A stretch of DNA of 64,000 nucleotides from Meghimatium bilineatum (taxonomy: Eukaryota > Mollusca > Gastropoda > Stylommatophora > Philomycidae), in contig CM067298.1 of NCBI GenBank assembly GCA_034231615.1, positions 5,573,799 to 5,637,798 on the forward strand, read 5' to 3'. The notes under the pieces were generated by a model. That model ran no database searches. It saw only the letters and a program-made list of their open reading frames with translations, and was not told where the DNA came from. The position numbers were made by a program, and so were the translations under genes. Below are positions 1 to 64,000 of this stretch, in pieces (position 1 is the stretch's first letter; each line of letters starts with the position of its first letter).

Positions 1-315
1 TGCATTGAAAGCAGTGCTGCCACCAACACTACACCCCAAGACCAGCATCAAATGTTAAACCTCGCAAAAGCTACTATTTCCAAAATTAATAAATTAAAAT
101 TGCACAAATCACTGTTGCCACAAAATTATATGAAAAAAAATCAGTGTTGCAACTAAATTTAGTGAAAAACCCCAAAGTTTTTTAGTTTTAACACCACAGA
201 ACTTTAGCTGCAGAAATTCACGTAAATACACGTAAATGCTGATGTACGCCCATACAACCGTAAATCTTGGAAAAAACCGTAAAAAATACATTTATGGGAA
301 GTTGACACCTATGTA
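1..315. repeat. Dispersed repeat shared with 59525-59880
   Basis: Several loose CAGTGTTGCCACTAAA-type units, then CTGCAGAAATTCAC and a GGGCAT...TACCTAT end. The same order appears at 59525-59880. In the intron following ENO4 exon 8; no exon seen here. Confidence 0.55.
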
Positions 316-331
316 ACTTATAATTTCATAC

Positions 332-496
332 ATTATCATATGACTCGTATCCTGCACACTGGATAGCCAAGTGTATATCTTCACCAATGATCAGTCTTTG
401 GGCATGAACAGCTTCCAGTAGGATATCGAGACCTTGGTTGACCGTTTCCAACTGTGGACAAAGTGCTCCTGTCTCATTTACAAATTTGGCAGATGG
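332..496 (-). CDS. ENO4: ENO4 exon 8 (55 aa)
   Basis: Strong acceptor TTCTTTACAG, donor AAT|GTATGA, phase 0 both sides. It encodes PSAKFVNETGALCPQ..., ending IHLAIQCAGYESYDN, the ENO4 counterpart of the enolase barrel strand that precedes the catalytic region. Following exons lie left of base 1. Confidence 0.86.
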
Positions 497-3400
497 CTGT
501 AAAGAATAAACATTTAAATTTTGATGAATGACAGATTGCAGTAAAACTCTGCACCATATGGTAAATAAATACAGTTTTTAAATTTTAAATAATTATTTTT
601 AAAAGTTTTAATTACAGTTATTGATTTACAATATATGCTTATTAATGAAAAACACATGGGAGGAGTATGTCTAAACATATAGGAGGGTGTGGAAACACAT
701 GGGAGGAGTATGTCTAAACATATAGGAGGGTGTGGAAACACATGGGAGGAGTATGTCTAAACATATAGGAGGGTGTGGAAACACATGGGAGGAGTATGTC
801 TAAACATATAGGAGGGTGTGGAAACACATGGGAGGAGTATGTCTAAACATATAGGAGGGTGTGGAAACACATGGGAGGAGTATGTCTAAACATATAGGAG
901 GGTGTGGAAACACATGGGAGGAGTATGTCTAAACATATAGGATTATGAAAACACATGGAAGAAGTATGGAAATACATGGGAGAAGTGTGAAAACATGGGA
1001 GAAGTGTGAAAACACATGGGAGGAAAGGAAAATTAGAATCACGGGCATAGAGATTAGAAGATTATTAGAGATTTTGCCCTAAAGAATATTAAAGAGAAAT
1101 GGGGGTTCTATAGAAGATTACAGAGACATGTTGTTCTATAGAATTTTACAGAGACATGGGAGTTCTATAAAATATTACTGAGAAAAGGGAGTTCTATAGA
1201 ATATTACTGAGACAAGGGAGTTCTATAGAATATTATTGAGACATGGAAGTTCTATAGAATATTACTGAGACAAGGGAGTTCTAAAGAATGTTACTAAGAT
1301 ATGAGGGTTCTATAGAATATTACTGAGACATGGGAGTTCTATAGAATATTACTGAGACATGGGAGTTCTCTAGAATGTTATTGAGACATGGGAATTCTAT
1401 AGAATATTACTAAGACATGAGGGTTCTATAAAATATTACTGAGACATGGGGGTTCTATAGAATATTACTGAGACACATTTTTCTATAGAATATTACTACG
1501 ACATGGCGGTTCTATAGAATATTACTGAGACATGTTGTTCTATAGAATGTTACTGAGACATATTGTTATAGTGTATATATTTAAGTGCATTGAAATCATA
1601 TATGGAAGCCCAGTGGAAAAAATGTATATGTTTTTAATAAACATTGCTAACAAGTATTGGATGTATAATTTTACTGTCAGTTTCATTTGAATAACCAAAT
1701 ATAATTGCATTCTAGTCACACAACAGTTATGTTGTGATCTGTCAGTATTTTAGTCACACAACAGTTATGTTGTGATCTGACAGTATTCTAGTCACCCAAC
1801 AGTTATGTTGTGATCTGACAGTATTCTAGTCACACAACAGTTATGTTGTGATCTGACAGTATTCTAGTCACCCAACAGTTATGTTGTGATCTGACAGTAT
1901 TCTAGTCACACAACAGTTATGTTGTGATCTGGCAGTATTCTAGTCACACCACGGTTATGTTGTGATCTGGCAGTATTCTAGTCACACCACAGTTATGTTG
2001 TGATCTGGCAGTATTCTAGTCACACCACAGTTATGTTGTGATCTGGCAGTATTCTAGTCACACCACGGTTATGTTGTGATCTGGCAGTATTCTAGTCACA
2101 CAACAGTTATGTTGTGATCTGACAGTATTCTAGTCACACCACAGTTATGTTGTGATCTGGCAGTATTCTAGTCACACAACAGTTATGTTGTGATCTGGCA
2201 GTATTCTAGTCACACAACAGTTATGTTGTGATCTGACAGTATTCTAGTCACACCACGGTTATGTTGTGATCTGGCAGTATTCTAGTCACACAAAAGTTAT
2301 GTTGTGATCTGACAGTATTCTAGTCACACAACAGTTATGTTGTGATCTGGCAGTATTCTAGTCACCCAACAGTTATGTTGTGATCTGGCAGTATTCTAGT
2401 CACACAACAGTTATGTTGTGATCTGACAATATTCTACTGACAGTATTCTAGTCACACAACAGTTATGTTGTGATCTGACAATATTCTACTGACAGTATTC
2501 TAGTCACACAACAGTTATGTTGTGATTTGGCAGTATTCTAGTCACACAACAGTTATGTTGTGATCTGACAATATTCTACTGGCAGTATTCTAGTCACACA
2601 ACAGTTATGTTGTGATCTGACAATATTCTACTGACAGTATTCTAGTCACACAACAGTTATGTTGTGATCTGGCAGTATTCTAGTCACACAACAGTTATGT
2701 TGTGATCTGACAATATTCTACTGACAGTATTCTAGTCACACAACAGTTATGTTGTGATCTGACAATATTCTACTGACAGTATTCTAGTCACACAACAGTT
2801 ATGTTGTGATCTGACAGTATTCTACTGACAGTATTCTAGTCACACAACAGTTATGTTGTGATCTGGCAGTATTCTAGTCACACAATGGTTATGTTGTGAT
2901 CTGGCAGTATTCTAGTCACACCACGGTTATGTTGTGATCTGGCAGTATTCTAGTCACACAACAGTTATGTTGTGAACTGACAATATTCTACTGACAGTAT
3001 TCTAGTCACACAACAGTTATGTTGTGATCTGGCAGTATTCTAGTCACACAAAAGTTATGTTGTGATCTGGCAGTATTCTAGTCACACAACAGTTATGTTG
3101 TGATCTGACAGTTCATCATTCAAGAAAATTGCTCCAGCATTGCCTAAAATAAATACTTTATAACAGCATAACTAATCTGTTACTCTCCATCTCTCCATGT
3201 CTTATGTGTGTGTTGGTGAACATATGTGTGTGTTGGTGAACATATGTGTGTAGACATCCCCCTCTGTTATACAAATGGTTCTGCTAACGTGACAAAATAT
3301 ATTCTGCATTTTATAACTTACCCCCCCCCCCTACTTTATACAAATGGTTCTGCTAACATCACAAAATATATTCTGCATTTTATAACTTACCCCGTGCTTT

Positions 3401-6400
3401 GCACCAATGGTTTTGCTAACGTGACGAAATATATTCAGAATGTGTCCAATACTCTGCAAATGAGAAGATAATTTGTAAAGTTACATAAAGATCCCTTTAC
3501 TAATATTTAAAGTTTACTCTTTACTGTGAAATAATTGCAATCATTTACCTACACTAAAAGATAAAATTGCTATTCTTTACCTACACTAGAAGATACATTT
3601 GATGACTGAGATGTGGATATATAGAAGAATAATAACTTCATGGAAAGAGAAGAAAATTATTAAAGAAGTTCTGAAAGCAATTTGTATAAAAAAAAAGAAC
3701 TATTAAAAGAAATAAAGATCATACAAATAAAATATTTTTGACATAAAAGACTTGACACCCTGTTGAAGACCTTATTTGAGTGTACACTTGGGGGGAGACA
3801 AGAAAGAGGTAGGCAGAGATACAAGTTGGAGGTAAAAATCATGAGATAGACAGGATACAGTTTAGCAGATTTCACCATCACAGCAAGAGACAGAGGATGT
3901 TGGAGATCTGTAATAGCCATCTTTTGTTGCGGAGGCGGCACTCAATCATGATTTATCAAACCACAGCTAAGACTCATGGGCAGCCATGGAATTCCTTTCT
4001 TAAATTATATGCTGAATAGATCACATTCAGATGCACAATTGTCTGCAGCTGGATTCAAACATGGTAACTTGTCTATCATTCTGTACCACGCCTCCACATA
4101 GCCAGATATATATATATATATATGAGGTAGCTAGTAAACTTCAAAATGTTTCTGTGGTACAGGATAAGCAAAGATGGATCAGCAGAAGGATGCTGAACGC
4201 AGAAGAAGAAGAAGGTTAAGCAAATGTGGCCTCATCACTTGATAAATCCAACTTTTTAATATTGCATGTAGTTTTATTCAGATTTCGTGACCTAGATGAC
4301 CTGAGATTAAAAAGCCATTTGGTATGCTTTGAACTGCGAAATAAACACCAAGAGTCTTCTCCTCCCCCTCCCTCCGCTCCTGCAGCCATCCCAGTGTATG
4401 TAGACTCAGAGTCCTGGTCAGGTGTTGATTGTGTGATCTTCGGGACTTTCAAAAAATTTACTTTTCCTTCCCTCACCTCTGAATACTCCAATTTCTAACA
4501 TTCTCTGTATGTGTACGTTCTCAACCTCATTGACATCATCTGCATCTTGAAATGAATTTATTACAGCCTTCATTAAGTCTGCTCTATATCTTCTCAGCAA
4601 TGTGCCGACTATCGTCGCATTGCCTGCCAATAAGTTGGCTCTCTCGTTTCCTCTGACCCCAGCATGACCAGGGCAGTATATCCATGTAATGCTCTGGACA
4701 AGTGAGTTATTCAATAAGTCCCACCATTCTTTTCTTAGCATAAACTTTTCTGTCTTGCACAACATGCTTTGAGAGTATTACCGAGTGTGTTGATGTATCA
4801 GTTATCAACCAAATAAGTGCTGCTGTAACTCCCTCTATCTCCATCCTCGTGCTCAATGTTACAGTAGAATATGCTGAAGATTTCTCCACCAATTTCACGT
4901 TGTTTCTGTAGGCAACAAAATCCAAACCGCTTTTATTTGTGTTTCTGTTAACAGAGACTTCTGTGAATATAATTATGTCTTGTGGTTTCAAGTGTAGTCA
5001 GGCGAGTTCGTGCACTGTATCCTCAGCCCTGACTTCCGTCCATTTTCAACATGCTTTATCTAGTTGTATTATTACTTTAGTCAATGATTTCTGCTCAGTG
5101 TCTACCCCCACCCATTCACTGCCCTTTCCTATTTCTTCCAATTGACATACTACCTTTGTCTTCTATCAAATACTCCCCATGGATGAAGAGATGGTCGATA
5201 ACGGACATTGGACCTTTGTCCTTTTGTGGTAGACTCATAAGTGTTGGGGAATGCCAGATGGGTTAACAAAACTAATTAAAAAAATTGATGAGATAGTCGG
5301 CCCAGATGTTTGTGCTCCTGGCAGTGCATGGTAATCCTGGGATACTAGCACACTGGAATGCCTCCCTTTAGGAACACGCATTCATCAACTCCTCTTACAA
5401 ACATGCCATTGAGATAACCTTATACGAGTCAGGGTGTCATCTAAATTACACAACTGAGAAGAACATGTGATTTTGTCAGAGAGGCTATGGACTGTTAAGA
5501 GCTAGCTGATCACAGGTAAAGGAATATTTCATCATCATTCAACCACAGTAATTTATGCAAACAGTTACCTTATCTATGGGAATTTTAGTTCCAGGCACAA
5601 CCATAAACTCCTTGACACACAACACTTTTCCAGTTACTGATTTACCACTTTGTATAATGGTTACCATTGGAATTGGAATGCGAAATTGATTTGAGCACTC
5701 CTATACAGAATATTATGGCAAAATACAGAATGTTATGGCAAAATGCAGAATTTTATGGCAAAATACAGAATTTTATGGCAAAATACAGAATGCTATGGCA
5801 AATACAAACCTGCACACACAAAACTGCACACACAAACCTGCACACACATATATTAATATACCATTATTATTAATACCATTAAAATGATGATGTCCACAAT
5901 GAAATCAACTCCCCCAGGGAGGAGTCCTGTCACCCACACTTTTCTTGGTTTACATCAATGACCTAGCTGCCGAACTACCACACGGGATCAAAGTGGCAAT
6001 GTATGCTAACGACCTGTTGATCTGGTGCACAGAAGAACATGCGACAGTGGCTACTAAACAAATACAAAGAGCTATTGATGTCTTAACTTTATGGGAAAAT
6101 AGATTGTGCATCAGCGTTAACACAGATAAGTGCAGCACTACACTCTTTACCCTCTCACCAAAACAAAAAGCTGGTGATATCAAAATAGATGGAGAGCTTT
6201 TGAAAGAAGACAAATAACCCACATACCTCGGAGTTACCTTTGATGATAAGCTGACATGGAAGCAAAACATAAACAAAGCAACAACAAAAGCTAGGAGGAA
6301 GTTAGCTATCCTGAGAAAACTAAGTGGAACTACATGGGGAGCCAGTGGGAATATACTCTTTAACATTTACCAGCAAGGCATAAGACCACACCTGGAATAT

Positions 6401-9400
6401 GGTTCAGCTGCGTAGTGTCCTGCATCAAGCACCACATTACAAGATCTAGATATAGTGCAAAACCAGGCGCTCAGGATAATGTTGGGAGCAATGAAATCAA
6501 TACCCATAGAAGAGATGCAGAAAATGGGAAGAATGCAAACATTTGACGAACACAGAGACATCATCATCAAGTGCCATGCTGAATGTCATTGGCGATCATA
6601 TCTCTCCATGTGCATCAATCTTCCATATATGTCATCATCTCTGTTAGTGTCGTCAATTAAAGCTGTTTAGTCAAATGTCCAATATCTTTTCTCTAGTCTT
6701 CCCCTTGATCTTTTCCCTTCTATCTTTCCTGTTGTCACTATATTCTCAATGCCTCCTCTTTTCATTATGTGCCCAATAAATGTTGACTGTCATTTTCTTA
6801 TATTATCAATAATGCATCTTTTCACATCCATCCTTCTAAGACATTCTTCATTAGTAATCTTTGCTGTCCAAGGAATGCATAATATTCTTCGAATAAACCA
6901 CATCTCCATTGCCTCCAATGATTTTTGTGATGTCTTATTTATTGTCCATGCTTCACTTCCATAGAGTAGCACTGATTCAATGCAGCATTTGAGGACATGT
7001 TTTCTAGTAGAATATGTTTTCTAGTATTAATCGATATGGACTTGTTGCATAGGATATTTTTTCATTTTATGGAATGCTGCTTTTGCTTGTCCTATTATAC
7101 TTATAATTTCGGTCTTGCATTTACCATCTGAAGTTATTAATGTTCCTAAAGATTTGAAACTATTCACCATAGTAGAGATGCAGAAAATAGGAATAATGCA
7201 AACACTTGGAGAATGCAGAGACACAAAGGTGCTAATACAAGCAGAAAAGTTTTAGTGTATGCTAAGTCATTCAATGAAGGAAAGATTCCAAAATCTAGCA
7301 ATGAAAAGAAGCAGCTTTATTCACCAAGCTAAATGACTCCATAGACAATTTACATACCTACCTGAAGTTGACAGACTCTTACGGACTGTGCCAGAAAAAA
7401 AACCCTTGAAGTGAAAGGTATGGAATATCAATATACATTCAGATCCACGTGAAAGGAGTACTAAGCGAGGACGAACAGAACTTTGTGCAGCGAAGGACAG
7501 TTGCCCTCAGTTTCCTGGACAAGGAATATCCACAACATATATGGGTAAAAGTATACACAGATGGGTCAGCACAGAATGCTGTGAGGAATTGAGGTGCAGG
7601 TGTATACCGGTATATAGAATATCCACACAAGCCTAGAGATACAATCAGAACACACACAGGGAAATTCTGCAATAATTATGATGCAGAAATCACAGCAATT
7701 AGGGTGGCAACTGAAAAATTGCTAAACAACCCTGGCCCATAATTATCAATGCATAGAGATGCAGGTATTCCTGACAAATGCAAGATCAGTGCTTCAAGCT
7801 CTCCAGTCTGGAAAACTTACAAAACCTACTTAATCAACTGTCTCACCAATATAGGGTACCCAAGCAGTGGATATCCTCTCACTGTGGAATACCAGGAAAT
7901 GAAAAAGCAGACAAACTGGCTGAGGAAGGTGCTGTTGAAGACCAACTAGATGTACCAATCACCTACCATCAGAAAAAACAGATGATCAAGTCAATAAGAA
8001 AGCCACAAACACCAATGCAAGATGACTATCACATTATGAACAGATCAGAACAAGTTGTAATTCTATGCCTCAGAATGGGACACAACTGACTCTGCAATCA
8101 CATGTACACAAAGTTCAAGATTGGCAACATGGCCATGTGTATATGTGGACAGGCAGCACAGAGTGTCAAAAATATACTTCGAGAGTTTTCTGAGTATGAA
8201 ATGCTGAGACAGACATATTGGCCAGAGGAAACAAAACTGGATTCAAACCTCTATGGACCACTGTGTGAACTACAAAAGACAGTGAGTTTTATTCAGAAGA
8301 CAGAATTCTAGATATGGACATGTTTCAAGTGAATGAAAGAAGAAGAAATGAATATAACACAAATTAATTGACCACTTCACCTAAAGATAACAGCTGCAAA
8401 TCTAAAGATGAATCTAACCTTTCTAGACAATGAAAGATGAATCTAACCTTTCTAGACAATGAAAGATGAATCTAACCTTTCTAGACAATGAAAGATGAAT
8501 CTAACCTTTCTAGACAATGAAAGATGAATCTAACCTTTCTAGACAATGAAAGATGAATCTAACCTTTCTAGACAATGAAAGATGAATCTAACCTTTCTAG
8601 ACAATGAAAGATGAATCTAACCTTTCTAGACAATGAAAGATGAATCTAACCTTTCTAGACAATGAAAGATGAATCTAACCTTTCTAGACAATGAAAGATG
8701 AATCTAACCTTTCTAGACAATGAGTGAAACTTACATCTTGATATCTCAAGTTTGCGATATGTTGGTAAACAGGAATATTGATGCATTTGGCAGCACATAC
8801 ACAAACAGCCTGACTAACTGCTGTAGCAACTTCACATCCAATACTGAAAGTCTCCAACGTTCTGTCAGGTATATTGGACAAAGACCCACTCACTTTACCA
8901 CCACTCCTTGCTCTTGGAAGATTTTAAAACAAAATTCATATTTATGTAAAATTGTTTAGAAAAATGCCAATAGCACAAATAATAAAATCTCACATACATT
9001 TAAAGATATCATATGTTAAACTGTATATAAACTCCATTCTCATCCAAACTACACATTATAGAGAAATGGGTACCACACCCTTAGAAACATTAATATACAA
9101 CTTTTATTATTTTATTTTTATATATTATGCATACCTGAACCTAATATACTTGAAATATTCTGCAAACCTATTTTTATCCTGAAACAACCTTAAATGTTAT
9201 AATTGAGGTTAGACATACCTGACAAGAGATTTCCTGTGCTTAATATCACTTGTAGAATTATTGGGTACCAATAAATCCTTATCATCATTTGATTCTAGTT
9301 TGTGTGTTTGTTTCTCGATTCTCATATCCTTGAAGCCAAAATAGGTTCTGTTGAAAATTAAAAAATCACTTTGACAATAAATTATATTTTATGTTATCTA

Positions 9401-12400
9401 TTGTCTTATCCCAGATCCAAATCTTATCCTTATCTCAAGTTTTTCTGCATTTGTACGCAAACTTCTTTTGTAAGATATTGTTTAAGAACAGAATCTGTTG
9501 CATCACTATTGTAATGGAATTGGTATGTTCAAGATACATGCTCTGGTCATCCACTGAATCCTGGTACATCTCCAGTTGTGATTTACCTTGCCACTGAAAC
9601 ACTGTTGGATCAGGAAGAGAGAATGTAGAACTCTTCAACACTTTAAACAAAACTCAGCGATAATCATTACTCAACTATCTTCATCCATCATCAGCATCTT
9701 CTTTTATACCTGAATACAACATGTTCAGGATGGCAATGCTAAGAATTTTTTTTATTACTCATTTCTATTTTAATAGAGTTTTATATGCAAATACATAATC
9801 AAATTTTCTGTGTAGGTATTTTAATTTCAAATATTTGTTTTCTAATTCAAATATTGCACACAAAACTCAAATCTAATACATTGATGAGGAATCAGCAGCC
9901 AGAAACTTGACACAAACTTTTCTTTTACTAATTTCTGCTGCTTGACACAAACTTTTCTTTTACTAATTTCTGCTGTTGACATCTTCCCAATAAAAAATTG
10001 TAAAAGTATGGCACTTGTGCCAAGTTTTCACAAACGTATTTGTCCCAGCATCACTCTGAAACATGCTGTTGTCCCTCCATCACAAGTGATGACACTCACC
10101 ATTTGTTACATCCACTTTTGAAATTCAGTTAGTTATGACCTTGACTATGACATGTTCATAGATGAGTAATAAGCCCTAATCTGGCCACAAATTCCCTTGG
10201 ACAGTTTGGGCATGGGATGACCACTGTAAATGGTTTTTTTGTCTATCTGTGACTTTCTAGCTACTCTGTTGATATGCTGTATTTCTCCTCTCTTTAAAAG
10301 AGGCTTATTCACTGTCTTGTATATTGTTCAAAATATCTTTAGTTTACAAAATTGAAACTATCTTGTATACTGTTATTTGTATTTGTTCATACCAGTACCA
10401 ATAGTCTGATAATCTGTATGTTCCTTGTAAAGTCTGATCGACCTTGTATTTTATGTAAAAACAGTAAAAACATAGACACTATCACAAATGCATTACACAG
10501 CAGACATGTAATAATGATATGTTGTTCTTCCATCACAAGTGATGATGACCATTTGTTACATCCACTTTTGAAAATTCAATTTTAGTTATGTCCTTGATTA
10601 TGAGTTCGTAGATGGCTAATGAGCCCTATTCAAGCTGTAAATGTCCTTGGATAGTTCGGACATGGAATGACGACAGTAGATGGATCTTGGTCTATCCGTG
10701 ACTTTCTAGCTGCTCTACGCTGTTGAGCTGCTGCATTTCTCTTCTTTTCACAAGATGATGTGCACTTATTGATTTTAGAACGCCATGTAGATCTATTTTG
10801 TGCAAGTTCTTCCCATGTATCGTGGTCTATTTCAAAAGCAAAGATATATGTATACTTAGTATTGTTATATAGACGAGCATGAACAAAATATGGGGAATGA
10901 AAACAAAATAAAACAACTAGGGCCTGAAAACAACATGAACAACAACACAAAAAAGGTCCCTCTACCCAAATCTAAATAAAGGAATGATCTGTATTAAGAC
11001 TAAATTACTTAATGGTATCAAGCCACAATTATATAGCTATTTTTAGGGACATAGCTAGTTCTATTGACAGCGGCAAGATTTTACCACAGTGACCTGAATG
11101 TTACAAGCACCACATTGATAAGTGCCATTGGAATGCACTGCGACAGGTGTAGGTAATATGTTGTTATTTCACAGTGACAGATGTAGGTAATATGTGGTTA
11201 ATTCACTGCGACAGGCGTAGGTAATATGTGGTTAATTCACTGCGACAGGCGTAGGTAATATGTGGTTAATGACATGAAGATGGTGGCAGAAACAGTCACT
11301 TAGTTGTTTTTTTGGTAAGTTTAGCATAAGTACTATTGTTATACAGTTTTACAGCATAGAAATATTATCTCACTTATTAATCACATTCATGAAGCTATAA
11401 ATCAACAGAGGACTATGTGTATTGATACATCTAATGCAGTGTCCCTATGAACTTGTGAGGCTCTGTGTATTGATACATCTAATGCAGTGTCCCTATGAAC
11501 TTGTGAGGCTCTGTGTATTGATACATCTAAAGTAGTGTCCCTATGAACTTGTGAGGCTCTGTGTATTGATACATCTAATGCAGTGTCCCTATGAACTTGT
11601 GAGGCTCTGTGTATTGATACATCTAATGCAGTGTCCCTATGAACTTGTGAGACTATGTATGGATCTAGTGCTACCCAATCATTCATTAATTATTAAAAAT
11701 AAATATCCTACTCACAAAATTTCTGAATCAATCTCTGTTTGCATTAAGGGGTCCATACCAGCAAATGCACTGCTCCCTTCATAATTAATACTCTTTACTG
11801 CTGTCATAACCGATGTATTAATTACTGCCTCAGTTTTATCTGGATCTTCAAGAGGAAGTCTGATGTCTGGTCTTGAGCTCGTTGATGTACAGATAAGCTA
11901 TAATCGAAAAATTTCAAACTGGAAATACTATGAAATATCTTATCTAGTTTTTGAATTGACAGTGGAAATTCATTTTTTTAATTATTTAAATACAGCACTC
12001 CTCCTTCCTTCTTTTTACTGATGCCTATTAGGAAACTATGCCAGAGCTGGAGTTTTTTCACTAGATCTGAGGTTTGTGGCTGTCATGTGCGGTGCTGGGG
12101 TCACCTTTGAAAAAATGCACTTGTTCATCAGAAATTGTAGTTCAACTTTAAACCTACAATATAAACCAAATTGTTTTCTATGACGAGTTTGTAACTCTTG
12201 TTGTCTATGCTTGGAGATCTCCAGAGCTTTTCTATGAGTTTGTAACTCTTGTTGTCTATGTAACTTTTCTATGAGTTTGTAACTCTTGTTGTCTATGTAA
12301 CTTTTCTATGAGTTTGTAACTCTTGTTGTCTATGTACGTTTTTTATGAGTTTGTAACTCTTGTTGTCTATGTAACTTTTCTATGAGTTTGTAACTCTTGT

Positions 12401-15400
12401 TGTCTATGTAACTTTTCTATGAGTTTGTAACTCTTGTTGTCTATGTAACTTTTCTATGAGTGTAACTCTTGTTGTCTATGTAACTATTCTATGAGTTTGT
12501 AACTCTTGTTGTCTATGTAACTTTTCTATGAGTTTGTAACTCTTGTTGTCTATGTAACATTTCTGTGTTTGTAACTCTTGTTGTCTATGTAACTTTTCTA
12601 TGAGTTTGTAACTTGTTGTCTATGTAACTTTTCTATGAGTTTGTAACTCTTGTTGTCTATGCTTGAAGATCTCCAGAGCTTTTCAACTGCTGATAGAGAG
12701 ATGACGAAATGAAAGTATGAGTCATAACTCTGAACCACAAAGCACAAACTCTGAGCACAACTCCCATCAGATGGTTGTGAGATCAATTCAAACTCTGAGT
12801 TTAATGAAGTGTGATCCTTGAGATAATTTCATGAGATCCGTGAGATTATAAATTTTTATAAAAGTCACTCATTCAGACACAGACCATCAATTTTTATCAG
12901 TACAAAACTTGGACTAAGAGTTGGATAAAAACAACTATCCTAGTATAGGTCTATATAGTCTAGGAGAGTCAATGGAGGATGTGAGCCATTCTCATTCTCA
13001 GAATAGTGCTCCATTCTGTTCTGCAATGACTATCTTATAGCAGTTTGTCATGGTCCCATAGGAACCCACACATGTCCCTATTGGTATAATCAACTTATAC
13101 TTTAACATCATAAATGTTATTATCAGCAACCTTTACCTTCTCCAAGTTATTAACTAAACAGTAAACATCAACTTGAACTGTAGAAAGTCCACTGCTATCA
13201 AGAACTTGTAAGGCTAATATCTGAAAATAAACATTTTGTTTCCAAGAATCATCTGTGACCATGAATACATGTTATACTTATTTCATCATCTGTGACCATG
13301 AATACATGTTATACTTATTTCATCATCTGTGACCATGAATACATGTTATACTTATTTCATCGTCTGTGACCATGAATACATGTTATACTTATTTCATCGT
13401 CTGTGACCATGAATACATGTTATACTTATTTCATCGTCTGTGACCATGAATACATGTTATACTTATTTCATCATCTGTGACCATGAATACATGTTATACT
13501 TATTTCATCATCTGTGATCATGAATACATGTTATACTTATTTCCCTATTCATTGTTAAAAAATCATTGATTCAAAATTGAAGAAGAGTGCACCACTCAAT
13601 CCCTTGGCTGCAGAAGCATCCTTAACCTTCACCACACTACTAACCCAAATTTGCTATTTTTTTTTTCAGCTGGCATTTTCTCTTGCGTAATTGTGAGTCA
13701 TGATGTGACTCTTTTAAATGAATGTTTAAAGATGTCAAGGTAAATTTCCTGTGACCAGTACTGCGTGCAATCTCTGGTGGGAAAACGACATTTCTGCTAT
13801 ATCTTGACTGTCAACCTCTAATTTGTGCTATAAATCTTGACTGGCAATCTTTAATTTATGCTATAATTTATTATTTTACTCCAGCATCTCTAAAGTATCT
13901 CACGATGGCATGGAAAGAGTGTTCTTGGATGAAGACGATAGAAGGCAGTAGAGGCAAAGGTCAACCAAGACATCTCTGGGCAAGAGATATTCAGAAATGC
14001 ATGAACATGTCGCTTAAGGAAGCAAAACAACTTGCCAGAAACTGCATGAATTTCAAGAGACTCATGAGGAAGAATACATTCAGGAAAGAATACATTCAGG
14101 AAAGAATACATTCAGGAAAGAATACATCACATGAGAACATTTCTAAGAAACAGGCACCAAAGAATTTTAAAGACTTAACATTATAACTCTGAACAAGATG
14201 GAGAGGAAACATTAGGAATTGTGTTAAAAACATAAGAGAAACTGATAACAGATATTTCCAGAGCTATAAAGATAAGAGATATTTCAAAAAGATAATGATT
14301 ACCCAACCCTATATGATTTTCCCAATAAAGGTCACCAAATATTCACCAAACCAAGATATTACCTTTGCTTTCCTCCTTCTTTTATGTAAGTCATCCCAAC
14401 CTTTATTAGAGACATCCTGCTAAATTTTTGTACATGTTCTGCTGTAACTTTTAGACAAATTTGTTAAGACATCCATCAATATAGCAAGACATCCATCAAT
14501 ATAACAAGACATCCATCAATATAACAAGACATCCATCAATATAGCAAGACATCCATCAATATAGCAAGACATCCATCAATATAACAAGACATCCATCAAT
14601 ATAGCAAGACATCCATCAGTAGCAAGAAAACAAATATTAGTAAACTAAGGCACAAGTTGCCCTGAGGTTCCTTGTACACACTGTTTAAGACTCTTTGTGC
14701 ATCAGATTACTCTTTCTAGCCACATCCACCATCGTTGGATTGAAGCTTATACTCTGTCTGATAACACAACAATAATACTATCATATGGAAGATCGAAAGG
14801 TGCAAGTATCAATATTAATTACTCAAATATAATTACCTACAACTTACAATAACAAAACCTAGCCTAGTAGTTAATGACTAGAACAGTGGTCTCATAACCA
14901 TGAGATCTAGGGTTCAAATCACAATTGAGACTGCATTTGATCTTTCTGAGGCACAATAAAAGTCCTTCCTGTAAATGTTATGGCACATTGCCTTAGCTTG
15001 CATAGGAAAAAAAGATATAATAGGGGCAAGTCTCTATATAACACAGATATAATTTTTATCTTTAGATGTTTTAGATGCAAGCATCTATATAACCTGGGAT
15101 CTCCCTAGTGTAGTGGTTAAGCCTTTCACCTTGTGTTCAAGAGGTCACAGATTCGAATCCAGCTCATGTCATCTGGTTTACAAGGTGGATATTTTCAGAT
15201 ATCCCTGTGGATTGTCTCTTGAAGCTACAGAGTTATGTTCTATGAGTAGTACTCTCTGCAGGCAGCGTACCACTTCGTTAAGAGTGATGGAGCACGTATG
15301 GGAAACCAAGTACAGTGAAATCAATCCTCTATGACTTTTGAAACCCTATATTAATCTATATAACTCAGATAGAATGTGTATATTTAGATTTACTAGATGT

Positions 15401-17168
15401 AAAAATCTATATAACAAAGATAGAATGTGTATCTTTAGGTTTATTAGATGCAAAAATCTATATAACGAAGATAGAATGTGTATCTTTAGATTTATTAGAT
15501 GCAAAAATTGATATAACTAAGATAGAATGTGTATATTTATATTTATTAGATGCAAAAATCTATATAACAGATATAATGTGTATCTACTTTAGATGATACA
15601 AGTAGTTTACCTTACTTATTTTGGCTGGTTTGGCTGACTTGTTAAAAAAGTTGGCCTGAAACAAGGCAAAATAGATGTTACAATTTTCAGCAAGATTATT
15701 GATTTCATGGAATCAGCGAGGCAGACATATTGGCCAGAGGAAACAACACTGGAATCAAAACTCTATGGGACACTGTATGAACTACAAAAGACAGTGAGTT
15801 TTATTAAGGAGACAGAATTACAGATATAGACATGTTTCAAGTGAACGAAAGAAGAAGAAGAAGAAATGGAATCAGCTTTACATACAAATCTGACAACTGA
15901 TATTACATATCATTTCTACAAATCACTCAAATACATAGAATTTGTGATCAAATATTAAGGATTATAGATTTTAGTTCTAGTAAGGATAACATAATTTCTT
16001 TCTATATTGTCTTGTCAGAAACAGAATTCACATTTAAAGGCATCGCTGATAGTGAAAGTGATGTTAGGAAATTAAATGAAGAAGATCTGCACTACATAGG
16101 GATATGTGTAACAACACCAGTGTCTGCAATGAATCGTACCAAATTGGTCTGGAATATTAGCTTTGAGGTGACGGTGGGCCAAGATGTTATTACGGGGGGG
16201 GGGGGGGGGATACACTGGAAATATGAAAAAAAATTGATTGTTTTAATTGAACGAAGATATCAAATATAAAGTATCAATTTATGCACATTTTGTTTAAATA
16301 TCTTTGTCACAGTATGAATAATTTTTTAGATTTAAGCTTTTAAAATAGGTAAGGGGGAGGGGTAGACATAAAAAAGAAACAATTCAACTGACATCTGAAG
16401 AAGTGGACATGATATTTCAACTGCTTTTACTTGTCATAAGCTAAAACTGATTAACAGCGCAGCTATTCACCATCAAGTGCCATCTCCACAACAAAGGTTG
16501 GCTGCAACAGACCTCCAACATCCTATCTCTTCTCTTGGTGGTGCACTCTGCTAGGCTGTAACCTGTCCATCTCCTGATGTTACTTTCCCACTTGTATCTC
16601 TACCTCTTGCTCGCCTCCCTTTGACTTTACCCTCAAGTAAGGTCTTCAATAAGGTGTCATGTCTTTTAATGTGTCCAAAATATTTAATTGCTTGATTATT
16701 ATTTCCTTTAATAATTATTTCCTCATATTAAGTGTTGATAGAACCTCTTTGTTTGTTTTCTTCTCTTTCCATGATGTTCTCCCTATTCTTCTATATATCA
16801 ATATCTCAAAAATATCAATTTTGTTGTCTAATTGTGTTTATTGTCCATGTTTCTGAGATATACATTAATATAGAATAGATGTAACATTTTATAATTCTCA
16901 TTTTTAGCTTGCTTGTAATGTTCCATTAAATCATATGAAAACAACAATAATGATATAGTTACTATATTGTATTAATATGGCACACTACAGTAGTGAAACT
17001 TACCAAATATCCATAAACATCTGGTGGTTTATCATAAAACATAAGATTAAGAATGTTTTCCATTTGAATTGGTACCTTATTTTCTGCATAATATTTCATT
17101 GCCTGCTGCTTTAAGTGATACATTTCTTTACTCTTACTCTTGTGAAGCGATCCTTGTGCTGAACTCAT
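332..17168 (-). CDS. ENO4: Enolase 4-like gene, 5' part (8 coding exons; continues past left edge)
   Basis: Eight exons join in frame on the minus strand: 17168-17004, 15655-15611, 13220-13137, 11897-11716, 9347-9219, 8912-8735, 5700-5569 and 496-332. All introns have GT-AG ends and the phases match (0,0,0,2,2,0,0). Exon 1 has the ENO4 amino end (LKQQAMKYYAENKVP, then PPDVYGYL), which resembles a DPY30/RIIa-type docking helix pair. Exons 2-5 match the ENO4-specific N-terminal region. Exon 6 holds the enolase motif VPLYRHIADL-like 'IPVYQHIANL', and exon 8 the 'HLAIQCAGYESYD' segment. Family knowledge: ENO4 is a divergent enolase, in mouse a sperm-tail protein needed for motility; glycolytic activity cannot be judged because the C-terminal barrel is outside the window. 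A stretch of about 40 residues between exons 7 and 8 in vertebrate ENO4 was not found. Introns are filled with minisatellites and one LINE. Confidence 0.88.
650..950. repeat. Minisatellite, 43 bp x 7
   Basis: Units start at 650 and every 43 bp after; core GGGAGGAGTATGTCTAAACA. Degenerate purine-rich extension to about 1030. Lies about 150 bp upstream of ENO4 exon 8. Confidence 0.95.
1085..1565. repeat. Minisatellite, about 29 bp x 16
   Basis: Core GTTCTATAGAATATTACTGA GACATGG, imperfect. Confidence 0.92.
1710..3111. repeat. Minisatellite, 38 bp x about 34, each unit a hairpin
   Basis: Core TCTAGTCACACAACAGTTAT GTTGTGATCTGACAGTAT. Each unit contains the inverted repeat CACAACA-GTTA-TGTTGTG. 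A longer subtype of about 52 bp adds GACAATATTCTACT. Confidence 0.95.
3262..3440. repeat. Tandem repeat, about 75 bp x 2.5
   Basis: ACAAATGGTTCTGCTAACGT GACAAAATATATTC occurs three times; one spacer has a run of 10 C. Confidence 0.85.
3500..3960 (+). mobile_element. LINE-E C-terminal relic
   Basis: Plus strand carries ATATAGAAGAATAATAACTT, GACACCCTGTTGAAGACC and GACAGAGGATGTTGGAGATC, the same C-terminal block found at 16470-16930, 25060-25670 and 57290-57910. Reading frames are destroyed. Confidence 0.65.
4213..4340 (+). mobile_element. MITE half (relative of 30099-30431)
   Basis: GGTTAAGCAAATGTGGCCTC followed by about 110 bp similar to the left part of the MITE at 30099; the right end is missing. 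A GAACGCAGAAGAAGAAGAAG retroelement tail abuts its left tip. Confidence 0.72.
4340..5130 (-). mobile_element. LINE-H fragment with RNase H domain, decayed
   Basis: Minus-strand reading shows DIIIFTEVSVN, RMEIEGVTAALIWL, then a shifted frame with WIYCPGHAGVRGNERANLLA and the C-terminal helix region. This is the RNase H domain of a LINE distinct from LINE-G. It abuts a MITE end at 4213-4340. Sequence to about 5560 may be older debris of the same element. Confidence 0.78.
5569..5700 (-). CDS. ENO4: ENO4 exon 7 (44 aa)
   Basis: Acceptor GTATAG, donor AAG|GTAACT, phase 0 both sides. It encodes ECSNQFRIPIPMVTI, then a 'SGKSVTGKVLCVKEFMVVP' segment that aligns with the ENO4 'PLLMVS...GK' region. 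The acceptor AG sits at the edge of a 20-bp minisatellite (5703-5803), which supplies the whole upstream intron end. Confidence 0.87.
5703..5803. repeat. Minisatellite, 20 bp x 5, forming ENO4 exon 7 acceptor region
   Basis: Unit TATGGCAAAATACAGAATGT. On the gene strand it reads ATTCTGTATTTTGCCATA and the final unit becomes TTCTGTATAG, the acceptor of exon 7. Confidence 0.93.
5905..6560 (+). mobile_element. LINE-G copy A, RT part (5'-truncated, decayed)
   Basis: Starts inside the RT at PQGGVLSPT-like sequence and contains a mutated YADD box (YANDLLIWC) and 'LGVTFDDKLTWKQNI'. Frame stops at 6216 and elsewhere. It is interrupted at about 6560 by a reverse-strand LINE-R piece and resumes at about 7168. 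It lies in the ENO4 intron between exons 6 and 7. Confidence 0.85.
6561..7167 (-). mobile_element. LINE-R fragment inserted into LINE-G copy A
   Basis: Minus-strand translation gives YGSEAWTINKT, EAMEMWFIRRILCIPWTAK, NEECLRRM, the usual C-terminal region of one endonuclease-RT LINE group. The 3' end at the left begins with a CATCATCATCAAGTGCCATG tail. A 56-bp imperfect direct repeat of host LINE-G sequence flanks it (6505-6560 and 7168-7223). Confidence 0.75.
7168..8345 (+). mobile_element. LINE-G copy A, RNase H and 3' end
   Basis: Contains VYTDGSAQNAV (about 7550), SHCGIPGNEKADKLAEEG (about 7880), the MYTKFKIGN...CICGQ tail (8102-8311) and a 3' GAATGAAAGAAGAAG end. Several stops and frameshifts (for example a TGA in the RNase H and one before 8100) make it non-functional. 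Confidence 0.87.
8403..8723. repeat. Minisatellite, 29 bp x 11
   Basis: Unit GATGAATCTAACCTTTCTAG ACAATGAAA, nearly perfect; begins about 11 nt inside the intron after ENO4 exon 6. Confidence 0.96.
8735..8912 (-). CDS. ENO4: ENO4 exon 6 (enolase N-domain part)
   Basis: Acceptor TTCCAAG and a strong donor GAT|GTAAGT, phase 2 in and 0 out. It encodes ARSGGKVSGSLSN through IPVYQHIANLRYQD, aligning with the canonical enolase helix containing 'AVCKAGA...VPLYRHIADL'. A 29-bp tandem array begins only about 11 nt inside the following intron. Confidence 0.9.
9219..9347 (-). CDS. ENO4: ENO4 exon 5 (43 codons)
   Basis: Acceptor CAACAG and donor CAG|GTATGT, phase 2 in and 2 out. It encodes TYFGFKDMRIEKQTHKLES, then a Lys/Asp/Ser-rich linker. 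The linker is poorly conserved, as in other ENO4 proteins; the frame and junctions are the main evidence. Confidence 0.82.
9905..9976. repeat. Tandem duplication, about 37 bp x 2
   Basis: CTTGACACAAACTTTTCTTT TACTAATTTCTGCTG twice. Confidence 0.85.
10040..10300 (-). mobile_element. LINE-Z-like 3' UTR and C-terminal stub
   Basis: Near duplicate of 10515-10760 (CACCATTTGTTACATCCACT and the VIPCPN...PGNL-type end), same orientation, about 470 bp apart. Either two insertions or a local duplication. Confidence 0.65.
10515..10870 (-). mobile_element. LINE-Z-like 3' end (divergent)
   Basis: Minus-strand DHDTWEELAQNRSTWRSKI, EKKRNAAAQQRRAARKSR and IPCPNYPRTF match the end of the LINE-Z group, but the second finger cysteine is replaced (NYPRTF). 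The 3' UTR contains GATGATGACCATTTGTTACA. A second copy of this 3' UTR is at 10040-10300. Confidence 0.72.
11130..11272. repeat. Minisatellite, about 36 bp x 4
   Basis: Core CACTGCGACAGGCGTAGGTA ATATGTGG. Confidence 0.9.
11403..11662. repeat. Minisatellite, 48 bp x 5.4
   Basis: Core GTGTATTGATACATCTAATG CAGTGTCCC. The period is divisible by 3, so open frames here are artefacts. It ends about 55 bp from the ENO4 exon 4 donor. Confidence 0.95.
11716..11897 (-). CDS. ENO4: ENO4 exon 4 (60 aa + 2 nt)
   Basis: Acceptor TTATAG and donor TT|GTGAGT, phase 0 in and 2 out. It ends in GMDPLMQTEIDSEI, matching the region before the enolase N-domain in ENO4. The codon split across the junction is Leu. 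Confidence 0.86.
12178..12665. repeat. Minisatellite, 37 bp x about 13
   Basis: Core TATGAGTTTGTAACTCTTGT TGTCTATG. Outer copies carry CTTGGAGATCTCCAGAGCTT, present at both ends of the array. Confidence 0.94.
13137..13220 (-). CDS. ENO4: ENO4 exon 3 (28 aa)
   Basis: Acceptor TTTCAG, donor AAG|GTAAAG, phase 0 at both ends. It encodes ILALQVLDSSGLSTVQVDVY and eight more residues, the conserved 'LQVD' region of ENO4. A 37-bp minisatellite starts about 20 bp upstream of the acceptor. Confidence 0.87.
13243..13545. repeat. Minisatellite, 37 bp x 8
   Basis: Core ATCATCTGTGACCATGAATA CATGTTATACTTATTTC. It starts about 20 bp upstream of the ENO4 exon 3 acceptor. Confidence 0.95.
13880..14130 (+). 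mobile_element. LINE C-terminal fragment (unclassified)
   Basis: Plus-strand GSRGKGQPRHLWARDIQKCM, SLKEAKQLARN fits the G-KGRPRR-W-RDI... end of a LINE. It is followed by four copies of a 15-bp unit GAATACATTCAGGAAA at 14069-14128. In the ENO4 intron between exons 2 and 3. Confidence 0.62.
14465..14622. repeat. Minisatellite, 20 bp x 8
   Basis: Unit AAGACATCCATCAATATAGC. Confidence 0.95.
14862..15035 (+). mobile_element. tRNA-derived SINE
   Basis: A-box-like TAGCCTAGTAGTTAATGAC and B-box GGGTTCAAATCACAA about 45 bp apart, followed by non-tRNA sequence; no acceptor-stem pairing, so not a tRNA gene. In the ENO4 intron between exons 2 and 3. Confidence 0.62.
15040..15590. repeat. Minisatellite, about 51-60 bp x 6, with SINE inside
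   Basis: Core ATCTATATAACAAAGATAGA ATGTGTATCTTTAG. The tRNA-SINE 15094-15348 splits it. It reaches to about 20 nt from the ENO4 exon 2 donor. Confidence 0.88.
15094..15348 (+). mobile_element. tRNA-derived SINE (family of 43087)
   Basis: Head GGGATCTCCCTAGTGTAGTG GTTAAG is an A box; AGATTCGAATCC is a B box. The body to AAATCAATCCTCTATGAC is shared with 43087-43345. It is inserted in the minisatellite of about 51 bp next to ENO4 exon 2. Confidence 0.8.
15611..15655 (-). CDS. ENO4: ENO4 exon 2 (15 aa)
   Basis: Acceptor TTTCAG ends at 15656 and the donor AAG|GTAAAC is at 15610-15609, phase 0. It encodes ANFFNKSAKPAKISK. A competing donor (GTAAGG, 6 nt earlier) exists, but only the later one keeps frame and family length. 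Confidence 0.85.
15718..15865 (+). mobile_element. LINE-G 3' end, severely 5'-truncated, with TSD
   Basis: Corresponds to the last 150 bp or so of the LINE-G family (YWPEETTLESKLYGTLYELQ) plus a (GAA)n tail. It is flanked by ATGGAATCAGC at 15707-15717 and 15866-15876. It sits just upstream of ENO4 exon 2 in the intron. Confidence 0.9.
16470..16930 (-). mobile_element. LINE-E C-terminal relic
   Basis: Reverse-strand copy sharing CCTCCAACATCCTATCTCTT, CCACTTGTATCTCTACCTCT and the YGSETW-like 'ATTGTCCATGTTTCTGAGAT' segment. It lies in ENO4 intron 1. Confidence 0.68.
17004..17168 (-). CDS. ENO4: ENO4 exon 1 (start codon, 55 aa)
   Basis: ATG at 17168-17166. The donor is TTG|GTAAGT with GT at 17003-17002, phase 0. 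It encodes MSSAQGSLHK through PPDVYGYL. A 43-bp minisatellite begins about 18 bp upstream of the ATG. Confidence 0.88.
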
Positions 17169-17185
17169 TTTACTTTTGCAAGAAA

Positions 17186-17450
17186 GTGGAGCAATTCAAC
17201 TGGAAATAACTAAATAAAATAGATAAAAATGGAGTACCGGTAATTCAACTGGAAATAACTCAATAAAATAGATAAAAATGGAGTACAGGTAATTCAACTG
17301 GAAATAACTCAATAAAATAGATAAGAGTGGAGTAATTTAACTGGAAATAACTCAATAAAATAGATAAAAGTGGAGCAATTCAACTGGAAATAACTCAATA
17401 AAATAGATAAAAGTGGAGCAATTCAACTGGAAATAACTTGATAAAATAGA
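17186..17450. repeat. Minisatellite, 43 bp x 6, directly upstream of ENO4 ATG
   Basis: Core AATTCAACTGGAAATAACTC AATAAAATAGATAAAAGTGG; occupies the region where the 5' UTR or core promoter should be. Confidence 0.94.
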
Positions 17451-18239
17451 TTTAAAAAGTGTTAAAATGCATACTTTGTTAATTAATATAAAGTATTCAG
17501 ATTTTCTTCTAGTATAGTGATACAATTTACATACTTTTATCATTCATAAAACTATTAAATTATTTTAGCTTTGCAATTCTATGAATGATGATTTTTTTAA
17601 TAAAGCATTCCAGTCTGCATACCTTCTCTGCATGATTCTTTTATAATTAACTGCTATTGTATAGTTTTATTTTTTATTGCTGTTCATTTACTTGTAACAT
17701 TGCAGGAAATGATGACAACAGTCTGAGACATGTTTTGTTGCTTTTCTCTAATGTGTACAGGAATTATTTTTAAAAAGTACAATTTCTGACATAGAATGCC
17801 TTGTTCAATCTGGGATTTATATAGTTGAACATCTGTGTATTTGTTTTTATGCCCATTTCAGCAGCATGCTTTCTTTGTGCTTCTGAACTGTGAAGCTTCT
17901 CAGCACCTCTGTTGGTGTTGATATGCCACATTATGTGATTCGGAGTAATGACTTGACAGGTAGCGACACTTATATTAAAATCTTTAGAGACACTTTGAAG
18001 GAGTCTTGAAGTGTTCCTTCTGTCTACTAGCCAGACATTTTCACTTAACTCTCTAACTCATTCACTACCAGGTCCATAGTTAATGGGAGGGTATGTGGAA
18101 ATCCCCTCTTTATCAAATATCCAATTCCTTAGCAATTTTTTCACAAAAAGGTCTTTAAAATTAGGTGACCTCCCCCCACCAGGTTATTATTTCTAAGGGC
18201 CTGTTTACTACGTATCATCTTTTATTTGATCCAAGGGTA

Positions 18240-19560
18240 CAATAATTGTACATCAATCAATCAAGTGTCATGCCGAGTGGCATAGGCAATCATGTTTTTC
18301 CGTGACTCTCTGTCTCTTGTGTTGTTAATAAGCTCGGTTAGTGAACTTCTACCTTGCCACAATACTAGTCCATCTAGCATCTTTTCTCTTTGCTGTCCCC
18401 CATCTCTTCTCCCCTTGATCTTTCCAGTGGTTATTAAGTGTTCAAGTTGTGTTCTTCTCAGCACATGTCCTAGAAATCTTGACTGTCTGTCCCTAATGTT
18501 CGATATAATTGATCTTTTTACGCCAGAATCAGTGAGAACTTCTGCATTAGTTTTCTTAGCTGTCCATGGTATTTTCATCATTCTTCTCAGAAGCCACATT
18601 TCTGTAGCCTCTAATTCACTTTGAATTTTTTTATAGTCCATGTTTCTCATCCATAAGAAAGAATTGGTTCGATATAACCTTTTATCTAACACCTCAGCAC
18701 TCGAATTCCGGTCTGCATTGATAGTCTTCCATTGCACAAAATGGTTCTCATTTTTGAAATGCTGATTTGGCTTGTGCTGTTCAGCTCTTTATCTCACTTG
18801 AGCATCTACCTTCTGATGTTAACTGAGTGCCAAGATATTTCACTTGTTCAACTTGTGATAATTTTGTGTCGTTAATTATTATGTTGCATCTTGGTTGTGT
18901 ATGTCTCTTCAAGACAACAATTATTTTTGTTTTCTTCTGGTTTAAACCGACGCCTTTGTTTTCATATTCTTTCACTACTTTTATCTAACAGGGCTTGTAG
19001 TTCTTGTTCGCTTCCTGTGATCAATACTGTGTCATCAGCATATCTCAAGTTATTTATATTACATCCTCCCACTTTTATTCCTGGCATATCTTCTATATTT
19101 CATATAATGTATTCTGTATACAGGGAGAAAAGATCCAGTGACATTACACAACCTTGCCTGACAAACCTTTCTATCTTTTGAAATCTACCTATAGTGTTGT
19201 TAACTCTCATTGCTGCCGTTTGTTTCCAATATATATTTCTTACTATTCTTAGATCTTTCCCATCAACATTACGATTTTCTAGCAGTTTTATAATCTCAGA
19301 ATGCTTCACCTTGTCAAATTCTTTTCTGTAATCTATGAAGCACAGATAAAGGTCTTGTTGTACTTCTATGGCCCTCTCCATTAATGTTCTTACCATATAT
19401 AGAGCATTTCTTGTGCTTTTTCCTTCTACGAATCCGCATTGTTCTTCTGCTATCTCTGGTTTTATTTTTCTTCTTATATGCCATATTATTATGCAAAGGA
19501 GAATCTTGGTCATCTGACTCATAAGGCTGATTTGTAGGTACTTGGACAACTGGGATTAGC
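18240..19560 (-). mobile_element. LINE-R copy, RT to C-terminus, decayed
   Basis: Minus-strand pieces in order: EEQCGFVEGKSTRNALYMV, DYRKEFDKVKHSEIIKLLE, VRQGCVMSLDLFSLYTEYI, then KVKYLGTQLTSEG, EATEMWLLRRMMKIPWTAKK and RFLGHVLRR. At least three frame breaks are present. The RT catalytic aspartate box is not readable in one frame. The 3' end at the left shows a (TCAA)n-like tail. Confidence 0.85.
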
Positions 19561-19767
19561 GTGTTTGGAAAATTTTGCTTAGGCTATACATTTCTTGTGA
19601 CAGGATTTAAAATAGTGATGGCATTGTTTGTCATGTTTGAAACTAGATTTATTAAGTTCTGTAACCATTTTTTAATATATATATGTAACTTTTAAGAGAG
19701 TAGAACAATGTCCAAACCAGCTATTAATTTTTTTAAACATCAACATTTGTTTAAATTGTGTAAATTA

Positions 19768-20069
19768 GTAAACATTTTGAATATTAATTAATTGTACGTA
19801 CATCTGAGAATTATAGCAATGTGATCAACAGATGTGTCTTGTCTTTGTGAATACAAAAATATATAGTTTCTATAGTATTTTATTATGTTTAATAGATATA
19901 TAATTTATTTTTATTATAATTATGCTAATTAGCAGCCATTTTGAATATCAATTAGTTCTGTGTCCATCTGAAAATTCTAGAAATGTGATCAACATAAGCG
20001 TCTTGTCTCCACAAGCACAAAAATGTATAGTTTGTGTGTTGTATTATTGAAAATAACATAGATAATTTT
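19768..20069. repeat. Diverged tandem duplication upstream of LINE-G
   Basis: TTTTGAATATTAATTAATTG...ATATATAGTTTCT (19774-19872) recurs as TTTTGAATATCAATTAGTTC...GTATAGTTTGTG (19941-20038), roughly 80% alike by eye. Confidence 0.65.
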
Positions 20070-20080
20070 GAAATTGTCAG

Positions 20081-20156
20081 CCCCCATCGAGGCCAGCTCC
20101 TTGACGTGGAGATGGGGCTTAGTCCAGCCAGCAGAGGCTGGAAACTAAGACTGGCC
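20081..20156 (+). ncRNA. HDV-like self-cleaving ribozyme at LINE-G 5' end
   Basis: Nested double-pseudoknot pairing is visible. P1 is 20081-20087 with 20112-20118 (six Watson-Crick pairs, C82-U87 with A112-G117; C81 faces C118, or G80 pairs C118). P2 GGCCAG 20091-20096 pairs CTGGCC 20151-20156. P3 CTCC 20097-20100 pairs GGAG 20108-20111. L3 is 20101-20107. P4 CCAGCC 20124-20129 pairs GGCTGG 20136-20141. J4/2 (20142-20150) contains CTAAG, where the catalytic C sits in HDV-type ribozymes (here C20145). Predicted cleavage is at 20080/20081, exactly the TSD border. Known R2 and other non-LTR elements use such ribozymes to free their 5' ends. Confidence 0.85.
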
Positions 20157-20277
20157 GGGCCCTCCCACATTCGGGCAGGACCACAGTCTTGCCTAGCAAG
20201 TAAAGGTGCTGAAGTCAGCGACATTTGGCCAGAAGGCGCACCGCAACAATCAGAATGTCATGCATTATCGCACATGA

Positions 20278-23200
20278 ATGTCTATATCTGCATTACCCCG
20301 TTATGGTGCTAACCCTGTGACGACTCACCAGGCAGGAGTAGCACCGGGCCCTATACCTCGAAAGGGCCCACCCCATACGACTGGAGGTCCTCTTCGATTG
20401 CCTTGTGGAGCCAGGAGGCACAAGAGTAATATCACTGACCAACAAATATTACCAACCAATGAGACATCACTTACAATAATGCACTGGAATGCTGAGGGTG
20501 TAAATAGCAAAAAAGATGGCCTTAGCAAGAAATTAGAATTAGAAAACACCCTTCACAAGGAACAGGTCAGCATTTGTTGCATACAAGAGACACACCTCAG
20601 CAAAGATGTAGCCTTTAAAATTGCAGGTTATCAGTGCTTTAGAGCTGATCGAATAGACAGAAGAAAAGGAGGTATACTAACTCTAGTCAAAAATAATATC
20701 AGCGCACATCAAACTGAGCTATACATGGAAGGAGCAGAATATCAGGTCCTTCAACTAAAGACCAAGAACACAGACTTCAACATACTAAATTATTATTGTC
20801 CAAATGACCAGTCCCTTTCCCTGGACACAATACCGTACAGAGGAAGACTGATAGTATGTGGAGATTTTAATAGTCACTCACAAAGCTGGGGTTATGACCA
20901 CATGGATAAAAGAGGAGAAGAACTTGAAAGCTGGCAAGACGATAAATGTCTTCTATTGCTTAATAAGCCAAAAGATCCTCCAACATACTACTCAAGAGCA
21001 TGGCAAACCACTTCCACGCCAGACGTGGCATTGTACTCAGCAGACCTAAACTGGGAAATCAATAGAACAGTAGGGAAGCAACTTGGAGGTAGCGACCATC
21101 GACCAGTCCTCCTTAGTATTAAAAATGAACTCACAGGAAATGCATGTAGCCTTCCAAGATGGAATTATAAAAAGGCAAATTGGGGACTATTTAAACACCG
21201 CAGTAGTGTTTTAGCTGGACAAATAGACATGGAAGGAAAAGACATAAACGCCATAGTCAAAGAGTTCAATAAATGTATTCATCAAGCTGCCAAGGAAGCA
21301 ATACCAAGAGGAGCACGCAAACAATACAAGCCATACTGGAGTGAACAACTAGAACTGCTGCAAGAGGAATTAGAAAAAGCACGGACGGAAGTGGAAAATA
21401 ACCCAAGCCAGGAACATCACAACAAACATCAACACGCAAAAGCCAAATTCCAAAGAGCCAAACTAGAAGCTAGAAGAAAGAGCTGGAAAGAGAAAACAGA
21501 ATCCTTAAATTTTGAAAAGGATGGAAGAAAACTGTGGAAACTGGTCAAACAACTAAATGATGAGGGAACAGGAAGAAGCACAAACATAACACTCATACAA
21601 AATGGCAAAATGATTACAGGAAAGCAAGCAGTAGATAATTTCGCTAGGATATTTGCTCAAGACTGCAATATTGAAATTAGTCCAGAGAAACAGCATACAG
21701 TGCGGAGCAACCAAAAAAGTAAATTGGAACATGCTCAGACTAGCATCAGTGATGAAAACAGTGCAGATGAAATTATGGATACATTGTTCACATATAGTGA
21801 ATTAGAATTAGCAGTCTCTAAACTAAAGCTAAATAAGTCCCCAGGAATTGATGAAATATCAAATGAAATGATAAAGAATCTAGGAACAACAGCCAGAAGG
21901 AAACTATTGGACATCCTAAATATTAGCTGGACTACTGGGAAAATACCACAAATCTGGAGAGAATCAATTATGGTCCCTTTGCTTAAACCTGGAAAAGATG
22001 GAACAACACCAACTAGCTACAGACCAATTAGTCTTACAAGTTGCCTGTGCAAAACAATGGAGCGCATCATAAACCTAAGACTAAAATTTCACCTGGAAAG
22101 TAGAAAATTCCTTGCACCACAGCAGGCAGGTTTCAGGCAATGCTACTCCACAGAGGATCAAACCACATACCTCTCACAGGAAATTGAGGATGCTTTCCAA
22201 GACAAAAAATCAGTTTTAGTGGCATGGATTGATTTACAGAAGGCCTTTGATAAAGTATGGAAAGAAGGATTGCTTCAAAAAATGAGAAACTACAAGATAT
22301 GTGGAAATATGTATAGATGGACGAAAGCCTTTCTTCACAATAGAAGAGCCAGAGTACAAGTAAATGGCAAAAAAAGTAGGAAAGTATTACTACGCCATGG
22401 AGTGCCTCAAGGAGGAGTTCTATCACCCACTCTTTTTCTCATATTTATCAATGATCTAATTGAAGAAATACCCTGTGGAACTAAGGCAGCACTATATGCA
22501 GATGACTTGGTTCTGTGGTGCACACATGAGAGCGCCATGGTTACCACAAAAATGCTTCAGAGAGCCATGGACATTTTGACTAATTGGGCTGACAAATGGT
22601 GTGTAAGTATCAATATAGAGAAGTCAGCAACAACCCTTTTTACACTTTCACCAAAACAAAGAGCAGGAAACATCTATGTAAATAAAACTATCTTAAAGGT
22701 AGATGACCAACCCACTTATCTTGGTGTAACATTTGATGCCAAAATGACATGGAAACATCATATCAGCAAAGCAGAAACAAAGGCTAGAAGGAAGATAGCT
22801 ATACTAAGAAAACTGAGTGGGACAACTTGGGGAGCTAATGAAAGAATTCTAAAAAATGTATACCAACAAGCCATTCGACCACACTTGGAATATGGTTCTA
22901 CAGCATGGAGTTCATCATCAAACACTACACTACAAAACCTAGATAGAGTACAGAACCAAGCACTTAGAATCATTACAGGCGCAATGAGATCCACACCAAT
23001 CATAGAAATGCAGAATATCGAAGGGATGCAGTCATTGAAAGAGCGTAGAGATACTAAAATTATAATTCATGGAGAAAAGTTTCTTTCCCACCATAGTCAC
23101 CCAATGAAGGAAAGATTCCAGAATCTATCACAAGGACGGCTTAAAAGAAGCAGCTTCATACACCAGGCCAAGCGTCTACGTAGACAGGTATCGGATCTAC

Positions 23201-23946
23201 CAGAGGTAACAATACCACTGACATCTCAACCAGAACACACCCCATGGGAAAAACGGACATGCCTACCAGTGACCATCCAAACAACAGTAGCAGGTGTGCA
23301 TGGGGATGAACATCAGAATAATCTGCAGAAAAGAGTAGCAGCTCTCAGTTTCCTTGATGATGTTTACCCAAGTGATCTATGGACCAGAGTATATACAGAT
23401 GGATCAGCACAGAATGCAGTAAAAAATGGAGGAAGTGGTGTATATGTAGAATACCCAGATGGCACCACTGATACCACTTGTATACCAACAGGGAATTACT
23501 GCAACAACTATGACTCTGAAGTCAAGGCTATTTATACAGCTGCAGAGAAACTGTTAACATTGGACAGGACCTCACACCCTGTTGTAATACTTACAGATGC
23601 AAGGTCAGTGCTAGAGGCATTACAGTCCAATAAACTTCCAGAGTTAAAAGAGGTATTGTCCATAGTACAAAATAGGTGTAGAGTTATACTGCAATGGATT
23701 CCATCACACTGTGGAATAGCAGGAAATGAAAGAGCTGATCAACTCGCCAAGGAAGGTGCTAACATGCAGCAACCGGATGTACCAATCAGCTATCACCAAA
23801 AGAAATCCATGATAAAGGCACAACGAAAGCCTAACTTACCTCCACGGGATGACTACCACCTACTTAACAGACAAGAACAGGTCATCATATTTCGACTGAG
23901 AACTGGACACAATAGACTAAACAGCCATATGTATACAAAATTTTAA
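20278..23946 (+). CDS. LINE-G polyprotein: APE endonuclease, RT, RNase H (1222 aa, premature stop)
   Basis: First in-frame ATG at 20278; the true start is uncertain and could be downstream. Endonuclease: MHWNAEGV (N71), CIQETHL (E104), GDFNSHS (D196, N198), SDHRP (272-276). Reverse transcriptase: NKSPGIDEI, YRPISLTSCLCKTMERI, QAGFRQ, DLQKAFDKVW, HGVPQGGVLSP, and the catalytic YADD at 740-743. RNase H: YTDGSA (D1041), SEVKAI (E1081), TDARSVL (D1107), SHCGIAGNERADQLA (H1144, D1154). All catalytic residues are present. A TAA at 23944-23946 replaces a lysine codon found in sibling copies. Reading continues in frame for 65 codons to TAG at 24142-24144, through a CNCGQ...H...C putative metal-binding motif. 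Otherwise there is no frame damage. Confidence 0.93.
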   Translation: MSISALPRYGANPVTTHQAGVAPGPIPRKGPPHTTGGPLRLPCGARRHKSNITDQQILPTNETSLTIMHWNAEGVNSKKDGLSKKLELENTLHKEQVSICCIQETHLSKDVAFKIAGYQCFRADRIDRRKGGILTLVKNNISAHQTELYMEGAEYQVLQLKTKNTDFNILNYYCPNDQSLSLDTIPYRGRLIVCGDFNSHSQSWGYDHMDKRGEELESWQDDKCLLLLNKPKDPPTYYSRAWQTTSTPDVALYSADLNWEINRTVGKQLGGSDHRPVLLSIKNELTGNACSLPRWNYKKANWGLFKHRSSVLAGQIDMEGKDINAIVKEFNKCIHQAAKEAIPRGARKQYKPYWSEQLELLQEELEKARTEVENNPSQEHHNKHQHAKAKFQRAKLEARRKSWKEKTESLNFEKDGRKLWKLVKQLNDEGTGRSTNITLIQNGKMITGKQAVDNFARIFAQDCNIEISPEKQHTVRSNQKSKLEHAQTSISDENSADEIMDTLFTYSELELAVSKLKLNKSPGIDEISNEMIKNLGTTARRKLLDILNISWTTGKIPQIWRESIMVPLLKPGKDGTTPTSYRPISLTSCLCKTMERIINLRLKFHLESRKFLAPQQAGFRQCYSTEDQTTYLSQEIEDAFQDKKSVLVAWIDLQKAFDKVWKEGLLQKMRNYKICGNMYRWTKAFLHNRRARVQVNGKKSRKVLLRHGVPQGGVLSPTLFLIFINDLIEEIPCGTKAALYADDLVLWCTHESAMVTTKMLQRAMDILTNWADKWCVSINIEKSATTLFTLSPKQRAGNIYVNKTILKVDDQPTYLGVTFDAKMTWKHHISKAETKARRKIAILRKLSGTTWGANERILKNVYQQAIRPHLEYGSTAWSSSSNTTLQNLDRVQNQALRIITGAMRSTPIIEMQNIEGMQSLKERRDTKIIIHGEKFLSHHSHPMKERFQNLSQGRLKRSSFIHQAKRLRRQVSDLPEVTIPLTSQPEHTPWEKRTCLPVTIQTTVAGVHGDEHQNNLQKRVAALSFLDDVYPSDLWTRVYTDGSAQNAVKNGGSGVYVEYPDGTTDTTCIPTGNYCNNYDSEVKAIYTAAEKLLTLDRTSHPVVILTDARSVLEALQSNKLPELKEVLSIVQNRCRVILQWIPSHCGIAGNERADQLAKEGANMQQPDVPISYHQKKSMIKAQRKPNLPPRDDYHLLNRQEQVIIFRLRTGHNRLNSHMYTKF

Positions 23947-24144
23947 ATTGGCACAACAGCAAAGTGTAATTGTGGACAAGTCAACCAGACTTCAGAACAT
24001 ATCCTTCAAGAATGTGCAAACTATGACACATTAAGATGCACATACTGGCCTTCTGATACACCAATGAATGTTAAACTTTATGGTACAAAACAAGAAATGG
24101 AAAACACTGTCCAATTTATACAAGAAACAACACTGCAGATATAG
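23947..24144 (+). pseudogene. LINE-G C-terminal tail cut off by the stop at 23944
   Basis: In frame with the polyprotein after the stop: IGTTAKCNCGQVNQTSEHIL, then QECANYD and a YWP motif, ending QETTLQI-stop. The same tail, joined without a stop (MYTKFKIG...), is seen in the copies at 8102-8311 and 50777-51030. The C-x-C-x9-H-x4-C spacing suggests a metal-binding knuckle. Confidence 0.85.
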
Positions 24145-24189
24145 ACATTATTAGCGAACGAAAGAAGAAGAAGAAGAAGAAATTGTCAG

Positions 24190-25059
24190 CTCATAAACAT
24201 TTTGTGGTCACAAGTTTTATTTATATTTTCCTATATCATAGGCCCCTATAGTATATCATATAAAAAAGTTATGAATTTTTTTCTAATGAATTTGACATAA
24301 AAATAATTTACATGAAACATAATACTTATACATATGTTTCATGTAAATTATTTTGATGTCAAATTCTTATTAAAAAATGCATAACTTTTTTTCAGGATTG
24401 ACGACAGACTTGGTTAAAGTATCATTGAATTGAAATTTTTAAGGGCTATCTAACTTATTTGTAATTATAATTATGTAGCACTATTTTAAAAATTGTGTCC
24501 AAGTACCTACGATTGTTCTATTCTACTGCACGACAAGGTTTGTATATGGATAAAGCGACGTTCACAAATTGTGTATTGGGCCAACCGTGTATTGTTTTAT
24601 CATTTTTGCTAATTATAACAACATAAGGATGGTTCCAATCAAAAATATAATATGCCAACGTCACTTTTTATTTATTATTCTGCAAAGTTCGTGAGCCTGC
24701 AACCCTAACGCACATAAGTCCAGTTTGCAGTGATGATGATCTGGCAACTAACTAAATAATAGCAACCACTGCTAACGTAATAAAATTATGCAAGTACCTC
24801 TTAAAATAAATTTACTTTGACAGCTGCATCAAAATATTAACATGAGCTCAACATAGGCCTATACAAAATTAAAAATTTTAAGCAGCCATTTCATATCACC
24901 ATGGAAGCAAAACAATGTTTATACTTTGCTGCATAACATATTTTCATTACAAAAGATTGCTTCAATGACAATTTCAACTTCCCCGTGAAAAACATATGCA
25001 GGGTTGCCATATTGGCAATTGTTTGTTTAAATTTCGTATATTTTGCCATTTATACAGGT
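24190..25059. other. Intergenic, no gene seen
   Basis: AT-rich sequence after LINE-G. Apart from the near-palindrome at 24262-24392, nothing recognisable. Confidence 0.6.
24262..24392. repeat. Near-palindrome, arms about 60 bp
   Basis: AAAAAAGTTATGAATTTTTT ... ACATGAAACATA is inverted after a spacer of about 9 nt as TATGTTTCATGTAAATTATT ... ATAACTTTTTTT, with a handful of mismatches. It lies 73 bp beyond the LINE-G 3' TSD. Confidence 0.8.
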
Positions 25060-25670
25060 TCATCATCATCATCTAGTGCCGTCTTCGCAACGTGCAACGG
25101 ATCTCCAACATCTCCTGTCTCTTGTCTTGGTATTGCACTCTGCTAGACTGTAACCTGTCCATCTTGTGATGTTACTCCCCCACTTGTATCTCTGCCTACC
25201 TCTTGCTCGCTTCCCTTCGCTTGAAGTAAGGTCTTCAAGGAGATGTCGTGTCTTTTTATGTGTCTAAAATATTTTATTTTCCTGATCTTTATTTCTCTTA
25301 GTAGTTCTTTCTTCATATTAAGTTTATATCATACTAAAACGCACCTCTTTATTTGTTTTCTTCTCTTTCCATGATGTTCTCCCTATTCTCCTATATACTC
25401 ACATCTCAAACCATCAATTTTATCTTCTAATTGTTTATTTAGTGTCCATGTTTCTGAGCCATACATTAATATAGAATAGATGTAGCATTTTATAATTCTC
25501 ATTTTTATCTTGTTTGCAATTTTTTTTAGATGTTACTATTTTCCGCATGTCATTGAATGCACTTTTAGCCATTCCTATTCTCCTTTTAACTTATGTTTCA
25601 CATTTGTCATCATTAGTGACTATGTGTCCAAGATATTGATAATGTTTTACTTGTTGTATTTTCTCTTCAA
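25060..25670 (-). mobile_element. LINE-E C-terminal relic
   Basis: Reverse-strand copy with CATCATCATCATCTAGTGCC as 3' tail, then the shared C-terminal block and RT-thumb 'YGSETWTLN' equivalent near 25440-25470. Decayed. Confidence 0.72.
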
Positions 25671-25674
25671 CAGG

Positions 25675-26075
25675 CTACTGGCCATGCAATTTTAGTCCTT
25701 TTATTGAAAACATATTTTCCCATATTTTCTTGTTTGAGTTTGGCAGAAATCTCATTGCAGAGATGGGTGTATCCCTATTACACCCCAGTAACGCCTCATT
25801 TTGGACTTTTTCCAATCTATCGACTTGTGTCTGTGACAGCGTTAGTAGGCCGAGACCATAATCTATGACAGATAGCACCATCACTTGTAGAAGCACAAAT
25901 AGTACCTATTGCTGCATGTCGAAGGTCGCCATTACCTTGATAACACTGATCCCTCTTTTGGCCTTCTGAATTATATTTGTGACGTGCTTGTTGAATGAGA
26001 GACTTCTATCAAACGTTATCCCAAGATATTTAAGGTCCTATTCTCTTTCAATAAATGAGCCCATGCAACTGACAG
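25675..26075 (-). mobile_element. LINE-H fragment, RT thumb region
   Basis: Minus-strand translation: YLGITFDRSLSFNKHVTNI (shifted frame), then VLSVIDYGLGLLTLSQTQVD, RLEKVQNEALL and RDTPISAMR, which is the post-RT connection before RNase H in non-LTR elements. Both ends are truncated. Confidence 0.75.
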
Positions 26076-26079
26076 TGTG

Positions 26080-27199
26080 TCCCTATGTAAAGGAAAAGAT
26101 AAGGGTAAAGGAAAAGTTAGACTTTGTTTGCTACGTCATCAAAGACAATACTTGCTTCCAATCTACGTTGTCCACGGCGTCCAGAGTCAGAGCACCGCAT
26201 CGGTCATAAATTTGAATTATATGTGCTTCCCGACATGTGTTCACTTTTTCTTTGCGCAATAAGAAGCTGTATTGAAATTTTTTGTTACATACCCAGGAAT
26301 ATATGTTCAAGTTGGCGTATCCAATACCTGAGTCATGGCTTCTTTTAATAGGATCAATTGTGATAAGACGTGTGGGTACATGAGGAGCTCTCGACTACAA
26401 ACCCTCCGCCGATTGGTCTCGTGCAGAACAATTGTAACTTATTGCTCTTCTATCGTTTCGCATACACATCAGTGTCCTCTACGCGTCGTATCTTTTCCGT
26501 GTGCATTCTAGGTGCCGCTATACGGTAACTACATATATCCATATCGTGACATCGACCGACCTTCAATGCATCTGCATGTCGGCTGTCCGAGCTGGTAGGC
26601 CTTGCATTACTGTATGTCGACAGTGCCTCTGAATGTGTCGGTTCATAGTTGTCGAGATTTTACTCGTATTTTTGCAGTCAATTCTCATTCCATTTACAGC
26701 TTCCACATCCACGTTCAAGATTCCCAATAGTATTGACCATTATCACGACAGGAACCGTTATTTTTCTGTATATCTCAATGAATAGGCCTAATTGTCAATC
26801 TCTAGCAAAGTTCTTAATGCAAGATATGACTATGTAAAGGTCTACTGTAATCAATCTTCGCTCCACAATGCGCAACCAAATGCATCTTTTCTTTACAAAC
26901 TATCTGTAATAACTGTGCTTGCAAGGTAAAACTAATGGCACACTCTGACATGTTGTATGCTAGAGTTGGCAACCCACAACCAGCCTGCCCAAATTACATG
27001 GCCGCCAGTCCTCAAACAAAATGTGTGCACGTTTACTCACGGTGCTCCTAAATAAATAACCCTTGTGCTTATTTTGAACCAGATCTAGAATAACATGGCT
27101 TTAATAAATTGTTACTATTTGTCTGCATTTAAATATCGGATACATAGGGCCTATGTCGTTAACAAAGAAATGCAATGCATATTTAGTAATAGTACTACA
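26080..27199. other. Intergenic, CpG-richer stretch without a recognised gene
   Basis: Contains many CG dinucleotides (for example CTACGCGTCGTATC near 26477 and CATCGACCGACC near 26549), unlike the rest of the window. Short open frames have no family resemblance. It may be the body of a younger LINE-H or an unmethylated region. Confidence 0.45.
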
Positions 27200-27300
27200 G
27201 TTCTGATGTTCTTATTTGTGATCAGGAGAGCGGAACACTTATTGGAATGTCACGTGTGCTATGATGATAGTTTCTAATCAAGAATACCGTTTCTAAAAAT
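27200..27300 (+). mobile_element. LINE-H 3'-terminal coding relic
   Basis: GAGAGCGGAACACTTATTGG, then ATGTCACGTGTGCTATG, corresponds to the AEHLWECPKC end seen at 47815-47870 and ends TTTCTAATCAAG as those copies do. Confidence 0.55.
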
Positions 27301-27363
27301 TAGACGTTGCGATTTTATTACTGTTTCGTTATAAGCTCAATATTACTTTCATCATGATGTTCC

Positions 27364-27623
27364 GCCGTGTGTTGCCAGGGCTCGAAAGTGTAGCAAAGAA
27401 TAGCAACACTGTTTACCTTCCACGCATGTCGCAAAATGCGACTAAGGAGGTTATGGGATGAAGTTGCTGTCCCATCAGTGACCCAAAGCCATGCTGAAGT
27501 CGGATGTGTCAGGCCGAAAGGCGCAGATATCGCAGCAATGTTGTAAACCATGACACAACGCATTCCGTTCTCCGGACTACATCCTGCTAATCTATAGGAG
27601 TTTGAGAACGAACGAAGAAGAAG
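27364..27623 (+). mobile_element. SINE-A copy with 13-bp TSD
   Basis: 260-bp unit from GCCGTGTGTTGCC to GAACGAACGAAGAAGAAG, flanked by ATCATGATGTTCC at 27351-27363 and 27624-27636. It starts with a 7-bp stem GTGTTGC/GCAACAC. The middle (GAAGTCGGATGTGTCAGGCC, GAAAGGCGCA) resembles the LINE-G leader, and the tail matches LINE-G. Confidence 0.88.
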
Positions 27624-28019
27624 ATCATGATGTTCCTTCTTCGCAAGCGAAGATGAGCATGGTATGAAAAAAAAAATGTGGTGAACAATTAGAAAAACCA
27701 AAAACATTTGTGATTGTCTAATTTGGTTTGGGTTTGTGAGTTCGTAGATGTCCGATTCGTGCCAGGAAGGATCTATTGCAGTTCTTGCAGGAGTGCAGAG
27801 GGTCTCGAGTAGAAGAGGAGTTTCGGATATGTCCTTCTGTATCCGTCTCTTGCAAATTGCCCGCAGTGTTCTCTCTTTTTAAAATTTATTGATGCCAGCA
27901 GTAATCTGGGTGTACCAAACTGAACTATCAAGGACTCTAGTATCACAGGAGCTAGATCGATGCTGTAGTGCTTGAGTTCTTTAGTGTGATTTTTGAAGCG
28001 CTTTTTCTGCTATCCGCTG

Positions 28020-28620
28020 GCTGAAAGTTCAGGCGGGATACATTCGGGAACAGTGGCTGGATGCAGTGAAGAATTCCTGTATGCGTAAAGTAACTTTCAT
28101 TTTTGTGCCGGGACATGCGGGAGTCCGGGGCAATGAGAGAGCAGATAGGTTGGCCGCACACGCTGCTACTACGGCTGTTGGTGGAGCAATGGATCGAGCA
28201 GACATTTTGAACGCCCTACGGGAAAACGCACGAGCATATGACTGTATAAGCGACGATGACTCTTGTTCCATGACTAGAATAAAGGATTTTGGTTTGAAAT
28301 GTGGTGTCGCTAGAACGGAACGGTTTCGTGGGCAAGAAAGAATGATGGTCAATCAACTGGGTACTGGGACCGTCAGTCAACGTGTAATGGCGGCTACACT
28401 CAAGGAGAGATCTGAACACCCATGGACTTGTCCGGAGTGCAATGACGATGATCCAACGACTAACTAACTTTGGAAGGCGCTTGTCTGGACAGTCCAGCGG
28501 AGTTGGGACATAGTCAACAGGACAAGAATGTGTTGCATACGGGACATTTGAAGGATTTTCGTGTCTGGTACTTGGTCCTGCCCCGTGCTCCAATAAGGTA
28601 TCTTATGCAACGAAGGTGGA
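28020..28620 (+). mobile_element. LINE-H RNase H C-terminal fragment
   Basis: An open frame from 28066 to 28467 includes VTFIFVPGHAGVRGNERADR, then LAAHAATTAVGG, and ends in a WTCPECNDDD cysteine pair. It is more CpG-rich and less decayed than the copy at 4.4 kb. Upstream sequence from about 27720 may belong to the same insertion but has no readable domain. Confidence 0.78.
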
Positions 28621-28639
28621 AAGATTAAGCTGTCGAGCG

Positions 28640-29555
28640 TGTCTCGCAAAGACAGTCCAAGATGGCGCAGCCTAAAGCAGTGTTGGTAGAACCACTGCAC
28701 AGTAGACGTCCAACTTAATTGATACCACACCTGATCTAGACGTTGGCACGAAATGTTCATAGCAACATAACAGATAACGTGTACTTAAACGTTCAGGCTA
28801 CCTTTTCTTCATCCAGCCTGCAACCAGTTGTATATTTGTGCTCCAGTCCTCGAACCATAAAAAGTTGCCTCCCTCTGAGCTGTCAATCTCTTGATGGTGT
28901 CCATACAGGCCTTATATAGAGCTGTTTTTTTAAGCAAAATAACTTGGGATGGTCTATCTTTCATACGAAGGATGTCTTCAAAAACGGTATGTAGGAAGTA
29001 AACTGAGACAAGCTTGCGAGTATAACAGTGCTAGTGTTACAAATAGTAATATCGACATACTAACAATGCAACACAAGAACAGATGGTAATTCAATTTTTT
29101 TTTTAAAGTCTTACTTATGATTAAAAACAGTGATGAACCTACATTTCCAAGAAGAGAACGTTTGGTAGAGTCTGAGGCTTGAAAGTTGTTTCAACTTGGT
29201 GACCGTCCATAAATTACGCCACCTTTTTGGGGGACAATTTTTGTTTTGAGTAAATTAGCAGAACAAGCGTAATAAGTTTTTAGATTTTGATTAAGAAATT
29301 TTTTAATTTGCACAATTTAATTGTATCAAATAACGCTTGTTAACATCAACTTTTGTCACCCACTCCCTTAACAATTGTCAAACTCTTTTTTAGACCCTAC
29401 CATCCCCAAATTTGTTGACATAATTTATAGATGGCTAATGATAGATAGGGCCTAGAACCAACTTATGGGAGAAACAGGCTATGGTAGATAGGGCCTTACA
29501 CCACTTGATGGGAGATTGATAAATGTGTAAATCCAGAAAAATAAAAGAGGTAGTC
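28640..29555. other. Intergenic, probable LINE debris at 28800-28990
   Basis: The minus strand at 28850-28920 reads TIKRLTAQREATFYGSRTGA-like sequence of unclear origin. The rest is AT-rich without features. Confidence 0.4.
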
Positions 29556-29559
29556 ATGG

Positions 29560-29998
29560 GGCAGGATTATGGTGAGAAAACACCAGGAGATGCCACCATG
29601 GGACAGAGATTAAGGTGAGAAAACACCAGGAGATGCCACCATGGGACAGAGATTAAGGTGAGAAAACACCAGGAGATGCCACCATGGGACAGAGATTAAG
29701 GTGAGAAAACACCAGGAGATGCCACCATGGGACAGAGATTAAGGTGAGAAAACACCAGGAGATGCCACCATGGGACAGAGATTAAGGTGAGAAAACACCA
29801 GGAGATGCCACTATGGGACAGAGATTAAGGTGAGAAAACACCAGGAGATGCCACTATGGGACAGAGATTAAGGTGAGAAAACACCAGGAGATGCCACCAT
29901 GGGACAGAGATTAAGGTGAGAAAACACCAGGAGATGCCACTATGGGACAGAGATTAAGGTGAGAAAACACCAGGAGATGCCACCATGGGACAGAGATG
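29560..29998. repeat. Minisatellite, 43 bp x 10
   Basis: Unit GATTAAGGTGAGAAAACACC AGGAGATGCCACCATGGGAC AGA, almost perfect, so recently homogenised. Confidence 0.96.
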
Positions 29999-30098
29999 GG
30001 GAGTAATATTAATAGAATATAAATGTACATGAGTTTAAAAGTGAAACAATGATGATAACGATGGTAAAGAAAATAACAATGATGATAATGACAATGAT

Positions 30099-30431
30099 GG
30101 GTACAGGTTAAGCAAATGTGGCCTCATCCCGTGATAAGTCCAACTTTTTAATATTACATGTAGTTTCATTCAGATTATGTGACCTAGTTGACCTCAGATT
30201 AATAATAAGTTGCTAGGTATGCTTCGAACTGCACACTAAACACTGAGATCCTCCCTCCCATGTCATCTAAAGGTGAGGGGGAAGGAGCTATCAGTGTGTA
30301 GAGGGCAGATCAATGAATCCACAAGCAGATTTATCTTCTATGAAATGCATCTTTATCAATATTTTGTTTCATTACATAATGTACATATTTGTTTCATTAA
30401 AAAAGAGGTCACATTTGCTTAACCTGTACCC
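30099..30431. mobile_element. MITE with 22-bp terminal inverted repeats
   Basis: GGGTACAGGTTAAGCAAATG(TG) at 30099-30120 is perfectly inverted at 30410-30431. AATGAT lies on both sides (30093-30098, 30432-30437), but the flank is AATGAT-rich, so the duplication is uncertain. No coding capacity. Half of a related element is at 4213-4340. Confidence 0.85.
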
Positions 30432-30439
30432 AATGATGA

Positions 30440-30820
30440 TGATGACTATGGTAACAATATTTGTATAACAACAATGGTATGTGGTAGGTCCGGATGAAGG
30501 AAAACAGTCTGATCTCCTTGTTTTTATCTCAAATTGCTTGTAAATAGTCTGCTCTGTTCACAGCTTTAAATACCTGTGCTGATCTGACCATGCCAGGCCT
30601 GACAGTCAAGAGATTGGGTCCATCTTGCAGCACTTGAGAAATGTCTTCAAGTAGTCGAAATGTTTTTTTCTGGCCTCTACTTTTACCTACCCACCATTCA
30701 CCACAGAAGTATATGTGGAAGTTGCTAATATGACATGAGGATGAAAATAGTACATACACTGAATAATCGATGTATCAGTATTACCTAAGAATTAAACAGT
30801 TGATAAGCAATGTTCCATAC
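30440..30820. other. Unidentified fragment
   Basis: The minus-strand frame 30759-30529 (QDGPNLLTVRPGMVRSAQVF) has coding-like composition but I do not recognise it; no splice sites of good quality bound it. Likely a transposon remnant. Confidence 0.3.
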
Positions 30821-30824
30821 CAAA

Positions 30825-31097
30825 CATCTGCAGAGCAATGTCCTATACTGAAAAGTTGACAAGCAATGTCCTATACTAAACAGTTAACAAGCAATGTATC
30901 ATACTAAACAGTTAACAAGCAATGTCCCATACCAAACAGCTGCAGAGCAATGTTCTATACTAAAAAGTTGACGAGCAATGTTCTATACTAAAAAGTTGAC
31001 AAGCAATGTTCTATACTAAAAAGTTGACAAGCAATGTTCTATACTAAAAAGTTGACAAGCAATGTTCTATAATAAACAGTTGACAAGCAATTTTCTA
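30825..31097. repeat. Minisatellite, about 28 bp x 10
   Basis: Core AGTTGACAAGCAATGTTCTA TACTAAAA; units ending CAGAGCAATG form a subtype. Confidence 0.92.
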
Positions 31098-31249
31098 TAG
31101 GCCTACATGATATGCTTCAAATATATTTTTATAATTGAATATCACTGATGTTTATTCTAATTGAATATCATTGATATTTATTCTAAAAAAGGACATCCTA
31201 GTACTCTTTTATTTTCTAGAAATATTTTTTTTACTGTAACAATGTTAAT

Positions 31250-31441
31250 GAAATCGGTTGCATGATACCATGATGGTTGCTGATGCACCTCTCAGCCTGA
31301 TATCTCCAACTTCAGCACCTGTTCTTGCTTGGCAGGAATATAGTCCTGCTAGATGTAAGGGATAGCCCAACCATTTTTCAGCTTCTGTTGGTTGAACTAA
31401 CTCCAATCTCCACTTCAAGGAGTTAGCCGTTATGGGGATTT
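31250..31441 (-). mobile_element. LINE-G 5' leader relic with decayed ribozyme
   Basis: The minus strand aligns with 20081-20270: P3/L3/P3' survive (CTCC at 31422-31419, TTGAAGT, GGAG at 31411-31408), P4 and P2 are partly kept, and GGTGCTGAAGT...ATCATGCA follows. The CTAAG of J4/2 is lost. Only the 5' end is present, which is odd for a LINE, whose truncations usually remove the 5' side. Confidence 0.65.
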
Positions 31442-31704
31442 TGTAGAAATAAAAACAAAAACAAAATCATTTATAAGCACACAAAAAGTCACCAGAACAA
31501 TGGAAATGTAACTAGAACTATTTATTCAAGTTATTACTTGACTAAAACAGAACAAAAATAACACAAAATTGTCATGCAACATCAACTTTCTCTTATCATT
31601 TTACAAGGCTATTTAACTGCATCTACTTTCACGGAGGAAATCTAGTAACACACCATCATCTCTTTGCACCAAAGGTGAACAACCTTATTTGGTTGTGAGC
31701 CGTA

Positions 31705-31850
31705 TTAAGATTTTTACTTGTGGTATTCATGCCGAAATCGGATGTGCTAGGCCTACAAGGCGCATAACGGTGGCACAACGTAACCACGCTCCCGGCGGAA
31801 ATCGCATGGATATCCGTGATGGTTACAATGGAGCGAACGCAAAACAAACA
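31705..31850 (+). mobile_element. SINE-C copy
   Basis: CCGAAATCGGATGTGCTAGG, CTCCCGGCGGAAATCGCATG and a GAACGCAAAACAAACAAAC tail. Relative of the SINE-A/B middle, with a different 3' half shared with 63268-63480. Confidence 0.65.
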
Positions 31851-32112
31851 AACAAACTTGTGGTATTGAGCCAAAAAGATTTTTTTTAAAGTCCTTCAGA
31901 GCTCCAAATAGTATTTTCTGAACTACAGACCCACATACTTTTTTTATCAGTCTGGCAGCACAAAAAAAGAACCAGCAGGCAGTAATTTGCCTACCACCAT
32001 TTTCAACCCTGTCTGAACAAATTTAACAAGATACTCAATACACTAACTCTATTTTATGAGAGTCATAACATTCTAGAATGTAAACAGGCAAGCCTCAAAC
32101 CATAAATAAATA

Positions 32113-32335
32113 CAGTGGATTCCCGGTATAACAACTTGGTTCAGACCGACAAAATATGTAATAACAGAAATGTATACAGTACAAACAATATAGAATAAAT
32201 ATAAATGTGAATTTCGACAACACTTTTCAAATTCCAAATTATATTTATTCTTTATTGTTTTTACTGTATATAGCTAATTTCTGTGATTACATCAATATTT
32301 TGTGGGTCCAGACCAAGTTGTTATAATGGTTTTCA
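32113..32335. mobile_element. Foldback MITE, pogo/Tigger-like end
   Basis: CAGTGGATTCCCGGTATAAC preceded by TA. The left arm is inverted at the right (ACCAAGTTGTTATAATGGTT), with paired arms of about 90-100 bp and a short middle. The right terminus has lost its last bases. Confidence 0.6.
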
Positions 32336-35010
32336 TTTGGTACTAATAACTATAAGATAATTACAGTAATAATAATAAAAAATAACAAAGAATAATGACA
32401 ATACAGATTTACCTTTTAGTATTATCCTTAACCGTCTTTCTTATCATTATTTTTATTATATTATCATTATTAGTAAAAGTTTCGTGTAAGACATACTTTA
32501 TATATTTATAAATATTTATTTTCATATTTGTGTTACTATAACACACATTCGATCCTCACATCTTATCTAGCATTTTTGATAAGCACAGGGTGAATACAAA
32601 ATTATAACACTAAGGATAATGTTTACTGTTACTAATAAATAGTAAAAATTCTAAATGTAAAATGTTGCAGATGAAAAATAATAAACACAGACACAAGTAC
32701 TTATTCTATGTTGTTATCCAGATGGAGCCTTTATCAAGTAAACAAAACAATGACCAGGAAATAAAAACAACAAAAAATATACTTGAGCACTGATATGAAC
32801 GCTCCCATGTATTTTTTGTTTTAATTCCTGTTCTTTTTTTATTTTCTTAAAAAAAAGGTGCCAACTGGACTGCAACGTAGAATAAATACTTTTTCCTGTG
32901 TATATTATTTTTCATCTACAATATTTTACATTGATTACTTTTACTGTTTTCGTTTCTTCGTAACAGTAACAACTAGTAAATTCTCCTTAGTTGTATCACT
33001 TCTTATTTTTGTTACTGCTGCACTCTTCCCTTTGTCTGATTTCCTCTAACACTGGTTATTATTTTATTTGTCTACAAAGTCACTGTTGATGCATTTGTAT
33101 ATGTGGTGACACTATGTCAATGAATTTGAGTATTTATTGCGGATATATGTCAGCGCACAGTCACGTTATAGGCACCTTACACATACCTTCAAACCATACA
33201 TTGCACCGCAGACTATCACATCAAAGAATACAAATATAGAATAACCATTTTGTTTGACTTGTTGACACATTCTCTATTCATAATAAAACACACAAAAAAT
33301 ATAATTAGTTACAATTGTTTATGCATGATAATAATCTGAAAATGAATGATACTTTCTCTTATAAATAAAAAATATGAATACAAGGATAAGAGAAATTACT
33401 GAGAGAAAAACGTCAGAAGACAGATGAGATTCAATCATGGTTGATTCAACTTACAACAATTTGTGTCTTAGCATGTATACTAATGGATTAGTTTCATATG
33501 AAAATATCAGTATTGAATCTCATGAACTATCATCTGATTTTCTCTTGTAAGGAAGTCGCAGTGGAAAGTGTTCTGTAACAGAAATATTTTCATTGTGATT
33601 TAGGAAGACAGGTATGAATGGTGATTTTTTCTGGATAAAAGGTGCGCATTCCAATAATTCATTTATTATATATAGATTACACACTTGTATTGATCCTCTC
33701 TGATATGACTGCCTGTTCCTGCCACACATTATCTCTCTCACATTACCTTCCAACTTGTGCTTGTAAAATATTTAATAATTTTCAACATGCCAAATTGCAT
33801 TTCATAAACATTGTTTTACTGCAAGCCAATCTTAAAGTTAAATTCTGTTTACTATCTACGTCTACATCACTGGTAGCTTTGATAAGATAAAAGTTACAAC
33901 CTGGCAATCTGACCATTATGATGGCAGACAATCCATCTGTAAAATTATGAAAACTGGAAACCAAATGTGAAAATCTGCACATACAATTTTTAAAAATAGG
34001 CCTAAAGTCACAAAATTGACAAGAAAAAATAATGGCACACAACTGGACACATTCAAGTTTCTAAGCAAGCAGCATTTCACATAAAATGGAGGCTCAGAAA
34101 ACTATGATGATCAACTTCATTGTACTCAGGTTCCTTAAATGTACTCTGACCCTCTCAGCAGAGTTGCAAGTTGTCAGCTGAAAGTATTACTCAAAGCATA
34201 TAACTGTGTTGCTAAAATGATTAATCCTATGGATCTGCATAAAATGCACCTATTTGTATACAATATTCTAGCAGCCTGATTTCAAACCAACAAACTCATG
34301 AACACAAGATAAATAGCTTTACTGCAGAGATCACCTTTGATCCTTTAACTTATAGCACTCCATCAAGTGAATCCACAGCGGCTCAGTCTTACCCACTAGT
34401 TGTTGAATAGTATATATTGTTGGTTATCATGATACATAGGTTAATTTATGGACATCCCCAAAGTAACATCAATATGCCCTACTCATATTTATATGTTAAG
34501 TAACATCAATATGTTCTATTCATATTTACTAGAGATATTGAGAACAATACATCAAGATCTTGTAGACATCCAGAATGAGAACAGAAAATGGAGATAGATC
34601 AGTCACTAGTTCAGAAAACCAGGCCCATCTGCAGATAAGGGTTGGTGGGGGGGGGGGGGGTGTTTGGTGGGTATAAACCACTCCCCTTTAGGAAATTAAG
34701 CGATGACTTTCAGTACTAGCAACTTAGCCACAACGTGGGTAAAACCAATCCCTGAACACTTTTTCACAAAAAGGTAATCAAATATGAAATATAGGAAATA
34801 ACATATAAGTTTTTTTTCTTTTTTTCAGCTAAACTCCTCCCTTTACCGCAGATGTTTCTACAGCCCTACAAGATATTGCTAGATGATGATCAATGACATG
34901 AAACTGAGAAGGAAAAAACTAAGGAACTCATGAAGAGAAACCATGACATACTTGACAGAAACTAGAATCACATAGAATGAAGTGGAGACCCACATACCCA
35001 AGAAAATGGT
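32336..35010. other. Intergenic, no gene seen
   Basis: AT-rich, short simple repeats and a 12-G run near 34650. No exon with family resemblance and no tandem array. Confidence 0.55.
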
Positions 35011-35328
35011 CATGCAAAATAAGATAAAAAAAAGGTTACTAGAAAAACCTAACTATAGATTTTAAAAAATATCTAAGAAACATACAAAGAAACAAAACAG
35101 GACAATTTTCCACATATCTGTCCAAACGGGATCTTTTTCAAGAAACTAATAATGTCAAAAATAAACAAAACATTAAAAAAATTAAAATTCTTTAACGTTA
35201 TTAATTTCTTGAAAAAGGATCCGTTTGAAACGATACATAGAAAATTGTCCTGTTTTATTTTATTGTATGTTTATATATATATATATATAGTTAGATTTTT
35301 CTAGTAACCTTTTTATCTTATTTTGCAT
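35011..35328. repeat. Long foldback element, arms about 140 bp
   Basis: ATGCAAAATAAGATAAAAA at the left is inverted at the right (TTTTTATCTTATTTTGCAT), and pairing continues inward through GGTTACTAGAAAAACCTAAC and CAGGACAATTTTCCACAT to a spacer of about 40 nt. No TSD or coding capacity seen. Confidence 0.8.
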
Positions 35329-35510
35329 TATCATTTATTTGTTTGGTTACTGCGCACCCTCCATCTTGTCAGACACCCTCCGATATTTTGGTTATTTATA
35401 TTATACCCAAGAAAAGAGAGAATGGAAAAATCATGATCTATGGCCTATGAACTCTAGGATATGTAAACAACCTAATCGATCTAGGTGTTTGATTTACTGA
35501 ATAATGACAT

Positions 35511-35668
35511 CCACCGAAGATGGATGTGTCGGACCATTGGCGCAAATAAATCGGCGACATAACGCATTTCCATTCTCTGGACTACATCCTGCTGGAAAAC
35601 TAATAGGACCACGGTGCTGCTACAAGAGAGATCCAGTGGGAGTTTGAGAATGAACGCTGAAGAAGAAG
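35511..35668 (+). mobile_element. SINE-B copy with 11-bp TSD
   Basis: 158-bp unit CCACCGAAGATGGATGTGTC ... GAACGCTGAAGAAGAAG, flanked by AATAATGACAT at 35500-35510 and 35669-35679. It shares its middle and tail with SINE-A but lacks the SINE-A 5' half. Confidence 0.88.
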
Positions 35669-35959
35669 AATAATGACATAACCTCCATGTTTGCCTTCAA
35701 GTAGTTGGACTTGACCACATATAATAGTTTGTAACTGCTCCAGATCATGCAATGAAAACATGACAGCATTATCCCCAAATCTCTTTCCTCTGATAGTTGT
35801 TACCCAAATAGTAGAAAAGATGTGCTCTGCCTTAAGATTCCACATCTTTCTGGACAGCAGTTATCCAAAGCAGGAAGGATATATTCTGCCTTGAAGATGA
35901 CACATCATCTGTATGACATTTCCTGGTAGTTTATCATGTATAAAAACAAAATTATTATA

Positions 35960-36575
35960 TGATGCCCATGTGTTGCCTGGACCTGAAACAGGTGAAAATA
36001 ACAGTGACATCATTACATGCCATGCATGTTGTAAGATATGAGTAAGGAGATTTTGGGGATGAAGTTAGCTGTCACTACAAGAATTAAAATGGGTACCATA
36101 TGGCAAAAGAGGAAGACCAAGAGAGACTCTTCACAGAACAACCATCAAAGAGAGTATAACTATGGGTCTTAACAATATGCAAGAATTACAAACAGTAGCA
36201 TCACATTACTTGAACTGGAGAGCTCTGGTTTCTGCCCAATGTATTGCGTTTGTTGATAAAGGAACATTGATAGAACTGGAGAGCTCTGGTTTCTGCCCAA
36301 TGTAGTGTGTTTGAAGGAACATTGATAGAACTGGAGAGCTCTGGTTTCTGCCCTATGCACCGTGTTTGGCACTGAAGGAACATTGATACCTTAGATAGAT
36401 AATTAGCCGTTCCATCCCTTAGAGAGTCAAAGTGACTGAGAAGTAATGCTAAAGTCGGATGTGTCAGACTGAAAGGTGCATATATCACAGGCAAGCTGTA
36501 AATCATTACAATGCATCTCATTCTCCGGACTACATTCTGCTAATGTGCAGGAGTGCGAGAACAAACCTAAAAGAA
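35960..36575 (+). mobile_element. SINE-A copy split by a LINE fragment
   Basis: Left part 35960-36075 (CCATGTGTTGCCTGGACCTG) and right part 36401-36575 (GTCGGATGTGTCAGACTGAA to AAAGAAGAA) are the two halves of one SINE-A. Confidence 0.75.
36076..36400 (+). mobile_element. LINE C-terminal fragment with threefold duplication, inside SINE-A
   Basis: PYGKRGRPRETLHRTTIKES and LNWRALVSAQC mark a LINE end. The last 60 bp or so (ACTGGAGAGCTCTGGTTTCT) is tandemly present three times. It splits a SINE-A copy (35960-36075 and 36401-36575). Confidence 0.65.
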
Positions 36576-36983
36576 GAATATAGTAATTATTTCAAACAAG
36601 GAAAGGATCCTAAGTTGTAAGTAAATGCAGCAATAGCACAAAAAATATCAAAAATAACAAGAGCCACACAGCGTTGGTTAAAATTAAATGTGATAAATTT
36701 TTTCAGCAACAGTAACAAAAAATTACAGAGTAATACAATGTTACAATCTATGCTTATAAGCAAATGAAATTGAAATAAAAATATTAGATGAAAGAATCAA
36801 AATGACTTTTTTGATGACTGTAGTCTTGCCGTATTGAGCCAATTCATTGTCACATTATCATCATTGTTAATTCTAGTTTTGTTTTTAATTTCATATTTCT
36901 TTTTATATGCTCTGTTTGTCATGTAATTTTGTATGTATATTTCTATATTACTACCGGTACTCTCTTATTTCCATTTCTGCCAG

Positions 36984-37256
36984 GTTCTTCTTCTTCTGCA
37001 TTCATTCTCAAACTCCTGTAGATTAGCAGGATGTAGTCCGGAGAATGAAATGTGGTGTGTCATAGTTTACAACCTAGCTGCGATATCTGCACCTTTCAAT
37101 CTGACACATCCAACTTCAGCATGGCTTAGGGATCACTTTATGCTTACATGGATTGGACAGCTAACTTCACCCAAAACCTCCTTAATCTCTTCTTATGACA
37201 TGCATGAAAGGTAAACAGTGTTGCTATTCTTTGCTCCCCTTTCTGTCCAGCAGCAC
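36984..37256 (-). mobile_element. SINE-A copy (minus)
   Basis: Inverted tail TTCTTCTTCTGCATTC at the left, CTACATCCTGCTAAT complement, and the inverted 5' stem near GTGTTGCTATTCTTTGCTCC at the right. Full length. Confidence 0.83.
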
Positions 37257-37311
37257 ATGGATGTGCCAGATTCTAGTACATGATTCCATGTAGTCTTCAG
37301 CTACACTATTG

Positions 37312-37500
37312 TTCTATTCTTTTTGAGTGAACATATTGTTCCATTCTTTGAGTGAAGATATTGTTCCATTCTTTGAGTGAACAAATTGTTCCATTCTTTG
37401 AGCGAATATATTGTTCCATTCTTTGAGCGAATATATTGCCCCATTCTTCAAGTGAACATATTGTTTCATTCTTTGAGTGAACATACTGTCCATTCTGTAT
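37312..37500. repeat. Minisatellite, 25 bp x 7
   Basis: Core GAACATATTGTTCCATTCTT TGAGT. Confidence 0.92.
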
Positions 37501-37889
37501 TTGTTCATCTTAATCTTGATAAAGCTTTCAGTCGAAATGTAAATATGTTCTATTTTGTATTGGTTCTGTAAAACTGTTATTCAACCCCTTTTAAAAAATA
37601 AAATTATATTTACATATATATACTTAAAGCTACAATAAAATCAAGTACTCTACGAGGTTAAAACTGCAGAAAAACTATAACCCAGCAGGCAAAAAATTGA
37701 AAACACAAAAATTAGGTTTTGCTAACCAATGAAACATAAAAAAGCATATTATGAGCAACGGACAGTACCTACCAATAATCTTACCACAAGTAAAATGCTC
37801 ATGCATTTGTAAGACATTAATGTTCCATCATACAAGCACTGTTCAGAAACACACTTTTATTTGTGTATAACTATATTACTATTTATTCA

Positions 37890-38770
37890 TCCCATGATGA
37901 TGACCATTTGTTACATCTATATTATATATGGTCTAACTTACGGATTCTCTGAGCACTCAGAAATTCTGGGTGAGTTGACCTGCTGCAGATAGAGACATGT
38001 TTAAGCAATCTGATACATCACTGCACCATTGTCGTCTTGGGCCATTAACTCAAGTCATTTTATGGCTTCCCCTGTTGTCATTAACTCTGCCTTCAGCTAT
38101 TAAACTTTCCATGCTGTTATGTCTCTTTATATGACTTCGTTGGTGGCAAGCACTATTGTGACCCTAAATTCTTTAGACAGTTTGGGCATGGGATGATCAC
38201 TTTCGATATTGTTTGACATGCCTTTACTTTCTAGCTAGTCTCCACTGTTGAGCTGTTGCATTTCTCCTTTTTCACATGTGATGCCTTTATCTTTATATCT
38301 TATTCTGCAGAGCGCAATGTAGCTCTGTTTTTTTTCATAATCTTTCCATGTGTTATTTATGTCAAAGGCTTTCAATGAAATATTTAACAAACCTTTGTAA
38401 CTTTTATCTTGACCACCTTGAGAGTGCATGCCTTTCTTCATCTCACCATCGTGAAGTATTTTTGGTAGTAGGTGATCTGACATACATACTACATGACCTG
38501 CCCAACGAATTTGTGTCTGCATCAGAATAGTATAAATCTAAGCAGCTCTTTCAAGGACAATGGCATCTGAAATCTTATCTTGACATTTGATGCTCATCAC
38601 CTTTCTGAGGCACATTGTGTGGAAGTGATTAAGTATCATGTGATGCCTATATACTGTCCATGTTTTGTCAGCATACAACTTCAGCTTAGTCTGTAGGTTA
38701 ATGCCATTTCTATTCCGTACGTTTGCATAAAGTCCCGCTGAAAGTGCTGAATAACCATAATGCATCAATA
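37890..38770 (-). mobile_element. LINE-Z-like copy, C-terminal part
   Basis: Minus-strand SAGLYANVRNRNGINLQTKL, HFHTMCLRKVMSIKCQDKIS and IRWAGHVVCMSDHLLPKILH match the RT-thumb to C-terminus of LINE-Z. The 3' UTR again holds GATGATGACCATTTGTTACA. Frames are broken near 38530. Confidence 0.75.
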
Positions 38771-39349
38771 AATTTTTTTTGTTTGTGTATATACTTCAAC
38801 AAGTTTAACCATTGTTTTGACAATCAGGAGGATCTGAAAGAGTCCAGGCAGGTTTGACTAGCATTGCTGATGGCATCTTTCTTTGAGGAAGGTGTACAAG
38901 AAACATATGCGTGGCTATGATAAGTGCTTCAATAATGCTGGAGACTATACATGAAGCTTGTAGGGGATTAAACAATTCTAAAACATACCTCTATTCATTT
39001 TACACTCCACACACAAGTTACTGTCACATATCAAGTAGAAATCTCTTCATTTCTCACATGATCTTTTCTTGTTCTGTTTGTTGTTTTTCTTAGACATCTC
39101 ATTTCACATGAAGTAATTTTCTCTCGTTCTTTAGTTAGTGCCCCTGTCTGACATTAATAACACAATGTTGGTATGAATATTTAAATTAGGATTTGCCCTT
39201 GGTTTCCATCTGGATAGATGTGCAATATTAGTATACACAACAGATTATGTCAACATTTTAACCATACAGTCTTTATCAAGAGACATACAGGCCACACAGA
39301 TAACAAACAATAAAAATAATAGTAATATCACAAATTGACTAGACTGTTA

Positions 39350-39675
39350 CCCATGTGTTGTTGGAGCTTGAAAAGGGAGCAAATAATATCACTCTTACCT
39401 GTCATGCATGTCATACGGAGTGACTAAGGAGGTTTAGTGGTGGAATTAACTATACCATTCAATAGAGGTCTAAGTAACCCAGAAACCATGCTAATGTCAG
39501 ATATATCAGGCTTTACAGATATAGATATGTTTCAAGTGAACGAAAGAAGATGAAGATGCATCAGGCTGAAAGGCACATATATCACAGTCAGGTTGCAAAC
39601 CATGACGCAGTATATTCTATTCTCCGGATTACATCTTGCTAACTACAGGAATTTGCAAATGAATGCAGAAAATAA
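39350..39675 (+). mobile_element. SINE-A copy carrying a LINE-G stub
   Basis: CCATGTGTTGTTGGAGCTTG start, CTCCGGATTACATCTTGCTA near the end, GAATGCAGAAAATAAG tail. The LINE-G stub at 39513-39559 interrupts it. Confidence 0.8.
39513..39559 (+). mobile_element. 47-bp LINE-G stub inserted in a SINE-A
   Basis: Only TTACAGATATAGATATGTTT, CAAGTGAACG and a purine tail remain, flanked by ATCAGGCT at 39505-39512 and 39560-39567. It splits a SINE-A copy. Confidence 0.8.
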
Positions 39676-39879
39676 GACATTACAGATATTTAACAACAGA
39701 AAAATCCAAGGTAACAATGATAAATGTACATTACTACATTGTGTTTTAATTGATTTTCCACAACATCAGAAAAAAACTTAATTGTTAAAAGGGCTATATA
39801 ACTTGTAGGAAACATCCAATTGTTTCAGATGCTATCAGATACAAAAGCCTGTTCATACAGACTGAAGAGCAAGTTTATC

Positions 39880-40208
39880 CAAATCTACATACATCCCTTG
39901 TCAGCAACATTGATTCCAGATAGGCTCCAGTGTCAAATCTACATACATCCTTTGTCAGCAACATTGATTCCAGATAGGCTCCATTGTCAAATCTACATAC
40001 ATCCCTTGTCAGCAACATTTATTCCAGATAGGCTCCAGTGTCAAATCTACATACATCCCTTGTCAGCAACATTGATTCCAGATAGGCTCCAGTGTCAAAT
40101 CTACATACATCCCTTGTCAGCAACATTGATTCCAGATAGGCTCCAGTGTCAAATCTACATACATCCCTTGTCAGCAACATTTATTCCAGATAGGCTCCAG
40201 TGTCAAAT
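39880..40208. repeat. Minisatellite, 54 bp x 6
   Basis: Core AAATCTACATACATCCCTTG TCAGCAACATTGATTCC. The period is divisible by 3, which creates a 144-codon open frame that is not a gene. Confidence 0.95.
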
Positions 40209-40934
40209 AAAAGTATTAAGATATGATAAAACGCTGAATGAAAATAGATATTAATATGAACTATGATCATAACAATAAATCATACATTGAAAATGTAATG
40301 AAACAGAAATACATTTTCTCATTTCTTATTATAACAAAATTCTGGTAAGAAAATGAGAGTAAAAATACAACACAAACAGTGGAAACACAAACAGTGAAAA
40401 CACAAACAGTGGAAATACAAACAGAATCACAATACTGGAACAAGCAAGAAAATAAGAGTAAATACAACAGAAAGACCTACCGCAAATGGATGTGCTTGGT
40501 CTGGAAGATGCAAAATACCTGTGAAACCAGCAGAACAATGTACAAAGTACTTCGCACTCCCAGGCAGAAATCCCACAAACTTTGGGAATCCCACAAATTT
40601 TGTTTGCTACCAGAGAGCAAACGAAGAAGAATATGAACAACAACACAAAGAAAAGATTTTAAAAATTGAGAGTAAGAACACAATACAAAGAAAAGACATA
40701 AGAAAATAAGTCTAAGACCACAGCACAAAGAAAAGACAAGAAGTGTAAATACAATTATAATACTGAAACAAGCATGAAAATGGTGCTGCAACAAACACAT
40801 ATTACAGTAGTAGAAATCCGGAGACTGCTTGCAATGATCACAATAATAATTACAATGTTTTTCGATGTGAGAAAATACTTCTTTGTAGTTTGTAAAACAA
40901 ATAGAAGAAAACATGCAGATAGGAACTTTTTATA
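40209..40934. other. Intergenic, purine-rich simple repeats
   Basis: ACACAAACAGTGGAA units at 40372-40425 and AAAGAAAAGACA motifs at 40640-40740. Open frames here follow from low complexity. Confidence 0.5.
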
Positions 40935-41075
40935 CATGTGACTGTGACACAAACAAAATAACAAATTTTTCTATGTGTGACTGTGACACAAACAAAATAA
41001 CAAATTTTTCTATGTGTGACTGTGACACAAACAAAATAACAAATTTTTCTATGTGTGACTGTGGCACACACAAAT
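40935..41075. repeat. Minisatellite, 39 bp x 3.6
   Basis: Core AAATAACAAATTTTTCTATG TGTGACTGTGACACAAAC. Confidence 0.92.
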
Positions 41076-41079
41076 AGCA

Positions 41080-43086
41080 GAACAATTGTTGCAAAAATAT
41101 CCCATACATGATAAATAAAGAAAATACATACAGTTGTTATAGATGCGAATTTGACACAAGCATATTGGAAACACCAGCTGGTCATGTTTATATATTTGAA
41201 CATATTCACATCTCAAACTTACAAGACTTTTAAAATTGTGCATATTCCAATCAATTACAGAATCTAAACTGATGAACATATATAGATTAGATGATATGGC
41301 TGAATGATCATCTGGAATACATAGACAGCATGCATCCCTAAGCAATATTCATATACAAGTCGGTGCCAAGTTGATGTCAAGTAGGTGTTAAGTTGGTGTC
41401 AAGTTGATGCATGGTGTTCCACACATATACACGCAAATTGTTTGGTTATTTCCCTTCACTGAACCCAAACCGCAAATTATCATGACGATGATATAGATCA
41501 TGTGTTTCAGTGAAATTCTTATATAACCAACATAACTCAATCTAACCAACATAGGTTCCGGTCTTAGGTTGAAAGTGTTGTGCCTCACCAGAGGCTTTAA
41601 TTCCCCCATTTAATAAACAAACAAATATGCCATGACTTTTTAAAAAAATATCTGGCAGAATAAAATTGATATTGAGCTTGTTTTTCAAAGCACATATACT
41701 GAAATGGTCCAATACTAGCAGCCGAACCTACATATTAAATGAAAGATGAAACAAACTAAATGTTCCCAAAAAGTGGATTTCCCAAAGGGGGAGACAACAT
41801 TGTTAGTCTTATTTATGCTTTTGATTATTTCCATGGCGTTAAAAACTAAACACCAACCGGTGTTTATTATTTACCCAACTGGGGAAAATGATTTTCCGTA
41901 CCTCCATACCTCTTTTAACAAAAATATTGCAAGTGTAAACAAACATTGTTATTCACTCACTTAACAGAGGAAATGAAGGTAGACCTAATTAGCGTCCGTT
42001 TCCACTAGTGTTCACTTCTAAATAGAACATGATCATTATAGATCTGTGCTGCCTGTGTACAACTGCTGATATAATTTGCCAAAATGTTTTGCAATTACAC
42101 CCATTTCTGAGGATTTTTTTTCTAAAGTCAGATTTATTTTGCGAAGCCACTATTGTAGCAGAGTAATCTATGCCTAGTACGCGGCATTCTATCCCGGAGT
42201 GAATGTATCGAAGTCTTCACCAAAATTCTAGGCCTAGTCGATAAGGTTAATTCACAACTGATCTCATACATCAAACAAACACCAACACAAATGACATCAT
42301 TACATTCAGTAACCATCCCTTTATTTCCACACACAAAAATAATACACACTGCTTTAAAAACAAACAAGTTATTGCATTTTCCAAATACTCTATATAAATA
42401 ATTTGTGTAAGGAGAATGCAGTGGCAGCAGATATTACTCAATTTTATTGTAAGTCACGTTCCCAGTGTCTTCTGCAACGGTAATAATGATATTATCAATA
42501 GGAGCTGAATTATCCATCTGAGCCCAATTACAGCAGCCATTGTGTAACTAGGAATAAGAAATACTAGTGGTACATATTTACTAAAAAATATGGATCAGCG
42601 CAAATTTCTTGAGAAGTGTGAAATGTAGGCCCAGCTGCTAGGATTGAATCCTTGAAATTAATAGAATTAAATTAAATTGTTAGCCATAGAAGCAATATTT
42701 ATAGTAATAAAAATAAATAGATATGTCAGTACATCTGGCATATTTTCAAGAACATATGTGTACATTAAAATTCTTTCAAAGGGGCTGACAATAAGCAACA
42801 ATTAGAGGAGGGAGGAATTAGAAAAAATTTTTAAGTAGATGGTGGGGAAGGTGGGGTTGACATGAATATCATACTTATTCACCAATTAAAAAAGTTTTAA
42901 AATCTAAAACACATCTTGTATTTTTCTTTCATACTTTTGTTTGGCTTAAATATGGATTTATGGGGGGGATGGGGCCTTTGTTTTTGAAATAATTAACTCT
43001 TAATTCTTGACAGTTGTTGATAACAGAGCAGGGAAGAGAGGGGTAACCATATGTAAAAAAAATGCTGCAGAAAGTTACATAACTCA
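41080..43086. other. Intergenic, no gene seen
   Basis: No repeat array except short AGTTGATGTCAAGT units near 41370-41405; no exon recognised on either strand. Confidence 0.5.
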
Positions 43087-43345
43087 TGGAATCTCCCTGG
43101 CATAGTGGTTAAGCCGTTTGCTTTGTACTTACTAGGCAGCAGATTCAAATCCGGCTCGCGACGTCTTATCTTATGCAGTGCATATTTTAAGACCTTTGGG
43201 GATTATCACTTGAAGCTATGTAGTACGTGCTATGTATGGTACTCGTAGCAAGAGGAGTGGCGTTTTGCTGAGAGGGACGGAGTACATATGGGGGAATCCA
43301 AGTACAATGAAGTCAATCCTCTGTCATTTGAGTCCTCATGGGACA
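43087..43345 (+). mobile_element. tRNA-derived SINE (family of 15094)
   Basis: GGAATCTCCCTGGCATAGTG GTTAAG (A box), CAGATTCAAATCCGGC (B box), body ending GAAGTCAATCCTCTGTC. CTCATGG near both ends may be a short target duplication. Confidence 0.8.
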
Positions 43346-43739
43346 ATGAGAAACAAAAACTAATATATATTTCACTTGAGGGTAAACATAATAGTCCTAA
43401 GCTCTATACATCTCACTACCCGCTAAAAGAAATTTGAGATCTAATGTCTGCTCAAAATACAGAGAATTCTTTTTCGTACTCAATTATATATAAATATATG
43501 AGCATATTCCAATGAAACCTGCCCATGCTGTGTCCCCTATGCTAGAATGTGAGGAGTATGAAGATGTCATCACTGGCAGAATAAACACACGCTAATGTAC
43601 AAATGGTCATATAGTCATTCTCTTCATATGCTTAGCTACTGGTGCAGAAAGTCCACAATTATCACACCGATAATGAATATGTCCAAACTTGACTAATGAT
43701 TAGTGATTCATTTTCTCACAGCAAAGGATGTTGACCAAC

Positions 43740-44060
43740 CAACACTTATTACAGAATGCAGGCAGTGTATGGTGGAACATGTGTCAAAGACAACAGTGAA
43801 GGATTGGGTAAAAATGTTTCGGGAAGGGCATCAGTTAATGAATGATCTTCCCTAGCCGGGTCAGGCACAATTTGTTGTGACAGAAGAAGCTATCTCAAGA
43901 TGGATGCAGCAATATAAGTTGACAATCGCTAGAGTTTGCTACTGCTGACTAATTAATTCTCTGTTTTGTTAGGTACAATTCAAATGATAGTTCGGAAGAA
44001 ACTGAAGTATCTGAAGGATTGTCCTGTGTTGCCCTAGCATTCCCATATTCTGTGCATTGA
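43740..44060 (+). pseudogene. Mariner-type transposase N-terminal relic
   Basis: Plus strand reads TTVKDWVKMFREGHQLMNDL, then (stop) PGQAQFVVTEEAISR, and further on a frame with 'IRKKLKYLKDCPVLP'. This resembles the paired helix-turn-helix of mariner/Mos1 transposases (W-x-F-x-G-x2-x-x-D-P-R-P-G-x-P). Stops and the missing DDD domain show it is dead. Confidence 0.55.
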
Positions 44061-44784
44061 GTTGTTCCCAGACACTGAAGATTTATCCCTGAAGTATTGA
44101 AAGGTGTGTTCATTATTATTATTAAAAGACTAAATAAACAGTCCTTGTAGCTGTCTGGTAATAGCAGAAGGAAATTTATTTACTTTTATTTATTTTAATA
44201 ATATATTTTTAAAAACATGTTATTAAATTTGTATTTTTTCTCGTTGTTTTCCTATTATTATTTGTTCGTTCAGATGAAGATCTTGATTGAAATGTCAGCC
44301 ATTTTCATAGTTTTCATAGTCTTTATCCCTGTAGCATGCGCTGCATGTTGCAACTCTACAGACACGCATCACAGAGTCTGGGACACTAACTCTGTACAGG
44401 GGTACCCTAAAACAGCATCTCATTCTTAGTCAAAACGTTTGCCACATCTACCTCTGTTGAATTGGCACTTACATTAATGTCAATAAAAACACAACTTAAA
44501 TTCACACTATTCAGCATTGGTATGTTTCTTTAAAATAAAAAAATATGCAGGCAAATGATACACATTACATGCAAACATTCCCTCCAGAAATGTTAATTAC
44601 TTACAAATTACTGAAGTAACTAACTACTAATTGTTCACATAAATCACCCACTGACATATTTTAAGCAGAAATATGTTTATAAATGAAAAAACTGCATTTC
44701 AATACATTCTTTAGCACTTGCTAGGTTTACAGAGGTTATGTTAAAATCGTTCAATTTAAATACATTTTTTTATAAAAATCATAA

Positions 44785-62265
<17,481 letters not shown>

Positions 62266-62560
62266 ATTTAATTTCAATTTCCAGACACAGATATACTGCG
62301 AGTAATTCTGATTCCAGACTCTTGAATTACAATGGTAAATTTTAAAACAAAGTTGTACTAAACATACTGAACCGAATCATCGCCATCAAAGCATATTTGA
62401 CATTATACTGCTCTCCCTTTTTTTCTGGCATCCGGTACGGTGTTGCCAATACTAGCTTTCTCCTTTCTAACTACCCCCCCCCCCCCATCCTCCCCCAATT
62501 TCTCTTCTTCTCCTCCTCCCTCCATCCCCCCCCCCTCCCCCCCCCCCCCCGGAACTGAAG
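62266..62560 (-). promoter_or_regulatory. TEX261 upstream region with long G-runs on the gene strand
   Basis: The 5' flank and likely 5' UTR of TEX261. C homopolymers at about 62473-62486 and 62526-62550 are G-runs on the gene strand, about 210-290 bp before the ATG, able in principle to form G-quadruplexes. No TATA box or initiator could be assigned. Confidence 0.4.
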
Positions 62561-62804
62561 GCATAATTAACCCGACTTGGTCTTTCTATCTATACTCCAG
62601 TAAAATTCAGAATAACGAAATTTAAAATGCAGCATCCAACGTCTCCAATCATTTTATTACCTTGATCACCCCCATCGTCATTCTAATTCTACTTGTATCT
62701 GTAATTAAGATCAATAACAAAAGCACATATTTCATCTCTAAAACATTGTCATCTATGTTACAATATCCATGTACTGTACACGCGTGGAACCACCGACTCA
62801 TCGG

Positions 62805-63015
62805 TGTAGACCAGTGTTTCCCAACCTTTTTTTCTACAATGTCCCACCTAATTCTTTCTAATATTCTGATGACCTCCTATATAACATAGGGGGCCTGCAT
62901 ATTTTTTTATATTCAAAAATTTAATTATTCTTAAATTAAGGGAGGAGGGGCTGGGGCTCTCAGTGCATAACGAGCAGATCGATTCATCCGGTAGCCATCC
63001 TAGTCACATTTTAAT
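62805..63015. mobile_element. Possible hAT-type MITE end and MITE-like interior
   Basis: CAGTGTTTCCCAACCTTTTT at 62811 resembles hAT terminal inverted repeats. Downstream, 62940-63015 resembles the interior of the MITE at 30265-30320 (GAGGAGGGGCTGGGGCTCTC). No second terminus found. Confidence 0.35.
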
Positions 63016-63267
63016 CTCCAATAAATCATTTTAACAACAAGGTTTACTAGTGATGTGAATAGTGACGTCGCGAAAGTTGTGCGAACTCTGCCAATAATTT
63101 TTTTTTAATTGGCTTGTAATATGTACTTGTTATTATTGAATATCGTTTTTTCCGTTGCAGATGAAAGGGGAAAACAGTCACTAACGAGATGTTCAGTTGT
63201 TTCATTGGGTTAAGAGCAGTTGGGAGAGAGAGTTGTAACATTACACTGTTTAAGGTTTTCCGTGATA

Positions 63268-63478
63268 ATGATATTCTTCTTCTTCTTCAGCGTTCGCTCT
63301 CAAATAACCACAACGAATATTTCGTGTGATTTCCGCCGGGGAGCGTGAAGTACGTTGTGCTGCAAGTTCCACAGTAAGACTGTGATTATTTACACCCCGG
63401 TTGGCCACTTGTGGTCAGGACGCCCGAGGTCCAGCACATCCGTTTTCGTCATTCCTTTATTTCGGGTTTGGTCCCTAT
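63268..63478 (-). mobile_element. SINE-C copy (minus)
   Basis: Inverted tail ATTCTTCTTCTTCTTCAGCG, then CGTGTGATTTCCGCCGGGG and GCACATCCGTTTTCGTC at the 5' side. Confidence 0.65.
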
Positions 63479-63498
63479 GATGATGATGATGATGATGA

Positions 63499-64000
63499 TG
63501 TTCGTCCGTCGTGATCGACGATGACCAAAAACTCAACCATAATAATAATAATAACAATAAATAATAAAATAATAAAGTTAATAGTGCGTTTTTAAATGAC
63601 TAGCAAGTCCAATGCGCGCACAAAATGTTCTTTTACAGAATTGACAACAATAGAAGGTATCTGTGTGAGGTTGAGATGTTTTTTCTTTTCTACGTGTCCG
63701 CTTCTGTCTTGCAGTTTCTTGTCTGAGTTCTTCTGCCGCTAGTGCTCCCGTTCTAATGCTGTAACGCCATGCTGTTCTATCCTGAGCGAGGCTCTCCCAA
63801 GCGCCTACGTCAATGTTAAGATGTTTCAAGGATGACTTGAGCGTGTCTTTGAAACGCTTTTTCTGTCCACCAGCTTTTCGAAAACCTGCCTTGAGTTCTC
63901 CATAATATATTTGTTTTGGCAAACGCGAGTTCTCCATACGCACAAGATGGCCTGCCCAGCGTGCCTGCGCCTTCATAAGTTTTGTGTGGATGCTTATTGA
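63499..64000 (-). mobile_element. LINE-Z 3' part, cut by right window edge
   Basis: Frame 63976-63578 encodes the same C-terminus as 54401-54838, with the same terminal C2H2 finger. A (ATG)n run at 63478-63500 is the 3' tail. About 11 differences to the 54-kb copy over roughly 490 bp. Confidence 0.88.

Follow-up and report, generated by a model that had tools for sequence, protein, structure and literature searches.

Does the LINE at 20082-24178 of the 64,000-nt stretch of Meghimatium bilineatum DNA analyzed here (the window) owe its 5′ end to a self-cleaving ribozyme? An initial annotation had drawn an HDV-like ribozyme by eye at this terminus. Judged from its sequence, the segment 20082-20156 is very probably an HDV-like self-cleaving ribozyme, and as such sets where this single-ORF, RNase H-bearing LINE begins. 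Observed at the locus and among its relatives are a drawable fold with its core nucleotides, a uniform 5′ end, conservation of the element's head, and one compensatory base pair. The element and its main parts are:

20082..24178, + strand: full-length LINE copy with a GAA-rich tail at its 3′ end, flanked on both sides by a target-site duplication (TSD), its 5′ end recurrent in the genome
20070..20081, + strand: 5′ copy of the TSD, GAAATTGTCAGC, 12 bp, an exact match with 24179-24190
24179..24190, + strand: 3′ copy of the TSD, an exact match with 20070-20081
20278..23946, + strand: ORF of 1222 aa encoding endonuclease, reverse transcriptase (RT) and RNase H, with an early stop in the window copy
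20082..20156, + strand: HDV-like ribozyme candidate, 75 nt, delimited by a descriptor and by the uniform start of the fetched loci

Because the TSD reaches 20081, C20081 may belong to the flank. The genome (1.61 Gb in 32 contigs) was searched with 20060-20300, which gave 3432 first-look candidates; 40 were scored and all matched, so that at least 40 near-identical 5′ ends exist in the genome, and the best 30 were fetched, one of which (L010) is the window's own copy. The element is present from 20082 on in all 30 fetched loci (29 besides the window copy), these being the best-scoring copies, with 5′-truncated ones not represented, and, as the copy comparison itself began at 20082, the boundary rests on the flanks. 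The 20-nt flanks upstream are 30 different sequences with a mean pairwise identity of 0.31 (highest 0.70), and the base preceding 20082 is T in 13 loci, C in 10, A in 4, and G in 3. In these sequences, full-length copies have a single 5′ end, which is the first nucleotide of the predicted helix P1, and this uniform start after 30 different flanks places the predicted cleavage at 20081/20082. The initial annotation's expectation of a consensus 5′ end not well upstream of 20080 stands, but its cleavage site, 20080/20081, gives way to 20081/20082, where all 30 loci begin.

The copies themselves vary little: 22 of the other 29 are identical to the window across 219 nt, and the remaining seven differ at one or two sites. 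A20104G, at a base of the L3 loop, is found in six copies, one of which also has C20192T, and C20151T, in a single copy, turns a P2 G-C pair into G-U.

Within the 75 nt, the following parts can be assigned:

20082..20088, + strand: 5′ strand of P1, CCCCAUC, pairing with 20111-20117 over 7 bp and identical in the consensus of an older, diverged family described below
20091..20096, + strand: 5′ strand of P2, GGCCAG, whose partner is 20151-20156
20098..20110, + strand: P3 (UCC/GGA) with the L3 loop UUGACGU, U20101 and G20106 lying at the places of the U-G reverse wobble
20111..20117, + strand: 3′ strand of P1, GAUGGGG, immediately 3′ of P3
20118..20123, + strand: J1/4, CUUAGU, in which C20118 could pair with G20103 as a one-pair P1.1, and which is also complementary to 20144-20149
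20124..20141, + strand: P4 hairpin CCAGCC/GGCUGG with the loop AGCAGA, its strands at 20124-20129 and 20136-20141
20142..20150, + strand: J4/2, AAACUAAGA, with the predicted catalytic C20145 (CUAA), placed by analogy with the HDV family
20151..20156, + strand: 3′ strand of P2, CUGGCC, read from the sequence

All of the helices named at the outset are present, and an HDV-type double pseudoknot can be drawn with its pairs in register, comprising a P1 of 7 bp, P2 of 6, P3 of 3, and P4 of 6. The extents first given for P1 and P3 do not hold: C20088-G20111 is assigned to P1, which spans 20082-20088/20111-20117, so P3 has 3 bp (20098-20100/20108-20110), and a P1 of 7 bp followed directly by a P3 of 3 bp is the usual HDV geometry. 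Further marks of the HDV family are a U at the first position of a 7-nt L3 and CUAA in J4/2. Here, L3 has 7 nt with U first and G sixth, both retained in the old-family consensus, and C20145, followed by UAA, lies in J4/2 at the predicted catalytic place, as had been proposed. The P1.1 of HDV-like ribozymes consists of two pairs; in the candidate G20103-C20118 pairs and U20102-U20119 does not. G20149 and A20150 intervene between CUAA and P2, and the first base of P1 is C, not G. In the available text of PMC3774820, the L3 G that forms a reverse wobble with U is described as highly conserved.

Both strands of the 64-kb window were searched with a strict descriptor, which comprises the pseudoknot rules and calls for C at the catalytic place; it matches one site, 20082-20156. 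With T or G at that place it matches no site on either strand of the window, and with A it gives two rows, one of which is the same structure shifted to A20147. Strict matches occur in Markov sequence at 2 per 2.56 Mb for the composition of the window and 1 per 3.82 Mb for that of the 5′ UTR, and, with P1 forced to nucleotide 1 or 2 of the element, none of 386,713 dinucleotide shuffles of 20082-20181 passes, compared with 44 of 386,713 for a form that omits the L3 rule and admits more G-U pairs; these chance figures are somewhat flattering, because the descriptor was composed after the candidate had been seen and its tolerances (one free nucleotide ahead of P3 and as many as three ahead of P2) make room for it. 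A looser descriptor, permitting one P1 mismatch and a longer P4 and J1/2, matches eight rows in the window (three on the + strand, five on the −), so only the strict form is telling.

The Rfam HDV models, to which the initial annotation had looked for confirmation, do not provide it: no Rfam family matches at the gathering threshold anywhere in the window, the HDV families are absent at E up to 10 in 19950-20350, and six genomic loci give no match at E up to 1. An Rfam match is not a defining biochemical feature of HDV-like ribozymes, which, according to the available text of PMC4870747, have been identified by descriptor and share no more than five conserved nucleotides.

A second, decayed version of the head lies elsewhere in the window:

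31225..31437, − strand: copy B, a short element of ~213 nt, 70% identical to 20082-20264

The match of copy B to 20082-20264 begins at the same first base, and its TSD is 14 bp long with one mismatch (31451-31438 and 31224-31211). Three of its seven P1 pairs are broken, and it lacks six bases where P4 ends and in J4/2. Copy B was rejected as evidence of covariation, since single changes disrupt pairs of its P1 and P4 and its J4/2 is partly missing, a pattern that decay would produce. A genome search with copy B gave 1553 candidates, of which 40 were scored and 30 fetched. Two fetched loci, L040 and L041 (G000:C1:6056029, C1:5605057), are copy B and a second occurrence of it together with its printed flank; the two show no difference over the 179 nt matched and lie ~0.45 Mb apart, either a segmental duplication or an assembly duplicate. 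Copy B and its duplicate were excluded from the alignment, which comprises the other 28 loci (L042-L069) and the window. Taken singly, six of the 30 loci pass the descriptor at the first base with two G-U pairs allowed, the others being decayed.

The majority consensus of these 28 old copies differs from the window element at five of the 75 ribozyme sites (window to old consensus: 20096 G>A, 20105 C>A, 20131 G>A, 20151 C>T, and 20155 C>T), of which 20105 and 20131 are loop bases. The P2 pair 20096-20151 has changed in a compensatory manner, from G-C in the window to A-U in 25 of the 28 old copies, while 20092-20155, G-C in the window, reads G-U in 24 of them; none of the 22 pairs is lost in either the window element or the old consensus. 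Covariation between the two families thus amounts to one compensatory pair. P1, P3, and P4 are identical in both consensuses, and P1, being invariant, rests on its register and conservation; the compensatory changes that had been anticipated among genomic copies are accordingly found for one pair of P2, between the two families, and for none of P1. When the same five changes are placed randomly, no pair is broken in 2.7% of cases, a compensatory pair arises in 12.7%, and both occur in 1.0%. The ribozyme segment also differs less than the next stretch downstream (5/75 versus 26/106 sites; Fisher p 0.002), and given that the old copies match their own consensus as closely in one part as in the other (0.890 versus 0.889), this contrast is not a matter of local mutation rate. 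On this comparison, the predicted ribozyme head is under constraint as long as a lineage is active, whereas in dead copies it decays freely.

The old copies L055 and L056 continue into a LINE frame, with 48-57% and 29-50% identity per segment to the window ORF, a divergence that is partly decay, and their head is still recognizable. L063, L044, and L060 have shorter pieces of such a frame. In most of the other old copies, similarity between copies stops at about 170-260 nt; direct repeats compatible with short insertions are clear in L046 (12/12), L047 (10/10), and L058 (10/10), weak in others, and absent in 11 of the 28. These short lengths, together with some direct repeats, suggest that short non-autonomous elements carry the head too. 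Such elements of ~200-260 nt (window 31437-31225 on the − strand, and L042-L069) consist of the LINE ribozyme head and 5′ UTR.

A uniform 5′ end would likewise be expected of a transcription start site, and the head could in principle be an internal RNA polymerase II promoter, without a ribozyme, whose conservation reflects a downstream promoter element, CGTG (20105-20108), within a GC-rich 5′ UTR. The Pr77 sequence of L1Tc, described in the available text of PMC4748587 as an RNA polymerase II promoter, has CGTG at +25 to +28, and the window element has it at +24 to +27 counted from 20082. We nevertheless consider this explanation unlikely. An A stands at 20105 in 26 of the 28 old copies, making AGTG the consensus, yet the pairs, U20101, and G20106 are kept, which argues against a promoter as the sole cause of conservation. 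Nor does a promoter alone predict a 7-bp P1 in register with both P3 and nucleotide 1; by base composition, seven Watson-Crick P1 pairs have a probability of 8e-5, or 8e-4 if G-U is admitted. The promoter-only reading was set aside on these two grounds, the loss of CGTG and the register of P1. Given that promoter and ribozyme coincide in L1Tc, a promoter here may be an addition to the ribozyme rather than its rival.

Whether the ribozyme still matters to the element bears on a further possibility, that it is real but now an inactive relic. The ORF of the window copy ends at an early stop (23944-23946), past which a Cys-rich C-terminal tail follows in 18 of 20 aligned relatives. A genome search with P0044 gave 36 scored matches at 52%, 35 of them free of stops and 35 with a frame of 1288 aa; as 35 of 36 are without a stop, the window copy's early stop is not shared by the family at large. 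Nine of the 36 adjoin a head from the 20060-20300 search, and all nine are without a stop. Near-identical copies (22 of 29 unchanged over 219 nt, the other seven at one or two differences) and intact ORFs beside heads indicate that the family moved recently with its present head, which makes a relic very unlikely, even though complementarity between J1/4 and J4/2 could trap the ribozyme and most old copies fail the descriptor.

This complementarity is conserved in both families; it may trap the RNA during folding, act as a switch, or indicate that a nested fold matters too. Energy minimization of the 75 nt gives a nested fold (−31.2 kcal/mol), pairing 20118-20122 with 20145-20149 and thus hiding C20145, which is paired with G20122. 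In the fold of 20081-20280, P1 replaces P2 and a lengthened P4 is retained, and the old-family consensus likewise folds with P1 instead of P2 and a lengthened P4. A post-cleavage switch via 20184-20190 (CAGTCTT), complementary to 20147-20153, was rejected, as the complementarity is lost in the old-family consensus. That the conserved structure is only a nested 5′ UTR stem (P2, P3, and P4 with 20118-20122/20145-20149) serving translation, packaging, or protein binding, with P1 due to chance, is hardly credible: although this stem is the energy minimum of the 75 nt, keeps its lengthening pairs in the old consensus, and is as compatible with the single compensatory P2 pair, it leaves unexplained P1 (7/7 Watson-Crick from nucleotide 1 to P3 in both consensuses), L3, and CUAA, and the replacement of P2 by P1 in the two other folds is what would be expected if both helices were used.

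We return, then, to an HDV-like ribozyme at the head of the LINE. In the scheme that we infer for its cleavage, for the role of C20145, and for the source of transcription, transcripts would read through from an upstream promoter or start near the element's own end, and the RNA would fold into the double pseudoknot with C20145 as general acid. A cut at 20081/20082 would release an RNA starting exactly at CCCCAUC, and this RNA would be translated and reverse-transcribed, so that full copies would begin at the same base.

LINEs of the Ingi clade have one ORF with endonuclease, RT, RNase H, and a C-terminal Cys motif. This architecture is present here, with the Cys motif read in the 18 of 20 relatives beyond the window copy's stop. 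On architecture and on a gastropod survey, rather than on a tree, the LINE probably belongs to the I/Ingi group; the survey reports hundreds of Ingi sequences in some gastropods, with ribozymes unmentioned in its available text (PMC11203168). A protein search gave 298 matches with a top identity of 67%; among the 120 matches listed, the named relatives are proteins of the gastropods Bradybaena similaris, Littorina saxatilis, and Batillaria attramentaria, and most of the 120 lie on unnamed contigs of 3.5-5 kb. The relatives P0002-P0009 (59-67% identical) are encoded on metagenome contigs. A second protein search, from the alignment, added no named reference element among the best 120 of 337 matches. 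At the N-terminus (20278-20481), relatives share a P-, R-, and G-rich stretch (GARPV..QAGAVPG..PR..PP.ATGG..GAR) before the endonuclease. Traces of the ribozyme in translation were sought in the N-termini of the 70 longest of 121 proteins, and none was usable.

No relative was found in the viral collection, phages gave no match, and plasmids gave 17 records with distant RT matches below 60% identity. LINE-like frames occur at nine loci (L001-L009) in bacterial assemblies, several of them of clam symbionts (Solemya, a lucinid, Bathymodiolus), and are probably host contamination. The strict descriptor matches one of the nine (L009, whose two rows overlap and do not fall at the 5′ end of its match), and the looser descriptor matches seven, results that carry no information.

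Two related families, f1 and f2, which were found with P0090 (47% identical to the window ORF), have another 5′ end, beginning CTGGGGGG or CTGCGGGG in three copies of each. In f1 (G000:C1:114821658) and f2 (G000:C14:26669252), represented by the loci L070-L087, ~700-750 nt precede the coding match, and the termini of the two families resemble each other, as CTGsGGGG...CCCCTACCAGG.GCGTCCACAGG (three copies of each compared); one of seven f2 pieces, L081, is different upstream. Neither the strict nor the looser descriptor matches anything in 12 upstream pieces and six longer ones, and two very loose settings at the 5′ end yield seven rows in f1, none from its first base, and none in f2. As f1 and f2 are without the HDV motif, the module does not extend to the whole of the wider group. 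Their similar termini are possibly another structured RNA; the loci compared with Rfam gave no match. That these related families conserve a different 5′ end suggests that 5′ modules are exchangeable.

The window also holds other repeats. One family, with the core TGCTGAAGT..GGATGTGTCAGGCCGAAAGG.GCA and some variation, is seen at 27491 and 53307 (+), 37122 (−), and 36431-36577 (+); this core is shared with the LINE 5′ UTR, and a similar stretch lies just upstream of the f1 coding match. A tandem array at 29479-30080 has a 43-nt period in 10 registers, and a longer self-similar array spans 1709-3112. The segments 54322-54822 and 63496-63999 form a 500-bp direct repeat (97% identical), the first overlapping an ORF that, by eye, resembles the tail of another RT element.

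Among known systems, several carry this fold. The HDV, CPEB3, and phage theta ribozymes have the same core fold and catalytic C in different genetic settings. RTE, Baggins, R4, R6, and SART likewise have HDV-like ribozymes at their LINE 5′ ends, as Ruminski et al. reportedly described in 2011. R2, a site-specific element with another endonuclease and no known RNase H, is found in arthropods and other animals. As predicted for the window element, R2 is a non-LTR element whose 5′ end carries this fold, and in some hosts cleavage falls at the first base of R2, whereas most R2 species covered in the available text cleave upstream, within 28S rRNA sequence (PMC3774820).

The likeness to the trypanosomatid L1Tc/ingi elements concerns the protein as well, L1Tc also having one ORF. 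According to the available text of two papers, the first 77 nt of these elements form an HDV-like ribozyme (PMC4035085, PMC4748587), and L1Tc encodes endonuclease, RT, and RNase H (PMC4035085); in the window, too, the predicted ribozyme occupies about the first 77 nt of a LINE with these three domains. The single-ORF, RNase H-bearing architecture that the initial annotation described is correct, but its suggestion of a new carrier overstated the novelty, because L1Tc already has such a ribozyme; the window LINE would be a further carrier of a ribozyme type already known. In the literature searched, no report of an animal Ingi ribozyme was found, and as most subscription papers lay outside the search, novelty is unproven.

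Comparison with Pr77 covers nucleotides 1-28 of L1Tc, which follow from primer and mutant descriptions in the available text of PMC4748587 as CCCTGGCTCAGCCGG, CCACC, TCAA, and CGTG. P1 begins with C in both elements, and the L3 loops (TCAACGT in L1Tc, TTGACGT in the window) agree at five of seven positions, two of which are required by the fold. In contrast to L1Tc, the window element lies in an animal genome, its P2 is different, and its loop is one base closer to nucleotide 1. The trypanosomatid ribozymes are described, again in the available text, as set apart from those of R2 and HDV by P1.1 and by how the GC pairs of P1 are oriented (PMC4035085), differences with which the C-first P1 and short P1.1 of the window element would fit. 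That L1Tc/ingi and the window LINE share one inherited module, predating the animal-trypanosomatid split and captured by the short elements, is a tentative proposal that we rather doubt. An apparently recently active molluscan LINE is added to the carriers of HDV-like ribozymes, one invisible to Rfam, and it allows a direct test of whether a single LINE lineage has had the Pr77 ribozyme since ancient times.
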